Shown here one piece after another: positions 1-64,000 of a stretch of 64,000 nucleotides of DNA. The position numbers were made by a program, and so were the translations under genes. The stretch comes from Fimbriimonadaceae bacterium (GTDB taxonomy: Bacteria > Armatimonadota > Fimbriimonadia > Fimbriimonadales > Fimbriimonadaceae). Numbering within the stretch: the stretch's first letter is position 1; every line of letters begins with the position of its first letter. The notes under the pieces are model-generated. The model was given only the letters and a program-made list of their open reading frames with translations. It had not been told where the DNA came from and searched no databases. Location of the stretch: assembly GCA_020847855.1 (NCBI GenBank), contig JADLBH010000037.1:342368-406367 (forward strand), in the 5' to 3' direction.

Positions 1-690
1 GCCTGGCGCGTCGCCCTAGGGGTCGGGTTCTTCGCACTCGCGCTCTTTTTGAGCGACATCCTGTACCTGGTCACCCTGCACTGGATCCTGGAGAAGGCCG
101 CGGTGCTCATGCCGCTCGCCCTAGTCATCATGTTCTTGCCCGAGCTTCGACAGGCGATCGAGGACTTCGGCAAGATCGGCGGTCTGGGCACCAAGTTCTT
201 CAGTGGCAAGACCGGCGTGCGGAACCAGACTCTGGACGAGGTCTGCGTCGCCCTCGAGGCGATGAGCAGCGAGAACACCGGCGCCCTCATCGTCGTGCAG
301 CGAGGTAGGCCGCTCGACGAGGTGATCGGGAGCGGAGTGCAGCTGAACGCGATCGTCTCGGCCCCACTGTTGTGCTCGATCTTCCATGGCGGAAACCCCC
401 TCCACGACGGCGCGGTCGTGATCCGGAACAACCGCATTGTCGCAGCCGCGTGCCAACTGCCGATGAGCGGGAAGCGGCTCCGCCAAGGGCACATGCGGCA
501 CCTCGCCGGGCTCGGCATCACGGAAGAGACCGACAGCATCGCCCTTGTGGTGAGCGAGGAGCGCGGCACCGTGGGGATGGCGGTGGACGGCGAGCTCCAA
601 ATGTTCCGATCCGTCCAGGAACTGGGCAAGGCGCTCGAAACCGAGCTGGAGTCGCCTTCGAGCGTATCGAAGAGGGGTCTGACCGCGTGA
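1..690 (+). CDS. cdaA: Diadenylate cyclase CdaA/DacA (DisA_N domain), 5' truncated by window edge
   Basis: Frame 1 is open from base 1 (AWRVALGVGFFALALF then LSDILYLV..., TM segment). Contains PLHDGAVVI (DGA motif) and RHLAGLGITEETDSIALVVSEE. Followed by a YbbR/CdaR gene with 4-nt overlap. Confidence 0.88.
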   Translation, partial: AWRVALGVGFFALALFLSDILYLVTLHWILEKAAVLMPLALVIMFLPELRQAIEDFGKIGGLGTKFFSGKTGVRNQTLDEVCVALEAMSSENTGALIVVQRGRPLDEVIGSGVQLNAIVSAPLLCSIFHGGNPLHDGAVVIRNNRIVAAACQLPMSGKRLRQGHMRHLAGLGITEETDSIALVVSEERGTVGMAVDGELQMFRSVQELGKALETELESPSSVSKRGLTA

Positions 691-1622
691 GGACCCGCAA
701 TCTGCTCATGCTGCTCGCGTCCTTCTTGATCGCGATCCTCTTGCGCCTTGCCATCAACCCGACCGTGGTCACGGAGGTCGAGCGCGAGTTCGAGGCGCCC
801 CTCGCGCTGACCGGGCTCCCGGAGGGCCTTGCCGTCGTCCAAGCTCCCGCATCCGTCACTTTGGTCGCGCGCGGAACGGTCACCGAGGTGGATCGCTTGG
901 AGACCCGCACGCTGCGCGCCAATGCGAGCCTCACCGGGGCGAAGCCGGGTACGGACCGATACGCGGTGAGCGCCTCTGCGCCCGTCGGCTCCAGGGTCTC
1001 GCTTCGGCCCAAGAACCCCACCGTCACCATCGAAGCGGAGACCGCGATCTCGAAGAGGTTCACGGTGGATTTGATCACTTCGGGGGTCATTGACCCGCGC
1101 TATGTCCTGGAGGGCATGTCGTCCGAGCCGGCGACTGTGAGCTGCTCGGGGCCCAAGTCCCTCATGGAACGCGTGGAACGGGTCGCGGCGACCGTAGCCC
1201 TCGGAAAGCTCGACCCCGGAGCCCAGCTAGAGTTGGAGACCCTCGCCCTGGACCGTACTGCCAAGCCTGTGCCGGGGCTGATGATCTCGCCCTCCAAAGT
1301 CACGGTGACCACGGTGGTGCTCGACACTCCCCAGACCCGCCAACTTCCCGTCTCGATCATCTATCGCGGGCAACTCCCACCTGGCTTTGTGTTGGAATCG
1401 GCCACCGTCACACCCTCGCAGGCCGTCGTCAAGGGCGAGTCCGTCGCGCTCTCGAGCATGGCGAGCGTCCGCACCAAGCCGGTGGAGCTTTCTACGCTCA
1501 AGTCCAGCGCATCCTACACGGTTGGGCTCGACTTGCCGGACGGGGTCACGAGCGACACAGGGGTCTCCTATCGAGTCCAAATCAAGGTTCGGCGCCAGCG
1601 GACCGAGTCGCGCGCGCCGTGA
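687..1622 (+). CDS. cdaR: CdaR/YbbR-domain protein
   Basis: GTG start at 687 overlaps the cdaA stop (GTGA). N-terminal TM helix RTRNLLMLLASFLIAILLRLAI followed by YbbR-like repeats. Confidence 0.8.
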   Translation: MRTRNLLMLLASFLIAILLRLAINPTVVTEVEREFEAPLALTGLPEGLAVVQAPASVTLVARGTVTEVDRLETRTLRANASLTGAKPGTDRYAVSASAPVGSRVSLRPKNPTVTIEAETAISKRFTVDLITSGVIDPRYVLEGMSSEPATVSCSGPKSLMERVERVAATVALGKLDPGAQLELETLALDRTAKPVPGLMISPSKVTVTTVVLDTPQTRQLPVSIIYRGQLPPGFVLESATVTPSQAVVKGESVALSSMASVRTKPVELSTLKSSASYTVGLDLPDGVTSDTGVSYRVQIKVRRQRTESRAP

Positions 1623-2392
1623 TGGAAACCAGGACGATCCGTCGGGACGAGGCCGAGGAGTTCCTCGGTCTCCTCTGCGGCGTGTTTCGCCTCGATGTCT
1701 CCCGCGCGAGCGCGGTCTTCTTCTCTGAACCGCTCTTCGACCTCTCCCGCAAGTGGGCGCTTTACCAGGACGGCATGATGGTCTCGATTCTTACGACCTC
1801 ACCGCTTCGGTTTGGCTGGGGTCGGGCGATCGGGATCGCCGGAGTCGCAACTGCACAGCCTCATCTTGGCAAGGGGTACGCGACCCGGCTCTTGACGCAC
1901 GTCCTGGAGCGGGCCGAGGAGGACGGCGAAGGGCCCGCGATGCTGTTCGCGCATGCGGAAGGCCTCTACCGGCGCCTCGGCTTCGAGGCCGTGGACGAGG
2001 TCGTTCGCGGGGAGCTGGCGTGCGCGGGACCTAGCGAGACCGCGGAAGGCATGAGCAATGACGAGGTCCTTGCCCAGTACGGGCGGTGGTGCGAGCGTAG
2101 CCTTGCCCGATTCGTCCGTGACGATTCGGCCCAGGCGCGATGGAGCTGGAACCTGCGCCACTGCGAGCGCATGCTGGGCGGCTATGCGTGCATCGAGCCT
2201 GGCCAAGTCCGGGAGGCGTGGCTGCCCGAGGCCGGGGAACGATGGCCCTTCGCGCGCGGGACGGAGTGGGCGGGCCTGACGGCGGTGGCCCGGGAGGACA
2301 AGGTGCCCGTCCAACGGCCCCGGCACGAACTGATCGTGATGACCCGAAGCTTCCCCCTCCCTCCCCAGATGTTCATGACCGATCAGTTTTAG
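1619..2392 (+). CDS. GNAT family N-acetyltransferase
   Basis: GIAGVATAQPHLGKGYATRLLTHVLERAEEDGEGPAMLFAHAEGLYRRLGFEAV acetyl-CoA binding pattern. Confidence 0.8.
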   Translation: MMETRTIRRDEAEEFLGLLCGVFRLDVSRASAVFFSEPLFDLSRKWALYQDGMMVSILTTSPLRFGWGRAIGIAGVATAQPHLGKGYATRLLTHVLERAEEDGEGPAMLFAHAEGLYRRLGFEAVDEVVRGELACAGPSETAEGMSNDEVLAQYGRWCERSLARFVRDDSAQARWSWNLRHCERMLGGYACIEPGQVREAWLPEAGERWPFARGTEWAGLTAVAREDKVPVQRPRHELIVMTRSFPLPPQMFMTDQF

Positions 2393-2422
2393 GGCCTGGG
2401 GAGGGCGACTGGTACTCTCCCC

Positions 2423-3583
2423 TTGCTCAAGATGAGATTGATCCACACCTCCGAAAGCGTGAGCGAAGGGCACCCCGACAAGGTAGCCGACCAGATCTCG
2501 GACGCGCTTCTCGACACGTTTCTCCACGGGGATGGGAAGAACCCTGGGGATCCCCACTCGCGAGTCGCAGTGGAGACGATGCTGGCCCACGGTGTCGCGA
2601 TCGTGAGCGGCGAGGTTCGAACGACGACCTACGTGGACGTTCAAAGCGTAGTGCGGCAGACGATCCAATCCATCGGGTACACGGACACGCGAGTCGGGTT
2701 CGACGGCGGGAGCTGCGGGGTCCTCGTCGCCATCCAACCGCAGTCCCCGGACATCGCCCGTGGCGTGGACACCGGGGGCGCCGGGGATCAAGGCATGATG
2801 TTCGGCATGGCCACGGACGAGACGGCGTCCCTCATGCCACTCCCGATCACGATCGCCCAAGCCATCATGAAGAAAGCGGCCCTCGTGCGCCGGGCGGACG
2901 CTTCCCTTGGCCTTCGGCCCGATGCCAAGGCCCAGGTCTCCATCTCCTATGAGGACGGCAGGCCACTCACGATCGAGACGATCGTCGTGAGCCATCAGCA
3001 CGACGAAGGGATCACTCAGCAGGCGATGAAGGTGCGCCTCATGGAGCACATCGTCGCGCCCGTCCTGAAGGAGTATTGCGACTATGTGGACAAGGAGCCC
3101 CAGTTCCACGTGAACCCGACCGGGGTCTTCGTACTGGGTGGGCCCGCCGCGGACACCGGGCTCACGGGCCGCAAGATCATTGCCGACACTTACGGCGGGA
3201 TGTGCCCCCACGGAGGAGGGGCCTTCAGTGGGAAGGACCCGACCAAGGTGGACCGTTCGGCCGCCTATATGGCCCGCCACGTGTCCAAGTGCATCGTCGC
3301 CGCTGGACTGGCCAAGAGGTGCCAGGTCGCGGTCGCCTATGCGATCGGAGTGAAGGAGCCGGTCTCGTTCTATGTCGAGACGTTCGGCACGGAGACAGTG
3401 GCGCCGGAGAAGATCTCCCAGCGGGTGATGGAACGGTTCGACATGAGCCCGGCCGGGATCATGGCGCACCTCAAGCTGCGCGAGACCCGCTACCTTCCCA
3501 CCGCAAAGTGCGGTCACTTTGGCGACCCTGCGTTCCCATGGGAAGGGACGGAGCCGGCTGCCGACTTGGCGAGCGGACTCTAG
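2423..3583 (+). CDS. metK: S-adenosylmethionine synthetase
   Basis: TSESVSEGHPDKVADQISDALLD, GAGDQGMMFGMATDET, GGGAFSGKDPTKVDRSAAYMAR signatures. Confidence 0.97.
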   Translation: MLKMRLIHTSESVSEGHPDKVADQISDALLDTFLHGDGKNPGDPHSRVAVETMLAHGVAIVSGEVRTTTYVDVQSVVRQTIQSIGYTDTRVGFDGGSCGVLVAIQPQSPDIARGVDTGGAGDQGMMFGMATDETASLMPLPITIAQAIMKKAALVRRADASLGLRPDAKAQVSISYEDGRPLTIETIVVSHQHDEGITQQAMKVRLMEHIVAPVLKEYCDYVDKEPQFHVNPTGVFVLGGPAADTGLTGRKIIADTYGGMCPHGGGAFSGKDPTKVDRSAAYMARHVSKCIVAAGLAKRCQVAVAYAIGVKEPVSFYVETFGTETVAPEKISQRVMERFDMSPAGIMAHLKLRETRYLPTAKCGHFGDPAFPWEGTEPAADLASGL

Positions 3584-5193
3584 GCCGCCGGGACGGTGGC
3601 GCTTCGCCACCGGGTGCCCGCCTCAGCCTCGATCTCGGACGCGGCTTGGCTCGAAGCCCATGCACCGGCCGTCCGCTCGTCTGGGATCGCCACCATGAGC
3701 CCGACGCCGGGCCGCACGCTCACGAGCGAACCGGCAGGAAGCGCTTCCGCCACGCGCTGGCTGAGAGGGGCTTCGCCCTCTTGAACCGTCAGGGTCAGCA
3801 TCACGTGCCCGCCCAGGGCGATACGGTCGGCGAACGTGGACGAGTCCACCACGCGGCCATGGGCCGTACTCGCGCCGGAAAGCTCCCCGGCGGACTCTAC
3901 GAGCTCCTGGTATGCCGTCGCGGAAATCGAGCCTGGGCCACGACCTGCGCAAACGATCCATCGCCCGTCCCCGGTCGGCGCGAGCGCGACCGATCCCGCT
4001 CCGGTGCGGAGCGCCTTGCCGGCAACGATCCAGGGGGCTTGCCCTTCGGCGGCATAGCGAGGGCCGGATTGGAACGCCGAGGGCTCAAGAAGGCTCCAAT
4101 CCACCGAGCGGCCGACTTGAACCTCCGTGGCCCCTTCGCGGTCGAGGATCGCGACGCAATCGGCCCGCCATTTTCGGCGCAGAACCGAGAGCCACGCGAT
4201 GGCCGCGTCCGGTTCAGGAACCGGTTCCGTTCCCAACTCCATCGCGACCTCTGGCCCTACGGCCTCCGATACCGTGGCAACGGACATCACCGCAGGCATT
4301 GCGGCCTTGGCCAACGCAGCCGCGGCCCTGGAAAGCTGCCCGCGAAGCACCGGAGGGCCGTTGCCGACCACCGGCACGAAGAGCACGACCTGGCCCCCGT
4401 CCGCCAGCGAGGCCTGAGCGTGGACGGCCCGGTGCCCAAAGTATTCGGCGACGCCTCTCTCGACCGTCGCACTCTGAGGATCGGGGAGCGATCCCGTCTC
4501 CCTCCACTCCTTAGGAACCTCGCCAGCGCACGCCGCCTTGCCACGAACCCATAGAAGGAGGCCGGGTGCGGCGAGGCTGTTACGAATCGTTTCGGCCCAC
4601 CCGCTTTCGAGAGAGGGAGAGGCCCCTCCCCAGTCATCGAGCAGCCGCACTACGAGCCGATCGCGCCACCCCTTCCGTTCCAACCCTTGGGCGTGCTCCC
4701 GCAGTGCGCGGAACCGCTCTCGAAGGCCCTCGTCGGTCTCCACGGTCGCCTCGATCCTTTCGACCACGACTTCTGGCTCGACGTCGGGAACCGGAGGTCG
4801 TCGAAAGATCAGCGGCACCGCCATGGCGAGCGCCGCTTGGGCGAACGTCTCGCGCGAGTAGGGCGACGCCGAACCGAGATTGTGCGCCGCGATGACGATC
4901 GCCCCCATGAGCGGTGAGAGGGCTCGGGGGTCGGCCCCAGAGCCCAAGGACCGCTTCAAGGCCGGCCCGCTCACGGCGATGCCGAAGAACGGCAGCATCC
5001 CGGTGAGACTCAGGGCCGCGCCGATGGCAGACGCCTCGACGACTGCGAACCAACCCGCAATCCCAGGGTTCATGAGACCGCGCCGAAGGAGCGCTCTCGT
5101 GGCGAGCCACGCAACCGGCAGCGTGGCGCCAAGGATCAAGATCGCAATGCCGGCTTTCGTCATCTCGAGGGCCGGGAGGCTAGGTTCGGGCAT
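3580..5193 (-). CDS. Hypothetical protein with N-terminal TM helices and cytoplasmic sensor-like domains
   Basis: Long ORF with coding-like composition; TM segments at N-terminus; no recognised motif. Confidence 0.6.
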   Translation of the reverse strand: MPEPSLPALEMTKAGIAILILGATLPVAWLATRALLRRGLMNPGIAGWFAVVEASAIGAALSLTGMLPFFGIAVSGPALKRSLGSGADPRALSPLMGAIVIAAHNLGSASPYSRETFAQAALAMAVPLIFRRPPVPDVEPEVVVERIEATVETDEGLRERFRALREHAQGLERKGWRDRLVVRLLDDWGGASPSLESGWAETIRNSLAAPGLLLWVRGKAACAGEVPKEWRETGSLPDPQSATVERGVAEYFGHRAVHAQASLADGGQVVLFVPVVGNGPPVLRGQLSRAAAALAKAAMPAVMSVATVSEAVGPEVAMELGTEPVPEPDAAIAWLSVLRRKWRADCVAILDREGATEVQVGRSVDWSLLEPSAFQSGPRYAAEGQAPWIVAGKALRTGAGSVALAPTGDGRWIVCAGRGPGSISATAYQELVESAGELSGASTAHGRVVDSSTFADRIALGGHVMLTLTVQEGEAPLSQRVAEALPAGSLVSVRPGVGLMVAIPDERTAGAWASSQAASEIEAEAGTRWRSATVPAA

Positions 5194-5360
5194 AGGCGCT
5201 TCCCTCCCATTCTCGGTGCCTTGAGCGCAAACATGAGGCTCGGTGCGCCAAATCGAGGCCGTGCCGCGTCTGAACGATCAAGCGACGGTTCCAGCTGGGC
5301 CAGGAAGAGCTTGGCAGACCTCGCAAGGAAGCGATATGCCGGCTTGGTCTGTCCTCTCCG

Positions 5361-6224
5361 CTAAGCCGGCACTCTTTCGCCGGACCACTCCCACAAACGC
5401 GCGACGTTCGCCGCGTGCTGTGTCTCGGCATCCGGTGTCTCGACCACGAAGGGTACGTCGAACAGCCTGGAGTCGCTGAGCAGCGCACGAAAGCCCGCTT
5501 CCCCGATCTCGCCTTGACCGAGGTGTTCGTGCCGGTCTTTGCGAGATCCTAGAGGGAACTTGCTATCGTTGACATGGACGCACATCAATCGGTCCAACCC
5601 CACGATCCGATCGAACTGGTCCAGCATCTCGGAGACGCCGTCTTCGGTCCGAATGTCATAACCTGCGGCGAAAACGTGGCACGTATCGAGGCAGACCGCG
5701 AGCCTACTGGGCTGGCCCGAGAGTTCAAGGATCATTGCCAGATGCTCGAAATCGTAGTTCAAGCACGTGCCTTGGCCCGCCGTCGTCTCCATGAGCAGGG
5801 TCACGTCCGCAGGGGTTCCGGCCAAGATCGCCACCGTTGCCTCGGACACGATCTTGAGCCCCTCCTGCTCGCCCTGGCCCATGTGCGCGCCCATGTGCGA
5901 GACCACGAGCGGGATTCCTAGCATCGAGCACCTGCGCAGTTCCGCAGTCAGCGCATCCACGCTCTTCGAGCGGATCTCCGGGCTCGTCGCGCACAGGTTC
6001 ACTAGGTACGTATCGTGACTCACGATCCGGGAGCCGATCCCCGTCTCCTCCACCGCGGCTCGAAACGCGGCCACCGCCTCCTCCGTGGGGTCTTTCGATG
6101 CCCAGTTGCGCGGGCTCGTGGTGAACACTTGCACGGCGGTACACCCGATCTCGCTCCCTCGGCGAAGCGCCTTGTCGAGCCCGCCCCCGGTGGGCATGTG
6201 CGCCCCGAACCACCGCCCCGCCAT
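5361..6224 (-). CDS. nfo: Deoxyribonuclease IV (AP endonuclease)
   Basis: WFGAHMPTGGGLDKAL, LVVSHMGAHMGQGEQEG, LLMETTAGQGT, CLDTCHVFAAGYD, CVHVNDSKFPLGSRKDRHEHLGQGEIG motifs. Start moved inward to MAGRW. Confidence 0.93.
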   Translation of the reverse strand: MAGRWFGAHMPTGGGLDKALRRGSEIGCTAVQVFTTSPRNWASKDPTEEAVAAFRAAVEETGIGSRIVSHDTYLVNLCATSPEIRSKSVDALTAELRRCSMLGIPLVVSHMGAHMGQGEQEGLKIVSEATVAILAGTPADVTLLMETTAGQGTCLNYDFEHLAMILELSGQPSRLAVCLDTCHVFAAGYDIRTEDGVSEMLDQFDRIVGLDRLMCVHVNDSKFPLGSRKDRHEHLGQGEIGEAGFRALLSDSRLFDVPFVVETPDAETQHAANVARLWEWSGERVPA

Positions 6225-6267
6225 CCGTCCGTGATACCCTGACGGGCCGCGGGTAAGTTGCTGACCT

Positions 6268-7614
6268 ATGGGCCGGTACCTGCCAGCGTTCAAGGCATAC
6301 GACGTTCGCGGCGTCGTGCCCGACGAGATGAACGTGGAGCTCGCCTACGCGATTGGGAGGGCGTTCGCCGACGAGACCGAAGCGGGAACGGTCTGTGTCG
6401 GACACGACATCCGCTTGAGCGGTCCCGAGCTTTCCCATCCTCTGCAGCTTGGTTTGACCGATGCCGGCGCGGACGTCACCGATCTGGGGATGGTCGGCAC
6501 TGAAATGGTGTACTTTGCGACAGGAAAGTATAAGTATGACGGCGGAATCATGATCACGGCAAGCCATAACCCGCCGCAGTACAACGGGATGAAGCTTGTT
6601 CGCTCCGAGAGCCGGCCCATCAGCGGGGACAGCGGTCTCGACCGGATCGAGAAGGCCGCGTTCGAGCGTACGTTCCGCCGGGACGGGAACGGCTCGAAAG
6701 GCACACGAGACGTCTACTCGGACTTTGGGCGTCATCTGGCAACCTTCGACCCCGAGAGCAAGGCCCGCGATCTCAGGGTCTTCGCGAGCCCTGGCAACGG
6801 CGCAGCCGGTCTCGCGGTCGAGGCGTTCCAGCCCCACACGGGCATCACCTTCACCCGACACCGCTTCGAGCCGGACGGCTCGTTTCCGTTCGGAGTCCCG
6901 AACCCGATCCTCCCGGAGAGCCGGGCCTCCGTCGAGACCGAAATGGCCTCGGGTGGATTCGACTTCGGCGTGGCCTGGGACGGGGATTACGACCGGTGCT
7001 TCTTCTTCGACGGCGAAGGAAAGTTCATCGAGGGCTATTACATCGTGGGCCTCCTCGCCCAAGCGATTCTCGCGCAGAACCCCGGTGCCTCCATCGTCTA
7101 TGACCCTAGGCTGACCTGGAACACGATCGAGATCGTCCGGAAAGCCGGGGGGAACCCCGTCCTGTGCAAGTCCGGCCATGCGTTCATCAAGGAGCGGATG
7201 CGGGCCGAGAACGCGGTCTATGGCGGCGAAATGAGCGCGCACCACTACTTCCGGGACCACTGGTATTGCGACAGTGGGATGATCCCTCTTGTGCTCGTCG
7301 CGAAGCTCGTCTCGGAGACCGGCCGATCACTCGCCGACCTCGTGGGAGCGATGCAGTCCGCCTATCCGTGCTCGGGCGAGGTGAACTCGACGGTGTCGGA
7401 CGTTGCGGGGACGCTCGCGCGCATCGAGTCGCGGTACGCAGCGGACGGCACCGTGGACAAGACCGACGGGCTCAGTATCGAGTACAAGGATTGGCGATTC
7501 AACTTGCGCGGATCCAACACAGAGCCAGTGATCCGGCTCAATGTGGAGTCTCGTGGCGACCGAGACCTCGTCGCCGAGAAGACGGAGGAGCTGCTCGCCC
7601 TCGTTCGCGAGTAG
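6268..7614 (+). CDS. Phosphomannomutase/phosphoglucomutase
   Basis: AFKAYDVRGVVPDEMN, GIMITASHNPPQYNGMKL, WDGDYDRCFFFD, GEMSAHHYFRD, RGSNTEPVIRLNVE. Confidence 0.93.
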   Translation: MGRYLPAFKAYDVRGVVPDEMNVELAYAIGRAFADETEAGTVCVGHDIRLSGPELSHPLQLGLTDAGADVTDLGMVGTEMVYFATGKYKYDGGIMITASHNPPQYNGMKLVRSESRPISGDSGLDRIEKAAFERTFRRDGNGSKGTRDVYSDFGRHLATFDPESKARDLRVFASPGNGAAGLAVEAFQPHTGITFTRHRFEPDGSFPFGVPNPILPESRASVETEMASGGFDFGVAWDGDYDRCFFFDGEGKFIEGYYIVGLLAQAILAQNPGASIVYDPRLTWNTIEIVRKAGGNPVLCKSGHAFIKERMRAENAVYGGEMSAHHYFRDHWYCDSGMIPLVLVAKLVSETGRSLADLVGAMQSAYPCSGEVNSTVSDVAGTLARIESRYAADGTVDKTDGLSIEYKDWRFNLRGSNTEPVIRLNVESRGDRDLVAEKTEELLALVRE

Positions 7615-7722
7615 TCGGGCCCAATCAGGGTTCAAGAACAGGCCTGCCGTACGTCCCGGCGAGCCTGAGCCTGGGAAAAATCTGTGGAATAGTCCCAAAA
7701 GCGTTGCGGTACTGCGCACTGA

Positions 7723-7857
7723 TGCGTCAGAATACGCACGCGGGGGTACGTACCCGTACTCGGAAAAAGACGCAGGAGGCGTCGCCAAGCCAGCGAGCGC
7801 TCGGCTCCACAGGGAACTTGAGGAAAGTTGTGGAACCCGTGCCAACCTAAGGCACGG
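7723..7857 (+). promoter_or_regulatory. Structured 5' leader upstream of the SLH-porin (series of hairpins)
   Basis: Successive complementary arms: TGCGT/ACGCA, GGGTACGTACCC, GACGC/GCGTC, TCCAC..AACTT/AAGTT..GTGGA, CCGTGCC/GGCACGG. Confidence 0.5.
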
Positions 7858-7901
7858 CGGAGTCTCCGAAGCCTGAATCCGGGTTGTATGGAGACACACA
7901 A

Positions 7902-9773
7902 ATGAACAAAATGTTCAAGATCGCGTTCGGAGCGGTCCTCAGCGTCGGCCTGGTTCTCCCGGCCATCGCGCAGGACAACTTCCCGGACGTTCCTGAGAAC
8001 CACTGGGCATACGAAGCCGTGGGTCGCTTGAAGGAGGCCGAGATTCTTTTCGGCTATCCGGACGGCGCCTACCGCGGCAACCGACCGATGAGCCGCTACG
8101 AGTTTGCGGCTGCCACCTACCAGTTCTGGAAGAAGGTCCGGGGCTGGTATGACAACCACGAGGCCCGCATCAAGGCACTCGAGGGTGGCGGAGACGGCGG
8201 CGACATCAACGAACTGCGCGACATGGTCAAGCAGCTTCGCGCCGACGTCGACATGATGAAGGGCTGGGGCAAGCGGATCGAGGACCTCGAGAAGCTCTCG
8301 GCTGAGTTCGAGAAGGAGATGGCTGCCATGGGCGTTGACGTCAAGCAGCTCCGCTCCGACCTCGGCGACCTCGAGGAGCGCGTCTCCAAGCTCGAGAAGG
8401 TGAAGCCGGCTGTGGACATCCACGGCACGGTGGACTTCCTCGCGCTTGCGGGCCACTCGACCGACGGCAACATGGGCATGACCCCGAGCAACCGGGTGTT
8501 CGGCCTGAGCGACGCTGGCTTCCGGGCCGGCCTCACCAACGACCTGACCATGTACCACGAGGCCGCCATTGACCTCAAGGGTACGAACGAGGAAGGTCCG
8601 AAGTGGCAGGCCACCGTGGTCGTCGGCAACATGATCGGCGCCTTGGGCGGCCTCAAGGCCAACCTGGGCAGCTACAACAATGCGAACTTCGGCTCCGGCT
8701 TCACCGCCGGCTCGGCCGATATCTACATTGACAACGCCACGGTCACCTTCGACACCGCGCTGGTCGGGCAGGGCTTCAACGCCACGGTCGGCCGCATGGA
8801 TCACATGGTCGGGCAGTACCTTTGGAAGCGCTCCGACTTCACGACCTACTTCCACAACGCTCGCTGGGACGACCACAAGCACACCTTCGACGGCGCCATG
8901 CTCGACTTCAACTTCGGGCCTGCCGCGCTCAAGGTGTTCGGTGGACTCAACAGCGAGATCCAGTCCGTGAACGGAACCGAGCTCAACCCGATCGCCGGAA
9001 CCGGCATTGACAAGACGCTCGGTGCGCAGTTGATGTTCCCGGTCGGAGACATGGGCGGCATCAACCTTGCCTACCTATGGCACCGCGGCGACACCCCGTT
9101 CGGGCTCATTGACGGCGTGGATGTCTATGGAGGCGAGGTTGACCTCAAGTTCCAGAACATCAACGTCTACGGGGCCTACTCCAAGAGCGACACCAAGCTC
9201 GGTGACAACAATGTCACCAACACCGACAACACGGTGTGGGACATCCACCTGGGCTACAGTGCCGACAATTGGGGCGTCGGTGGCGGCTATAAGGAAGTCG
9301 AGCGCAACTTCGTTGCCGCTGGCTCCTGGCAGCGCATCGGCAACCAGTGGTCGCCGACCAACATCAAGGGTTTTGACGCCAAGCTCTGGTTCAAGCCGAG
9401 CGAGGACTTCAAGATCTGGGGCAAGGGCCAGCGGCTCGAGCCCATCAGCACCGGCGGTCCGTTCCCGTTCGCGGGCTACGACGACATCACCTCCATCATG
9501 GTTGGCTTGGACTACCAGTTCGGTCCGAACTGGGGCACCATGCTCAGCTATGAGGACGTGCGCTTCAACAGCCTGGGCGGCGCTGCCGACCCGAGCCAGA
9601 AGTGGTTCACCATCGGGTTCAACTATGGCATGGGCGCCAACAGCAGCCTCATGTTCACCTACCAGTTCAGCGACCTTGACTTCAAGGGTCTTGCTGGCGC
9701 TGGCCTGGATCCAGGCGGACGCAACCGCTACAAGGGCGGTCTGCTCGGCACCCAGCTGAGCGTCAAGTTCTAA
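7902..9773 (+). CDS. SLH-domain porin (S-layer/outer-membrane beta-barrel protein)
   Basis: Signal peptide, FPDVPENHWAYEAVGRLKEAEILFGYPDGAYRGNRPMSRYEFA (SLH), coiled coil, then beta-barrel-like alternation. Confidence 0.88.
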   Translation: MNKMFKIAFGAVLSVGLVLPAIAQDNFPDVPENHWAYEAVGRLKEAEILFGYPDGAYRGNRPMSRYEFAAATYQFWKKVRGWYDNHEARIKALEGGGDGGDINELRDMVKQLRADVDMMKGWGKRIEDLEKLSAEFEKEMAAMGVDVKQLRSDLGDLEERVSKLEKVKPAVDIHGTVDFLALAGHSTDGNMGMTPSNRVFGLSDAGFRAGLTNDLTMYHEAAIDLKGTNEEGPKWQATVVVGNMIGALGGLKANLGSYNNANFGSGFTAGSADIYIDNATVTFDTALVGQGFNATVGRMDHMVGQYLWKRSDFTTYFHNARWDDHKHTFDGAMLDFNFGPAALKVFGGLNSEIQSVNGTELNPIAGTGIDKTLGAQLMFPVGDMGGINLAYLWHRGDTPFGLIDGVDVYGGEVDLKFQNINVYGAYSKSDTKLGDNNVTNTDNTVWDIHLGYSADNWGVGGGYKEVERNFVAAGSWQRIGNQWSPTNIKGFDAKLWFKPSEDFKIWGKGQRLEPISTGGPFPFAGYDDITSIMVGLDYQFGPNWGTMLSYEDVRFNSLGGAADPSQKWFTIGFNYGMGANSSLMFTYQFSDLDFKGLAGAGLDPGGRNRYKGGLLGTQLSVKF

Positions 9774-9796
9774 GCTAGGACTCGACCGCAACGACA

Positions 9797-9833
9797 ACGG
9801 CCTCCAAGGGAACCCCTGGGGGCCGTATCTTTT
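9797..9833 (+). terminator. Rho-independent terminator after SLH-porin
   Basis: ACGGCCtCCaAGGG / CCCTgGGgGGCCGT hairpin followed by ATCTTTT. Confidence 0.7.
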
Positions 9834-9862
9834 CACCTCCTCAAGCGTATGAACTAGTAGCC

Positions 9863-10303
9863 ATGCTCCGAAACGTAAAGCTCACCCGCCTTTTCGCCGT
9901 CGCCTCCCTCACCGTCGCCGTGTGCGCGCTGGGTACCGGGCAACTCAAGCAAGCGATCAAGATCATTGGGGTCGGCGCCGCGGTCACCCAGTTCGGGCCC
10001 GAGATGAACCGTCAGCTGAACAAGCTCACCGGCCATACCGACACCGAGGCCAAGTTCACCCGGGTCGTGCCCATCATCACGATCGGCCTCAATACGCGAG
10101 GAGCGATCGGTGCCGCCCAAGTCATGGGCTCCAAAAAGCAGGTGATGAAGGTGAAGGCGGTCGCCCAGCCCGAGGTGGACCTCTTCGGCGAGGTCAAGCT
10201 CCGCGCGATGATCCCGGTCAGCGACATCAACGTCACCGATCCGAAGAAGATCAAGGCCGTGGACGGGGTCGGGGTCAGCGGCGTGGTTGACCTGAAACTG
10301 TAG
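9863..10303 (+). CDS. Hypothetical exported protein
   Basis: Signal-peptide-like N-terminus RLFAVASLTVAVCALGTG; intact ORF. Confidence 0.6.
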   Translation: MLRNVKLTRLFAVASLTVAVCALGTGQLKQAIKIIGVGAAVTQFGPEMNRQLNKLTGHTDTEAKFTRVVPIITIGLNTRGAIGAAQVMGSKKQVMKVKAVAQPEVDLFGEVKLRAMIPVSDINVTDPKKIKAVDGVGVSGVVDLKL

Positions 10304-10345
10304 CCAGGGTTCCCACGAGAGCCCCAGATTCGGTAGAACTGCGGC

Positions 10346-13300
10346 ATGCTCATCGCAGCTGTCGCCTTGGTCACTAGCGCCTCTCCGATCGGTCGAATCG
10401 CAGACCCAGCGATCTCGCCGGACGGAATGACCCTCGCGTTCAGTTGGCAAGGCGACATCTGGACCGTGCCGTCCAGCGGTGGCCGTGCAACCCGGCTCAC
10501 CGTACACCCGGCTGACGATTCCAACCCGGTTTGGTCTCCGGTAGGCGACCGGATCGTCTTCGCCTCGAACCGGTTCGGCAGCCTCGATGCCTACTCGATG
10601 ACCCCGGACGGGGACGATCTTCATCGCCTCACCTACGAAGCGGGGTCCGAGTACCCGACGGCGGTCTCCCCCGACGGCTCGCTCGTCATCGGATACAGCA
10701 ACTCCTTCGGCCGGCTTGACTTGTTCTCCGTCTCCATGAAAGGGGGCGACGCCGTCCGCCTCACAGGCCACCCCTTGGAGCCCGAGCACCAGCCGTGCTT
10801 CCTTCCCGATGGCACGACGATCGTGTATTGCCAGGGCGGTTCGCCTGGGCATTGGCGCAAGCCCGGCCAGAAGGGAGCCAACACCGCCAGACTCTACGCT
10901 GGCGCTTGGGGTGCCCCGCTCCAAGGGATCAAGCGCCTCACGAGCGGCGACACGTTCGACCTGTTCCCTACCCCGCTCGGCAGGGATCGCCTGGTCTTCG
11001 TCTCCAACCGTAGCGGCGAGCCGAACTTGTGGTCCATGCCGAGCTCCGGGGGTACGGCCAGGCAGCACACCAGGTTCTCCCACGGTACGATCCGGTTCCT
11101 CAGCGCGTCGAAGGACGGGTCGAAGGTCGCCTTCCAGAAGGACTCCCAAGCTTGGGTCCTCGACACTCAAACTGGAACCGCATCACCGATCCGGATCGAG
11201 ACGCCGATGGACGCGACTCGCGACCCCTTGACGAAGCTCAGGCTCGACACGGGGGCTCAGGCGTTCGCAGCCTCTCCGAACGGCAAGCGCGCCGTGATCG
11301 AGGTAAGGGGCGACCTTTTCCTGCTACCGGAAAGGGGAGGCACGACACGGAGGCTGACCACGAATCCTGGGTACGACGGTGACCCCGGCTGGCTCAATGA
11401 CGAGACGATCGTCTATTGCTCGGCGGGCGCGAGCGGACACCGGAGCCTGAAGAAGGTGAACTTGGACGGCGAGTCGAGCGAGTTCGCCAGCGATCCTGGT
11501 ACCGACCTCATGCGCCCCGTGGTCTCCCCCGACCGATCCATGGTGGCTTGCCACCGTGGGATGAACGAGATCGTGACGTTCCCCGCTTCGGGCGGTAGCC
11601 CGACCGTTGCGGCGAGCGGCGCCTTCGCAGACTCCTACCTTGGCGGCGCCATGTTCGCTTGGTCCCCCGATAGCGCCTGGATCACGTACTCGACTCCTCT
11701 GCAAAGATCCGTCGCCGTCAACGCGGTCGAGGTCAAGTCGAAACGAAATGTACTCGTGGCGAAGGTCGGGAAGTCGGCGAGCGGTGCCATGTTCTCCCCT
11801 GACGCCAAGTTCGTCGCGTTCTCCGGGGTTCAGGGCACGGACTACAGCGAGGTTCGAGATGGTCTGAACCCGGTCTACTCCGTCCGGCTCGCCCCAGCTC
11901 CTCTTCGGTTCTCCGAGGACGACTTGGACAAGATCGAGGAACCGCAGCAGAAGCCTGGGAAGCCCGAAGTCGCCTTCGTGCCCGAGGGTATCGCGGAACG
12001 GTTGAGTCGGACGGGGGCGGAACTGGTCACCGGACTCTGGCCAGGGCCGGACGGAAGCCGCGCCTACGCCAACGTCGCCTCGCAGTTCAGCACCGTGGAC
12101 TTGGAGAACGGGGCGACCCGCGCGGTGCCGGGCGTGACCGGGCCCGTATCCGGCGTCAGCATGAGCACCGATGGGAGGAAGACGTACTTCATCCAAGGAG
12201 GAAAGGTCTTCTCGCTCCCTTCCGGGGCTCAAGCTCCATCGCCGATCAACTTCTCGGCGGAGCTGACCGTGGACTACGCGGTGGAGGAGCAAGCCCTCTT
12301 CGATGAGGTCTGGTGGACGCTGAACCGGCTCTACTACGACCCCGGGATGCACGGAAAGGACTGGGGGGAGATCCATGAGGAGTTCGGTAGGATCGTGCCC
12401 GCGATTCAGTCCCGAGAGGACTTCTACGAGCTCATGGGCGAGATGATGGAACTGCTGGACAGTTCTCACCTCGGGGCGACCTCGCCTCCCGGATGGAGAC
12501 CGACGGTCACGGATTCGCCCGCTTGGCTCGGGATCGAGTGGGACTGGAATGCTCTCCTTGCCCTCGGGGAGTATCGCGTCGGCACCGTCTATCCCGAATC
12601 GCCCGCGGCGAACCCTGGCTCCCTCCTACGCCCAGGGGACGTGATCGCGAGCGTGAACGGGGTGAAGCCGGGCGCTTTGTCCCCGATGGCCGTGCTCTTG
12701 GACGGCAAGGCTGGCCGCAAGGTCGTGCTCGGTGTACGGTCGGCGGCGGGGACGCGGGAAGTGGCGATCCGCCCTTCCTCCAGCGGAGCCCGCACGGGTG
12801 CGCAGTACGAGGAGTGGGTGCGCTGGAACCGAGCCGAGGTCGAGCGGCTAAGCGGAGGCAAGCTCGGCTATGTCCACATTCAAGGGATGAACGTTCCGAG
12901 CCTCGACAAGTTCCTTACGGAGACGCAGACGATGCTCGATGGCAAGGAAGGGGTGATCGTGGACGTCCGGTTCAACGGAGGTGGCTTCACCTCGCACATC
13001 ATCCTCAACATCATGCGCAAGACCCCCTGGCTGATCCGGACGAACCGTGACGAGCCGGGCCGTCTCCAGAGCGAGAACTCCTATCGCGGAAACGCGGTGG
13101 AGCTCCCGGCGGCGTGCTTGGCAAACCAATTCAGCTTCAGCAACGCCGAGATCTTCTCCGAAGGCTTCCGAAGGCTCAAGCTCGGGCCCATCGTTGGGGA
13201 ACCCACGGCCGGGGGCGTGATCGGGACGAGCGGCTTCGGCTTGTGGGACGGCGGCTTCATCCGGCTCCCCGCCGCAGGCTCGTACACGATTGACGGAGTG

Positions 13301-13426
13301 GACCTGGAAGGCAACGGCCGCAAGCCTGACATCCGGGTGGACTTCGACCCCGAAGCTTGGAACCATGGCAAGGACCCCCAGTTGGAGGCCACAGTGAAGG
13401 CACTCTTGAAATCTTTGGGGAACTAG
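10346..13426 (+). CDS. tri: Tricorn protease homolog (beta-propeller, PDZ, S41 peptidase)
   Basis: WD40/TolB-like repeats, PDZ region (PESPAANPGSLLRPGDVIASVNGVK), S41 region GYVHIQGMNVPSLDKF...VDVRFNGGGFTSH...FSFSNAEIFSEGFRRLKLGPIVGEPTAGG. Confidence 0.92.
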   Translation: MLIAAVALVTSASPIGRIADPAISPDGMTLAFSWQGDIWTVPSSGGRATRLTVHPADDSNPVWSPVGDRIVFASNRFGSLDAYSMTPDGDDLHRLTYEAGSEYPTAVSPDGSLVIGYSNSFGRLDLFSVSMKGGDAVRLTGHPLEPEHQPCFLPDGTTIVYCQGGSPGHWRKPGQKGANTARLYAGAWGAPLQGIKRLTSGDTFDLFPTPLGRDRLVFVSNRSGEPNLWSMPSSGGTARQHTRFSHGTIRFLSASKDGSKVAFQKDSQAWVLDTQTGTASPIRIETPMDATRDPLTKLRLDTGAQAFAASPNGKRAVIEVRGDLFLLPERGGTTRRLTTNPGYDGDPGWLNDETIVYCSAGASGHRSLKKVNLDGESSEFASDPGTDLMRPVVSPDRSMVACHRGMNEIVTFPASGGSPTVAASGAFADSYLGGAMFAWSPDSAWITYSTPLQRSVAVNAVEVKSKRNVLVAKVGKSASGAMFSPDAKFVAFSGVQGTDYSEVRDGLNPVYSVRLAPAPLRFSEDDLDKIEEPQQKPGKPEVAFVPEGIAERLSRTGAELVTGLWPGPDGSRAYANVASQFSTVDLENGATRAVPGVTGPVSGVSMSTDGRKTYFIQGGKVFSLPSGAQAPSPINFSAELTVDYAVEEQALFDEVWWTLNRLYYDPGMHGKDWGEIHEEFGRIVPAIQSREDFYELMGEMMELLDSSHLGATSPPGWRPTVTDSPAWLGIEWDWNALLALGEYRVGTVYPESPAANPGSLLRPGDVIASVNGVKPGALSPMAVLLDGKAGRKVVLGVRSAAGTREVAIRPSSSGARTGAQYEEWVRWNRAEVERLSGGKLGYVHIQGMNVPSLDKFLTETQTMLDGKEGVIVDVRFNGGGFTSHIILNIMRKTPWLIRTNRDEPGRLQSENSYRGNAVELPAACLANQFSFSNAEIFSEGFRRLKLGPIVGEPTAGGVIGTSGFGLWDGGFIRLPAAGSYTIDGVDLEGNGRKPDIRVDFDPEAWNHGKDPQLEATVKALLKSLGN

Positions 13427-13435
13427 TGCTAGAAT
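13406..13435 (+). promoter_or_regulatory. Putative sigma70-type promoter for recA
   Basis: TTGAAA, 18 nt spacer, TAGAAT, about 30 nt upstream of the recA ATG at 13465. Confidence 0.5.
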
Positions 13436-13464
13436 AGCATTCACACGTCTACTATAGGTGACCC

Positions 13465-14505
13465 ATGGCAAACGATAAGGCGACAAGCGAACGAGAACGA
13501 GCACTGGAAATGGCCCTCCAACAGATCGAGAAGTCGTTCGGGAAGGGCAGCGTCATGCGCCTGGACGACACGAGCCGGGACGTGGAAGCCGTCTCCACCG
13601 GCTCGTTGACTCTCGACATGGCCCTGGGTGTGGGCGGGGTGCCCAGGGGGCGGATCACCGAGATCTACGGGTCGGAATCGAGCGGGAAGACGACCCTGGC
13701 CCTTCATGCCGTTGCCGAGGCGCAGAAGCAAGGTGGCATGGCCCTCTTCGTGGATGCCGAACACGCCCTCGACCCGGAATACGCCAAGGCCCTCGGAGTG
13801 GACATTGACCGGCTCTACATCGCCCAGCCCACCACCGGGGACGAGGCCCTGGAGATCATGGACGCGATGATCCGTAGCGGGGCCCTCGATATCGTCGTTC
13901 TCGACTCCGTGGCCGCGCTCGTGCCCAAGGCGGAGCTGGAAGGCGACATGGGGGACACCTTCGTGGGCCTCCAAGCACGGATGATGTCACAGGCCCTGCG
14001 GAAGCTCGGCGGCTCTGTGAACAAGGCGAAGACCGCTGTCATCTTTATCAACCAGATCCGAGAGAAGATCGGAGTGATGTTCGGAAACCCGGAGACGACC
14101 CCCGGTGGGAGGGCGCTCAAGTTCTGGGCTAGCGTGCGCCTGGAGGTGCGGCGAGGGGAGCTGTTGAAGAACGGCACCGACCACTATGGAGCCCGCACCA
14201 AGGTCAAGGTCGTAAAGAACAAGGTGGCCCCACCGTTCCGGAGCTGCGAGTTCGACATGATCTATGGAAAGGGGATCAGCCGCTCGGGAGAGGTGCTCGA
14301 CCTGGGCATCGAGAAGGGCATCCTCGGGAAGGCTGGAAGCTTCTTCAACTACGGCGAGACCAGGCTTGGGCAAGGCCGTGACAACGCCCGTACGTTCTTG
14401 GAGGAGAACCCGGAGGTCATGGCGGAGATCGAATCCAAACTCCGCGCCGAGCTCGCCCCGGCTCGGAAGTCCGAGCCCGCGGAGCTTGCCGCAATCGAGG
14501 GTTGA
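13465..14505 (+). CDS. recA: Recombinase RecA
   Basis: [58 protein letters not shown]. Confidence 0.98.
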
Positions 14506-14963
14506 GACCGCAGGTCTCCGAAGCGCTGCGCCACGCCGCTCGCCTCTTGGCGCAGCGGAACCTCAGCGTAGCGGGGCTCCAAAGCCGCCTCCTAGAAGCG
14601 GGTCACGAGGAGGAAGCTTCGCGAGACGCCCTCGATTGGCTGATCGAGCAACGGTACGTGGACGACCGCGAGGTCGCGAGCCGTGAGGCGGAGAAAGCGA
14701 TTCGCAGCCGCAACGCAGGCAGGCTGAGATTACAAGCAAGGCTCGAGAGCCTTCAAGTCACCGACGAGGCGGCCTCCGCCGCGCTGGACCTTTTGGACGA
14801 AGCGACAGAGACGACCTTGGCCTCCCTCGCCCTGGCTCGGCGCGTCAAACCCGGTATGGACGCGAGCAAGGCGGCACGCTATCTCTCGGGACGGGGCTTT
14901 TCTGAAGAAGCGATTCGCGGAGCTCTCAACGAACGGTTTCCAGGATGGGAGGAGCCAATATAA
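14502..14963 (+). CDS. recX: Regulatory protein RecX
   Basis: TTG start overlaps the recA stop. [62 protein letters not shown]. Confidence 0.88.
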
Positions 14964-14994
14964 GCCCGACGTATGTCTGGTATAGAGGCGGGCG

Positions 14995-15780
14995 ATGAGC
15001 CAGTATCGCATCGTGTTCCTGGGGGATATCGTAGGGAGGCCAGGCAGGGAGGCGGTGCTCGCTGCAATCCCCTGCTTGCAAGAAGAACTCCAACCGCTCT
15101 TCCTGCTCGCGAACGGTGAGAACAGCGCGGCCGGCGTCGGGATCACTCCTGCGATCGCGGACGAGCTCTTCGACGCCGGCGTGGACGCGATCACGCTTGG
15201 CAACCATGCGTTCCACAAGAGGGAGATCGTTCCCTACCTGGATAGCGGCCGTCCTATCGTCCGACCGGCGAACATGCCGATCGAGGTTCCAGGGAACGGC
15301 TGGGTGATCGTGGAGAAGGCTGACGTCAAACTTGCGATCGTGAACCTTTGCGGTCGCACCTTCCTCGACGGATACAACGACCCTTTTGCAGAGTTTGAGC
15401 GGATCGTGGGCACTCTCCCGACGCGCCATGTCTTCGTTGACTTCCATGCTGAGGCGACGAGCGAGAAACAGGCGTTTGGCTTTGGTGCGGACGGAAGGGT
15501 CACCGCCGTCGTCGGCACCCACACCCACGTACCCACCGCCGACGAGACCGTGCTCGAAGGTGGCACCGCCTATATCTCCGACGTCGGGATGTGCGGGCCC
15601 TATCCTAGCGTCCTGGGAATGGACAAGGACGTGATCCTGCGACGATTTCGCACCAGTCTCCCCACAAGGTTCGAAGTCGCGAGCACATCCGGTGTAATCT
15701 GTGGGGTGGTCATAGACGTCCTAATGGATACAGGTAGAGCTGTCGCGATCCGTCGGATCGGCGGACTGACCTCGGAGTAG
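14995..15780 (+). CDS. ymdB: TIGR00282/YmdB family metallophosphoesterase
   Basis: FLGDIVGRPGREAV, NGENSAAGVGIT, ITLGNHAF, VDFHAEATSEKQAFG, GTHTHVPTADETVL, YISDVGMCGPYPSVLGM. Confidence 0.93.
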   Translation: MSQYRIVFLGDIVGRPGREAVLAAIPCLQEELQPLFLLANGENSAAGVGITPAIADELFDAGVDAITLGNHAFHKREIVPYLDSGRPIVRPANMPIEVPGNGWVIVEKADVKLAIVNLCGRTFLDGYNDPFAEFERIVGTLPTRHVFVDFHAEATSEKQAFGFGADGRVTAVVGTHTHVPTADETVLEGGTAYISDVGMCGPYPSVLGMDKDVILRRFRTSLPTRFEVASTSGVICGVVIDVLMDTGRAVAIRRIGGLTSE

Positions 15781-15787
15781 ATTGGCA

Positions 15788-16753
15788 ATGAACAGGAACC
15801 ACACCTATCTTTCGCTTTGCGCCCTTGCCCTGGCTTGCATTTCCGGCGCTCAAACCTTGTACGCGGGGACGACTCCAGCCGCAAACCAAGGTCTCACGTT
15901 CCGCTCATGGGGCAGCGGGTCGGCCAAGGAGACCGACGAGGCCGCGTTCGAGGGCACACTTTCCGTTCGGGTCAGCTCTCGGAACTACTTCCAGGGCGGC
16001 ATCCTGGTCTTTGGCAAGCCCGTTGACCTTGCCTCGGCCTTCGGCGACAAGTCAAACTTGCTCCGGTTCGCGCTCAAGCTGCCCCTCAAGGCGGCAACGA
16101 GTGGAGGAGCGAGAGGAGGGGGCAAGGGCGGCGCGATCGGTGCCGGGGGCGATGGCCCGAGCACCGGAGGTACGGCCTCCGGCAGTAGCGGGGGCTCCCT
16201 CGCGGGCGGAGAGGGCGGAGGCGCCGCAGCCGGTGCCTCCGAGCTTCCCGCCCTGTCTCAGGTTCGAATCGTGATCACAACGTCCGACGGCAAGAAGTCC
16301 GAGGCCATGCTCGACGTGAGTACGTCCTTGGCCGACAACCGAGGTTGGTCGCAGGTCGGGATCCCGCTTGCGGCAATCCATGGCTTCGACAAGACGAACA
16401 AGACCGTCCAGTCCATTGCGATCTCTTGCGACGCGCTCGCCACGGTTTATGTGGGCGAGGTCAAGATCCTGAGCGATGCGACCCCGGTCTATGGAACGCC
16501 GAACCACGTCGAGCTCAACTTGGCCCTGGGGGACGAAGTCGTCTTTCGAGGCACGGGAAGCGCAGGCACCACACCTGCGATCTTCGCCTGGGACTTTGAC
16601 GAGTCCGACGGTGTCCAGGTGGATGCAGAAGGGGCGGTGGTGCGTCGAAAGTTCCGGAAGGCGGGAAGCTACGTGGTGACGATGATCACGAAGGATGCCT
16701 ACGGCTTGAAGCCGCCGCACATGTCCAAGATCCGGGTAACTGTGAACCCCTAG
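15788..16753 (+). CDS. Exported PKD-domain protein with glycine-rich linker
   Basis: Signal peptide; Gly-rich low-complexity stretch; C-terminal FAWDFDESDGVQVDAEGAVVRRKFRKAGSYVVTMITKDAYG. Confidence 0.7.
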   Translation: MNRNHTYLSLCALALACISGAQTLYAGTTPAANQGLTFRSWGSGSAKETDEAAFEGTLSVRVSSRNYFQGGILVFGKPVDLASAFGDKSNLLRFALKLPLKAATSGGARGGGKGGAIGAGGDGPSTGGTASGSSGGSLAGGEGGGAAAGASELPALSQVRIVITTSDGKKSEAMLDVSTSLADNRGWSQVGIPLAAIHGFDKTNKTVQSIAISCDALATVYVGEVKILSDATPVYGTPNHVELNLALGDEVVFRGTGSAGTTPAIFAWDFDESDGVQVDAEGAVVRRKFRKAGSYVVTMITKDAYGLKPPHMSKIRVTVNP

Positions 16754-16759
16754 GCTGAG

Positions 16760-17629
16760 TTGACGGAACCGGCGACGAGCGGCGCGCGGACCGATGGCTG
16801 GGCCAGGCGCGCCTGGACGGCTGCGTTGCTCGCCGCCCTCGGGCTGGCCGCTGTGTTCTCGAGCAGCCCGTATCCTGTCGCGGTGCTGGCCCTTGTCGTT
16901 GCCATAGCCGGATATCGCGAGTACGCGCGGATGACCTCGTTGCAGGTTCATTTTTGGGGCGGGATTCTGGTCGCGGTCACGGCAGGATCCGCCGTGTTGC
17001 TCGTTGCAGCGTGGGAGCCTCCCGGCTCGTTGTGGTTCTTGGGGGCGGCCTGGCTTGGGCTGCTCGTCGGTCTTGCCGGACTCGCGGACTACCTCCGGGC
17101 CCGGCCTCACAGCTGGCTTGCACCTTTTGGTGGAGCGTGGGTCACGGCACCGGTCGCCGCTGCCTTGGTCGTTCATCAACGAACCGCGATCGAGCCTGCG
17201 CCTTTCGTTGCCAATGCGGTCCTGTTGCTGCTCGTCCCGATCTGGCTTGGGGACACTGCCGCCTTCTTTTTTGGCCGAAAGTTCGGCAAGCACTTGCTCG
17301 CCCCGAGCCTTTCTCCCAAGAAGACTTGGGAGGGCGCGACCGCGAACCTCATCGTCTGCATCCTTGCCACGGTCATGCTCGGGGGCTCTCTCGGTGTCCC
17401 TTGGCCCACTTCGCTCGCGGTGGGCGCCCTTGCGGGTGTGCTTGGGCAAGTGGGCGACTTGTTCCAAAGCGCCGTCAAGCGGGCGGCGGGCCGTAAGGAC
17501 AGTGGCGGCATGCTTCCTGGGCACGGCGGGGTTCTGGACCGTATGGACTCGTTCTTTGTCGCTTGCGTCCCTTGTGCCACCGCCCTTGCCCTCGGCGCAC
17601 CTTGGCTGTTTCACGTGAAACAACTCTAG
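16760..17629 (+). CDS. cdsA: Phosphatidate cytidylyltransferase
   Basis: SPKKTWEGATANL and KDSGGMLPGHGGVLDRMDSF signature; multiple TM segments. Confidence 0.93.
   Translation: MTEPATSGARTDGWARRAWTAALLAALGLAAVFSSSPYPVAVLALVVAIAGYREYARMTSLQVHFWGGILVAVTAGSAVLLVAAWEPPGSLWFLGAAWLGLLVGLAGLADYLRARPHSWLAPFGGAWVTAPVAAALVVHQRTAIEPAPFVANAVLLLLVPIWLGDTAAFFFGRKFGKHLLAPSLSPKKTWEGATANLIVCILATVMLGGSLGVPWPTSLAVGALAGVLGQVGDLFQSAVKRAAGRKDSGGMLPGHGGVLDRMDSFFVACVPCATALALGAPWLFHVKQL
17607..17622. other. parS: parS centromere-like site
   Basis: TGTTTCACGTGAAACA, perfect 16-bp palindrome identical to the Bacillus-type ParB-binding consensus. Confidence 0.9.
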
Positions 17630-17633
17630 AGAC

Positions 17634-18632
17634 ATGGACGCCATCGTTGTCGAAGGGCTCACCAAGCAGTACCCGCGTGCCTCCAGGGATGTGGGCCTCG
17701 CCGCTTCCTTCAAGGCACTGTTCCAGCGGAACCGGGACTTCGTCACGGCCCTTCAGGACGCTGACTTCAGGATCGGGGCAGGGGAAATCGTTGGGTTTCT
17801 TGGCCCGAACGGCGCGGGTAAGACCACTACGCTCAAGATGCTTGCCGGCATCATGGCCCCTACGTCGGGCACAGCAAGCGTGCTAGGTTACACGCCGTTC
17901 GATCGCGACCCCAGGTTCCTCTCCCAGATCGCGCTTGTCATGGGAAACCGACAGCAGCTATGGTGGGACCTCCCCGCTCAAGAGAGCTTTTCCGTGCTCG
18001 GCGACCTCTACGACGTGCCGCCAAACGACCTTAGGGCACGACTCCACCGTTTGGTGGACGGACTCGGCCTCCAGGACAAGGTCACCGTCCCCGTCCGACG
18101 ACTGAGCTTGGGAGAGCGGATGAAGTGCGAGCTCGTCGCCGCCCTCTTGCACAAGCCCAAGGTGCTGTTCCTCGACGAACCCACCATAGGGTTGGACATC
18201 GTGAGCCAGGAGCGGATTCGCGAGTTCGTGGCCGATCTCAACCGCGAAGAGGGCTGCACCGTGCTGCTCACGAGCCACTACATGCGTGACGTCCAGGAGC
18301 TCTGCGAGCGCGTGATCGTGGTCGGCGACGGGCGGATCGGGTTCGACGGCAAGCTCCGGGACGTGGCGGCGCGAGTGGGGGCGACCAAGCGGGTCAAGGT
18401 CACGTTCGAGCACGCCATCGAGGGGAACGACCTCGTGGAGTACGGGGCTCTCGCCAGCCAGGACGGCCACACCGTCGAACTCGACATATCGGCGGACTCG
18501 GCGCCTCAAGTCGCCAGTTCCCTCCTCAATCGATTCGCCGTGCAGGACATCACGATCGAGGACCCGCCCATCGAAGAGGTCGTAAAGCGACTCTTCGAGG
18601 CTGGCACGGGTACCCGAGAACCCGACCGGTAG
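17634..18632 (+). CDS. ABC-2 type transporter ATP-binding protein
   Basis: GFLGPNGAGKTTTLKMLAGI, LSLGERMKCELVAALLHKPKVLFLDEPTIGLD. Confidence 0.93.
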   Translation: MDAIVVEGLTKQYPRASRDVGLAASFKALFQRNRDFVTALQDADFRIGAGEIVGFLGPNGAGKTTTLKMLAGIMAPTSGTASVLGYTPFDRDPRFLSQIALVMGNRQQLWWDLPAQESFSVLGDLYDVPPNDLRARLHRLVDGLGLQDKVTVPVRRLSLGERMKCELVAALLHKPKVLFLDEPTIGLDIVSQERIREFVADLNREEGCTVLLTSHYMRDVQELCERVIVVGDGRIGFDGKLRDVAARVGATKRVKVTFEHAIEGNDLVEYGALASQDGHTVELDISADSAPQVASSLLNRFAVQDITIEDPPIEEVVKRLFEAGTGTREPDR

Positions 18633-18638
18633 ACTGAT

Positions 18639-18657
18639 CCTGGTCTTTCGAGACAGG
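18639..18657 (+). promoter_or_regulatory. Small UUCG-loop hairpin between the ABC ATPase gene and valS
   Basis: CCT(G)GTCT-TTCG-AGACAGG, ends 9 nt before the valS ATG. Confidence 0.35.
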
Positions 18658-18665
18658 AAAGAGAC

Positions 18666-21266
18666 ATGTCGGGACAAGAAATCGCGACGCGCTACGATGC
18701 GTCGCAGGTCGAGCAGAAGTGGTACCAAGCGTGGGAAGAAGCGGGATGCTTCCAACCGGGCGAGCCAGACGATAGACCGGTTTTCTCCATCACCATCCCG
18801 CCGCCCAACGTGACGGGCTCGCTCCACATGGGGCATGCCCTTTGCTATGGCCTCCAAGACATGCTCGCGAGATTCAAGCGCCTCACCGGCCACCGAGTCT
18901 TGGTGCTCCCCGGCCAAGACCATGCCGGGATCGCGACCCAGAGCGTGGTGGAGAAGCTGCTGCGAAGCGAGGGCACGAGCGGGGCACAGATCGGAAGGGA
19001 GAAGTTCCTGGAAAGGGCGTGGCAGTGGCGTAGGGAAAGCGGCGACACGATCTTGGGGCAGTTCCGCAGGCTCGGTTGTAGCTTCGACTGGACGCGGGAG
19101 AGGTTCACGCTCGACGACCACTATGCGGACGCCGTTCTCCGGGTCTTTGTAGACTGGTTCGACCGTGGGCTGATCTATCGCGGGCTTCGCGTCGTGAACT
19201 GGGATCCCGTGCTCATGACCAGCGTGAGCGACATCGAGACCGAGCGCAAAGTCGTCAAGGGGAAGCTCTATCGCGTCCGATACCCCTTCGCGGACGGGAG
19301 CGGGCACGTCGTCGTGGCGACAACGCGGCCTGAGACCATGCTGGGGGACGTCGCGGTAGCGGTCAACCCCTCCGACCCCCGATACAAGGACCATGTTGGA
19401 AAGTCTCTCCAGCTACCCTTGGTTGGTCGCGAGATCCCCCTCATCGCTGATCACCATCCCGACCCCGAGTTCGGTACCGGTGCCGTCAAGGTCACCCCAG
19501 GGCACGATGCCGATGACTTCGAGATTGGGCAACGGCACTCCCTCGAAACCTTGATCGTGCTCGACGATCGGGCGAGGGTGGTCGAAGGCTACGAGCCGTA
19601 TTCCGGGCTCGACCGCGCCGAGGCGCGCAAGCGGATCGTTGCCGACCTGCAGGAGCAAGGCTACTTGGAGGGGGAGGACGCCCATGAGATCGCCCTGGTG
19701 GTGAGCTCTCGGAGTGGGGAAGCGACCGAGCCCTTGGCGAGCGAGCAGTGGTTCGTCCGGCAAACCGAACTGGCCGCACCCGCGATCGAGGCCGTGAAAT
19801 CGGGCCAGATTCGGTTCTTCCCCGAAAGGTACTCAGGGATCTACTTGGAGTGGCTCGAAAACATCCGGGACTGGTGTGTCAGCCGGCAACTCTGGTGGGG
19901 ACACCAGATCCCGGTCTACTACGCTGAAGACGGAAGCGTCGTGGCGGCAACGAGCTGGGAAGAGGCCGAGGTGAAGTCAGGAAAGAGAATCGCTCGCCAA
20001 GACACCGATGTCCTCGACACATGGTTTAGCAGCGGGCTGTGGCCGTTCGCAACCTTAGGATGGCCCGAGGAGACCAGCGACCTCCAAGAGTTCTTTCCCA
20101 CCTCCGTCCTCGTGACCTCCCGCGACATCATCTACCTTTGGGTGGCCCGCATGGCGATGGCCTCGCTCGATGCCACGGGCAAGATCCCGTTCCACGAGGT
20201 CTATGTCTACGCGACCGTGCTCACCGAGGACGGGAAACGAATGAGCAAGAGCCTGGGAACAGGCGTTGACCCCATGAACGTGATCCAGGAGAAGGGTGCC
20301 GACGCGCTTCGCTTCACCCTTTTCAGCCAGACCGGAGAGAACCAGGACATCCGCTATCTGGAGCGCCGCACCGTGGATGCGCGGAACTTCGCGAACAAGG
20401 TCTGGAACGCGAGCCGGTTCGTGGCGCAGAACCTCGCCGGGTTCGACGGCGCTCAGCCTGCCGAGCTCGGCGAGATGGATCGTTGGCTGCTCAGCCGCCT
20501 CGCCCAGGCTATCCAGGAGGTGAGGGCCGCTTACGAGGGCTATGATCCTCAGACCGCGTGTAGCGCGCTCTACCGGTTCTTCTGGTCGGACCTCTGCGAC
20601 TGGTACATCGAGGTCAGCAAGGGCAGGCTCGCCGACGAAGCGACGCGCCATGCGCCGCAATGGGTGCTCGAGACCGCTCTTCGGGCCTTCCTCGTCATGC
20701 TCCACCCAATCATGCCGCACTTGACGGAGGAAGCGGCCTCGCTCATGCCGCGATCGCAGGGCATGATCGCGAACTCGTCCTGGCCGGAGGTTCGGCCAGC
20801 TTGGAACGACCCCCAGCTGGAAGCGCGCGTGGAGCGGTGGCTTGACGCGGTTCGCACTGTTCGCGCAATGCGTGCCGAAATGCAAGTGACGCCCGGAAAG
20901 CGCCTACCTGAGCTCTACTTTGAAGGGGACCTGGAAGGTGGCGAGACCGTAATCGGCTCGCAAGCGTGGTTCGACGCCGTCGTCCCTGGGCGCCCGACTG
21001 GACGCTTTGTCTCTACCACAAGCTTTGGCTCTGATTTCCACCTTTTGGTGGGCGACTTGGTGGACAGTGAGAAGGAGGCGGCGCGGCTCGCCAAGCGCCT
21101 CGAGGCCCTGGTGGACGAGGCGGAGAAGCTCGAAGCGCGTGTTTCCAATGAGGACTTTGTCGCAAGGGCGAAGCCGGAGATCGTGGAGCGCGAACGCCTT
21201 GCTTTGGCCGATCGCAAGGCGGAGATCGAGAAAGTTCGAACCTGGCTGAGCGTGTTCAGCCGCTGA
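18666..21266 (+). CDS. valS: Valyl-tRNA synthetase
   Basis: PPPNVTGSLHMGHA, DHAGIATQ, WWGHQIPVYY, DVLDTWFSSGLWPF, KMSKSLG-type (RMSKSLGTGVDP). Confidence 0.97.
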   Translation: MSGQEIATRYDASQVEQKWYQAWEEAGCFQPGEPDDRPVFSITIPPPNVTGSLHMGHALCYGLQDMLARFKRLTGHRVLVLPGQDHAGIATQSVVEKLLRSEGTSGAQIGREKFLERAWQWRRESGDTILGQFRRLGCSFDWTRERFTLDDHYADAVLRVFVDWFDRGLIYRGLRVVNWDPVLMTSVSDIETERKVVKGKLYRVRYPFADGSGHVVVATTRPETMLGDVAVAVNPSDPRYKDHVGKSLQLPLVGREIPLIADHHPDPEFGTGAVKVTPGHDADDFEIGQRHSLETLIVLDDRARVVEGYEPYSGLDRAEARKRIVADLQEQGYLEGEDAHEIALVVSSRSGEATEPLASEQWFVRQTELAAPAIEAVKSGQIRFFPERYSGIYLEWLENIRDWCVSRQLWWGHQIPVYYAEDGSVVAATSWEEAEVKSGKRIARQDTDVLDTWFSSGLWPFATLGWPEETSDLQEFFPTSVLVTSRDIIYLWVARMAMASLDATGKIPFHEVYVYATVLTEDGKRMSKSLGTGVDPMNVIQEKGADALRFTLFSQTGENQDIRYLERRTVDARNFANKVWNASRFVAQNLAGFDGAQPAELGEMDRWLLSRLAQAIQEVRAAYEGYDPQTACSALYRFFWSDLCDWYIEVSKGRLADEATRHAPQWVLETALRAFLVMLHPIMPHLTEEAASLMPRSQGMIANSSWPEVRPAWNDPQLEARVERWLDAVRTVRAMRAEMQVTPGKRLPELYFEGDLEGGETVIGSQAWFDAVVPGRPTGRFVSTTSFGSDFHLLVGDLVDSEKEAARLAKRLEALVDEAEKLEARVSNEDFVARAKPEIVERERLALADRKAEIEKVRTWLSVFSR

Positions 21267-22635
21267 CTGGGCGGAGCCTCGGGCGCCACAAGAGGCCCAG
21301 CAGGACATAGATCAGCACGATCAGCCACTCTTGGGGCCGCGGGGTCTCGATGACGCTCCAGGGGAGCGCTGCGGTGCGGGTCACCACCAGCAGGATCCAG
21401 CCTGCCATGGGCTCCACCACGAGCTTGAGCAGACCGACCGACACTCCCAACCATAAGGTGGATACGCTCCACGCCGCCAGGCTCGCGACCACTGCGATCG
21501 CCACCGGGATCGCGATGAGGGCGTTGCTCAATGGGCCGACCAGGCTCACCGCCCCGAAATGGTAGGCGAGGAGGGGTGCCGAAGCGATGGTGGCCACGGC
21601 GCTCACTTGGGCCACCGCGAGCACAGGTCGTGCGACGTACTCGATCAAGGACTTCGCCCCACCGCCCAGCCTTGGGGCGAAGAGCACGAGCGCGGCCGTC
21701 GCGACATAGGAGAGCTGAAACCCGACATCGTCCATCGAGGACGGGCTCCACGCCAAGTACCCAAGACCGGAGGCAGCGATCGCCGAGGCACCGTCCGGCT
21801 CGCGTTGAAAGAGGTACGCGGCGAGGCCGATCCCCACCATCGCTACCGCTCGCACCATGGGCGGCCTGAACCCCGCCGCGGCCGAGTAGAGGATCAAGAC
21901 CAGCAGGAGCACGAGAAGTTTCAGCGGGCGAGCCAGGGGAACCTGATAGAGCGCGAAGGCCAAAGCGGTCGCCACGATCACGACGTGGAGCCCCGAGGTG
22001 CTCACGATGTGAACCGTGCCGCTTCGGCGAAGCTCCTCGTATTCCACCGGCGATATCCCAGAGGTGACGTTGAAGCACAGGGCGTTGACGATTCCGTTCG
22101 TCTCCGGTCTGCCATAGCTCGACGTGAGTCCGAGGAAGGAGTCCCTCAGGCGATCGCCCATGGCCCAGAGCCACGGCCCCTTCCGAACCCGCTCGATCGG
22201 TCGGGTAGGGCGAAGGATCGCCACGCCGCCCTGGGTGGAGAGCCGCGCTTGCTGGAAGGGCAATACTTCCGCTTGGAAGCGGATCTCGTCGCCCATCGAG
22301 AACCCCTCGTCCCGGCCCAGCCAGATCAGATATCTCCTCGTGCCAGATTCCACGATGGCGGAGTAGCCCTGAGAGGTCGGGCGGGCGGAGGTGAGCATCG
22401 TGGCCGTGCCCTCCAAGGTGCCCCCAGGCACGGTCACCATGGGCTCGACGGTGGGCCGGAGCCCTACCCCTAAGAGAAGCCCGACCGCCAGGGCGACCCA
22501 TGCCTTCGCCCGGTTCAGGAACGGGGCCAAGGCGACGACGTAGAACACGTTCGCCGGAGCGTGGGTGGAAGCGAGCCCACAAAGCATCGCGAGGAACGCG
22601 ATGACGAGGGGCCGCTCAGAGAGCTCTCGCCGCAT
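21256..22635 (-). CDS. comEC: ComEC/Rec2-family competence channel, short form
   Basis: GTVHIVSTSGLHVVIVATAL, LYSAAAGFRPPMVRAVAM, FQLSYVATAALVLFAP. Confidence 0.87.
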   Translation of the reverse strand: MRRELSERPLVIAFLAMLCGLASTHAPANVFYVVALAPFLNRAKAWVALAVGLLLGVGLRPTVEPMVTVPGGTLEGTATMLTSARPTSQGYSAIVESGTRRYLIWLGRDEGFSMGDEIRFQAEVLPFQQARLSTQGGVAILRPTRPIERVRKGPWLWAMGDRLRDSFLGLTSSYGRPETNGIVNALCFNVTSGISPVEYEELRRSGTVHIVSTSGLHVVIVATALAFALYQVPLARPLKLLVLLLVLILYSAAAGFRPPMVRAVAMVGIGLAAYLFQREPDGASAIAASGLGYLAWSPSSMDDVGFQLSYVATAALVLFAPRLGGGAKSLIEYVARPVLAVAQVSAVATIASAPLLAYHFGAVSLVGPLSNALIAIPVAIAVVASLAAWSVSTLWLGVSVGLLKLVVEPMAGWILLVVTRTAALPWSVIETPRPQEWLIVLIYVLLGLLWRPRLRPVSG

Positions 22636-22948
22636 CCGCGCCCTTCCGAACCGAACCGCAGTCGGCCTGGATCGTGACCCGGAGCTCTTGGAAGAGGCCG
22701 CGCTCGCCCGCTGCTTCGTTCAGCCGTTGAAGGATGCTCTCGCGGCGCAGCCTGATCTCTTGGGCCCAGACCGACGTGGTCACGGCGACCCAAAGGGTCC
22801 CGTGGTCGAAGCGGTCGGGAGCGGACCTCGCGGCGAGGATCTGACCCACCACCGACTCCCACCTTCTCGCTACGCGGAGGGCACGCGCCGCTCGAAGCAC
22901 GTCCGAGCGACCCAAAGCCTCGGGCAAGACCTCCGAAAGTTGCCTCAT
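22616..22948 (-). CDS. dciA: DUF721/DciA-like protein
   Basis: 110 aa; RVARRWESVVGQILAARSAPDRFDHGTLWVAVTTSVWAQEIRLRRESILQRLNE matches the DUF721 pattern. ATG overlaps the recF stop by 4 nt. Confidence 0.78.
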   Translation of the reverse strand: MRQLSEVLPEALGRSDVLRAARALRVARRWESVVGQILAARSAPDRFDHGTLWVAVTTSVWAQEIRLRRESILQRLNEAAGERGLFQELRVTIQADCGSVRKGADAARAL

Positions 22949-24051
22949 CGTGCTACCACCGTGCCGGAAGTTACCTCGAACGTCGCCGCTTCGCTCGCGA
23001 TCCGCGCTCCAGCCTGGCTGACTTCTGTACAGGTTACGAACACTTGTCCTCCACGTTCGTGGACAAGGCCGACGAGCGAGCCACGACGGTGGGAGTCCAG
23101 ATCCGAGAACACGTCGTCGAGCAAGAGGATCGGCCGCGCGCTCAGCTGCTGAGCGATCAGCTCGAGCACGGCCAGCTTGAGGGCGACCACGATCGTTCGC
23201 TTTTGCCCTTGGCTGGCAAAGTCGCGAGCGTCTTTCTCCTGGATCAGCACGGCAAGCTCGTCCCGGTGCGGACCGGTGCCGGTGCTGCCCCTCTCGCGAT
23301 CGGTTGACCGGGAAGATGCGAGGCGGTCGGCGATCTCGTCTGCCGAGCCAGCATCGTCTTTCACCTGAGAACGAATCGTGACCGCCTCCGATCCGCCTAG
23401 ATCGAGATAAGCGGCGCGGAAGCACGGCTCGAGGCTCGCCACCCATTCTGTCCGCCTCGCCCGGATCGCCTCGCCGTGCAGGGCAAGTTGCTCCTCCCAT
23501 GGCTCGAAGGTAGCTTCGGGCACGTGTTCCTCCCTCCAGAGGCGGAGCAGGGAGTTTCGTTGCTGGAGGGCCCGCTTGTAATCGGCGCACACCTTCACGA
23601 AGCTCGGGTGCAATTGCGAGGACTCAGAGTCCAGGAAGTGGCGTCGCTCTTCGGGCTCGCCCTCCAGGAGAAGGAGGCTCTCCGAGGTGAAACACACACA
23701 CGGGGCCTTGCCAAGGAGGTCGCTCGCCCGGCGTAGCGCCGAGCCGTTCAGGGTGAGCGTCTTCCGGCCTGACGCAGGCAGGTTCGCCTCGACCTCTTGG
23801 CCGTACGGTTCGAACTGGGTGCCCACCACGGCACACTCCGCCCCGTGCATGACCGCTTGGGCCTCTCTCCGACCTCGGATCAGTCTGCCCGTAGTCGTCA
23901 GGTGCACTGCCTCGATCAGGTTTGTCTTGCCTTGCCCGTTCGGCCCGACCACGAGGTTAACTCCCTCTCCGAAGCCGACCTCCGCGTGCCGATAGTTCCG
24001 AAAGCTATGGAGTCGGACCCTCGTCGCTCGAAAGCTCGGTCGGTTTCCCAC
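22945..24051 (-). CDS. recF: DNA replication/repair protein RecF
   Basis: LHSFRNYRHAEVGFGEGVNLVVGPNGQGKTNLIEAVHLTTTGR, TGPHRDEL, SQGQKRTIVVALKLAVLE, PILLLDDVFSDLD. Confidence 0.96.
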   Translation of the reverse strand: MGNRPSFRATRVRLHSFRNYRHAEVGFGEGVNLVVGPNGQGKTNLIEAVHLTTTGRLIRGRREAQAVMHGAECAVVGTQFEPYGQEVEANLPASGRKTLTLNGSALRRASDLLGKAPCVCFTSESLLLLEGEPEERRHFLDSESSQLHPSFVKVCADYKRALQQRNSLLRLWREEHVPEATFEPWEEQLALHGEAIRARRTEWVASLEPCFRAAYLDLGGSEAVTIRSQVKDDAGSADEIADRLASSRSTDRERGSTGTGPHRDELAVLIQEKDARDFASQGQKRTIVVALKLAVLELIAQQLSARPILLLDDVFSDLDSHRRGSLVGLVHERGGQVFVTCTEVSQAGARIASEAATFEVTSGTVVAR

Positions 24052-24057
24052 GCCTTC

Positions 24058-24300
24058 TATAAGAACAACCTCGAAGAATAGAAAAGTCTGTTACTACTGT
24101 TAGGGGGCGCTACGATTGTGGAAAACATGGAGGGCAAGGTAAGGGCGTACGCAAAATCAAGTTCAAATCGCACCATGTGACAATGTGGAAAACAATGTGT
24201 ATGAGTGCAGGGATAGGCCCCGAACTTACCCCCAGCGCGAAGCCTGCGATCGCAATTTCTTCGTTTTCCGCCACCTTTCACAGCAGGTTGTGAATAAGGC
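24058..24300. other. oriC: Candidate chromosomal replication origin (oriC)
   Basis: AT-richer intergenic region upstream of recF. DnaA-box matches on the minus strand: TTTTCCACA (24117-24125), TTTTCCACA (24184-24192), TTATTCACA (24289-24297), plus TCATACACA (24196-24204, one mismatch). Confidence 0.75.
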
Positions 24301-25024
24301 CGTACTTCATGACGACGGCCTCCATGTGGTAGATGGGGTGGACGTTGGGTGCAGGTTCGATGGCGTGAGCTTGTGCAAACGGCCTCCAAATCTCATGGAT
24401 GCCTTTGGCCTGGGTTTCCGGGAGCAGGTCAGGGAAACGGTCGCAAAGCCTCTTGAGCGCAAAGTATTCGGGCATCGTCATTCGATCGAGCGGCGGCAAG
24501 GTGTGCTCGATGGGATGAATCCCGGCGTGGTGCGGGGCCGGGACGAACCCGGAAGGTATCCCAGAGTCGGCGATGACCAGAGTGCCCGCCACAATGTCGC
24601 CAAGGCGCTGCCCCCGTGGGTTCGCCAAGATCACCCCGATGCCGAGGGCGTAGCCGATCGGGAGCATGTCCACGATCCTGAGTAGGTTCCGATAGGTTGC
24701 CGCCAGGAGGGTGGGAGGGGTGCCGTCCACCATGACCGTGCGCAGCCCGAGAGAGGTCTTCCCGATGGTTCTCCCTTGCCACAGCCACTCTTGGAGGACG
24801 AAGTACGCCACTAGGGTGGTCACGGCGAAGAGCCCTTCCACGGCAGAGCCCGCATCTGGCCCCGCGATCGCCGAGAAAGGCGCGGCGAGCAGCCCCGCGA
24901 CCCCACTGCAGGCAATCGCCAGGAAGCCGTCTATCGCATGGGCACCGACTCGGATCGGCAACGGGGCGAAGCGACGAACGACCACGACTTTCTCCGGCGT
25001 GAGGACGAAGTAGCTGCCTTGCAC
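24278..25024 (-). CDS. RDD family membrane protein
   Basis: PIRVGAHAIDGFLAIAC, WQGRTIGKTSLGLRTVMVDG, RNLLRIVDMLPIGYALGIGVILANPRGQRLGDIVAGTLVI. Confidence 0.88.
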   Translation of the reverse strand: MQGSYFVLTPEKVVVVRRFAPLPIRVGAHAIDGFLAIACSGVAGLLAAPFSAIAGPDAGSAVEGLFAVTTLVAYFVLQEWLWQGRTIGKTSLGLRTVMVDGTPPTLLAATYRNLLRIVDMLPIGYALGIGVILANPRGQRLGDIVAGTLVIADSGIPSGFVPAPHHAGIHPIEHTLPPLDRMTMPEYFALKRLCDRFPDLLPETQAKGIHEIWRPFAQAHAIEPAPNVHPIYHMEAVVMKYGLIHNLL

Positions 25025-25043
25025 CCGTGTATGCTACCAAGCG

Positions 25044-26360
25044 ATGAAGGCGGTGTGGGCTCCCTCTGCCAAGGCTTGGTGGCTTGCTGCGGCCGGTCTC
25101 GGCCTAGCCGCAGGAGGGGCTGTGCTGCCGGGACTGGAGCGGTGGCTCCTTCCCTACGATCTTGGGCTGATCGCCGTGGTGGCGGGATCTGGGATCGTCG
25201 GTGCCCGCTCTAGGCGGATCGTGGTTCGGAGGTCTCATCGCGAGAGCCTCGCGGCAAGGGCGCAGAACCCGGTCACCCTGACCCTGGAGAACCAAGGCCG
25301 CCACCCCATCAAAGTACAGGTTTTCGACGAGGAGTTAGAAGGATCCGAGACGAACGGGAACGAGGCGAGTGTCGAGCTCCCCGCGGGTGCCCAGCGCGAG
25401 ATCGAGTACACCGTGCTCCCCACGCGCCGGGGTGCCCAGGAGTTCGCGGGCACGTGCCTGCGCTTTCTCGCCCCGCTTGGACTTGCTCGGGTTGTGCAGA
25501 CCTTGGACAATGCCAGCACCGTGCGCGTCGTGCCCAACGTTCGACCGTTGCGCGACTTCGAGCTCTTGAAGCGCAAGGGGCACCTCGCCTCGCTAGGCGT
25601 CCGGAAGGCCCTGGGCAAAGGGACAGGGATGGAGTTCGTCAGCTTGCGTGACTACAACGAGGACGACGTCCGGCTCATGCACTGGGGGGCGACGGCCCGG
25701 CGCGGCCGGCTCGTCGTGAAGGAGCTCGAGCCAGAGCGGAACCAAGCGGTCGTTGCTTGCCTCGACTTGGGCCGCCACATGCTGGGAGAGGTGGAAGGGG
25801 TGCGCAAACTGGAGCACATGCTCGATGCCGCGGTCTTCCTTCTCCATGCAGCGTCACGCCAGGGCGACTTGACCGGCGTGCTCGCGTTCGACGAGGACGT
25901 CCGTGCGTTTGTCGCCCCGCAGAAAGGGCGCACCCATGCTGCACTTGTTGCCGACAGCATCTACGATTTGGAGCCCGTGGCGACCCAGCCGCACTATCGG
26001 GCCGCGGTCGCGCACTTCGGGCGGCACTGGCGTCGTCGCGCGCTCATCGTGCTGTTCTCAGACGCAGAGGACGCCGACCAGGCCCGAGAGCTGGCAATCG
26101 CGTTCGCCCCGCTACGGCGTCGTCACCTCGTCGTGGTGGTCCGGGTCACCGATCCGGGTCAAGCAGCCACGCTCGGAGCCGTGACAAGCGAGGCAGGGAT
26201 GTTGCGGACAGCGGCCGAGGTATGGAACCAGGACGAGCGGGACGCCGCGGGAGCGATCCTACGTAACGCTGGGTTCGAGTGCATCGAGGCCCATCCGAGC
26301 AACCTCGCCGGGGCCCTGGTTTCCGCCTATCTGCGATTCAAGGATCGAGCCCGAATCTGA
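25044..26360 (+). CDS. DUF58 domain-containing protein
   Basis: Two N-terminal TM segments; GTGMEFVSLRDYNEDDVRLMHWGATARRGRLVVKELEPERNQ (DUF58 core). Confidence 0.9.
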   Translation: MKAVWAPSAKAWWLAAAGLGLAAGGAVLPGLERWLLPYDLGLIAVVAGSGIVGARSRRIVVRRSHRESLAARAQNPVTLTLENQGRHPIKVQVFDEELEGSETNGNEASVELPAGAQREIEYTVLPTRRGAQEFAGTCLRFLAPLGLARVVQTLDNASTVRVVPNVRPLRDFELLKRKGHLASLGVRKALGKGTGMEFVSLRDYNEDDVRLMHWGATARRGRLVVKELEPERNQAVVACLDLGRHMLGEVEGVRKLEHMLDAAVFLLHAASRQGDLTGVLAFDEDVRAFVAPQKGRTHAALVADSIYDLEPVATQPHYRAAVAHFGRHWRRRALIVLFSDAEDADQARELAIAFAPLRRRHLVVVVRVTDPGQAATLGAVTSEAGMLRTAAEVWNQDERDAAGAILRNAGFECIEAHPSNLAGALVSAYLRFKDRARI

Positions 26361-26499
26361 ACGAGAACAGGTTCGGGAGGGGCGATCACCGCCAAGGGGA
26401 GAGCTAACGCGGAGTCGCCCTCCCACCGTTGTTCTTGGCACAGACGTGAGTGTTCCTTAGGGTTGCCTGGAAAAATGCCATGGCGGGTACTGTTTCGGC

Positions 26500-26874
26500 G
26501 TGAAGTCAGTTCGCGACCTTGTGGACGAAGCCCTCACCGCGATCCGGGAGGTAGAAGTGACGGAGCTCGCCGACATGCACGGGTGGTGCCTGCTTGATGT
26601 TCGGGAGCCCGAGGAGTTTGCCGCGGGGCATCCTGCGGGAGCGAGGAACGTGCCGCGCGGGATGCTGGAGGTGGCCGTGGACCTCGAACACCCCAAGCGC
26701 GACCCTTCGCTCGCCGACCGGAGCATCAAGCTCGCCTTGATCTGTGGAAGCGGCGTCCGGTCGGCACTGGCGGCCAAGGCCATGCTTGAGATGGGCTTTC
26801 ACGACCCGGTCTCGGTCCGTGGCGGCTGGGCCGCGTACTCCTCGGCCGGTCTTCCCGTGAAGACGGGGCCGTAA
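26500..26874 (+). CDS. Rhodanese-like domain protein
   Basis: WCLLDVREPEEFAAGHPAGARNVPRG...LALICGSGVRSALAAKAMLEMGFHDPVSVRGGWAAY. Active-site loop is CGSGVRS. Confidence 0.88.
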   Translation: MKSVRDLVDEALTAIREVEVTELADMHGWCLLDVREPEEFAAGHPAGARNVPRGMLEVAVDLEHPKRDPSLADRSIKLALICGSGVRSALAAKAMLEMGFHDPVSVRGGWAAYSSAGLPVKTGP

Positions 26875-26876
26875 CC

Positions 26877-28559
26877 GTGGCCTGCACCTCGGTCTCGGTC
26901 TTTTGGCACGAGGCCCTGTCCCAAGGGAGAGACCGGACCGCCTACCTGCTTCGCCAAGGTTCGGGCTACAGCGCCTTGAGCTATGGTCAGGCTTGGGAGC
27001 GCGTATATCAGGCCGCGTGCTCGGTCGCTTCCCTGGGGCTCAAGCCTGGGGATCGGCTCGGCATCGTGGGAGACACCGGGCTCGAATGGGCGTTGGTGGA
27101 CTGGGCTTGCCAGACTCTGGGGATCGTCACCGTGCCCGTGTTTCCGAGCCTCCCTGCCGACCAGGCGACGCAGATCCTCCGGGATGCCGAAGCCTCTGCG
27201 GTCGTGGTACAGGACGCGGGCCAAGCAGCCAAGGTCTCGGATCTTGGGGTGCCGGTGCTCACCTTTGCGGATCTTTTTGCTCGAAAGGTGGAGCTGGAAC
27301 GGTCGGCGTGGGAGAGGTCGGTCACCGAGCCGGCCCTGACCGAACTCGCGACGATCATCTACACGAGCGGGACTACAGGAGAGCCGAAAGGGGCGATGTT
27401 GGGCCACCAAGGCTTCCTCGACCTGTGCAGGGCGATCCCGGACACGCTTCCGCTCGGCCCTGACGACGTGTTTCTCTCCTGGCTCCCGATCGCCCACGTT
27501 TTCGAGCGGTTCGCGGGCCATATTCTGCCTATATCCTTGGGCGCGAGCATCGGCTACGCCGGCTCGGTGGCCACGATCGCCTCGGACATGGCCAAGGTGA
27601 GGCCGACGATCATGCTCGTGGTGCCTCGATTCCTGGACTCGTTGCGGTCCAAGATTCAAGAAGGGATGCGCAATGCCCCCCCCCTTAGACAGAAGCTGTT
27701 CGCGCTCGCGCACGCTCAGGGGAGGGCGAGGGTCGAGGCGCTCAGTGCGCCGCTCTACCCGTTGACCGACGCTTTGGTCGGCAAGAAGCTCAGAGAGCGG
27801 GTGGGAGGACGACTTCGGTACTTTGTGAGCGGGGGGTCGGCACTCCCTCCCGATCTGTGTACCTTCTTCGGTGCCTTCGGCATCACGACGCTCCAGGGCT
27901 ACGGGCTGACGGAGACCACCGCGGCCTCGTGCCTGAACGACCCGTTCGAGAACCGACCTGAGACCGTGGGCAAGCCGTTCCCGTGCCTCGAGGTGAAGAT
28001 CGCCGATGACGGCGAGATCCTGATCCGTGGCTCATCTGTCATGAAGGGCTATTGGCGCAAGCAGGCAGCGACCGCCGAAGCGATAGATCCTGAAGGCTGG
28101 TTTCACACGGGCGACCTGGGCGATCTCGAGGATGGGCGGGTGCGAATCACGGATCGCAAGAAGGACATCCAGGTGCTCGCGAATGGGAAGAACGTAGCCC
28201 CACAGAAGGTCGAGAACCTGCTTCGTGCCGAGGCCGAGATCTCCGAGGCAGTCGTGTTCGGCGATGGCAGGAACCACTGCGTCGCCTTGATCGTCCCCGA
28301 CTACGCCCATCTCCGATCCAGCCTTTCCCTCGGCAACATGACGGACGGAGAGGTGGCGGCGGACGAAAGTGCGACCAGCGAAGTGCGGCAAGCAGTGGAT
28401 CGGGCGAACAAGGTCTTGGCCGACTTTGAACGAGTGCGTCAGTTTCGGACCCTGGCGGAGCCGTTCTCCCAAGAGAAGGGCGAGCTCACGCCGAGCATGA
28501 AAGTGCGCCGCAAGGTGGTTCGGGACGCCTATGCGGCCCGCCTCGCCGAGATGGACTGA
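26877..28559 (+). CDS. Long-chain fatty acid-CoA ligase/AMP-binding protein
   Basis: IIYTSGTTGEPKGAMLGHQG, LSWLPIAHVFER, LQGYGLTETTAASC, WFHTGDLGDLEDGRVRITDRKKDIQVLANGKNVAPQKVEN. Confidence 0.95.
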   Translation: MACTSVSVFWHEALSQGRDRTAYLLRQGSGYSALSYGQAWERVYQAACSVASLGLKPGDRLGIVGDTGLEWALVDWACQTLGIVTVPVFPSLPADQATQILRDAEASAVVVQDAGQAAKVSDLGVPVLTFADLFARKVELERSAWERSVTEPALTELATIIYTSGTTGEPKGAMLGHQGFLDLCRAIPDTLPLGPDDVFLSWLPIAHVFERFAGHILPISLGASIGYAGSVATIASDMAKVRPTIMLVVPRFLDSLRSKIQEGMRNAPPLRQKLFALAHAQGRARVEALSAPLYPLTDALVGKKLRERVGGRLRYFVSGGSALPPDLCTFFGAFGITTLQGYGLTETTAASCLNDPFENRPETVGKPFPCLEVKIADDGEILIRGSSVMKGYWRKQAATAEAIDPEGWFHTGDLGDLEDGRVRITDRKKDIQVLANGKNVAPQKVENLLRAEAEISEAVVFGDGRNHCVALIVPDYAHLRSSLSLGNMTDGEVAADESATSEVRQAVDRANKVLADFERVRQFRTLAEPFSQEKGELTPSMKVRRKVVRDAYAARLAEMD

Positions 28560-28592
28560 GGGACCTGGGGCGCAAAGTCATAGACTGGCATC

Positions 28593-29252
28593 GTGGTCAA
28601 GCGAAGTCTAGGGTTGGGAATCGCGATCCTGCTTCTCGTCGCGGCGGTGTGGATGCAGTTGCAGACCCCCAAGCCCGTCTCGAACTCGGTGAACCTTCTC
28701 GACGAGCCGCGCCACCCGGTCAGCGAGGCCATGGCGCGGGCGAGCGAGGCCCTGGCCTCGGGCACCGCCCCCTCGGCTACTCTGCGGGACGGAACGGGAC
28801 GGCCCATGGAGCTCGCTTCTTTTTGGGAGTCGTCGCCCGCGGTCATCGTGTTCACCAAGGATCGGTGCCCCTGCAGCATGGAGTCGCAGACGTACTTCAG
28901 CCAGCTCGCGAAGAGCTTTCAGAGCCGGGCGCGGTTCGTTGCCGTGATGGACGCCGAGCCTGCCGCCGTCTCGAAGTACGCCGACGATTTCCGACTCCCC
29001 TATCCGGCACTGTCCGCGAAGGACGATTCCGTCTTTCAAGCGTTCGATGCCGAGCGGTCCGTCTACGTGACTCTGGTCGAGAAAGGTGGCCGGATCGCCA
29101 AGCAGTGGCCTGGCTACTCGCGTTCCATGTTGCGCGAGTTGGACCAGCGCCTCACGGTGCTCTGCGGAGGCCGATCCTCTGGTCTCGACTTCGAGGGGGC
29201 CCCAGAGAAGGCATCGTCCGGTTGCAAGTTGTTCCGACCGGTCGGTGAATAG
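28593..29252 (+). CDS. Redoxin/AhpC-TSA-like thioredoxin-fold protein
   Basis: N-terminal signal anchor; VIVFTKDRCPCSMESQTYFSQLAKSFQSRARFVAVMD. Confidence 0.7.
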   Translation: MVKRSLGLGIAILLLVAAVWMQLQTPKPVSNSVNLLDEPRHPVSEAMARASEALASGTAPSATLRDGTGRPMELASFWESSPAVIVFTKDRCPCSMESQTYFSQLAKSFQSRARFVAVMDAEPAAVSKYADDFRLPYPALSAKDDSVFQAFDAERSVYVTLVEKGGRIAKQWPGYSRSMLRELDQRLTVLCGGRSSGLDFEGAPEKASSGCKLFRPVGE

Positions 29253-29253
29253 C

Positions 29254-31668
29254 CTAGACGAGGCTCACGGGGTCTACGTCGGCCACGATGCGCACCGTGC
29301 TCAGGCGGAGGGATTCTAGCACCGTGGCGATGGGGGCAAAGTCAGCTCCCGGCTCCAGCTTGAGGAGCGCGTGTCGTCGCCACTGTCCGTCCAATCGCGC
29401 CAAGGGGCAATCTGTCGGACCCAGTACCTCGCCTCGGGGCACGGCTCGTCTGAGTGCCTCGGCGACGCTCGCCGAGGCTGCGACGACCTCGGTGCGCTCG
29501 TTGCCAGAGACCACGACGTTCACGAGGCGGCGGAACGGTGGGTAGCCGGCTTCGCGGCGCTCCTGGATCTCGGCCTCGAAGAACCCCTCATAATCGTGCG
29601 CCCTCGCACAGACGATTGCCACGTGGTTTGGCTGGAACGTCTGGATCAGGACACGGCCTGGCCTTTTGGCCCGTCCCGCCCGTCCGCCCACTTGCGACAG
29701 GAGTTGGAAGGTCCGTTCCGAGGCCCGAAAGTCAGGGACGTGGAGCGAGACGTCCGCCGCGACCGCACCCACGAGGGTCACATTGGGGAAATCGAGGCCC
29801 TTGGCGACGAGCTGCGTGCCGACGAGGATATCGGTCGCTCCGGCGCGGAACGAGGCAAGCACCTCTTCCAAGGCACCGGATCTGCGGGCCACGTCACGGT
29901 CGAGCCGGGCGATCCGCGCTTGGGGGAAGAGTTCGGTCAAGCACTCTTCCAGCCTCTGCACACCGACCCCGAATCCCGCAACGCGCTGGCTCTCGCACTC
30001 TGGACAGTTGGCGGGCGCGCGCTCCGAGTGGGTGCAGTGATGACATCGCAGCTGGCCCGCCTGGCGATGATAGGCGAGCGCCACGGTGCAACGAGGGCAC
30101 TCCCAGCAATGACCGCACTCCCTGCACTTGAGCACGGGAGCATAGGCGCGCCGGTTCAAGAACAGGATCGCCTGCTCCCTTCTCTCCAAAGTGGACGCGA
30201 TCTCCGCCTGCAGGCGCTCGGAGACCAGGGCGGGCTTGCGTGCGCGGAAAAGCTCGGCGAGATCGAGGGTTTCCACCGTAGGGAGGGTTGCCGCGGCTGC
30301 ACGGCTTGGCAGGCGGAGCATAGCGAGCTCGCCCGTTTTTGCGCGGTGGAACGTCTCGATGCTCGGGGTCGCAGAGCCGAAGACCACTGGGCAACCGTGT
30401 CGGCGGCCATGAGACTCGGCCAGGGGCCCGGTCGAGTATCGGGGGGGGGACTCTTGCTTGAAGCTACCTTCGTGCTCCTCGTCAATCACGATCAGGCCGA
30501 TGTCCTCGAGCGGGGCAAAGAGCGCCGAGCGCGCACCTAGGACGACGGACCTTCGCATCTGTCGGATGGCTGTCCAGCTTTCGAGGCGCTCGCGAGCGGA
30601 AAGGTTCGAGTGGAGCATTGCGACCCGGTCGCCAAACCTCGCTCGTAAACGGGTAAGGGTTTGGGCGGTGAGTGCGATCTCGGGTACGAGGTAGAGCACG
30701 CCTCGCCCCATTTTCAGGGCTTCGGCCATGCATCGCATATAGACCTCGGTCTTGCCCGAGCCGGTCACGCCGAAGAGAAGAAACTTCTCGGGTCGGCGTT
30801 CGCAGACCGCCTTGGTGACTGCCTCGATGGCCGCGTCCTGATCGGGGTTCGGCTTGGGTGCGGGCAGCATCGAGGAGGCATCCTCGCCGCCAGCGACGAG
30901 CACACCGGCATCGAGCAAGGCTTGCACGGTGACGTCGGATACTCCCGCGAGCGCCCTGATCTCCCGCGTCGGAAGTGCGCTCGTGCCAAGGCCCTGGAGC
31001 CTCATGACGGTGACGGCTTGTGCGGGCCGCTTGCGGCCAGGCCCTGCCAGGAAGCGCTCCACGACCGAAGGGTCCGGGTTCAATGCGACCATCTGCTCTC
31101 CGGACCGGCGGTCGGACCAACGCCGCAGTTCGAGGCCGCGTTCTGCGAGCCCTTTCCTCGCCAGGGTACGGAGGGCGCGCTTCATCGGGTCGGCGATCGA
31201 GCTTCCCGCCCCCTCATAGAGGATCCCCCGCTCCTGGAGCAGCTTGAGTGCCTCGGCCTGTCGCCCAGGGAGCGGCCCCGTCACCGCACTGCCGGGGCGC
31301 CACGTGACTGCCAGCCGCTCCCGAATGCCTGGAGGCGCCGCAGCGGAGAGCGCGGAGGGGAGGGGGGACAGGGTCTGCCTTGCGGTCTCCTCGATGAGGT
31401 CCATCAGGGCTTCGGGAAGGTCGAGGCCACGGATCGGCTCGGTAAGGGGACGTAGCCGCGCCGGATCGAAGCCCAATTCTTCAGGCGAGGCCGAGCGAAC
31501 CCCGAGGATGTAGCCGATCGCCCTGCGCCCGCCCAGGGGCACGATCCACGCCTCCCCTCTGCGAGCTTCAGGTGGGGCGGCATATGTGTAGCTGGCCGTG
31601 GCCCCGGCGTCCTTGGCACTTATGACGACATCGGCCACAAGAAGGGTCGCGGACGTGGTCGTGCTCAC
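29254..31668 (-). CDS. priA: Primosomal protein N' (PriA helicase)
   Basis: FLLFGVTGSGKTEVYMRCMAEAL, LIVIDEEHEGSFKQ, CRECGHCWECPRCTVALAYHRQAGQLRCHHC zinc motifs, ILVGTQLVAKGLDFPNVTLVG. GTG start at 31668; upstream extension of the listed ORF is spurious. Confidence 0.95.
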   Translation of the reverse strand: MSTTTSATLLVADVVISAKDAGATASYTYAAPPEARRGEAWIVPLGGRRAIGYILGVRSASPEELGFDPARLRPLTEPIRGLDLPEALMDLIEETARQTLSPLPSALSAAAPPGIRERLAVTWRPGSAVTGPLPGRQAEALKLLQERGILYEGAGSSIADPMKRALRTLARKGLAERGLELRRWSDRRSGEQMVALNPDPSVVERFLAGPGRKRPAQAVTVMRLQGLGTSALPTREIRALAGVSDVTVQALLDAGVLVAGGEDASSMLPAPKPNPDQDAAIEAVTKAVCERRPEKFLLFGVTGSGKTEVYMRCMAEALKMGRGVLYLVPEIALTAQTLTRLRARFGDRVAMLHSNLSARERLESWTAIRQMRRSVVLGARSALFAPLEDIGLIVIDEEHEGSFKQESPPRYSTGPLAESHGRRHGCPVVFGSATPSIETFHRAKTGELAMLRLPSRAAAATLPTVETLDLAELFRARKPALVSERLQAEIASTLERREQAILFLNRRAYAPVLKCRECGHCWECPRCTVALAYHRQAGQLRCHHCTHSERAPANCPECESQRVAGFGVGVQRLEECLTELFPQARIARLDRDVARRSGALEEVLASFRAGATDILVGTQLVAKGLDFPNVTLVGAVAADVSLHVPDFRASERTFQLLSQVGGRAGRAKRPGRVLIQTFQPNHVAIVCARAHDYEGFFEAEIQERREAGYPPFRRLVNVVVSGNERTEVVAASASVAEALRRAVPRGEVLGPTDCPLARLDGQWRRHALLKLEPGADFAPIATVLESLRLSTVRIVADVDPVSLV

Positions 31669-34073
31669 GCTTTTGCCGCCGAAAACTTGAGCCGGGTCAG
31701 CCAACGGATTTGGAACACGGTAAAGCCGACCAGGATCGCACCCATCACCCATGCGGCGGCGGTGGCATAGCCGAACTTTAGGAACATGAACGCGTTCTGC
31801 CAAACCTCGAGCCCGATGGTGTGCGTCGCGTAAAGCGGCCCCCCTCCGGTTAGCACAAAGACGTTCTCCATGGCCTTGAAGCCGCCGATGAACACTCCCA
31901 AGAGGTTGATCAGCATCAAGGGTTTGATCCCTGGGAGCAGGACATACCGCAGTTTGTGCACCCAGCTCGCCCCGTCCAGGTCGGCGGCCTCGTACCTCTC
32001 GTCCGGGATGTTCTTGAGGGCGGCGAGATAGAGGACCGAGCCGGGCCCGGCAGCGGCCCAGATCCCTGGGAGGACGACGGCGAAGAGCGCGAGCTGCGGG
32101 TTGCCAAGCCAGTCGTTCGAGTCCGTGAGGATAGGCCCGCCGAATCGGGCGAAGAGTGGGTTGAGGAAGGGAACGAAGGGCTGGACCACGTGGTTCAGGA
32201 GCCCTTCCGGCCCTTTGTCGTAGAACTGCCTCCAGAGGAATGCGATCACCGCGCCGGAGATGGTCGCCGGGAGGTAGAAGAGCGTCCGAAGCAACACCCG
32301 CGCGTATCGGATCTCGTTCAGCACGACCGCGAGCCCGACGGGAAGCAGGAAACCGATACTGATGGTGAGAACGACGTAGAGCGTGCTGTTGAGAAGCGCC
32401 TTCCAGAAGACGGGCTGGCTGAAGACCGAGATGAAGTTGTCGAAGCCGACCCAGGTCGCACCTAGTACGATCTTGTAGTCTTGGAAGGCGATCTGGAGTC
32501 CCTTCCCAAGTGGATAGTAGGCCCAGACCATGAGGGTGAGCACGGCAGGCAAGAGGCAGATCCAAACGAAGGTGAGCGCGGTTCGTCTCCGATCTCCCTT
32601 GGGTAGAGGGTCGTAGGCAGGGGCGGACGTTCGCGCCTTACGCACGGAGACGCCGACCACCGTCGCTACGAGCGCGGCAAGGATCCACGCTATCCAGGTC
32701 GCAACCTGTCGCTGCTTTCGGATGACCTGCTCGGGGACATAGCCGAGTAGCTTTTGGTCCATGGACTCTTGGACCTCTCGTAGGATCACGTCGCTCGGGG
32801 TGTCTTCCAGGCGTGCGCGGTCGAGCGCCTCGTCCAAGACGACATAGACCTGCTGGCTGTTTCTCCCGTAGGGCTCCGGCTTGCCACGGGAGAAGAGTTG
32901 CCGGTTCGCCTCCAAGTAGGCTGGATCCACACTGGCGGCAAGGTCGTGGTATCCATACCTCTCGAGCAAGACCGGGTTTACGAGCGAGGCGAGGCCAAGC
33001 TCGACGAGAGTGTGCGTCTGAACCTCGGCTGCGTCTTGACTCGCAAAGTACTCGATGAACCGCCAACACGCCTCGATCTTGGCTGGGTCCTTGACGGCCG
33101 AGTTGATCGCCCACATTCCGGCGTTGATCTCGTTGTAGCTCCCGGCCGGGCCTGCCGGCATCGCCGCGACACCGATCAGGGCGGGGTTGATGTCGCTGAT
33201 CGAGAGCATGACGTCGTTCGTGTAGGCGAACCACATCGAGACCTTGCCGTCCGTGATGTCGTTGTTGTACGTCGCGCTGACGCTGGCGGCGGGCCCGTGC
33301 TCCTTGCCGTCCTTCCCGACCCACTTGTCCTTGGTGAGCTTTCGGAAGAAGTCGAGGGCGACCGCCCCGGCAGGGCTTGCGACCACCGCACGGGAATATC
33401 CTCGCTCGGCTGGGACCAGGACCTCGCCTCCGGCCTGCCACACGAAGTTCGTCCAGTGGTACGCCTTCCCGCCGGGCCCACCACTGAAGGCGAAGCCCGA
33501 TCTGCCGGGCGCGGCATCGGTGAGCTTCTTGGCATCCTCGTAGAACTCTGCCCAGGTTCGCGGGGGCCGTTGCGGGTCGAGTCCGGCCTCGACAAAGTGG
33601 TCTTTGCGGTAGTAGAGCGCCTGGGCGACTTGATAGAACGGGACGCCGTAGAGGTGGCCGTCCAGGCTGCGCAAGACCGTCTCGATCTCGGGGACGATGC
33701 GCGAAGTGGCGTCCGGGTGACGCGATGCCAGGTCGTCGAGGGGTCGGCAGAACCCTTGCTCGACGTAGCTGAAGTATTGGCGGAAGTTGACATAGAAAAC
33801 GTCGGGTGCGGTGTCGCCCGCCATGGACATGAGGAAGTTGCCGTCCGCCTTGTCCCCGGTGAGTTCGAGCCCCCCGGCGTTCACGACCTGGATGTCCGGG
33901 TTCCGCCGGTGGAACTCGTCGAACACCGCCCGGCGCGTGATGTTCCGGGGAGCCGTGGAGTCTCTGGGAGGGATCCCGAAGGCCGGGCCCGCCATCATCC
34001 GTATCGTCGTTCGCTGGGCGACCGCGGACGCGGCGATGAGCCCACAGACGACGAGCGCGAGGCCACGTACCAC
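31665..34073 (-). CDS. Fusion of extracellular solute-binding protein (family 1) and MalF-type ABC permease
   Basis: Signal peptide, SBP region (GDTAPDVFYVNFRQYFSYVEQGFCRPLDDL...GVPFYQVAQALYYRKDHF), then permease TMs with AALKNIPDERYEAADLDGASWVHKLRYVLLPGIKP (EAA motif). GTG at 34073 chosen because the upstream extension is not coding-like. Confidence 0.88.
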   Translation of the reverse strand: MVRGLALVVCGLIAASAVAQRTTIRMMAGPAFGIPPRDSTAPRNITRRAVFDEFHRRNPDIQVVNAGGLELTGDKADGNFLMSMAGDTAPDVFYVNFRQYFSYVEQGFCRPLDDLASRHPDATSRIVPEIETVLRSLDGHLYGVPFYQVAQALYYRKDHFVEAGLDPQRPPRTWAEFYEDAKKLTDAAPGRSGFAFSGGPGGKAYHWTNFVWQAGGEVLVPAERGYSRAVVASPAGAVALDFFRKLTKDKWVGKDGKEHGPAASVSATYNNDITDGKVSMWFAYTNDVMLSISDINPALIGVAAMPAGPAGSYNEINAGMWAINSAVKDPAKIEACWRFIEYFASQDAAEVQTHTLVELGLASLVNPVLLERYGYHDLAASVDPAYLEANRQLFSRGKPEPYGRNSQQVYVVLDEALDRARLEDTPSDVILREVQESMDQKLLGYVPEQVIRKQRQVATWIAWILAALVATVVGVSVRKARTSAPAYDPLPKGDRRRTALTFVWICLLPAVLTLMVWAYYPLGKGLQIAFQDYKIVLGATWVGFDNFISVFSQPVFWKALLNSTLYVVLTISIGFLLPVGLAVVLNEIRYARVLLRTLFYLPATISGAVIAFLWRQFYDKGPEGLLNHVVQPFVPFLNPLFARFGGPILTDSNDWLGNPQLALFAVVLPGIWAAAGPGSVLYLAALKNIPDERYEAADLDGASWVHKLRYVLLPGIKPLMLINLLGVFIGGFKAMENVFVLTGGGPLYATHTIGLEVWQNAFMFLKFGYATAAAWVMGAILVGFTVFQIRWLTRLKFSAAKA

Positions 34074-34098
34074 CTCGGGAAGTATAGCGTCCCTGCCC

Positions 34099-35166
34099 TT
34101 AGACGGGGACGAAGCTCGTGTCCGCCTTGACCTGGCGGCAATAGGCGGCCATGAGCCGGGCGCACTTCTCGACGTCGCCCAGCTCGAGGACCTCACAGGG
34201 CGAGTGCATGTAGCGAATCGGCACCCCGACAAGGCCGGTCGCGATCCCGCCGCGCGAGACCTGCATCGCGTTCGCATCGGTGCCGGTGCCGCCGGGCTCG
34301 GCACAGAGTTGATACGGGATCTTTTCCTTCTTCGCCCCTTTCATCACCAGGTCGAGCACGACAGGGTTGATGTTCGCGCCTCTGGTGACGCTCGGGCCGC
34401 CACCCATGACCGCGTCGCCATAGCGCGATTTGTCGAGGCCGGGCGTGTCAATGGCAAAGTCCACGTCCACTGCAAGGCCGCTCTGCGGGTCCAGGCCGAA
34501 CGACGAAGTCTTGGCCCCGCGTAATCCGATCTCTTCCTGCACCGTTCCCACGGCAAAGACCCCCACGCCCTTCGCCAGACCTCCCTCCTCGTGCAGAAGA
34601 CGAAGGGCCTCGGCAACGATGAACGCCCCCATCTTGTTGTCGAAGCCACGCGCGGTGACGCGGTCGCCCAGGAGGGGGGCGAACTCCCACTGGTACGTCG
34701 CACAGTCGCCGATCGTGACCACCGTTTCGGCCTCGGCCTTCGACCTTGCCCCGATGTCTATCCACAGGTCGTGGAGCTTGGGACGCTTCTCCTTCTCGTC
34801 ACCCTCGAGAAGATGGATCGGTTTGCGACCGATGACCCCCGGCACGCGCTTGGTGCCATGGATCCAGACCCTCTGGCCGATGGGCACCATGGTGTCGTGG
34901 CCGCCGATCCCAGCAAAGTAGAGGAGCCCTCCCTCTGATATGTGCAAGATTTGCAGGCCGATCTCGTCTAAATGCCCGGCAAGCATGACCTTCTGGCCGG
35001 CACCGGGGTTCAGAGCGGCCCACGTGTTGCCATGAACGTCCGTCTGGACTTCGTCCGCGAATTTTTGCGTGTAGGTACGGAACACGCGGGCCGCGGGCTG
35101 CTCGTAGCCCGAAGGGGATGGAGCGTCACAAATCTCCTGAAGGAAGGCAAGGGACTCTTTGCGCAC
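34099..35166 (-). CDS. M42 family metallopeptidase (glutamyl aminopeptidase-like)
   Basis: SGYEQPAARVFR, MLAGHLDEIGLQI, RGFDNKMGAFIVAEALRLL, TVQEEIGLRGAKTSSFG, TDANAMQVSRGGIATGLVGVPIRYMHSPCEV. Confidence 0.93.
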   Translation of the reverse strand: MRKESLAFLQEICDAPSPSGYEQPAARVFRTYTQKFADEVQTDVHGNTWAALNPGAGQKVMLAGHLDEIGLQILHISEGGLLYFAGIGGHDTMVPIGQRVWIHGTKRVPGVIGRKPIHLLEGDEKEKRPKLHDLWIDIGARSKAEAETVVTIGDCATYQWEFAPLLGDRVTARGFDNKMGAFIVAEALRLLHEEGGLAKGVGVFAVGTVQEEIGLRGAKTSSFGLDPQSGLAVDVDFAIDTPGLDKSRYGDAVMGGGPSVTRGANINPVVLDLVMKGAKKEKIPYQLCAEPGGTGTDANAMQVSRGGIATGLVGVPIRYMHSPCEVLELGDVEKCARLMAAYCRQVKADTSFVPV

Positions 35167-35206
35167 CGAGCGAGGATACCGGCAAGAACGCTACCGTACT
35201 CGTCGG

Positions 35207-35926
35207 TCACTGCTCCGGATGTACATCCAGAGGCACGACCACGCCAGAAGGGGCGGGATCAGGGCTAGTAGGATCGTCTGCATGGGTGAGGCTCTTGATT
35301 CGTTCGGAGTATGCCGCTCTAGCCCAGAGCGAGAGGGTCCCGGCCATTACGAGGATACCGGTCCAATAGCTCCCATCGAAGCCCCCGGTCTCGACCGTTC
35401 GCGAAGGATGGAACGAGGCGGCTTGCACTTGCGGCAGTCGCGGGAGTACGAACACTAGGAACAAGACTGGCAAAAGGCTCGCCACGGCATAGGCCGAGCC
35501 GGCCGCCGCCCGTTGGGCGGGGTCGTGAATCGCCCAGCGCAGGGACACTCCTGCAGCGATGAGCATGAGGACGACGAGGAAGCTGGTCTGGCGCGCGTCC
35601 CACTGCCACCAGGCGCCCCATTGAACCTGGCTGAAGAGGATACCGGTGGCCATCGTCAGCCCGGCAAAGATCAAGCCAAGGTCGGTGCTCGCCGAGAGGC
35701 GGTGGGCCGCCGCGGGGCTTCGACTTACGAGGTAGCGAATCCCGACGACGGCCGAGAGGACGACGAAGACCGTGGTGAGAACCGCACAGGGTAGGTGGGT
35801 CGCGACGATTTTAGCCAGCGCGGGCTCGCGAAACGCCTTTGCATCCGGGAGCAGGACGGTGACCAAGGTCGCTACGGCCGCCGCGGCCCAAAGGACGGCG
35901 TGCCCGGTGCGTCCCCATCGCGTCAC
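35207..35926 (-). CDS. ccmC: Cytochrome c biogenesis protein CcmC-like
   Basis: VQWGAWWQWDARQTSFLVVLMLIAAGVSLR (WWxWD heme-handling motif); multiple TMs; next to ccmB and ccmA. Start GTG 35926 is tentative. Confidence 0.85.
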   Translation of the reverse strand: MTRWGRTGHAVLWAAAAVATLVTVLLPDAKAFREPALAKIVATHLPCAVLTTVFVVLSAVVGIRYLVSRSPAAAHRLSASTDLGLIFAGLTMATGILFSQVQWGAWWQWDARQTSFLVVLMLIAAGVSLRWAIHDPAQRAAAGSAYAVASLLPVLFLVFVLPRLPQVQAASFHPSRTVETGGFDGSYWTGILVMAGTLSLWARAAYSERIKSLTHADDPTSPDPAPSGVVVPLDVHPEQ

Positions 35927-35946
35927 ACCGTCATTATTGCCCCGGT

Positions 35947-36645
35947 CTATCGGTCGAGTTGGGCCAGGCGCCAGACCGAGGAGGCCAGGAGCGGGAACAA
36001 GGCGGAGATCGCGACCTCCCAGCCTGCGAGACCTAGCACCGATCGCCAGCCTTGGGATGCTTGGGCCCCTCCCAGGGCGGCATGGATTGCCGGGAAGGCG
36101 AGCAGAGCCACGGGAAAGAGCATGGGGAGCGCGATCCCGGACGCGACCATCGCCCTGCCTTGTGCTCCCAAGGCCAGGGCCCCGCAAAGCGACACCCCGA
36201 GCGCGCAACCCACCGCGGTCAGCGTCATCGCCGAGGCGAGGAGCCAAGGGTCGGTGACACTTGCGCCGCTCAGCGCGATGTAGATCGGGGTCAGGACGGC
36301 CGCACCGACCACACCCTGCACACAAACGAAGAGCGCCTTGCCCAGGAAGACGGCCCACGGATCGGCGTGGAGCCGCAGGAGGGGCATCGTGCCCTGGTCC
36401 GCTTCGGCGAGGAACGCTCTGGGCAGCGCGACCACGGCGGTCAGCACGAGGAGGGAGACGAGGGTCGCGGCCACGGTCTGCGGGGGGGGGCTCGCTCCGA
36501 AGGAGGAGAGCCCGTGAACGAGCACCGCCCCCACCCCGAAAAGGACCGCGGAGGCGAGTCCGTGCCTCGTCCGCCGCTCGATCGCCGCCTCCTTTCGGAA
36601 GACGGCCAGGGCGTCAGCCAGCGAGTTCGAGCCGGTGCGTGGCAT
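35947..36645 (-). CDS. ccmB: Heme exporter protein CcmB
   Basis: FRKEAAIERRTRHGLASAVLFGV, AFLAEADQGTMPLLRLHADPWAVFLGK; multi-TM; between ccmC and ccmA. Confidence 0.85.
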   Translation of the reverse strand: MPRTGSNSLADALAVFRKEAAIERRTRHGLASAVLFGVGAVLVHGLSSFGASPPPQTVAATLVSLLVLTAVVALPRAFLAEADQGTMPLLRLHADPWAVFLGKALFVCVQGVVGAAVLTPIYIALSGASVTDPWLLASAMTLTAVGCALGVSLCGALALGAQGRAMVASGIALPMLFPVALLAFPAIHAALGGAQASQGWRSVLGLAGWEVAISALFPLLASSVWRLAQLDR

Positions 36646-37210
36646 AGGCTAGGTCTCCAGGGTCGTTGGTGGCGAGAACGACCGCTCCGCGCTCCCGTTG
36701 CTCGGCGACGACGCGGGTCAGGATCGCCCTGCCCGTCTCGTCCAGGGCGACAGACGGCTCGTCGAGGAGTAGCAGGGAAGGCTCGTAGAAGGCAGCGAGC
36801 AGCAGTTTGAGCCGTGCCTGTTGGCCCGAGCTGAGGTGTCCCACGCTCTCGTGCCGGTGGTCGTGGAGGCCGAAGGGTTCGAGCCCTGGGGCCGGCCTGC
36901 CGTGCAAGCGGGCGATGAACTCGACGTGCTCCAGGACGGTAAGAGACCCATAGAGGCTTTGGTCGAGGGCGGCGAGGCCCCGAGCATGGCGGGGCGGGGC
37001 TCTCAGGGACCCGGCTGTGAGCTCGGTGAGCCCGGCCAGGACTCGCAGGAGGCTGGATTTCCCGCTCCCGTTCGGCCCGGTCACGGCTAGGGCCTGGCCG
37101 TGCACGAGTCGAATGTCCAGTCCCTGAAACACAGGCAGTGCCCCATATCGAAGGCCAAGGTTTCTGGCTTCGACCAGGACGGTTTCCTCCAGCCCTCTGC
37201 CTATGGACAC
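36614..37210 (-). CDS. ccmA: Heme ABC exporter ATP-binding protein CcmA
   Basis: VTGPNGSGKSSLLRVLAGL, LSSGQQARLKLLLAAFYEPSLLLLDEPSVALD; overlaps ccmB. Confidence 0.88.
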   Translation of the reverse strand: MSIGRGLEETVLVEARNLGLRYGALPVFQGLDIRLVHGQALAVTGPNGSGKSSLLRVLAGLTELTAGSLRAPPRHARGLAALDQSLYGSLTVLEHVEFIARLHGRPAPGLEPFGLHDHRHESVGHLSSGQQARLKLLLAAFYEPSLLLLDEPSVALDETGRAILTRVVAEQRERGAVVLATNDPGDLAYATHRLELAG

Positions 37211-37317
37211 GCGCGGAGGATACCGAGGCTCGTGCAGGGGTGGCTCAGGGCTGTGGGCCGCGTCTCGGCTCGGGGCTACTCCCGCAAGCCGCCTTTGTGA
37301 ACGCGAGTTGATCCTAC

Positions 37318-39066
37318 GTGCCCCTGCCCCGGTGCCGCTCGACGTGGGATGACGGTACTATGCGTTCCATCCGCCGCAGCGGTGCGAGCAGGCCGCTCGA
37401 GGGCGGTCGTCGCCTTAGGGCTATGACGACGATGGAACCCGACCTACGTCAAACCGCTCTGGCAGAGAGGACGTACGTCCTTGAAGTCGAGCTCGGTTCG
37501 AGGGTCAAGGAGTTGGCTCCCTGCGATATCCTTCGCTTAGCGGCGACGACTTGCCTGAAGTGGTGCGCCGGCAAGGCTGGGTCGGAGCCTACGCCGCGTA
37601 TGTTGAAGCTGGAGTCCGACACGATGGACAGGGACGGGTTGCACTCCCTTCGCTCGGTCGGCCGCATCGAGGACGGAGTCTGGGCGGCTCGGCTCCAATA
37701 CGCCGACAAGGACAGGGGCGCGAAGAGGGCCGTGGCCGGGCGGTCTTGGCGTTCCGAGATTGTCCTGAGGGAGATCAACGGAAAGGTTCGCGTACGCATC
37801 CAGCTCTCGATGTCGGCTCGGGAAGGAGTGGATCGGTCCTATATTCACGACCGGCCTACCCTTGTCGTGTCGCTCGAGTCTGAACTTGGTCTTTGGGACA
37901 AGGCGCCGGTCGCGCCGGTGGTGACACCGTTCGCCGCTTCTGCACTCCTACAGCTCGCGAGGATGGATGGCCGTTCGAGATCGGTCGTGGTGCTCACGGA
38001 GACCAAGGATGACGACCCAGGGTTCTCTTACACTCTTGATCAGGACTCCCTCGGGCCGCAGATGCTCGGGATCGCCTGGGTCGTGAGGCTGTCTCGTGAG
38101 GAGACGTTTAAGTGGACTGAGGAAGTTGGACGCCGATGGGCCGCTTTCGACGGCGTCGTCCTCGTGCTCCGCCCTGGCTGGGATCCCATCGAGGACGAAG
38201 CGAGATTCCACCGCCGGTACTTCCCCGACTACATCAACGGCTTCGAGCACCGTGGATGGCGCGGCGAAGAGGCCTTCCGCAGCTACTTGGCAGAGCAGTG
38301 TGTCCGTGACCTCTGTGCCGTGCGGGATGAGGGGAACGCAAAGATGAGCTTTGATGGCGTCCTTGCCGAGGATCTGGAGCGTCAGCGAGGGCTTCAGGAG
38401 TCAGGGCAACGGCTCCCCATCATCGAAGAGCAGAAGCAGATCCTGGAGAGGAGGCTTCAGGAGCAGGAGGAGGCCCTCGCGCTCGTGCAGATGGAGCGTG
38501 ACGACCTACAGTGCGCCTTGGAATCCGTCACGGAAGAGGCTGGGATCTTGCGGGTGCAAGCGCAGCACTGGCAGGCGATCGCCGAGAAGCAGGAGTCCAG
38601 CCTGCCTCAGGAGGTTGAGCCCAAGTCCCTTGCCGAGATCGGTGAATGGTGCTTCGGGCTCGTCACGAAGATAGTACTGCTCCCGCGTGCCAGGCGGCTC
38701 CTGAAGAAGGGCGAGTACGAGGACGTTGGATTGGTGGTGGAGGCGCTGAAGCTGCTCGCGAGCGAGGGATGGAACTACTTCGCAGGCGAAGCGGGGGGGC
38801 GGGATAGGTTCCTGGCGAAGTGCCACGAACTAGGGCTGGACAACAAGAAGTCTATCAGCGACACTTCGGCAGGGCTGGAGGGCGACACGTACTTCGTCGA
38901 GTATCCGCACGGCAGGGGCGAGAAGCGAAAGCTGGAGTGGCACCTTTGCAAAGGGACGGATCGCGACCCCCGAACCTGCTTGAGAATCTACTATTTTTGG
39001 GACAAGGAAGCACGGGTCATCGTGGTGGGCGCCCTGCCCGGGCACCTGGACAATTCCTTGACCTGA
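37318..39066 (+). CDS. Uncharacterised multi-domain protein, possible defence/toxin-related (start probably MTTMEPD, near 37420)
   Basis: Intact 582-aa ORF; central coiled coil (QRGLQESGQRLPIIEEQKQILERRLQEQEEALALVQMERDDLQ); C-terminal LRIYYFWDKEARVIVVGALPGHLDNSLT. Confidence 0.7.
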   Translation: MPLPRCRSTWDDGTMRSIRRSGASRPLEGGRRLRAMTTMEPDLRQTALAERTYVLEVELGSRVKELAPCDILRLAATTCLKWCAGKAGSEPTPRMLKLESDTMDRDGLHSLRSVGRIEDGVWAARLQYADKDRGAKRAVAGRSWRSEIVLREINGKVRVRIQLSMSAREGVDRSYIHDRPTLVVSLESELGLWDKAPVAPVVTPFAASALLQLARMDGRSRSVVVLTETKDDDPGFSYTLDQDSLGPQMLGIAWVVRLSREETFKWTEEVGRRWAAFDGVVLVLRPGWDPIEDEARFHRRYFPDYINGFEHRGWRGEEAFRSYLAEQCVRDLCAVRDEGNAKMSFDGVLAEDLERQRGLQESGQRLPIIEEQKQILERRLQEQEEALALVQMERDDLQCALESVTEEAGILRVQAQHWQAIAEKQESSLPQEVEPKSLAEIGEWCFGLVTKIVLLPRARRLLKKGEYEDVGLVVEALKLLASEGWNYFAGEAGGRDRFLAKCHELGLDNKKSISDTSAGLEGDTYFVEYPHGRGEKRKLEWHLCKGTDRDPRTCLRIYYFWDKEARVIVVGALPGHLDNSLT

Positions 39067-39075
39067 CGGCCAACG

Positions 39076-39792
39076 CTAGGATGGCCAGGGAACGAGCCCG
39101 CCGGTAAGGTTCCTCGCCTGGGTGTCCCACTCGTATCGGCCGACAAACCGAGCGTGCGAGCCGCCTTGGCAGACCCACGTCGCCCCCACACATTCCGGTT
39201 CTTGGAGGACGGTGTGGGAGTGACCGCCGAGGATGATGTCAATGTCGCTCGTCGTCTCGGCAATCTCTCGGTCAGCCCGGTGACCGATGTGGGTGAGCGC
39301 GATCACGAGGTCAGAACCGGCCCGGAGCTCCCGGGCCGTCTGGATCGCGGTCGAGACCGGATCGTCCCACAGGAACGCGCTCGCCACGGCGGACGCCATC
39401 CTCTCGGTCACCATGGCCACGCTCACCCCGAGTACGCCGACCCGCAAGCCGCGCACCTCGACGCAGCGAGTGCCTGGGAGGGGCCGGCTACCGTCCTTGG
39501 CACGAAGGTTCGCGCAGAGCACCGAGTGTGCCGCTCCTGCGAGCTTCGCCCGGAACGCGGAGGCCAGCACATGGGTCTCGCGGTTCCCGATCACGCTGGC
39601 GTCGCAACGGCACTGGGCAAGCAGCCTCCAGACCGGCTCCTCGCCGAGCGGCACTCCGAGGTTTCCCGATTTCACGCAATCGCCGGAGTCGAAGTAGAGG
39701 TCGCACTTCGGGCGAAGCTCGGACAGGGCTAAGGCCCGCGCGGCGTCCAGCTTTCCGTGGAGATCGTTCGTATGCAGTACGGCGAGCCGCAC
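39076..39792 (-). CDS. Metallophosphoesterase / 5'-nucleotidase N-terminal-like
   Basis: LAVLHTNDLHGKLD, FDSGDCVKSG, IGNRETHV, VIALTHIGHRADREIA, DIILGGHSHTV. Confidence 0.85.
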   Translation of the reverse strand: MRLAVLHTNDLHGKLDAARALALSELRPKCDLYFDSGDCVKSGNLGVPLGEEPVWRLLAQCRCDASVIGNRETHVLASAFRAKLAGAAHSVLCANLRAKDGSRPLPGTRCVEVRGLRVGVLGVSVAMVTERMASAVASAFLWDDPVSTAIQTARELRAGSDLVIALTHIGHRADREIAETTSDIDIILGGHSHTVLQEPECVGATWVCQGGSHARFVGRYEWDTQARNLTGGLVPWPS

Positions 39793-39800
39793 CCTTCCGC

Positions 39801-40040
39801 CTAGAAGATGCGGTGGCCGAGGACGTCCAGGACGATCATCAAGCCCATGAAGCCGAGCCCGAGGTACAAGGTCACCTTGCTGATCTGATCGTCAAAGCTG
39901 GCCTTACCCTTGAACGTGGTGCGGACGGAACCTCCGCCGCCCGACATCGCATCGCCCTTCCCTGTGAAGAAAACGAGCACCGCGAAGGCGGCGGCCATGA
40001 CGGCACCGATCGCGAGGAGGACGTTGTATACGGTTTCCAT
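39801..40040 (-). CDS. secG: Preprotein translocase subunit SecG-like
   Basis: 79 aa, two TMs; FTGKGDAMSGGGGSVRTTFKGKASFDDQISKVTLYLGLGFMGLMIVLDVL. Confidence 0.78.
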   Translation of the reverse strand: METVYNVLLAIGAVMAAAFAVLVFFTGKGDAMSGGGGSVRTTFKGKASFDDQISKVTLYLGLGFMGLMIVLDVLGHRIF

Positions 40041-40052
40041 TGCCGTGACGGG

Positions 40053-41195
40053 TTAGGAGAATACCCTCCAGGCGGCAGGGACCCGGAGCACGATCTCGGC
40101 GAAGTAGAGAAGGATCTCCGAGGCCGCCGATCCAGCGATGATGTGGAACAGGCCCGAGCTCAGGAGGCGCTTGCCCAGGCTTGCCGTGCGAGGAGCGGTC
40201 TCCATCTTCGTCAAGAGCTCCTCGCCCGCCTTGATCCCAGACTCGATCTGGCTCATCGTGGGGGGCTTCGTAGTGACGAAGTATTGGAAGATCGAGCCCA
40301 CCGGGCGCCAGAGGGCGAGGGTCGCAACGAGGGCGACCAAGAGCCTGACCTCCTCGCTCGTCGTCCACCGTAGACCCGCCAAGAAGATGAAGACTCCGGC
40401 CCCTACTGCGAGGTTGGTTCCGCAGCGCGGGTGGACCCTCGGCATTCGCGATACGACGAGCGGCGTCAGGGGCTCGCCACGCTCGATCGCGTGCACCACC
40501 TTATGCTCGGCGCCGTGGATCCCGGCCAGGGGGATGGCCCGCAGCATGCCGAGGAAGAAGACGGTATTCAGAAGATCCCCGGCGTGGCGCACCCAAGCCT
40601 CGCCGCGCACGGAGACGGGGAGCAGGAGGAACGTGCCCGTAGTGAGATAGGTCGAAGCCGCGAGGAGGCAGAACAGCAAGGCCCCTGTGGCGACGAGCGG
40701 CCATCCCTTTGCACCCGCGCCGATGTTGCCGTTCGTCAGATAGACGCCGAAGGGGGTGGCCATGCCGCCGATGATCGCCTTTCGGACACGGCCGTCCTGT
40801 TCCGACGCATAGAGGCGCGAGGCCCTCACGAGTCCCATCGTCGCCCGGTTCCCGTCGAGGACGACAACCGCCGCCGCACCGGTCTCTGCCAAGATGCGAA
40901 GGATTTCTGCCCCGGTCGCGGTGGATGGCACCGTGGGCCACTGCGCTACGAATCGGCTCACCTCGGCAGACCCGTCCGCACCCGCGGCCAGGGCCTGAGC
41001 CAGGGATTGCTCGGTGACCACCCCTACATAGACGCCGCCCGATTCGACGGCCACGACGCCGACCCCTTGGTGCGCCATCTCGCTCGCGGCGAGGTAGAGG
41101 GAGTCCTCTCGTTGGACGGGCTCGATGGGGGTGCAAAGCGCACCCGCGGATTGGACGAGCCGCGTTGTGGCATCCTGGAGCTTCCGCGGTTGCAA
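40053..41195 (-). CDS. CBS-domain pair fused to DUF1385/YqhQ-like membrane protein
   Basis: CBS-like N-terminus (TPIEPVQREDSLYLAASEMAHQGVGVVAVE); GIHGAEHKVVHAIERGEPLTP...MPRVHPRCGTNLAVGAGVFIFL. Confidence 0.88.
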   Translation of the reverse strand: MQPRKLQDATTRLVQSAGALCTPIEPVQREDSLYLAASEMAHQGVGVVAVESGGVYVGVVTEQSLAQALAAGADGSAEVSRFVAQWPTVPSTATGAEILRILAETGAAAVVVLDGNRATMGLVRASRLYASEQDGRVRKAIIGGMATPFGVYLTNGNIGAGAKGWPLVATGALLFCLLAASTYLTTGTFLLLPVSVRGEAWVRHAGDLLNTVFFLGMLRAIPLAGIHGAEHKVVHAIERGEPLTPLVVSRMPRVHPRCGTNLAVGAGVFIFLAGLRWTTSEEVRLLVALVATLALWRPVGSIFQYFVTTKPPTMSQIESGIKAGEELLTKMETAPRTASLGKRLLSSGLFHIIAGSAASEILLYFAEIVLRVPAAWRVFS

Positions 41196-41313
41196 GGCAC
41201 GAGTGTACAGGCAAGGTACGCCCTGGGCCCAGGCAAAACGAGCACGGCGGCGAGTTCGCCCCTATCAAATTCCCTAGGGTCCTCGGTTACTATGGTTCTC
41301 GAGGACGGTCCTC

Positions 41314-42083
41314 ATGAACGTTAACATCCCAACTCTAGTCGCCTCGGTCGCCGCCAGCTCGGCCACCGCGGCGGTGTGGCCGTCTGGGGCCGGGCAATCG
41401 GGGCGGGTTCGGCCACCGGCGTCTTCGGCGAAGTGCTGAACTCGAACGGCACCGCACTCGCTGCAACGAACAGCGGCAGCGGGAACTCCCTGACGGCCGG
41501 GACGGCGAACGACTCCCTGCAGACGACCGGCAAGCTGCCTCGCCACAACTATGCCGCTGGCAACGCAGGCACCATGGTGCCGCTTGCCTATGGCATCTTC
41601 GACAGTGGCGGAGGCGCCTTCTACGGGACTCCGAACTGGACTGGTGCCAATCCGGGAACAGGGCTCTACGATATTGATGTCACGGGAAGCGGTTTCAATA
41701 GAAACACCTGCGTCGTGGTGGCCACGAGCTATGGCTAAGCTGGCGCCGAGATATGTACGATCGAGGATCCTTCATCCGGAGATTTCAGGATCAGTGTCCG
41801 TGATGATGCCGGGACCCTGATCAGCTCTGCTGGATATTTCATCGTGTATCGCCTCACGGGGAACGCTGCGTTCCCGTTTGGGGATTCCGAGGAGGAACTT
41901 CCCTACGGCGGGGACATCGAGAAGTGGGAGAAGAACGACCCGCGCTCGTTCAGGGCCTACCGAGACAAGCTCCGGCGAGCAATGGAGGAGGCTGGCCGCA
42001 ACGGACAGTACTCCGTCCCGATGGACGAAACTGGGCAAGGACAGCCCAAACGTATCGTAAGGCGGCAAACCCCTCAGACTTGA
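41314..42083 (+). pseudogene. Degraded exported surface protein (frameshift near N-terminus, in-frame TAA at 41736-41738)
   Basis: Signal-like MNVNIPTLVASVAASSATAA in frame 1, mature-like AVWGRAIGAGSATGVFGEVLNSNGTALAATNSGSG in frame 3; after the TAA the same frame continues AGAEICTIEDPSSGDFRISVRDDAGTLISSAGYFIVYRLTGNAAFPFG. Confidence 0.65.
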
Positions 42084-42188
42084 GGGGTCCCCCCCCGTCT
42101 GAGATCGAGGTCCAAACGAGGACGTAGACGTACTATCACTGCGGAAAGATAGTGTTCTGCGTTGCCACTAACGGACTACGATGTAGCG

Positions 42189-43469
42189 ATGCGAAACCGC
42201 AAACTGCTCGTTATCGCCCTTGCTGCCACCGTCGTGCTTGGCGTCGCCGCCGCGTAGGACCAAGGCGTCCAGGCCGTCATCGGCAACGTCTTCCTGCAGA
42301 ACACGACGCCCAGCACCGTGCAGCCCGGCCACGCCAGCATCGGCGGGACCTTCCGCGCCGGGCAGGTGCACGTCTCCCAAGCGACCGCCACCACCGTGCC
42401 CGTCATCGGCAACAACACCGCGGTGGGCGCGGGGACCTCGGTAGGCGGCTCGTTCACCAGCGCCCAGCAGAGCGGGATCGGCGTTCGGGGCACCGCAGTC
42501 GCGACCGTCGGGCGGGCGAACGGCGTCTATGGCGAGTCACGTAGCGCGGGCGGGGCGGGCGTCTACGGCAAGTCCACGACAAGATCCAATTTCGCAGACG
42601 AGTTCGCTGCAGGGGTACTGGGGGAGTCTGTCTCATCCAGCGTACCAGGCGTGATGGGTTTCAGCACGGTAGGGGCAGGAGTGTACGGGACAACCTTGGC
42701 CAATGGAAGCGCCGCGATCACCGCGTTTCATCAGGGGACGTCGGGCAGCGGCATCCACACCTTCGGGCCTACGGGCATCTTCGCGAGCGGGGGGGTGCCC
42801 CCGTTCGGCGTCGGGATAGACGCTCGTGGAGCGAACGGAGGCACGTTTTCAGTCGTCAATAACGGGAACGGGACAGCTTGTAGGGGTTCGAACGCCATGG
42901 CGGTCAGCACCGGTTTCGGCGTCTATGGCAGGCACTTCACGAACAACGGCTTCGCCGTCTTCGCCGAGGGAAAGACTGGCGCGACGGGCACGAAGTCGTT
43001 CGTGATTGACCACCCCTTCGACCCGACCAACAAGACGCTCTCGCACTACTGCACCGAGGGCGAAGAGCCGCTCAACGTCTACCGCGGGCGCGTCGTGACC
43101 GACGCCCGGGGCGAAGCGTGGGTCCGCCTCCCCGACTACTTCGAGGAGATCAACACCGAGCCCACGGTGCAGCTGACCGTGTCCGACTCGTCCGACTCGT
43201 TCGTCATGGCGAAGGTCGCCCGCGAGGTCTCGGGCGGGCGGTTCTTGATCCGCACCTCGAAGCCGGGCGCGAAGGTGTTCTGGCGGGTCGAGGCGCGGCG
43301 CAACGACCGATGGATGCAAGCCTACGGCGCGCCGGTCGAGGCGGAGAAGCCGGACTTCGTCCGCGGGACTTACATGCGCCCCGAGCTCTATGGCAAGCCC
43401 CAGTCCATGAGCGAAGACGCCCGCCGCTTCCCCGCCATCGCAGAGCCGAAGAGACCGGGTTCGCGCTGA
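42189..43469 (+). pseudogene. Exported repeat-rich surface protein interrupted by an amber codon at the signal-peptide junction
   Basis: ATG 42189: MRNRKLLVIALAATVVLGVAAA-TAG(42255-42257)-DQGVQAVIGNVFLQNTTPSTVQPGHASIGG..., open in the same frame to 43469. Confidence 0.8.
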
Positions 43470-43702
43470 GTGCGCGCGGGTTGATGGCGGCACGCTGTTC
43501 TTGCGGCTGCGCCAGGTATTGCGAAGCACCAAGAACGCGTTCGTTCGCGTTCGTGCCGAACTCCGTCACATTCGGTGCCTTGACTCTGCCCGCAGCCTTC
43601 TAGGCAGTCTGGCGCCTGCCACCAATCTACGACCGCGACCTAGACTTCGTAGAGCCCTGAGCCGTTGCTTGGGCGCGTCCCCGCGCCCAAGCGTGCTTGA
43701 TA

Positions 43703-44731
43703 CTATCTGCGCCTGGTGAGCGAGCGGCCAGCAAGGACCGCTACGACCCCGCCGCCGACCCAGGCGAGCCCGGCCGGGAACCCGGCGCGCTCTTGCGCTT
43801 GCGAGCTGCCGGGCAGCCCGGGAAGTTTGCCCGCGTACGCGTAGTTCGCCGTGCGGCCCTCGCCGCCCCGCATGTCCACGACGGGCGTACCCAGCGCGAG
43901 CGTTGGCCAACCCTTCGCAGAGCTCGCCGACGGCTCGCCGTCGAGGCGGATCTGTTGCATCTGCACGACCTTCGCCCCGCCGTAGAAGGCGAGGTCCACC
44001 TCCCTCCCGGACGAGCTGCGCGTGCCGCTCGCCACGACCGAGAACGCCGGCTGGCCAGGCTTTCGGTACTGCTCAGGGGTGACGTACCCGAACTCGAAGC
44101 TCGTGATCTCACCCCTCGCATCCCTACGGACTACCAGGCGCTCGAGCAGGTCGTTGCGCGGACGTCCGTAGACGGTCTCCCCACCCGTCGAGCTCTCGCT
44201 CTCGAACCCTGCCGGGACCAGCCCAAGCAAGGCTACGTCGAAGACAGGCGAACTGGCCATCTCGCGGCCGTCGCCCGGGTAGACGCGAGCTTGGCCGTCC
44301 ACCTCGATGATCGTGTTGCCGCCGTCGAAGCGCTCGGTAACGACCGACCTCGACTGGCCCGGGATCGTCGTCGTGCCGACCGTTCGGAGGAAGGTCGCCT
44401 CCCCGTCGCGGGCGTACTCGAACTCCCCGCTGGCCGAGAGGCCCGCCGCCTCTTTCGCCGCCGCGTCCTGCATGGCTTGGCGGTTCTGGCTGACGACGTC
44501 CTCGTCATACCCCATCCGCCGGAGCTGGAACTCTTGTTGGGCGGCGAGTTCCACCGCGCTCCGGCCGGGAGCAGGCACCACGACGGCGACCGACCCGGAC
44601 ACGCGCTGGGCGCTGGCTGAGGCGGCGAAGGCCGCCACGACGATGGTCGCCACAAGGCCAGAGTGAGCCTTTGTGGCCAACCGGCTCGACTGGGAGCGGT
44701 TGCGTTCTGCTTGGTTGTTCATGTTGTTCAT
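43703..44731 (-). CDS. Exported hypothetical protein with C-terminal TM anchor
   Basis: Signal peptide (GLVATIVVAAFAASASAQ) and C-terminal FPAGLAWVGGGVVAVLAGRSLTRRR. Confidence 0.7.
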   Translation of the reverse strand: MNNMNNQAERNRSQSSRLATKAHSGLVATIVVAAFAASASAQRVSGSVAVVVPAPGRSAVELAAQQEFQLRRMGYDEDVVSQNRQAMQDAAAKEAAGLSASGEFEYARDGEATFLRTVGTTTIPGQSRSVVTERFDGGNTIIEVDGQARVYPGDGREMASSPVFDVALLGLVPAGFESESSTGGETVYGRPRNDLLERLVVRRDARGEITSFEFGYVTPEQYRKPGQPAFSVVASGTRSSSGREVDLAFYGGAKVVQMQQIRLDGEPSASSAKGWPTLALGTPVVDMRGGEGRTANYAYAGKLPGLPGSSQAQERAGFPAGLAWVGGGVVAVLAGRSLTRRR

Positions 44732-44777
44732 GTTCTTCCTCCTCGCCGGGATCAGCCCGGCCCCGTTTGCCGGTGAC

Positions 44778-45119
44778 TCAGCACCGGTCTTGGTTTACGA
44801 TGTAGGTTGTGATCGAGCCGCCCGTCGTCGGGCAGACGCAGAGGCCGGTGATGCTCGTCACGCAAGTGTATGTGTACTTGATCGCGGTGGTCGCGCCAAA
44901 CGAGATTGTGCACCCGCTACCCCAAAGTACGCAGTTGTACTTTGGCACTTTGTGCCGTGTATACTCGCCAGGCGGGGCGCCGCAGCCCCCTTCAGGAACC
45001 GTTACGCACGTGATCCCAGGGTACTCCTCGTACATGACGTCGCAACGATCGAAAGGTCCACCCGCCGCCGGAATGGCCGCGATCGCGGCAACGGCCAGCG
45101 CCAGGCCCCGGATCCTCAC
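44778..45119 (-). CDS. Small cysteine-rich exported protein
   Basis: Signal peptide MRIRGLALAVAAIAAIPAAGG; nine Cys in the mature part; overlaps the upstream gene by 4 nt. Confidence 0.65.
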   Translation of the reverse strand: MRIRGLALAVAAIAAIPAAGGPFDRCDVMYEEYPGITCVTVPEGGCGAPPGEYTRHKVPKYNCVLWGSGCTISFGATTAIKYTYTCVTSITGLCVCPTTGGSITTYIVNQDRC

Positions 45120-45478
45120 CTGTCCGCCCCTCCCGGGTGTCCCAAATTCGAAAGGTCAAGCCCGACCCTTCGATTCACCGCGTGGCCCGCAAAGCTCACC
45201 CCGACGACCGGTGCTCCTGTGCGTATCCGCGTCGAATCTGGGTCAACGTGGGCCGTTACTTCTTGGCTCGCAAGCGGTGCGAGCCGGACGTAGGTAACCC
45301 CGTCCATCGAGCAGCAGTTCCCCGACACCGCTGCATTCACGGCTTGGAACGTCGGATTGTCCAAGCGCACTCGAACCCCGACTAGCCCGTCCTGCCGCGC
45401 AGGGCCATCTACGAATGCCACCGCTCTCGCGCCGGGGGCGGGCCACGGGACGGAACTCGCGGCACCAACGAGGCACAT
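45116..45478 (-). CDS. Exported small beta-rich protein, DUF1573-like
   Basis: VRVRLDNPTFQAVNAAVSGNCCSMDGVTYVRLAPLASQEVTAHVDP resembles an ASH/DUF1573 strand pattern. Confidence 0.5.
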   Translation of the reverse strand: MCLVGAASSVPWPAPGARAVAFVDGPARQDGLVGVRVRLDNPTFQAVNAAVSGNCCSMDGVTYVRLAPLASQEVTAHVDPDSTRIRTGAPVVGVSFAGHAVNRRVGLDLSNLGHPGGADR

Positions 45479-45521
45479 CGCTACGCCACTTCCTACGAGG
45501 ATCCTGGAAATGACAGGCCTA

Positions 45522-45541
45522 TGTCTGTCTGTCTGTCTGTC
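45522..45541. repeat. Tetranucleotide microsatellite (TGTC)5
   Basis: tgtctgtctgtctgtctgtc, about 44 nt upstream of the minus-strand ATG at 45478. Confidence 0.95.
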
Positions 45542-45696
45542 ACTGTTGCCCCCTGCTCGGCAGGCTTTGGGAATCCAGTTCCCAAGGTTTCGATGGTATC
45601 ACAGATTATTGGCGATCTTGTCAACTTTCTTGCAAAACGATCTGGAGAGACTTCGATCAGCCCGCATTCGGCCTCCCCCTCCGGGCATTCTCCCCC

Positions 45697-46362
45697 TCAC
45701 CCTAACCGCTTCGCCATCTCTGGGATCGCCGTGGCCGCGTAGGGCGACACGCAGCCTTTCGAGGTCGGATAGTCGCGGTAGCAGCCGAGCTTCTCCCCGA
45801 TCGCCACCGCCCGCCCGCGGTGCTCGGCGTGCCGCACCCCGATCTCGATCAGGCAGAAGTTCATCGCCCACCGCGCGAACTCGTCCGCCCCACCCATCTC
45901 CGCCTCGATCCGGTCGAGCAGCCCGCCCAGGTCGAGCCCCTCCGGGCTCTTCGCCACTCGCTCCGTGGTCAGGCTCCAACCGGCTCTGGCCGCGCCGGGG
46001 TCCGGGTCCGCCATCCAACGCTCCCGCAGCGCCTCCTTCTCCGGGTGCGCCTTGACCACGTAGGCGTTCAGCCAGTCGGCGAGCTGCGGGTACCGCACCT
46101 CGCGCACCATCGCGTCGAGCTGCGCCCCGCCCAGTCGCTTGGGCTGGAAAAGCAAGCAAGCGAGCAGCCGCGCCTCGTCCACCCCGGTCTCCCAAAGCTC
46201 GAGAGCGAGCCCGTGCCCATCCCGGATGGGCTTGGCAAGCGCCCGGATGTCCCCCATCTTCACTCCGAGACAAGCCTCGCTCGCCCCGTGCGTGAGGGCT
46301 ACGGCGCGCACCTTCGGGTCGGCTAGCTCTTGCAGGCAGGCGAGCGCTTCGACGGCGATCAT
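45697..46362 (-). CDS. DNA alkylation repair (AlkD-like) protein
   Basis: LGVKMGDIRALAKPIRDGHGLALELWETGVDEARLLACLLFQPKRL, ADWLNAYVV, RWAMNFCLIEIGVRHAEHRGRAVAIGEKLGCYRDYPTSKGCVSPYA. Confidence 0.82.
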   Translation of the reverse strand: MIAVEALACLQELADPKVRAVALTHGASEACLGVKMGDIRALAKPIRDGHGLALELWETGVDEARLLACLLFQPKRLGGAQLDAMVREVRYPQLADWLNAYVVKAHPEKEALRERWMADPDPGAARAGWSLTTERVAKSPEGLDLGGLLDRIEAEMGGADEFARWAMNFCLIEIGVRHAEHRGRAVAIGEKLGCYRDYPTSKGCVSPYAATAIPEMAKRLG

Positions 46363-46458
46363 AACCCCAATCTACCAGCCTCGCCGCCCGATAGGACGAA
46401 GGGGCTAGCCACAAACCGACAAGGTATCTCTCCCGACTGCCGCCGCCTCTGCCCAACT

Positions 46459-48735
46459 ATGATGTACCGCGCATCATCCGCACTCGCCATCCTCGCCGTA
46501 GCCGCCCTCGGCTGGGCCGACGACACCATGTTCCTGACCGACGAGCCCGGCAACTGGTTCAAGAGCGTCACGACCAACTCCCCGCTCAGTGTCATAGACC
46601 CGGGCGACGAGGTGGACTTCAAGATTGACGACTGCTGCACGAACACGCGGCACACCGTCACCCTCCTCGTCAAGCCCGTGGGCTCCCAAGCCGAGATTGA
46701 CCAAGACTCCTCCCAGAAGGGCACGCTCTCTGCCGAGTTCGACCTTCCTGGGGTCTACGTGGTGGTCTGCAAAATCCACCCCTACATGACCGGGGTCGTC
46801 GCTGTCCGCGGCACGGACGGCCAGATCCCAGACGTCACGGCGGGGTCGCTGCCCTTCCTGCGCCACCTCGGCGTCCAGTCGCTCCCGGCCGCGACCGTGC
46901 TCTCGGTCATGACCACCGTCGCCCCCGACGACGCGGCCAAGCTCGCCAAGTGGGACATCCTGGATCAGAGCCACGAGCGCAGGCCCTCGATCCCCGGCGT
47001 CGGCGAGGTCTGGGTCAATTCGCAGTTCGAGCGCGTGCCCGGTCAGGCCGACGAGCGCGGGGTGGCCAAGCCCGGGACCATCACGATCCTCGACGCTGCT
47101 AGCTTCCGGGTCGAGAGGGAAGTCAACGGGCTGACCGCCAACGGGCTCTGGAACAACCCCCACAACATGTGGGCAAACTTCCGGCTCGACACCGTCTATA
47201 ACGGCAACTGGTTCGGCAAGTGGGTCAATAAGATTGACCGCGCCACGGGCAGCATCCTGGGCTCCGTGACGGTCGGGGAAGCCCCGACCCACATCGTTAC
47301 CATCCCCGCCGGGCCGCTTGCCGGGCTCCTGACCATCCCGCTCAGCGCCGACAACGACCTTGTCAAGGTGGCGGACGGACCCCAGGGCCTACGGATTGTA
47401 GACAAGTCGCCGACCGGCAATGGCAAGACCCATCCCCACGCCCATTGGCTCACCTGCGGAGAAGGCGACCGGGTCGTCGTCCCGAACGTCTTTACCGGGA
47501 TCGGCGTGGGGGGCTCGGTGAGCGTCATGGACTCGGATACCGGATCGCTGATCCGTGAGTTCAGCTACGACCCCGCGGACCCGCTCGCCAGCGCGCTCCA
47601 AATGCCCGTGGCCGTCGGCGAATGCCACGTCAACGGGCGCCACAAGGCTTACGTGGCGAACATCGTCTCCGGCATGGTCACTGTGCTCGACGTGGACGGC
47701 CTGGCGCTCGTCAAGAACATCCCGGTCACCTTGACCCCGGACGGAAAGCCCGGCTTCGGGCTCCTCGACACCCTGCAAGTTCCGATCCAGACGCCGGTCA
47801 GCCCGGACGAGCGGTGGGCCGCCACCGCGGTGCTCTCGCTCACCAACGTGGCCCGGGCGAACACCGGCGAAGCGGACCACGTCGCGATCATTGACACGTG
47901 GTCCGACCGCGTCGTCGCCTATGTCCCAACCCCCGCTGGCACCCACGGCGTGAACTGGGGCGCGAAGCTTGGCGGGGGCTACTACGCCTACGTAACCAAC
48001 CAGCACGCGAACGTTCTGACCGTGATTGACCCCGACCCCAACGGTGACGACAACGGAACCGACGCGGCCGCAGTCGGCACCTTGCTGCTCGCGAACGCAA
48101 GCCAGGGCGCCGGGCCCACCGACGGGTGCGGCGGGCAAGGCGTGAAGCCCTTGCCTATGACCCACGACGGCTGGATCCAGCCCACTTGCAGTCTGTCCGG
48201 CAGCGGGCAGCTCTCGCAAGGAGTCGAGGGTTGGCTCGCCTTGCTTACGCCCGAGCAGAAGGATCCAGACGGCCACGCCCACTTCGCCCTGCCCGACTCG
48301 TTCACGATTGAGTTTGGCAGGAAGGTGGAGGGCGAGGTCGTGGACCTCCTTTCCGACGACGACTCCCGGCTCTCTCTCGCCAAGTTCGTCGTGCCGAACC
48401 AACTCGCGCCGCCTGTCCGCATCCTGGTTGAGGCAACCTCGCCAAACCCCGCGCCGTCCTCCATGAGCGTCATCATGGACACCCGTGCGAGCGTGGCAGG
48501 GCTGCGCCAGACCCTCGAGCTGTTCGACTTTGCTTCCGCGGCGTGGGTCGAGACCGACGCTCGCAACGCGACTCTGAGCGACTCGAAACTCTCCGTCCCG
48601 GTTCCAAACCCGGCGCGGTTCGTTCAGCCTGGCACAGGCCGGGTCCGATCCCGGCTCTCTTGGAAACCGACCGGCCCCGTCCCGAACTCGACATGGACGG
48701 TCGGCGTAGACCAGACGGTCTGGCGAGTCGGCTAA
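46459..48735 (+). CDS. Exported cupredoxin-YVTN/beta-propeller fusion protein
   Basis: Signal peptide; CTNTRHTVTLL...GVYVVVCKIHPYMTGVVAV (His/Cys/His/Met copper ligands); repeated propeller-type blades (YVANIVSGMVTVLDVDGLALVKNIPV). Confidence 0.8.
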   Translation: MMYRASSALAILAVAALGWADDTMFLTDEPGNWFKSVTTNSPLSVIDPGDEVDFKIDDCCTNTRHTVTLLVKPVGSQAEIDQDSSQKGTLSAEFDLPGVYVVVCKIHPYMTGVVAVRGTDGQIPDVTAGSLPFLRHLGVQSLPAATVLSVMTTVAPDDAAKLAKWDILDQSHERRPSIPGVGEVWVNSQFERVPGQADERGVAKPGTITILDAASFRVEREVNGLTANGLWNNPHNMWANFRLDTVYNGNWFGKWVNKIDRATGSILGSVTVGEAPTHIVTIPAGPLAGLLTIPLSADNDLVKVADGPQGLRIVDKSPTGNGKTHPHAHWLTCGEGDRVVVPNVFTGIGVGGSVSVMDSDTGSLIREFSYDPADPLASALQMPVAVGECHVNGRHKAYVANIVSGMVTVLDVDGLALVKNIPVTLTPDGKPGFGLLDTLQVPIQTPVSPDERWAATAVLSLTNVARANTGEADHVAIIDTWSDRVVAYVPTPAGTHGVNWGAKLGGGYYAYVTNQHANVLTVIDPDPNGDDNGTDAAAVGTLLLANASQGAGPTDGCGGQGVKPLPMTHDGWIQPTCSLSGSGQLSQGVEGWLALLTPEQKDPDGHAHFALPDSFTIEFGRKVEGEVVDLLSDDDSRLSLAKFVVPNQLAPPVRILVEATSPNPAPSSMSVIMDTRASVAGLRQTLELFDFASAAWVETDARNATLSDSKLSVPVPNPARFVQPGTGRVRSRLSWKPTGPVPNSTWTVGVDQTVWRVG

Positions 48736-48746
48736 CGCCGCCGCTT

Positions 48747-48774
48747 CGGCCCGGGCAATACCTTGCCCGGGCCG
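48747..48774 (+). terminator. Strong hairpin downstream of the cupredoxin gene
   Basis: CGGCCCGGGCAA-TACC-TTGCCCGGGCCG, perfect 12-bp stem; no U-tract follows. Confidence 0.6.
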
Positions 48775-48915
48775 CCTAAACCGCGCCGCCAGAGGCATCA
48801 TGGCGGAGAATAGCAAGTAGCCCGGATTGGGCCGAGACGCGCCAACTCGACATTCGGCTGAGCCGTGAAGCGAGGGAACGCCCCGCACGATCGCGAACGG
48901 CCCTTGCGCGGGTAG

Positions 48916-48979
48916 CTACCAGCCCCGGCCCGCTAGCAGCTCGTCCGGCCTGAGCGAGCCGGCGCTGATGCCTACCATC
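48916..48979. repeat. 64-bp direct repeat, copy A (duplicated pdxS 3' end)
   Basis: CTACCAGCCCCGGCCCGCTAGCAGCTCGTCCGGCCTGAGCGAGCCGGCGCTGATGCCTACCATC, identical to 50354-50417. Confidence 0.97.
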
Positions 48980-50353
48980 TCACTCATCCGCTTCATCGTC
49001 GCGTAGACGAGTTCACCGATCTCGACGGAGGTATGTCCGTGAAGTAGGCCTCTCGAACGTCGCCTGCCGGCTGATGGCCGACGACTGCATCTTGCAAAAC
49101 CTTTGTGACAATAGGGAGAGCCGCAGTGACAAACGACTTCAATCTCTCCTTCACAGCATCACGCCACTGGTCAACGTCCTCGGCGTCCTCAAATTTCGTG
49201 TTGCTTAGGGATAGCCTGAGAATCCTCGTAAACACATCCTTCGATGTGCCGAACTTACGAAATGGCTTGCCATAAGTCTTGGCAGCTGATACCATTGCGG
49301 CTCGGAGCGCTTTGTCATCTGTCGGACCGATCTCGAGCTGTATTGCGGAGGCCCTGACCGAGTTTTCGACCCAAAAGCTTACTAGCCAAGGTCGAGTGCT
49401 TCCCGCAGGCATCCAATCAACCCAGGACTGCGGGACGAGGAACCCCTTCTTGACCTCGAAACCTTGCTCGCACATGATTGCTTCAATGGTGGCGACTGCT
49501 TGTTTGGCCGGATCACCCATTTGCTTTGCAAGGATCGTCAGCGCCTTGCGGTGCTTAGATATTATTCTTTGGCAGAGTTCGTCTTGAATCGCGTCGGACA
49601 CGACGTGCCTCCTCAACAACTTCTCATAGTGCTTCATCGCGAGTGCGACTTCTGGGCCCATCGCCGACTCCGCGACTGACCTCGTGATTTCGGCCACAGT
49701 GTCATAGGAAAGAGTGAGATAGCGTCCGTCACGATCCTGCTCTTGCCCAGCCTTGGACAGCAATACGAAGAGCACACGCCAACCTGGGAACTTCACTTTC
49801 GTCCTTCGGTGATACTTGTCGAGTTGGTCGGAGTGTTGCCGCGCCTTGATCTTGTTCTCGATGACCACGACGAACTTGTTGGCCGGGCTCTGGACTTCGA
49901 TGTCAATGTTGTCCGTCTCGCACGCGACAGCGGCATCGCTCATATCCATCAATTCGAGATCGAGGGCGGTCACTCCTGAGCCGGTTTCGGGGGCCGACTT
50001 GGCTGCAGCCTGCAAGATCCTGGTCAAGAACTTGGTGCCCAACCCATGAGGGTTGTGTGGGTCGAGCAGGAAACCAAGGAACCGGGAGTGCTTGGTCTCT
50101 TGGTCGGTCAGCCCCGCCGCCTCAAAGATGTTGAACTCGCCGAGCAGTTGTTCGAGCGCTTCTAAGTCAGGGTTGTCGACGCAGAAATCTTCGAGCGCTT
50201 TGAGATCGGCGTTGTCGGCGGTACCCATAGCTCCTACTTATCGTAGCGGGAGGGTTGATGCAAAGCTGTGTTCATTTTCCATTGCGGTATTCACCAGACA
50301 AGTCCGAGCCGGCTTCGGGACGATGTACGGGCCGCAGATTATGCAATCGGTTC
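48980..50353. mobile_element. Candidate minimal integrative island at the pdxS 3' end
   Basis: Bounded by 64-bp perfect direct repeats; lower GC than flanks; single cargo gene; no integrase seen. Confidence 0.7.
48993..50228 (-). CDS. PD-(D/E)XK nuclease superfamily protein (PDDEXK_4-like)
   Basis: ETDNIDIEVQSPANKFVVVIENKIKARQHSDQLDKYHRRTK: D-(x)n-EXK core with the QL.KY pattern of this family. Confidence 0.82.
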   Translation of the reverse strand: MGTADNADLKALEDFCVDNPDLEALEQLLGEFNIFEAAGLTDQETKHSRFLGFLLDPHNPHGLGTKFLTRILQAAAKSAPETGSGVTALDLELMDMSDAAVACETDNIDIEVQSPANKFVVVIENKIKARQHSDQLDKYHRRTKVKFPGWRVLFVLLSKAGQEQDRDGRYLTLSYDTVAEITRSVAESAMGPEVALAMKHYEKLLRRHVVSDAIQDELCQRIISKHRKALTILAKQMGDPAKQAVATIEAIMCEQGFEVKKGFLVPQSWVDWMPAGSTRPWLVSFWVENSVRASAIQLEIGPTDDKALRAAMVSAAKTYGKPFRKFGTSKDVFTRILRLSLSNTKFEDAEDVDQWRDAVKERLKSFVTAALPIVTKVLQDAVVGHQPAGDVREAYFTDIPPSRSVNSSTRR

Positions 50354-50417
50354 CTACCAGCCCCGGCCCGCTAGCAGCTCGTCCGGCCTGAGCGAGCCGG
50401 CGCTGATGCCTACCATC
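50354..50417. repeat. 64-bp direct repeat, copy B (3' end of pdxS)
   Basis: Identical to 48916-48979. Confidence 0.97.
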
Positions 50418-51289
50418 GGCTCGCCCAGGTCGCGGCTGATCTCGGCTAGCTTGGCCGGGTCGCGGTGGAAGAGAACCGCTTCGACCATCGCCTTCGCCCG
50501 CTTGGCCGGGTCGCCCGACTTGAAGATCCCGCTCCCTACGAACACCGTCTCCGCCCCCAGCTGCATCATCAGTGCCGCGTCCGCCGGCGTCGCGATCCCG
50601 CCGGCAGAAAAGTTCGGCACGGGCAGCCGGCCCGTCTCGTGGACTGTGTGCACCTGCTCGAGCGGCGCCTGCATCTCCTTGGCCAACACGTAGAGTTCGT
50701 CCTCCCGCGCCGCCGCGACCGCCCGAATCTGCGACATGATCGTCCGCATGTGGCGCACGGCCTCGACCACGTCGCCCGTTCCCGCCTCGCCTTTGGTGCG
50801 GATCATCGCCGCGCCCTCGCCGCAGCGGCGCAGGGCCTCGCCCAGGTTCCGCGCCCCGCACACAAAGGGCACAGTGAAGCCGTGCTTGTCCACGTGGTTC
50901 TCCTCGTCGGCGGGCGTGAGAACCTCGCTCTCGTCAATGAAGTCCACCTCGAGCGCCTCCAAGATCTGGGCCTCTGCAAAGTGCCCGATCCGGCACTTGG
51001 CCATCACCGGGATCGAGACCGAGGCCTGGATTCCCTGGTTCATTTCCGGGTCGCTCATTCGGGCCACGCCGCCGTCGCGCCGGATGTCGGCGGGCACCCG
51101 CTCGAGCGCCATCACCGCCACCGCTCCAGCATCCTCGGAGATCTTGGCCTGGTCGGGGTTGACCACGTCCATGATCACCCCTCCCTTGAGCATCTCGGCC
51201 AGACCGACCTTCTCGCGCCAAGTCTTCTGCGCGATCCTTTCCGCTTGCGACAACGAGGCGGGCCGGGGTGTGCTTCCTCCGTTCTGCAT
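50354..51289 (-). CDS. pdxS: Pyridoxal 5'-phosphate synthase lyase subunit PdxS
   Basis: [88 protein letters not shown]. Confidence 0.97.
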
Positions 51290-51370
51290 GGTTCTATTGT
51301 ACGGGATGCGAACCTGAGTGCTTTGGGATATCGGAGCGTTGCCGATCCGGGATGCACTGGAACGCTCGAC

Positions 51371-51520
51371 GCGTCGCTCATCTTTGCGACCAAGAACGCA
51401 TTCGTGAAGCGTGCCGGGGCCGAGACGTTGGCTGTGCGCATCACGAACGTCGCGGTGCACGAGATCGGGCATAGGTTCGGGCTTGAGCATTGCCGGACGT
51501 CCGTTGGGGCCTTGCCGAAC
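51371..51520 (+). pseudogene. Fragment of an archaemetzincin-like metalloprotease
   Basis: [39 protein letters not shown], HExxHxxGxxHC motif (51458-51493), no usable start or full C-terminus. Confidence 0.5.
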
Positions 51521-51769
51521 CGACCTCATCGCCTGAGTGGGCGATCCGAGCAGAGCCTGATCCCCGTTGCTTGGTATCGAGCAAGACTGTCCCCTCCTCC
51601 AGCCTGCTGGTAAAGGCCGGAAGAGATCTCCATTCCCGTTGCGGCGAGCCTCTTGCTAACGGCCAAACTCTCCGGCACAAACGACGACTTCTACCCCCCT
51701 TGTCCGGCCTGCGAAGAACATCTGGGCCAACGCGGTCTTCTTCCTACTCAGATCTCCGTTCCGGCATTT

Positions 51770-51975
51770 GAGGTAGCCAGAAGCTCGGTTCAGCATCCTA
51801 GCCTCGACCTCGCATGCAGTGCGTGCCTTCACGACAACCCAAAGGAGTATTGCCACGCTTTGCACCTCAGAAGGTGTTGCAGGTCGCGAGCCAACCAAAG
51901 ATCAATGCCGCCTTCGTACTTCTGCGCATGGCCCTCATAGGTCAGCGTCTGTACTGGGACAAGTGCTTGCTCCAT
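51770..51975 (-). pseudogene. Frameshifted DinD-like (DNA-damage-inducible protein D) fragment
   Basis: MEQALVPVQTLTYEGHAQKYEGGIDLWLARDLQHLLRCKAWQYSFGLS* in one frame; ILLWVVVKARTACEVEARM in the next. Confidence 0.55.
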
Positions 51976-52059
51976 TGTGTGCCCTTGGCCGTGAACCCTA
52001 CCGGTCGCATAGGCACCGAGGTTGCAACCGTCGTTGCTCCGTTCTGGTAGCTTGGAACC

Positions 52060-54387
52060 ATGAGGCGCGCCCTTCCGACCCTCGCTCTGGCGGTCTTGAC
52101 CTTCCTGGCTCGCGCAGACGCGCTGGTAACGAACATCAAAGTGCAGGGGGGGCACGTCGGTACGAACCGCTACGAATCGTCTGCGGACGGCTCGTTCACC
52201 TCCACCACGGAGATGAAGGTGGGGACGATCACGATCGCTAGCTCTCTGTCGGGCAAGGTCCAACACGGCGCCTTGAGTCGGTTCGAGTTCTCGCTCAGTC
52301 AGGGCCCGGTGAACGTCAAGGCGACCTATGGCGAGGGAAAGCTCACCGCCGAGCAAGGCGGCAAGGTGGTCGCGAACGCTGTGCCCCTCGATCTTGCCGG
52401 AATGCCGTGCTTCTCGGCGATTCACCCGCAAGTTCTGGGCTCGTTCTTTCGGTACCACGAGTCGAGGCCCTCTATGTCGAAGGTTCGTGGGTTCTCGATT
52501 GACAACCTAGCCGTCTTGGAGTTCGAGATCGTCTCCAGCGCGGATCGAAAGGTTGTGAGCAGCACGGGGGCAGTGGTCGCTAGCGACCTCAGGCTCAAGA
52601 TTGCGGGGCTGAACCTTGAGATCGTCGGCAACAAGGAGACCACGTTCGGGATCTCGATCCCAGCGCAGTCCACAGTGTTCGAGTTGGAGGGTACGAAAGG
52701 GGTCTTCGAAGACCCCCTTGCGAAGTTTCCCGAGCTCAGTCAGCCTAGGTACAAGACGAAGCGCACGACCGGGCTTGAGGCGACGATGCGCGACGGTACC
52801 AAGCTGAAAGCCGACGTCGTGATGCCGGAGCAACCTGGCAAGTGGCCGGTGATCCTCGTCCGGACGTGCTATGGCCGGGGCCTTTCGTTGCTCCAGGCCG
52901 AGTTTTTCGCCTCGCGCGGCTATGCCTTTGTCGCGCAAGACGTCCGGGGCCGCGGCGATAGCGAAGGGGACTTCGACCCGCTCGTTCAGGAGACGGCCGA
53001 CGGGTACGACACCTTGGAGTGGATCGCGAAGCAGGAATGGTCGAGCGGGCGCGTCGGAATGATCGGTGGGAGCTACTTGGGGTTCGTGCAGTGGTGCGCG
53101 GCCAGCACCCATCACCGAACCCTGAAGTGCATCGTGCCCCAGGTCAGCCCGCCCGACCCTACGCGCAACTTCCCTTGGGACCATGGGATGTTCATGCTCG
53201 CGGGCACGCTCTGGTGGGCGCGGATCGGGGGCGATCGCTCCGGGGACGTGGCCAACGCCCTCGCCGAGCTCAAAGGGATGAAGAAGCTGGAGACGCTCCC
53301 ACTGACAAAGGCGGACGACGCGTTCCTTGGCAAGGACGTCCCGTGGTTCGACCGCTGGTTGGCACGGGACAGCCTCGCAAAGTGGGCAGGGGCGTTCACC
53401 CTGGCCGATGTGGCCAAGGTCAAGATCCCGGTGTTGCACATCAGCGGTACGTGGGACGGCGACGGGATCGGGACCAAGCTCCACTGGGAGACGATGAGGG
53501 CCGCTGGCAAGAAGAACCAATGGCTGGTCTTTGGTCCGTGGAGCCACGCCTTCAACACAAGTAGCGCAATGGGGGATGTGCAGTACGGCGCGGACGCGAT
53601 CCTCGAACTGGACTCGCTCTATCTGCGCTTCTTCGACACCAACCTCAAGCAGCGCGAAGGGTACATGGACAAGGTCCCCAAAGTGCGGTTCTTTTTGAGC
53701 GGCGCGAACCGATGGCTCGACCTCCCGGATTGGCCGCCGCCAGGCTCCTGGGCCAAGACCTGGTACCTCACGGGCGGTAGCTCCCGAGGCTTTGAGGGAG
53801 GGGGCAGACTCTCTGCGACACAAGCCTCGGTCGGGCCGGCGACGATGGTCTACGACCCTACCGCGATCAAGGTCGAGAAGGACTCCATGACGGTCGAGAT
53901 GAACCCATCCCTGGTGCTGCCGAAAGAGGCGCTCGCGGCGAAGGACACGCTCATCTTCCGCACGGAGCCTTTCCAGCGCGCGACCAAGATCGGGGGGCCG
54001 GTCGGGCTGGAGATGTTCGTCTCGACGTCTGGTCGGGACGCAGGACTCCTCGTGTCCATCGCGGAGCAACGTGCCGACGGGAGCGTGCGGTCGGTGTGCC
54101 TACCGGGCAAGGCCCGGATCGGTTGGAACGACCGAGGGACGTGGGGGCCGGTGCCGCCCGGCAAGGTGATCCACCTGACCGTCGAACCGTGGGAGTTCGC
54201 CCACGAGTTTCCCAAGGGAAGCAGGCTTTTGGCGATCGTCACCTGCAACGGCTTCCCCGGCCTGGCGAGGATTCCGGGCACCGGTGAATCGGAGGCGACG
54301 GCGACGAAACTGGTCAAGACTACCCAGACCCTCTACCGCTCCGGGAACCGAGCAAGCCGCTTGACCGTGACGATGTTGCCGGGCTAG
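52060..54387 (+). CDS. CocE/NonD family hydrolase (S15-like)
   Basis: VILVRTCYGRG, FFASRGYAFVAQDVRGRGDSEGDFDP, GRVGMIGGSYLGFVQW, HISGTWDGDG, C-terminal jelly roll RLLAIVTCNGFPG. Confidence 0.9.
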   Translation: MRRALPTLALAVLTFLARADALVTNIKVQGGHVGTNRYESSADGSFTSTTEMKVGTITIASSLSGKVQHGALSRFEFSLSQGPVNVKATYGEGKLTAEQGGKVVANAVPLDLAGMPCFSAIHPQVLGSFFRYHESRPSMSKVRGFSIDNLAVLEFEIVSSADRKVVSSTGAVVASDLRLKIAGLNLEIVGNKETTFGISIPAQSTVFELEGTKGVFEDPLAKFPELSQPRYKTKRTTGLEATMRDGTKLKADVVMPEQPGKWPVILVRTCYGRGLSLLQAEFFASRGYAFVAQDVRGRGDSEGDFDPLVQETADGYDTLEWIAKQEWSSGRVGMIGGSYLGFVQWCAASTHHRTLKCIVPQVSPPDPTRNFPWDHGMFMLAGTLWWARIGGDRSGDVANALAELKGMKKLETLPLTKADDAFLGKDVPWFDRWLARDSLAKWAGAFTLADVAKVKIPVLHISGTWDGDGIGTKLHWETMRAAGKKNQWLVFGPWSHAFNTSSAMGDVQYGADAILELDSLYLRFFDTNLKQREGYMDKVPKVRFFLSGANRWLDLPDWPPPGSWAKTWYLTGGSSRGFEGGGRLSATQASVGPATMVYDPTAIKVEKDSMTVEMNPSLVLPKEALAAKDTLIFRTEPFQRATKIGGPVGLEMFVSTSGRDAGLLVSIAEQRADGSVRSVCLPGKARIGWNDRGTWGPVPPGKVIHLTVEPWEFAHEFPKGSRLLAIVTCNGFPGLARIPGTGESEATATKLVKTTQTLYRSGNRASRLTVTMLPG

Positions 54388-54430
54388 CCTCTAGTTCTAG
54401 GAAGACCTCCCGACGATCCAATCGGGAGAC

Positions 54431-55312
54431 ATGGCCGCCCCAGAACTCACCTCGCACGCCGTTTCACGCTCGGAGACAGCATCGCACGAGTGCCACTTGG
54501 CACGGGTGCAACTGCGTCGGTACATGGCGGGCGACGAGATTCCCGAACAGCTTCTCGAAGAGCTTCGTCACCACCTAAGCGAGTGCGAGGGGTGCAAGTC
54601 GGAAAGCGTTCGGCTCCGTGACGCCCTCGCCTCCGTCGCGCCTGGCACCTCGCCCGCCCCAGGCGCATCCGCCGACACGGGAAACAGCGGACTGGTCGGC
54701 AGACTCCTGGCAAGGATCCCTGCGGTTCCGGAGGGCAGGCTGAAGTCTGCTCTCAAGGCTCCCAAGACCGTGGGGATGTCCATTGGCCTTGCCGTGGTGG
54801 TCGTGCTGCTCTCCACGGTCTTCAGGAACCCGACGGCGGCCTTGGGGCCGAAAGCGTCCGAGTCCGCAACGCTCTCAAGCGAGGCCGAACCCACGAGCGA
54901 GGCCGCCACAACCCATGCATCGAATCCGGGAGCCGAAGAATCCTCGGATTCCATAGACCACGGCGACGAGAAGCCCGATCCGTCACAAGCTACCGATTCA
55001 GAGCCTTTGACCACGCCCCGTGATGCCCTGGTGGAAAGCACCGACCCCACGCACGAAAGCGACAAGGAGCTTCGCGACGAGCCGCCGGTGACCCCCGTAC
55101 TCGGAGGGAAGGTAGTGATCGCCGGGGGATCGCCTACCACGGCTCAGGCGAAGCCGTCGGCTCCTACCCGTCGCACCACTCCCAAACCCCGCGCCACGGT
55201 GCGCAAGCTGACCACCCGCCCACACCGCACGCGAGCGACCCCTCAAGCGAAGCCTGCCGCACAACCGAAGCCGAGTGGTACGAGCGGCGCCTACGTAAAG
55301 GTTTACGACTAG
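54431..55312 (+). CDS. Zinc-finger (zf-HC2-like) anchored protein with long low-complexity tail
   Basis: CHLARVQLRRYMAGDEIPEQLLEELRHHLSECEGCKSES, one TM (VGMSIGLAVVVVLLSTVF), Pro/Thr/Lys-rich C-terminus. Confidence 0.65.
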   Translation: MAAPELTSHAVSRSETASHECHLARVQLRRYMAGDEIPEQLLEELRHHLSECEGCKSESVRLRDALASVAPGTSPAPGASADTGNSGLVGRLLARIPAVPEGRLKSALKAPKTVGMSIGLAVVVVLLSTVFRNPTAALGPKASESATLSSEAEPTSEAATTHASNPGAEESSDSIDHGDEKPDPSQATDSEPLTTPRDALVESTDPTHESDKELRDEPPVTPVLGGKVVIAGGSPTTAQAKPSAPTRRTTPKPRATVRKLTTRPHRTRATPQAKPAAQPKPSGTSGAYVKVYD

Positions 55313-55333
55313 AAACATGGACAGGCAACGATC

Positions 55334-55987
55334 ATGAAAACCATCCACACCATCCTCATCTGCATCCTGCTGGCGCTCAGCGCGATGCCCTGCGCGGCCC
55401 AGATCTATGAGCAGGACGGCCAACCCGTCGTCACCTCGAAGGAGACGGGTCTAATCACGGTCGCGAGCAAGGGCGGGGACGTAAGGGACGTCCTCTTCGA
55501 CCTCTTTGACCAATCCAAGAAGAGCTTCGTGCTCGAGCCCAGCGTACGGTTCACACTGTACCTCTCGCTTCGGGACGTGGAGTTTCAAGAGGCGCTGGAA
55601 TTGATCTGCGCCACCGCGGGCCTGGAAGCGACCCAGGACAACGGTGTGTACTTCGTGAACCGGAAGAAGACGAACCTACCCGCCGCCGTCCCGACCCCAA
55701 AGATCGTGCGCAAGTTGGGCGAGAAGGACATGGAGCAGCCCGTCACCGTCAAGCTCATGATGACCGATTTTCGCACCCTTCTTGGCGAGATGTCTCGGCA
55801 GACGAACGTCATGATCGAGATTGACGAGAACGTGCCCAGGGTGAAGGTGGACGCGGTCTTCAACGCGACGCCGCTACGCCAGGCTTTGAGCGTTCTCGTC
55901 AAGGCGGCCAACCTGGAGTTCGTGCTCACGGACCACTACACGGTGCGGGTTCGCAAGGCTCAAGCCAGCGTATCGAGCCACGGTTGA
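55334..55987 (+). CDS. Exported protein with two secretin/TonB short N-terminal (STN)-like domains
   Basis: Signal peptide; DVRDVLFDLFDQSKKSFVLEPSVRFTLYLSLRDVEFQEALELICATAGLEATQDNGVYFV and DFRTLLGEMSRQTNVMIEIDENVPRVKVDAVFNATPLRQALSVLVKAANLEFVLTDHYTVRV. Confidence 0.7.
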   Translation: MKTIHTILICILLALSAMPCAAQIYEQDGQPVVTSKETGLITVASKGGDVRDVLFDLFDQSKKSFVLEPSVRFTLYLSLRDVEFQEALELICATAGLEATQDNGVYFVNRKKTNLPAAVPTPKIVRKLGEKDMEQPVTVKLMMTDFRTLLGEMSRQTNVMIEIDENVPRVKVDAVFNATPLRQALSVLVKAANLEFVLTDHYTVRVRKAQASVSSHG

Positions 55988-57654
55988 GCCCCGGTAAGAT
56001 TAGGGAACCGAGCAACCGTCTCCGTGACGGCTTGGCGCTCCAACCGCCGCCACGGAAGCGGCAGTGCAGGTGCTTGCGCGGCCGCGAGCGCGGCGTGATG
56101 CGCCGCCTCCGCCTCCATCCGGGCTCCGGTGAGCAGGTTCCACGCTAGGAGCCATCGGACGAGCGGGATTTCGACGTGCCGCAGTGCCTCCTCCGAGAGA
56201 CGCGCCGCCGACTCCCGGTCACCAAGATCGAGAAGCCTGCCCAGGGCGTCGAGAAGGGAGTCGGGGTCTTTCACCAAAGGCCCGAGCAACGGCGAGGGCT
56301 CCCGACCCTCCGCGATCGGGGTCGACAGGAAGGCCTCGACTCGGAGCAAAGGTTCCAGCGGGCTGAGGAAGTGGGCATTGGCAAGGGTTTGGGAATTGTC
56401 CTCGCCCAATGTCGCCTGGACACGGGCGAGCGCCCACCACAAGCACTCGTTCTCTGGGAGGAAATTCAGGGCCTCCTCCCACGCTTCTCGCGCGGTGGCA
56501 AAGTCTCGATCCCGGAAGGCGCTCTCCGCCCTCATCGCGTTCCAGGGGCCTTCCAGACCGGCCGTTGCCTCGGTGAGGGTGCCCGCAAGCAGCATCGCTT
56601 CCGCGGTGTCGGGCTGCGGGCCGTCCCACGCGGCAGAGGCTCCCGATGTCACAGGAGCCGTCAGGGTTGGGCGGGGATCGGGCCACTCGAGCGCGTCGGA
56701 GCCCGATTGCTCGACCCGAACGCGGGCGACCGGGCGTGGCAGATCGGTGTCCAGCAGCCCTGTGCCGATTTCCGCCGTCGCCTCATGGCACGAAGCATCG
56801 TCTAAGGCGACGGTGACGGTCGCGGGCCCGGGCCTTGCCGACCTTGCGACCAGGCGATTGCCCTCCACCCGTATCGCGAGGTCGCTGCCCACCGCAGAGG
56901 GTGCTCCCAGACCGGCGAGCGGCAAGAGGCGAAGAGTGTGGACCGTGGTCTGCCAAGGGCCGAGCACCAGCCCTTCCCTGCAACCAGGAGTCAGGATCTG
57001 ACAACCCTCCCCGGCATCGGCACCCACGCTACCCCGTACCTGAAGCGCAAGATCGGTGCCGGGAGCGTAGAGGCTCACGCCTTCAGGGTTGGGCGAGGAC
57101 TCCCACTCGCCACCCAGAGTCCAGACCGGGCGAAACCGCTCCGGGGAAGAGGTTCGGTTCGTCGCCTTGACTTGCACGAGGATCTCGCACCGATCCTCGG
57201 GTACTGCCCAACAAACCGTGACGCTGAGGCCAGTCTCGATCACGATCTCGAAGGTGAAAAGAGCGGCATGGCCCGAGGCTCCTTCGCCCTCCCGAATGGA
57301 CCAGGCCACAGGGCCGAGCGAGTTGGCGCGATCGGACCCTCCCAGCCCGAGTGCGAGGCCGTGTCGCCAGATCCTCGCACGGACCCCTCCGGGCTCGGTC
57401 TCGATCCGGTTCGGCATCGCGATCAGGTCTCTGCCGGCCGCTTGATCCCTCCAGGCGATGAGCCGACCGCCGAGCTCCGGGCAGACCGCGGCACGGATGA
57501 GGTCGTTTTCCAAGACGACCACCCCAAACTCGGCGGGCCGAAACTGACCCTCCGAGGCAAGGGCCAGTTGGGAATGACCGGGACTTACTCCCGATACGGT
57601 GAGTACTTCGGCTTCAAAGCTATACGTTTCAAGCGACACTGAGGGGCCTTTCAT
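55960..57654 (-). CDS. DUF5107-like domain protein with TPR-like C-terminus
   Basis: GVVVLENDLIRAAVCPELGGRLIAWRDQAAGRDLIAMPN; C-terminal helical repeats. Start MKGPSVS at 57654. Confidence 0.7.
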   Translation of the reverse strand: MKGPSVSLETYSFEAEVLTVSGVSPGHSQLALASEGQFRPAEFGVVVLENDLIRAAVCPELGGRLIAWRDQAAGRDLIAMPNRIETEPGGVRARIWRHGLALGLGGSDRANSLGPVAWSIREGEGASGHAALFTFEIVIETGLSVTVCWAVPEDRCEILVQVKATNRTSSPERFRPVWTLGGEWESSPNPEGVSLYAPGTDLALQVRGSVGADAGEGCQILTPGCREGLVLGPWQTTVHTLRLLPLAGLGAPSAVGSDLAIRVEGNRLVARSARPGPATVTVALDDASCHEATAEIGTGLLDTDLPRPVARVRVEQSGSDALEWPDPRPTLTAPVTSGASAAWDGPQPDTAEAMLLAGTLTEATAGLEGPWNAMRAESAFRDRDFATAREAWEEALNFLPENECLWWALARVQATLGEDNSQTLANAHFLSPLEPLLRVEAFLSTPIAEGREPSPLLGPLVKDPDSLLDALGRLLDLGDRESAARLSEEALRHVEIPLVRWLLAWNLLTGARMEAEAAHHAALAAAQAPALPLPWRRLERQAVTETVARFPNLTGAQPWLDTLA

Positions 57655-57711
57655 TCCAGTTTGCGATTTGTGCGCCACAATAGTATCTGCGGAGGGATCG
57701 AAACCGCGACG

Positions 57712-58194
57712 ATGCGCAACACGCCGCAGAAACCTTGGTGGCACGGAGTTCTTTGGGGAGCGTTCATCTGGCTCCTCGTGCCAGCCATACTCTTTACCTT
57801 AGGCTACAACGTGATTGGGCCCAGGGTTGGCACCGTACCCGCTCTCAACGCCAAGGTGGACGATCTGGCTCGGCGGTTGGGAGGCTCAGAGGCTAAGGTC
57901 GAGCCGGATCCAGTGACGGATTCGGAACCGGCGCAAGCCGGTGTGCCCCAAGTGGAGGTCGAGGTGACCCCGTCCAAGGCGGAAGAGTCGGAGGACGAGC
58001 CCGCGCCACGGCGACGGGCAAGGCCCAGACGCGAGCCGGAGAAACCCAAGCCGGAGGAGCCGAAAGCGGAACCGGAAACGCCTCGGGACGAGGCGGGGGG
58101 CGGCACACAAACCCCGCCGCCCGAGCCCGAAGTCGAACAACCACCAACGGAGACTCCCCCACCGACCACCGGCGGGGACGGCGGGGGCCTCTAG
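57712..58194 (+). CDS. Hypothetical single-TM protein with Pro/Glu-rich tail
   Basis: WWHGVLWGAFIWLLVPAILFTLGYNVIG followed by low complexity. Confidence 0.55.
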   Translation: MRNTPQKPWWHGVLWGAFIWLLVPAILFTLGYNVIGPRVGTVPALNAKVDDLARRLGGSEAKVEPDPVTDSEPAQAGVPQVEVEVTPSKAEESEDEPAPRRRARPRREPEKPKPEEPKAEPETPRDEAGGGTQTPPPEPEVEQPPTETPPPTTGGDGGGL

Positions 58195-58961
58195 AGCCCT
58201 AAAGGCCCGAACACGGCAAGGGCGTTCGTCGTCGTCGCCAGCGCGGTCTCTGTTTCGGTGAGGCCCTTGACGCGCGCGAGGCCCGCGTTGACGTAGGTGA
58301 CCCAGGCGGGCCGGTTTGTCATGCCTCGGTGGGGCTCCGGTGCCATGTAGGGCGCGTCGGTTTCGACGAGGAGCTTGTCCATGGGGGCTTGGTAGAGGAC
58401 CTGTCGCAATGGATCGCCGCTCTTGTACGTGATCGGGCCGTCCACCCCAATCCAACCCCCAAGATCCAGCGCCCTGCGGAGGTCGGTCGCGTCGCCGCTG
58501 AAGCAATGGAAAATCAGAGGTGGGGCCGCGCCTTCCTCGAGGATCGCCAGGAGGTCCGAATACGCCTCTCGGCAGTGGATCACGACCGGCTTGCGAGCGT
58601 CCAAGGCGAGGGCGAGCTGGTCTCGGAAGGCCCGCTCTTGGTCGTCTCGGCTGGCATGGTCTCGGTAGAAGTCTAGCCCGATCTCACCTAGGGCGACACA
58701 TTTCGGGTGGGCGAGCAGCGCTTCGATCTCCTGCAATCCCGCGGCGCTGTAGTCCGAGGCATGGTTGGGGTGCCATCCCGCCGTTGCATAGACTTCCTCG
58801 TGACGCTCAGCGAGTCGAACTGCATCGTGGCTCGAATCCCCATCAATCCCGATCGTCACCATGCGTCGAACCCCCGCCGAGAGCGCTGTTTCGATTTCAA
58901 GGCGCGGATCGGGGAAGGCGCGCACGTCGCTCAAGTGGCAGTGCGTGTCAACCAAGGTCAC
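58191..58961 (-). CDS. tatD: TatD family hydrolase
   Basis: LVDTHCHLSDVRAF, ALGEIGLDFYRDHASRDDQERAFRDQLALA, KPVVIHCREAYSDLLAIL, LLVETDAPYMAPEPHRGMTNRPAWV. Confidence 0.93.
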   Translation of the reverse strand: MTLVDTHCHLSDVRAFPDPRLEIETALSAGVRRMVTIGIDGDSSHDAVRLAERHEEVYATAGWHPNHASDYSAAGLQEIEALLAHPKCVALGEIGLDFYRDHASRDDQERAFRDQLALALDARKPVVIHCREAYSDLLAILEEGAAPPLIFHCFSGDATDLRRALDLGGWIGVDGPITYKSGDPLRQVLYQAPMDKLLVETDAPYMAPEPHRGMTNRPAWVTYVNAGLARVKGLTETETALATTTNALAVFGPLGL

Positions 58962-59017
58962 GGAGTCCTTGTACCCTCCCAACCGAGATCCCGAATCGTG
59001 CGTATAGTCCTTCAGCG

Positions 59018-59881
59018 ATGTCATTGCGATCCGCGGCGCGAAAAATCCCGGCCCTCGTGAACTATCTCGAGGCCACTCAGCGCGACTCTTTCGGTGGGAC
59101 GTTGCGGACGGCGGGCCCCAGGTTGGCGATCGCCCTCGGTGCCACCGTGGTCGCGAGCGTCCTCGGAAACCTGGTCGCCGGGGGTTTCACGGGCTGGATC
59201 GTAGGCAACGCCGTCTTGGTCGCGGGCACGGCATGGGCCTGGTTCTCCTCGTCCAAGGTAGTGGCGAACCGCGATCCCCGGCTGCACGAAGGACGATTGT
59301 CCGCGGCACGGCTCGCCAAGCTGGGCCAGTCGGGAAGGTTGCTGAGAGACGTGGACGCTCGGGCGCTGCTCGCCTTGGAAGCGTGCGCACACCATTGGCA
59401 CCGGATCCGCGCTGCCTTGAGCGGGCCTGCGTGGGAACGGGACGTTCCCAGCCACTGGGAGATGGTTCGCGGTCAGGGTCGGAGGGCGGCTGAGCTGGGA
59501 ATGGCGGAGGCCCTCGTGCTCGCCGAGTCTTGCGTAGGCAAGGCGGAGACAAGCCGCGAGCAAGAAGTGTCCAACGCCGTACACGACCTGTTCTCCTTGG
59601 AAATCTCCAGCGCGCTGCACGGCCTCAAGGAGCTCACGAAGTCGGATTGGACGAAGTACTCACACCGTAGCCCCAACGCGCCGACCGTGGTGCCGCGACT
59701 GCTCGAGGTAGCGAGCGACATGGGCCGTCTCGCTACCGAGGTCGAGTCGGCCAACGCTAATCTCACGATCACAGGCGGGGGGCCCGGCCGCGAGTCGGCC
59801 CAGGCGATTGACATGGCGATCTCGGAGCTCAAGATGATCCAGACCGCCGAGAGCGAGATTGACCGTCTCGACCAGCGCTGA
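59018..59881 (+). CDS. Hypothetical membrane-associated protein
   Basis: ATG 59018; two hydrophobic segments then helical region; intact frame. Confidence 0.6.
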   Translation: MSLRSAARKIPALVNYLEATQRDSFGGTLRTAGPRLAIALGATVVASVLGNLVAGGFTGWIVGNAVLVAGTAWAWFSSSKVVANRDPRLHEGRLSAARLAKLGQSGRLLRDVDARALLALEACAHHWHRIRAALSGPAWERDVPSHWEMVRGQGRRAAELGMAEALVLAESCVGKAETSREQEVSNAVHDLFSLEISSALHGLKELTKSDWTKYSHRSPNAPTVVPRLLEVASDMGRLATEVESANANLTITGGGPGRESAQAIDMAISELKMIQTAESEIDRLDQR

Positions 59882-59918
59882 CCTGGATACTTCCTGGTGG
59901 CAACGGTAACCTATCGCC

Positions 59919-60821
59919 ATGGCGCAGCGGCTCCCGGAGTGGTTGACGATCCGTCTCCCTCGCCCGGACACAATCAAGCAGGTCGAAGGCATGATGCGCT
60001 CGAAGCACCTGCACACGGTGTGTGAGAGCGCTCGCTGCCCCAACCTGCCCGAGTGCTGGAGCAAGCAGACCGCGACCTTCATGATCTTGGGCGACACGTG
60101 TACTCGCTCCTGCGGCTTTTGCGCGATCAAGGTCGGCCGGGGGCTGAAGGTCGAGTCCGACGAACCCGCGAATGTCGCCCAGGCGGCACTGGACATGGGG
60201 ATGAAGCACGTCGTCGTGACGAGTGTGGCCAGGGACGATCTCGCCGACGAGGGCGCGGGCCAGTTCGCCGATACGATCCGCTCCTTGCACGAGAAGATCC
60301 CCCACGTGATCGTCGAGGTGCTGACCCCGGACTTCAAGGGCAAACAGGAGTGCATCCGGACGGTGTGCGAGGCCGGACCGGAAATCTACAACCACAACAT
60401 CGAGACGATCGCGCGGCTGCACACCATCGTTCGGCCCCAAGCCAAGTACGAGCGGACGATGGGGCTGCTCCAGTGGGTGAAGCAGGAGTACCCCGGAATC
60501 TATACGAAGTCGGGAATCATGCTCGGGCTCGGGGAAACGAAGGACGAGGTGATCGCAACGCTTCGCGACCTGCGGAACGCTGGGGTGGACGCGGTCACGA
60601 TCGGTCAGTATTTGCGCCCGACGATGAGGCACCTTCCCGTGATCGAATACGTGCATCCGGACGTCTTTAAGGAGTACGAAGAGATCGGCAGTGGGATGGG
60701 GTTCGAGTTTGTCGCGAGCGGACCGTTCGTGCGGAGCTCCTACAATGCCGTCGCATTCAGTGAGAAAGTGATGAAGGATCGCTTGGATCGGGTCGGGATC
60801 AGCGTCGCTCTGGCCGAGTGA
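59919..60821 (+). CDS. lipA: Lipoyl synthase
   Basis: CESARCPNLPECW, TFMILGDTCTRSCGFCAIKVG, YNHNIETI, SGIMLGLGETKDEV, GQYLRPTMRHLPV. Confidence 0.97.
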   Translation: MAQRLPEWLTIRLPRPDTIKQVEGMMRSKHLHTVCESARCPNLPECWSKQTATFMILGDTCTRSCGFCAIKVGRGLKVESDEPANVAQAALDMGMKHVVVTSVARDDLADEGAGQFADTIRSLHEKIPHVIVEVLTPDFKGKQECIRTVCEAGPEIYNHNIETIARLHTIVRPQAKYERTMGLLQWVKQEYPGIYTKSGIMLGLGETKDEVIATLRDLRNAGVDAVTIGQYLRPTMRHLPVIEYVHPDVFKEYEEIGSGMGFEFVASGPFVRSSYNAVAFSEKVMKDRLDRVGISVALAE

Positions 60822-63800
60822 GGCATGCTCACCGGTTGCTCGCGTCGCTCGGGCTGCGAGGGTTGGTCGCGCTCACGGGCTGGGTGGCGGTGATGCTCAT
60901 GGCGGCATGGTGCGTCGCCTATCTTCGCTCGTGTCTTTCGGTCCTTGCCTCGCCCGGCGTGCCCATCGAGCTGCCCTACCAAGGGACTGGGGGCGACTTC
61001 ATCGCCAGAGGCGAGGACGTAGTCTTCGACCCTATTGGTGGCCGCATCCTCGTCGGGCGGGCCACATTGCGCGAAAAGGGTGGGCCCGAGCTCGCACGAG
61101 GTCGAAAGATCCAGGTTCACCTTGGAGGACCGGCCCTGCTCGTGACCGTTGCAGAGGCGGAGGTCACCCTCGAACGCGATGCGCGCGGCGATCTGAACGT
61201 CACCAAGGTCGTCCCCCAGGGCAAGCCGGGTGAGAAGGCACCGCTCTTGGAGGCGAAGGTGGGCGTGGCGCGAATCACATGGGTGGACCGGTTTCAAGGG
61301 CCCCGGCTCTCGGTGCCCTTGGAGGTTCGTGGCGTCTCGTTCTCCCAAGGGCCTGACGACACCTACTGCCGAGGCGCGGTCTTGCTCGACCGGTCGCCCG
61401 AGGGCCGGTTTGCGTACCAAGGCTCGACGGATGGCTCCCTTTGGTTCTGGCTCGACCAGCCTGCGACCGACGCCACGGGCCTTCTTCCTGCCTTGCGCCG
61501 CGTCGTCGCAGCTACGGCCGAGTTCGACTTGCGCCAGCTGAAAGCAACCAGCTTGGTCCTGGGTGGCGAGATGGAGGCATCCCGACAGGGTGCCCGTGGC
61601 GAGTGGGGGGTTCGCGGCTCGATTTCCGCGGAGGGTGACGGCTTGAGCTACCCGGTATGGCTGGATCGCGCGAACGTCCGCACCCGGGTTGTGGGCGACT
61701 TGAACCGGGCGAGGGTCGAGCTTTCCTCCCTGGAGGGAGGTCGGAGAGTGGGGTTCGCGGGGACGATCGGGCTTGGGACGCAGTTCACCCTGGCGGGGGA
61801 TGCACGGATCGCCTTGGCAAGGACGAACCTGGCCTGGAAGCCTCTCCGCGACCTGCTCCCGCGGGATATGAGCGCCGAGGGTGTCCGCTTTTCTGGGCCG
61901 GTCGCCGTCTCCTCGGCGGGAGTGCGGCTCGGGGGAGGAGTCTCCGCACACCGCTTGGAAGCTCAAGGTGAGCAGCTCCAGGACCTCCAGTGCAGGGTTG
62001 GTTGGGACGGGCAGAGCTTGGTCTTGGGTGGCGTCACGGGCTTGTGGCACGGACAGTCGGTCGCTGGTGCGCTCGCGATCGTGCCCTCGGAGGATCGCAT
62101 CCGCGGTCACGCATCGGGGCGGCGCATCTCGATCCAAAACGTAATCAACAAGTATAGCCGCCTGGAGTTATACGGAACAATGGAAGCGACTGTCCTCGTT
62201 TCTGGCAAGGCAAGCCGACCCGAGCTGAGCTTCTTGGCACGCGGCGCAGGGCGTTACTCGCCTCGCGGGGGCACCGCGTTTCCCATGGACTCTTTCAGTC
62301 TTCAAGGGAGCTTGACGGGCCAGGTGCTCGACCTCCAGCGAGCCGTGGTGCGAAGCCGCGGCGCGGTCGCGGCCGCGAACGGCCGACTACCTCTGACCCG
62401 CGGGCGTGGGAGGATCGAGATTGCTACTACCGGGATCGCGGTAGAGGACTACACGGACGTGGGATCAGGGACCCTGAGCGCTCAGGGTGCCTTGACGGGG
62501 ACCCTCGCCGATTGGAGGGCGACCGGGACGGTCGAGCTTACGAACGGTCGCATTGGGGACATTGCGGTCCCCCTCGCCTCGGGTCGGGTCTCCGGCACGC
62601 CCGACGAGATCCTCGTCTTTGGCGCGAAGGCCGCGGTCGCGAACGGGGTGGCCACTGGAGACATCTCGTGGCGATCGGTCGGGGGTGCGTTGTCAGGCTC
62701 GTTCGACTACTCGGAGGGGTCGCTTTCCGCGGTCTCCGATGGACGCGTGATCGGGCTGGTCTCCTTGCGCGACGGGTGGATCGGGGGAACGCTGGAGCGG
62801 CCTACTCTGGGTGCCCGTGCCAGTGCCGACAAGATCCGCCTAGGAGAGGTCACGGTCAGCGACGTGAACGCCCAAGCGACACTGGCAGATGGCCGGGTCC
62901 AGATCCAGGGATTGCAGGCAAAGCTGGGTGGCGGCGCACTTTCGGGCGACGCCGAAATGGACTGGAGCGCGCAGACGGGCCTCGCGACGTTCCAACTCGA
63001 CGAAGCCGACTTAGGCGAGGCAGGCGTGTCCCGTGAGGAGATGGATTTAGGGGGGCGGGTCAGCGGAGAGGGTTCAGCCCGGTTTGGGCCCGACGGCGTC
63101 CGAAGCGGCGAGGCGAGCGTGTCCATCCAAGATTTCATGTTCAACGACTCACTCCTGGGTTCGGGAACCGGCAAGGTGGCCCTCGTGGGGAGCAAGGTGT
63201 CGGGGCAGGTGGAGATCGGCACGTTGGACCGCTATATGGACCTTCGTGACGTGATGCTCGATCTGGACAGCCAGACGCTTGAAGCCGACCTCAGTGCCTA
63301 CAATATCGCCCTCGACACATTCGTCGTTGCCACTTCGCGGTGGAGTCGGGACTTGCCGAGCGCGCTCCAAGCTGCGATCCGGCAAAGTGAGGGCTATCTC
63401 CTCGCGAGCGGCCATATCGGGGGCAAAGTGGACGATCCTGACATCACCGGCGGACAGCTCAGCTTGACCGGGCTCAAGATCCGGGGTCGGGAGTTTGGTG
63501 AACTGTCAGCGGGCTTCGAGCGAACCCAGGGTGCTTGGGAGGACGTTTCGCTCGACTGGCGGTCTGGGGACAGTGCGCTCGTCGCTCTTGGGCGTTACGA
63601 TGCGCAAGGAACGATCGAGGGCCAGATCGAGCTTACGAAGTTCGACCTTGCTACGCTCACGGCTCTCGTCCCAGACGCGCCAAACGTGCGGGGGACCCTG
63701 GACAGCATGACCGCGGTCATCGGAGGGACGGTGGACTCGCCCGAGGCACAAGCGAGCATGTTGCTCAACGTCATTGGTTTCACTGACCAGGACGGGACGA

Positions 63801-64000
63801 ACGTGGACTTCCCGGTTAGCGCAAACTTTGATGAGATCGGGTTCGACCGTCGTCGCGCCCGCTTCCGCGGGGAGGCCCTCGTGGACGGCTTTGCCGGGAG
63901 CGCCGAGCTCACCGTTCCTTGGTCCGCCTTCGACGAGGAGAACCTCGAGCGCGAGCCGATCGCCGGGAGTTTGGTCTTCGCTGAGCGACCGCTCGACGAC
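60818..64000 (+). CDS. TamB/AsmA-like very long exported protein, truncated by right window edge
   Basis: GTG at 60818 overlaps the lipA stop. The reading frame was checked in several places (start, 62.1 kb, 63.96-64.0 kb) and is open there; N-terminal TM (LVALTGWVAVMLMAAWCVAYL) and repetitive beta-helix-like sequence. Confidence 0.75.
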   Translation, partial: MRHAHRLLASLGLRGLVALTGWVAVMLMAAWCVAYLRSCLSVLASPGVPIELPYQGTGGDFIARGEDVVFDPIGGRILVGRATLREKGGPELARGRKIQVHLGGPALLVTVAEAEVTLERDARGDLNVTKVVPQGKPGEKAPLLEAKVGVARITWVDRFQGPRLSVPLEVRGVSFSQGPDDTYCRGAVLLDRSPEGRFAYQGSTDGSLWFWLDQPATDATGLLPALRRVVAATAEFDLRQLKATSLVLGGEMEASRQGARGEWGVRGSISAEGDGLSYPVWLDRANVRTRVVGDLNRARVELSSLEGGRRVGFAGTIGLGTQFTLAGDARIALARTNLAWKPLRDLLPRDMSAEGVRFSGPVAVSSAGVRLGGGVSAHRLEAQGEQLQDLQCRVGWDGQSLVLGGVTGLWHGQSVAGALAIVPSEDRIRGHASGRRISIQNVINKYSRLELYGTMEATVLVSGKASRPELSFLARGAGRYSPRGGTAFPMDSFSLQGSLTGQVLDLQRAVVRSRGAVAAANGRLPLTRGRGRIEIATTGIAVEDYTDVGSGTLSAQGALTGTLADWRATGTVELTNGRIGDIAVPLASGRVSGTPDEILVFGAKAAVANGVATGDISWRSVGGALSGSFDYSEGSLSAVSDGRVIGLVSLRDGWIGGTLERPTLGARASADKIRLGEVTVSDVNAQATLADGRVQIQGLQAKLGGGALSGDAEMDWSAQTGLATFQLDEADLGEAGVSREEMDLGGRVSGEGSARFGPDGVRSGEASVSIQDFMFNDSLLGSGTGKVALVGSKVSGQVEIGTLDRYMDLRDVMLDLDSQTLEADLSAYNIALDTFVVATSRWSRDLPSALQAAIRQSEGYLLASGHIGGKVDDPDITGGQLSLTGLKIRGREFGELSAGFERTQGAWEDVSLDWRSGDSALVALGRYDAQGTIEGQIELTKFDLATLTALVPDAPNVRGTLDSMTAVIGGTVDSPEAQASMLLNVIGFTDQDGTNVDFPVSANFDEIGFDRRRARFRGEALVDGFAGSAELTVPWSAFDEENLEREPIAGSLVFAERPLDD

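Follow-up and report, generated by a model that had tools for sequence, protein, structure and literature searches.

A predicted chromosomal replication origin upstream of recF, conserved across a class of Armatimonadota

Introduction

Bacterial replication origins combine DnaA boxes with a site of DNA unwinding, as in the BUS modules of Bacillus subtilis and Helicobacter pylori. One published criterion for a BUS is a DnaA box with three or more NAN triplets no further than 16 bp away (PMC8287927). Relative to the boxes, the DnaA-trios of B. subtilis (3'-GAT-5') occupy the strand opposite to that of the tract that we describe below (PMC10201434), those of H. pylori include the triplets TAA, CAG and TAG (PMC10316083), and reversing trio polarity inhibits unwinding in H. 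pylori (PMC8235120). Distal boxes in B. subtilis act with helical phasing (PMC6669920), and the helicase operator gene dciA adjoins recF in many phyla (PMC5109545). Within the Armatimonadota, the origin of Fimbriimonas ginsengisoli, the best-known species of the group studied here, has been placed at 5.13 Mb, near dnaA, from a jagged skew, with a possible terminus at 4.39 Mb (PMC4072686).

Here, we analyze a 64-kb stretch of DNA (the window; G000:C37:342368-406367) from the 41-contig, 2.53-Mb assembly of an armatimonad MAG. We predict, with a probability of about 0.9, that positions 24042-24208 of the window contain the chromosomal oriC of this organism. An earlier reading of the same DNA (the original prediction) had proposed a probable oriC upstream of recF, and this proposal is supported by strand skew, by conservation across the class and by the lack of a DnaA-box cluster at dnaA.

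Results

The predicted origin lies in a 226-bp gap between recF and a gene for an RDD-family membrane protein (Table 1). Downstream, dciA shares 4 bp with the 3' end of recF, and the closest named RecF, from an Armatimonadetes MAG, shares 49% identity with that of the host. As the original prediction noted, dnaA and dnaN are both absent from the window: dnaA is 228 kb away on the same contig, and dnaN is on another contig. The host DnaA keeps the sequence RDHTS, which resembles RDHTT, the motif with which other DnaA proteins recognize their boxes. Neither an Rfam nor a tRNA scan of the 64-kb window gave a match. The primosomal helicase gene priA (29254-32565) lies about 5 kb from the predicted origin.

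Table 1. Features of the predicted origin and its neighboring genes, in window coordinates
Feature	Position	Strand	Remarks
Conserved origin element (predicted; 199-position model R1)	24043..24208	-	68.7 bits, E 5.9e-20 (set of loci)
Distal-pair upstream DnaA box TCATACACA	24196..24204	-	one mismatch; box-like in most relatives
Distal-pair second DnaA box TTTTCCACA	24184..24192	-	exact match
TTTGAAC motif	24161..24167	-	conserved; between box pair and DUE-proximal box
DUE-proximal R1-like DnaA box TTTTCCACA	24117..24125	-	exact match
Triplet tract TAACAGTAGTAACAG	24088..24102	-	5'-NAR-3' x5 on box strand
Predicted AT-rich unwinding region	24053..24103	.	66% AT in 50 bp, tied AT-richest of window
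Weak inverted DnaA box over recF start codon	24042..24053	+	minus strand GCGTGGGAAACC
recF	22945..24051	-	SMC_N/RecF domain; full-length relatives adjoin element
dciA (helicase operator, DUF721)	22616..22948	-	PF05258, E 6e-18
RDD-family membrane protein gene	24278..25024	-	gene end is left border of predicted origin; contains TTATTCACA

The exact DnaA-box pattern TTWTNCACA occurs three times in the window, each time at the recF–RDD locus, where 0.58 matches (sd 0.79) are expected in the whole 64 kb. Across the assembly there are 23 such matches, and at this locus alone do three fall within 200 bp, forming a unique cluster denser than chance. Two of the three lie in the gap itself, and the third, TTATTCACA (24289-24297), lies just inside the RDD gene. 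The original prediction had placed these three and the single-mismatch box correctly, and all four do share one orientation, on the minus strand. Its inclusion of TTATTCACA as an origin box did not hold up: the match encodes part of a conserved C-terminus of the RDD protein without being conserved as a box, and we therefore reject it as a functional site and regard it as probably a coding coincidence. Two exact boxes are convincing, a small number that counts against the oriC reading. The cluster adjoins an AT-rich region, in keeping with the earlier description of an AT-richer gap: the AT-richest 50-bp segments of the 64 kb start at 24052-24055 and at 24153, and the AT-richest 300-bp segments are also found here (50% AT from 24045, against a mean of 35%).

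Boxes and a triplet tract are common to the recF-upstream regions of about 30 relatives, most of which belong to separate genera with few exceptions, and from an alignment (A3) of 24 such regions we built a sequence-only model, R1. Searched against the 2.53-Mb assembly, model R1 gives a single match (E 6.1e-19), to a sequence that is itself one of the 24 rows from which the model was built. This match redraws the borders originally given as 24058-24300; the locus was right, and the conserved element extends past 24058 to the recF start and ends at 24208. The original list of boxes had also overlooked two components, the triplet tract and a weak inverted box. Read toward recF, the element consists of the box pair, a segment containing TTTGAAC, the DUE-proximal box, a spacer, a TAA(NAR)n tract, the AT-rich stretch and the weak inverted box at recF. 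The single-mismatch box, 12 bp from its neighbor, is conserved as the outer member of the pair; the TTTGAAC motif may be a site for a bending protein or for DnaA assembly; and GGGGAAAA/TGTGGATAA-like words of the inverted box are kept also where they are non-coding (G005, G024, L229, L230). The spacer between the R1-like box and the triplet tract measures 12-14 bp in all 48 aligned sequences.

At E<=0.05, model R1 has a match in 91 of the class's 113 genomes. Of 292 genomes from the phylum, 77 are matched at E<=0.001, and 72 of these belong to the class. We compared the coordinates of two tables by eye for 36 genomes, and in every one of them the best match abuts recF. Two reduced, 1.5-Mb genomes carry the element directly before dciA and seem to be without recF, with no RecF found in one (G028) and no recF beside the element in the other (G093). 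Against the oriC reading, genus g37 of a sister family has no boxes before recF, and its origin may have moved again. Clustered box-pair matches occur elsewhere in a genome of this genus, which is without boxes at recF and dnaA (G041:C1:2138827-2138895). A genome of a sister family (G045) has nine TTATCCACA boxes upstream of recF (L185:2454-2759), seven of them in about 100 bp and mostly in 11-12-bp steps, in what would be a much denser recF-linked origin.

The distance from the distal pair to the proximal box varies among relatives in whole helical turns, with values of 36, 46-47, 55-58, 65-67, 75-78 and 87-90 bp; in this window it is 67 bp, or about six turns. Two distances, 70 and 83, fall off this ladder, both in weak matches. 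The 10-11-bp phasing persists when the common 88 class is left out (p 0.0009), in nearly the same phase as that class, for spacings taken from a model-fitted alignment of genera that are not independent, in a set chosen by hand by merging near-identical relatives and dropping sequences with no recognizable boxes. Such phasing is compatible with IHF-bent DNA, as in an E. coli-type origin, between the R1-like box and the further boxes.

The original prediction had named cumulative GC skew and a rival box cluster beside dnaA as its critical tests, and neither spoke against it. We computed skews from contig C37 and from sampled stretches of relatives (20 places per complete relative). On C37 the cumulative GC-skew minimum is at 353,617, with the curve rising beyond; the element, at 366.5 kb, is 12.9 kb from this minimum and dnaA is 215 kb from it, and the breakpoint beats all 5000 permutations (p<1/5000). 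With only 40 kb of the contig on the far side of the element, these data cover very little of the right arm of this genome. In G018 and G031, the best skew origins (880-1020 kb and 1670-1820 kb) bracket the element (931 kb and 1714 kb) and exclude dnaA (68 kb and 817 kb). In G010 the best interval, 410-540 kb, brackets the element at 459 kb, with dnaA at 298 kb fitting equally well, and in G094 strand-biased 11-mers agree with the element within 1.8 lnL. Two genomes do not fit cleanly and count against the oriC reading. In G007, the best skew origin is at 2.48-2.61 Mb, compared with 2.22 Mb for the element and 2.66 Mb for dnaA. The two measures conflict in G032, where the element at 1.30 Mb has the GC-skew interval (0.93-1.05 Mb) on one side and the switch in 11-mers (1.38-1.74 Mb) on the other. 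Rearrangement possibly lies behind both misfits.

No box cluster was found beside dnaA in the host or in 14 relatives: each side of dnaA has at most one exact box in these 15 genomes, and we therefore reject a dnaA-linked origin. A single TTATACACA does occur upstream of dnaA, in reverse orientation and at near-constant distance, in three genera (L001:1069, L065:1087, L070:1075), and is possibly a site of dnaA autoregulation. G005 and G007 contain pairs of TTATCCACA boxes separated by 111-114 bp, which we also rejected as rival origins; they resemble a repeated mobile element. In each of three near-identical copies (L178, G007:C1:2392660-2392782; L179, G005:C1:354449-354568; L180, G005:C3:522176-522296), two such boxes follow the end of a reading frame of helix-turn-helix-like type, an arrangement resembling a mobile element that carries a DnaA-dependent origin of its own.

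In F. ginsengisoli (G062, 5,231,762 bp), the element is found at 1,929,626-1,929,821 (E 1.7e-18), the position at which recF has been placed (PMC4072686). We assessed replication polarity in this genome from strand-biased 11-mers, with a fit that assumed arms of 30-70% of the chromosome. The 90 copies of GGGNAGGGNGG are distributed 29+/14- within 1.93-4.39 Mb and 14+/33- elsewhere (Fisher p 0.0006). In the best fit, replication begins at 1.84 Mb (0.78-2.26) and ends at 4.22-4.46 Mb. Placing the origin at the element costs no more than 0.85 lnL relative to this optimum, and an origin at dnaA, at dnaN or at 5.13 Mb gives the wrong strand polarity. Our analysis therefore agrees with the published terminus of about 4.39 Mb and differs from the published origin (PMC4072686), which the element and the strand switch together place at about 1.93 Mb instead of 5.13 Mb. 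The resulting arms, 2.46 and 2.77 Mb, are close to equal.

The triplet tract agrees with the consensus for DnaA-trios, and 22-28 of 29 sequences have its middle A; runs of 5-7 NAR units are common, against 1-3 for YTN. A box 12-14 bp from up to seven NAR units falls within the published spacing of a BUS, but the tract is on the box strand, the wrong polarity for canonical trios; we reject that reading and do not file the element as a B. subtilis-type BUS, because there the trio strand is opposite. The origin could still lie here with DnaA engaging the A-rich 5'-NAR-3' triplets on the TTTTCCACA strand, or loading from the inverted recF box across the AT-rich stretch. The trio consensus, the long NAR runs and the triplets TAA, CAG and TAG shared with H. 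pylori (PMC10316083) speak for this arrangement, which we nevertheless consider unlikely: in B. subtilis it is the other strand that carries the trios (PMC10201434), reversed polarity inhibited unwinding in H. pylori (PMC8235120), and a reading modeled on Escherichia coli requires no new mechanism. The E. coli R1 strand reads TTATCCACA-GGGCAGTGCGATCC-TAATAAGAG, with 14 nt between box and word, the same geometry as the class element. The class consensus likewise has an R1-like box pointing toward the DUE, about 13 bp of spacer and TTATT on the opposite strand; in this window the opposite strand of TAACAGTAGTAACAG reads CTGTTACTACTGTTA, a variant of TTATT in place of the E. coli TTATTAG strand. 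We favor the E. coli-like reading, with DnaA on the T-rich strand, because the R1 strand has the class-consensus word at the same distance. NAR triplets on the DnaA-box strand are also seen in Clostridial dnaA-dnaN gaps (L025:4692-4730, L031:4815-4845, L032:4718-4760; for example, TAAGAAGAACACGAAGAA), some of them overlapped by TATAAT promoter elements, and same-strand tracts may extend more widely than this class.

Discussion

Our calculations cover the elements of this locus, their conservation, helical phasing and unique position, and their coincidence with strand-asymmetry switches; from these we infer how DnaA might bind, where DNA might melt, which strand might be held and what DciA might do. 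We propose that DnaA would bind the DUE-proximal TTTTCCACA box together with the pair of boxes 12 bp apart and 67 bp further out, and that bent or looped DNA would bring the proximal box and distal pair face to face. The AT-rich stretch would then melt beyond the proximal box, beginning 14 bp away at the TAA(NAR)n tract, and DnaA would hold one of the two strands, which the E. coli analogy suggests is the T-rich one. DnaB would subsequently be loaded, probably by DciA, encoded beside the origin. That the class as a whole shares a distinct origin type, unwinding from a box-strand trinucleotide tract of polarity opposite to that of B. subtilis and holding its distal pair in register by whole turns, is a tentative idea that we think doubtful.

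DnaA boxes are known from promoters, and the boxes could instead belong to a DnaA-regulated recF-dciA promoter, serving transcription alone while replication starts elsewhere. The element does stop right where recF begins, and several relatives have a single box ahead of dnaA. We find this explanation highly improbable: the element persists directly before dciA where recF seems gone, and is therefore not merely a recF promoter; it is the sole such cluster and sits at skew minima hundreds of kb from dnaA; and the triplet tract, AT-rich stretch and 12-14-bp spacing exceed what a promoter needs. To a DnaA-titrating or -reactivating site like datA or DARS, with replication really starting near dnaA or at an unmarked place, we give next to no credence despite the few exact boxes and a G007 skew minimum closer to dnaA, as dnaA flanks have at most one exact box per side, an origin at dnaA gives F. 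ginsengisoli the wrong strand polarity, and datA and DARS are not known to be unwinding sites with an R1/13-mer-like module.

If the recF-upstream site is the origin, its location provides a position rule for an Armatimonadota class of which few members have been cultured, and the origin published for F. ginsengisoli is corrected, so that growth-rate estimates from read coverage and analyses of replication strands can be redone there. In the open-access literature we found no paper on a recF-linked origin in this phylum, and both the location rule and the spacing ladder appear to be undescribed in the literature searched. The class also makes available a single origin in dozens of natural versions: the whole-turn ladder offers a way to test how distal boxes work, and the strand on which the tract lies a way to test whether the TTATT motifs of E. 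coli and DnaA-trios are one thing.

The predicted origin has its closest counterpart in E. coli oriC, where the module of box, spacer and TAATAAGA corresponds to R1 and 13-mer R, the box and TAATAAGA lying 14 nt apart on one strand. In both, the DUE-proximal box points at the DUE, further boxes are set back across a possibly bent region, and the origin is not beside dnaA. The two differ in that E. coli has GATC-bearing 13-mers where the class has a triplet tract of up to 5-7 units, and that E. coli oriC adjoins mnmG-mioC, whereas the class element adjoins recF-dciA and has far fewer boxes. With the BUS of B. subtilis and H. pylori it shares a box, a short spacer (GC in those species), a trinucleotide tract and an AT-rich stretch, and with B. 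subtilis a distal box, whose activity in that species is helically phased (PMC6669920), but in a BUS the trinucleotide tract and the box have the reverse strand relationship (PMC10201434). Compared with the canonical dnaA-dnaN-recF-dciA-gyrB cluster, the locus keeps the recF-dciA order beside the origin, while dnaA and dnaN lie elsewhere and the predicted origin is immediately upstream of recF.
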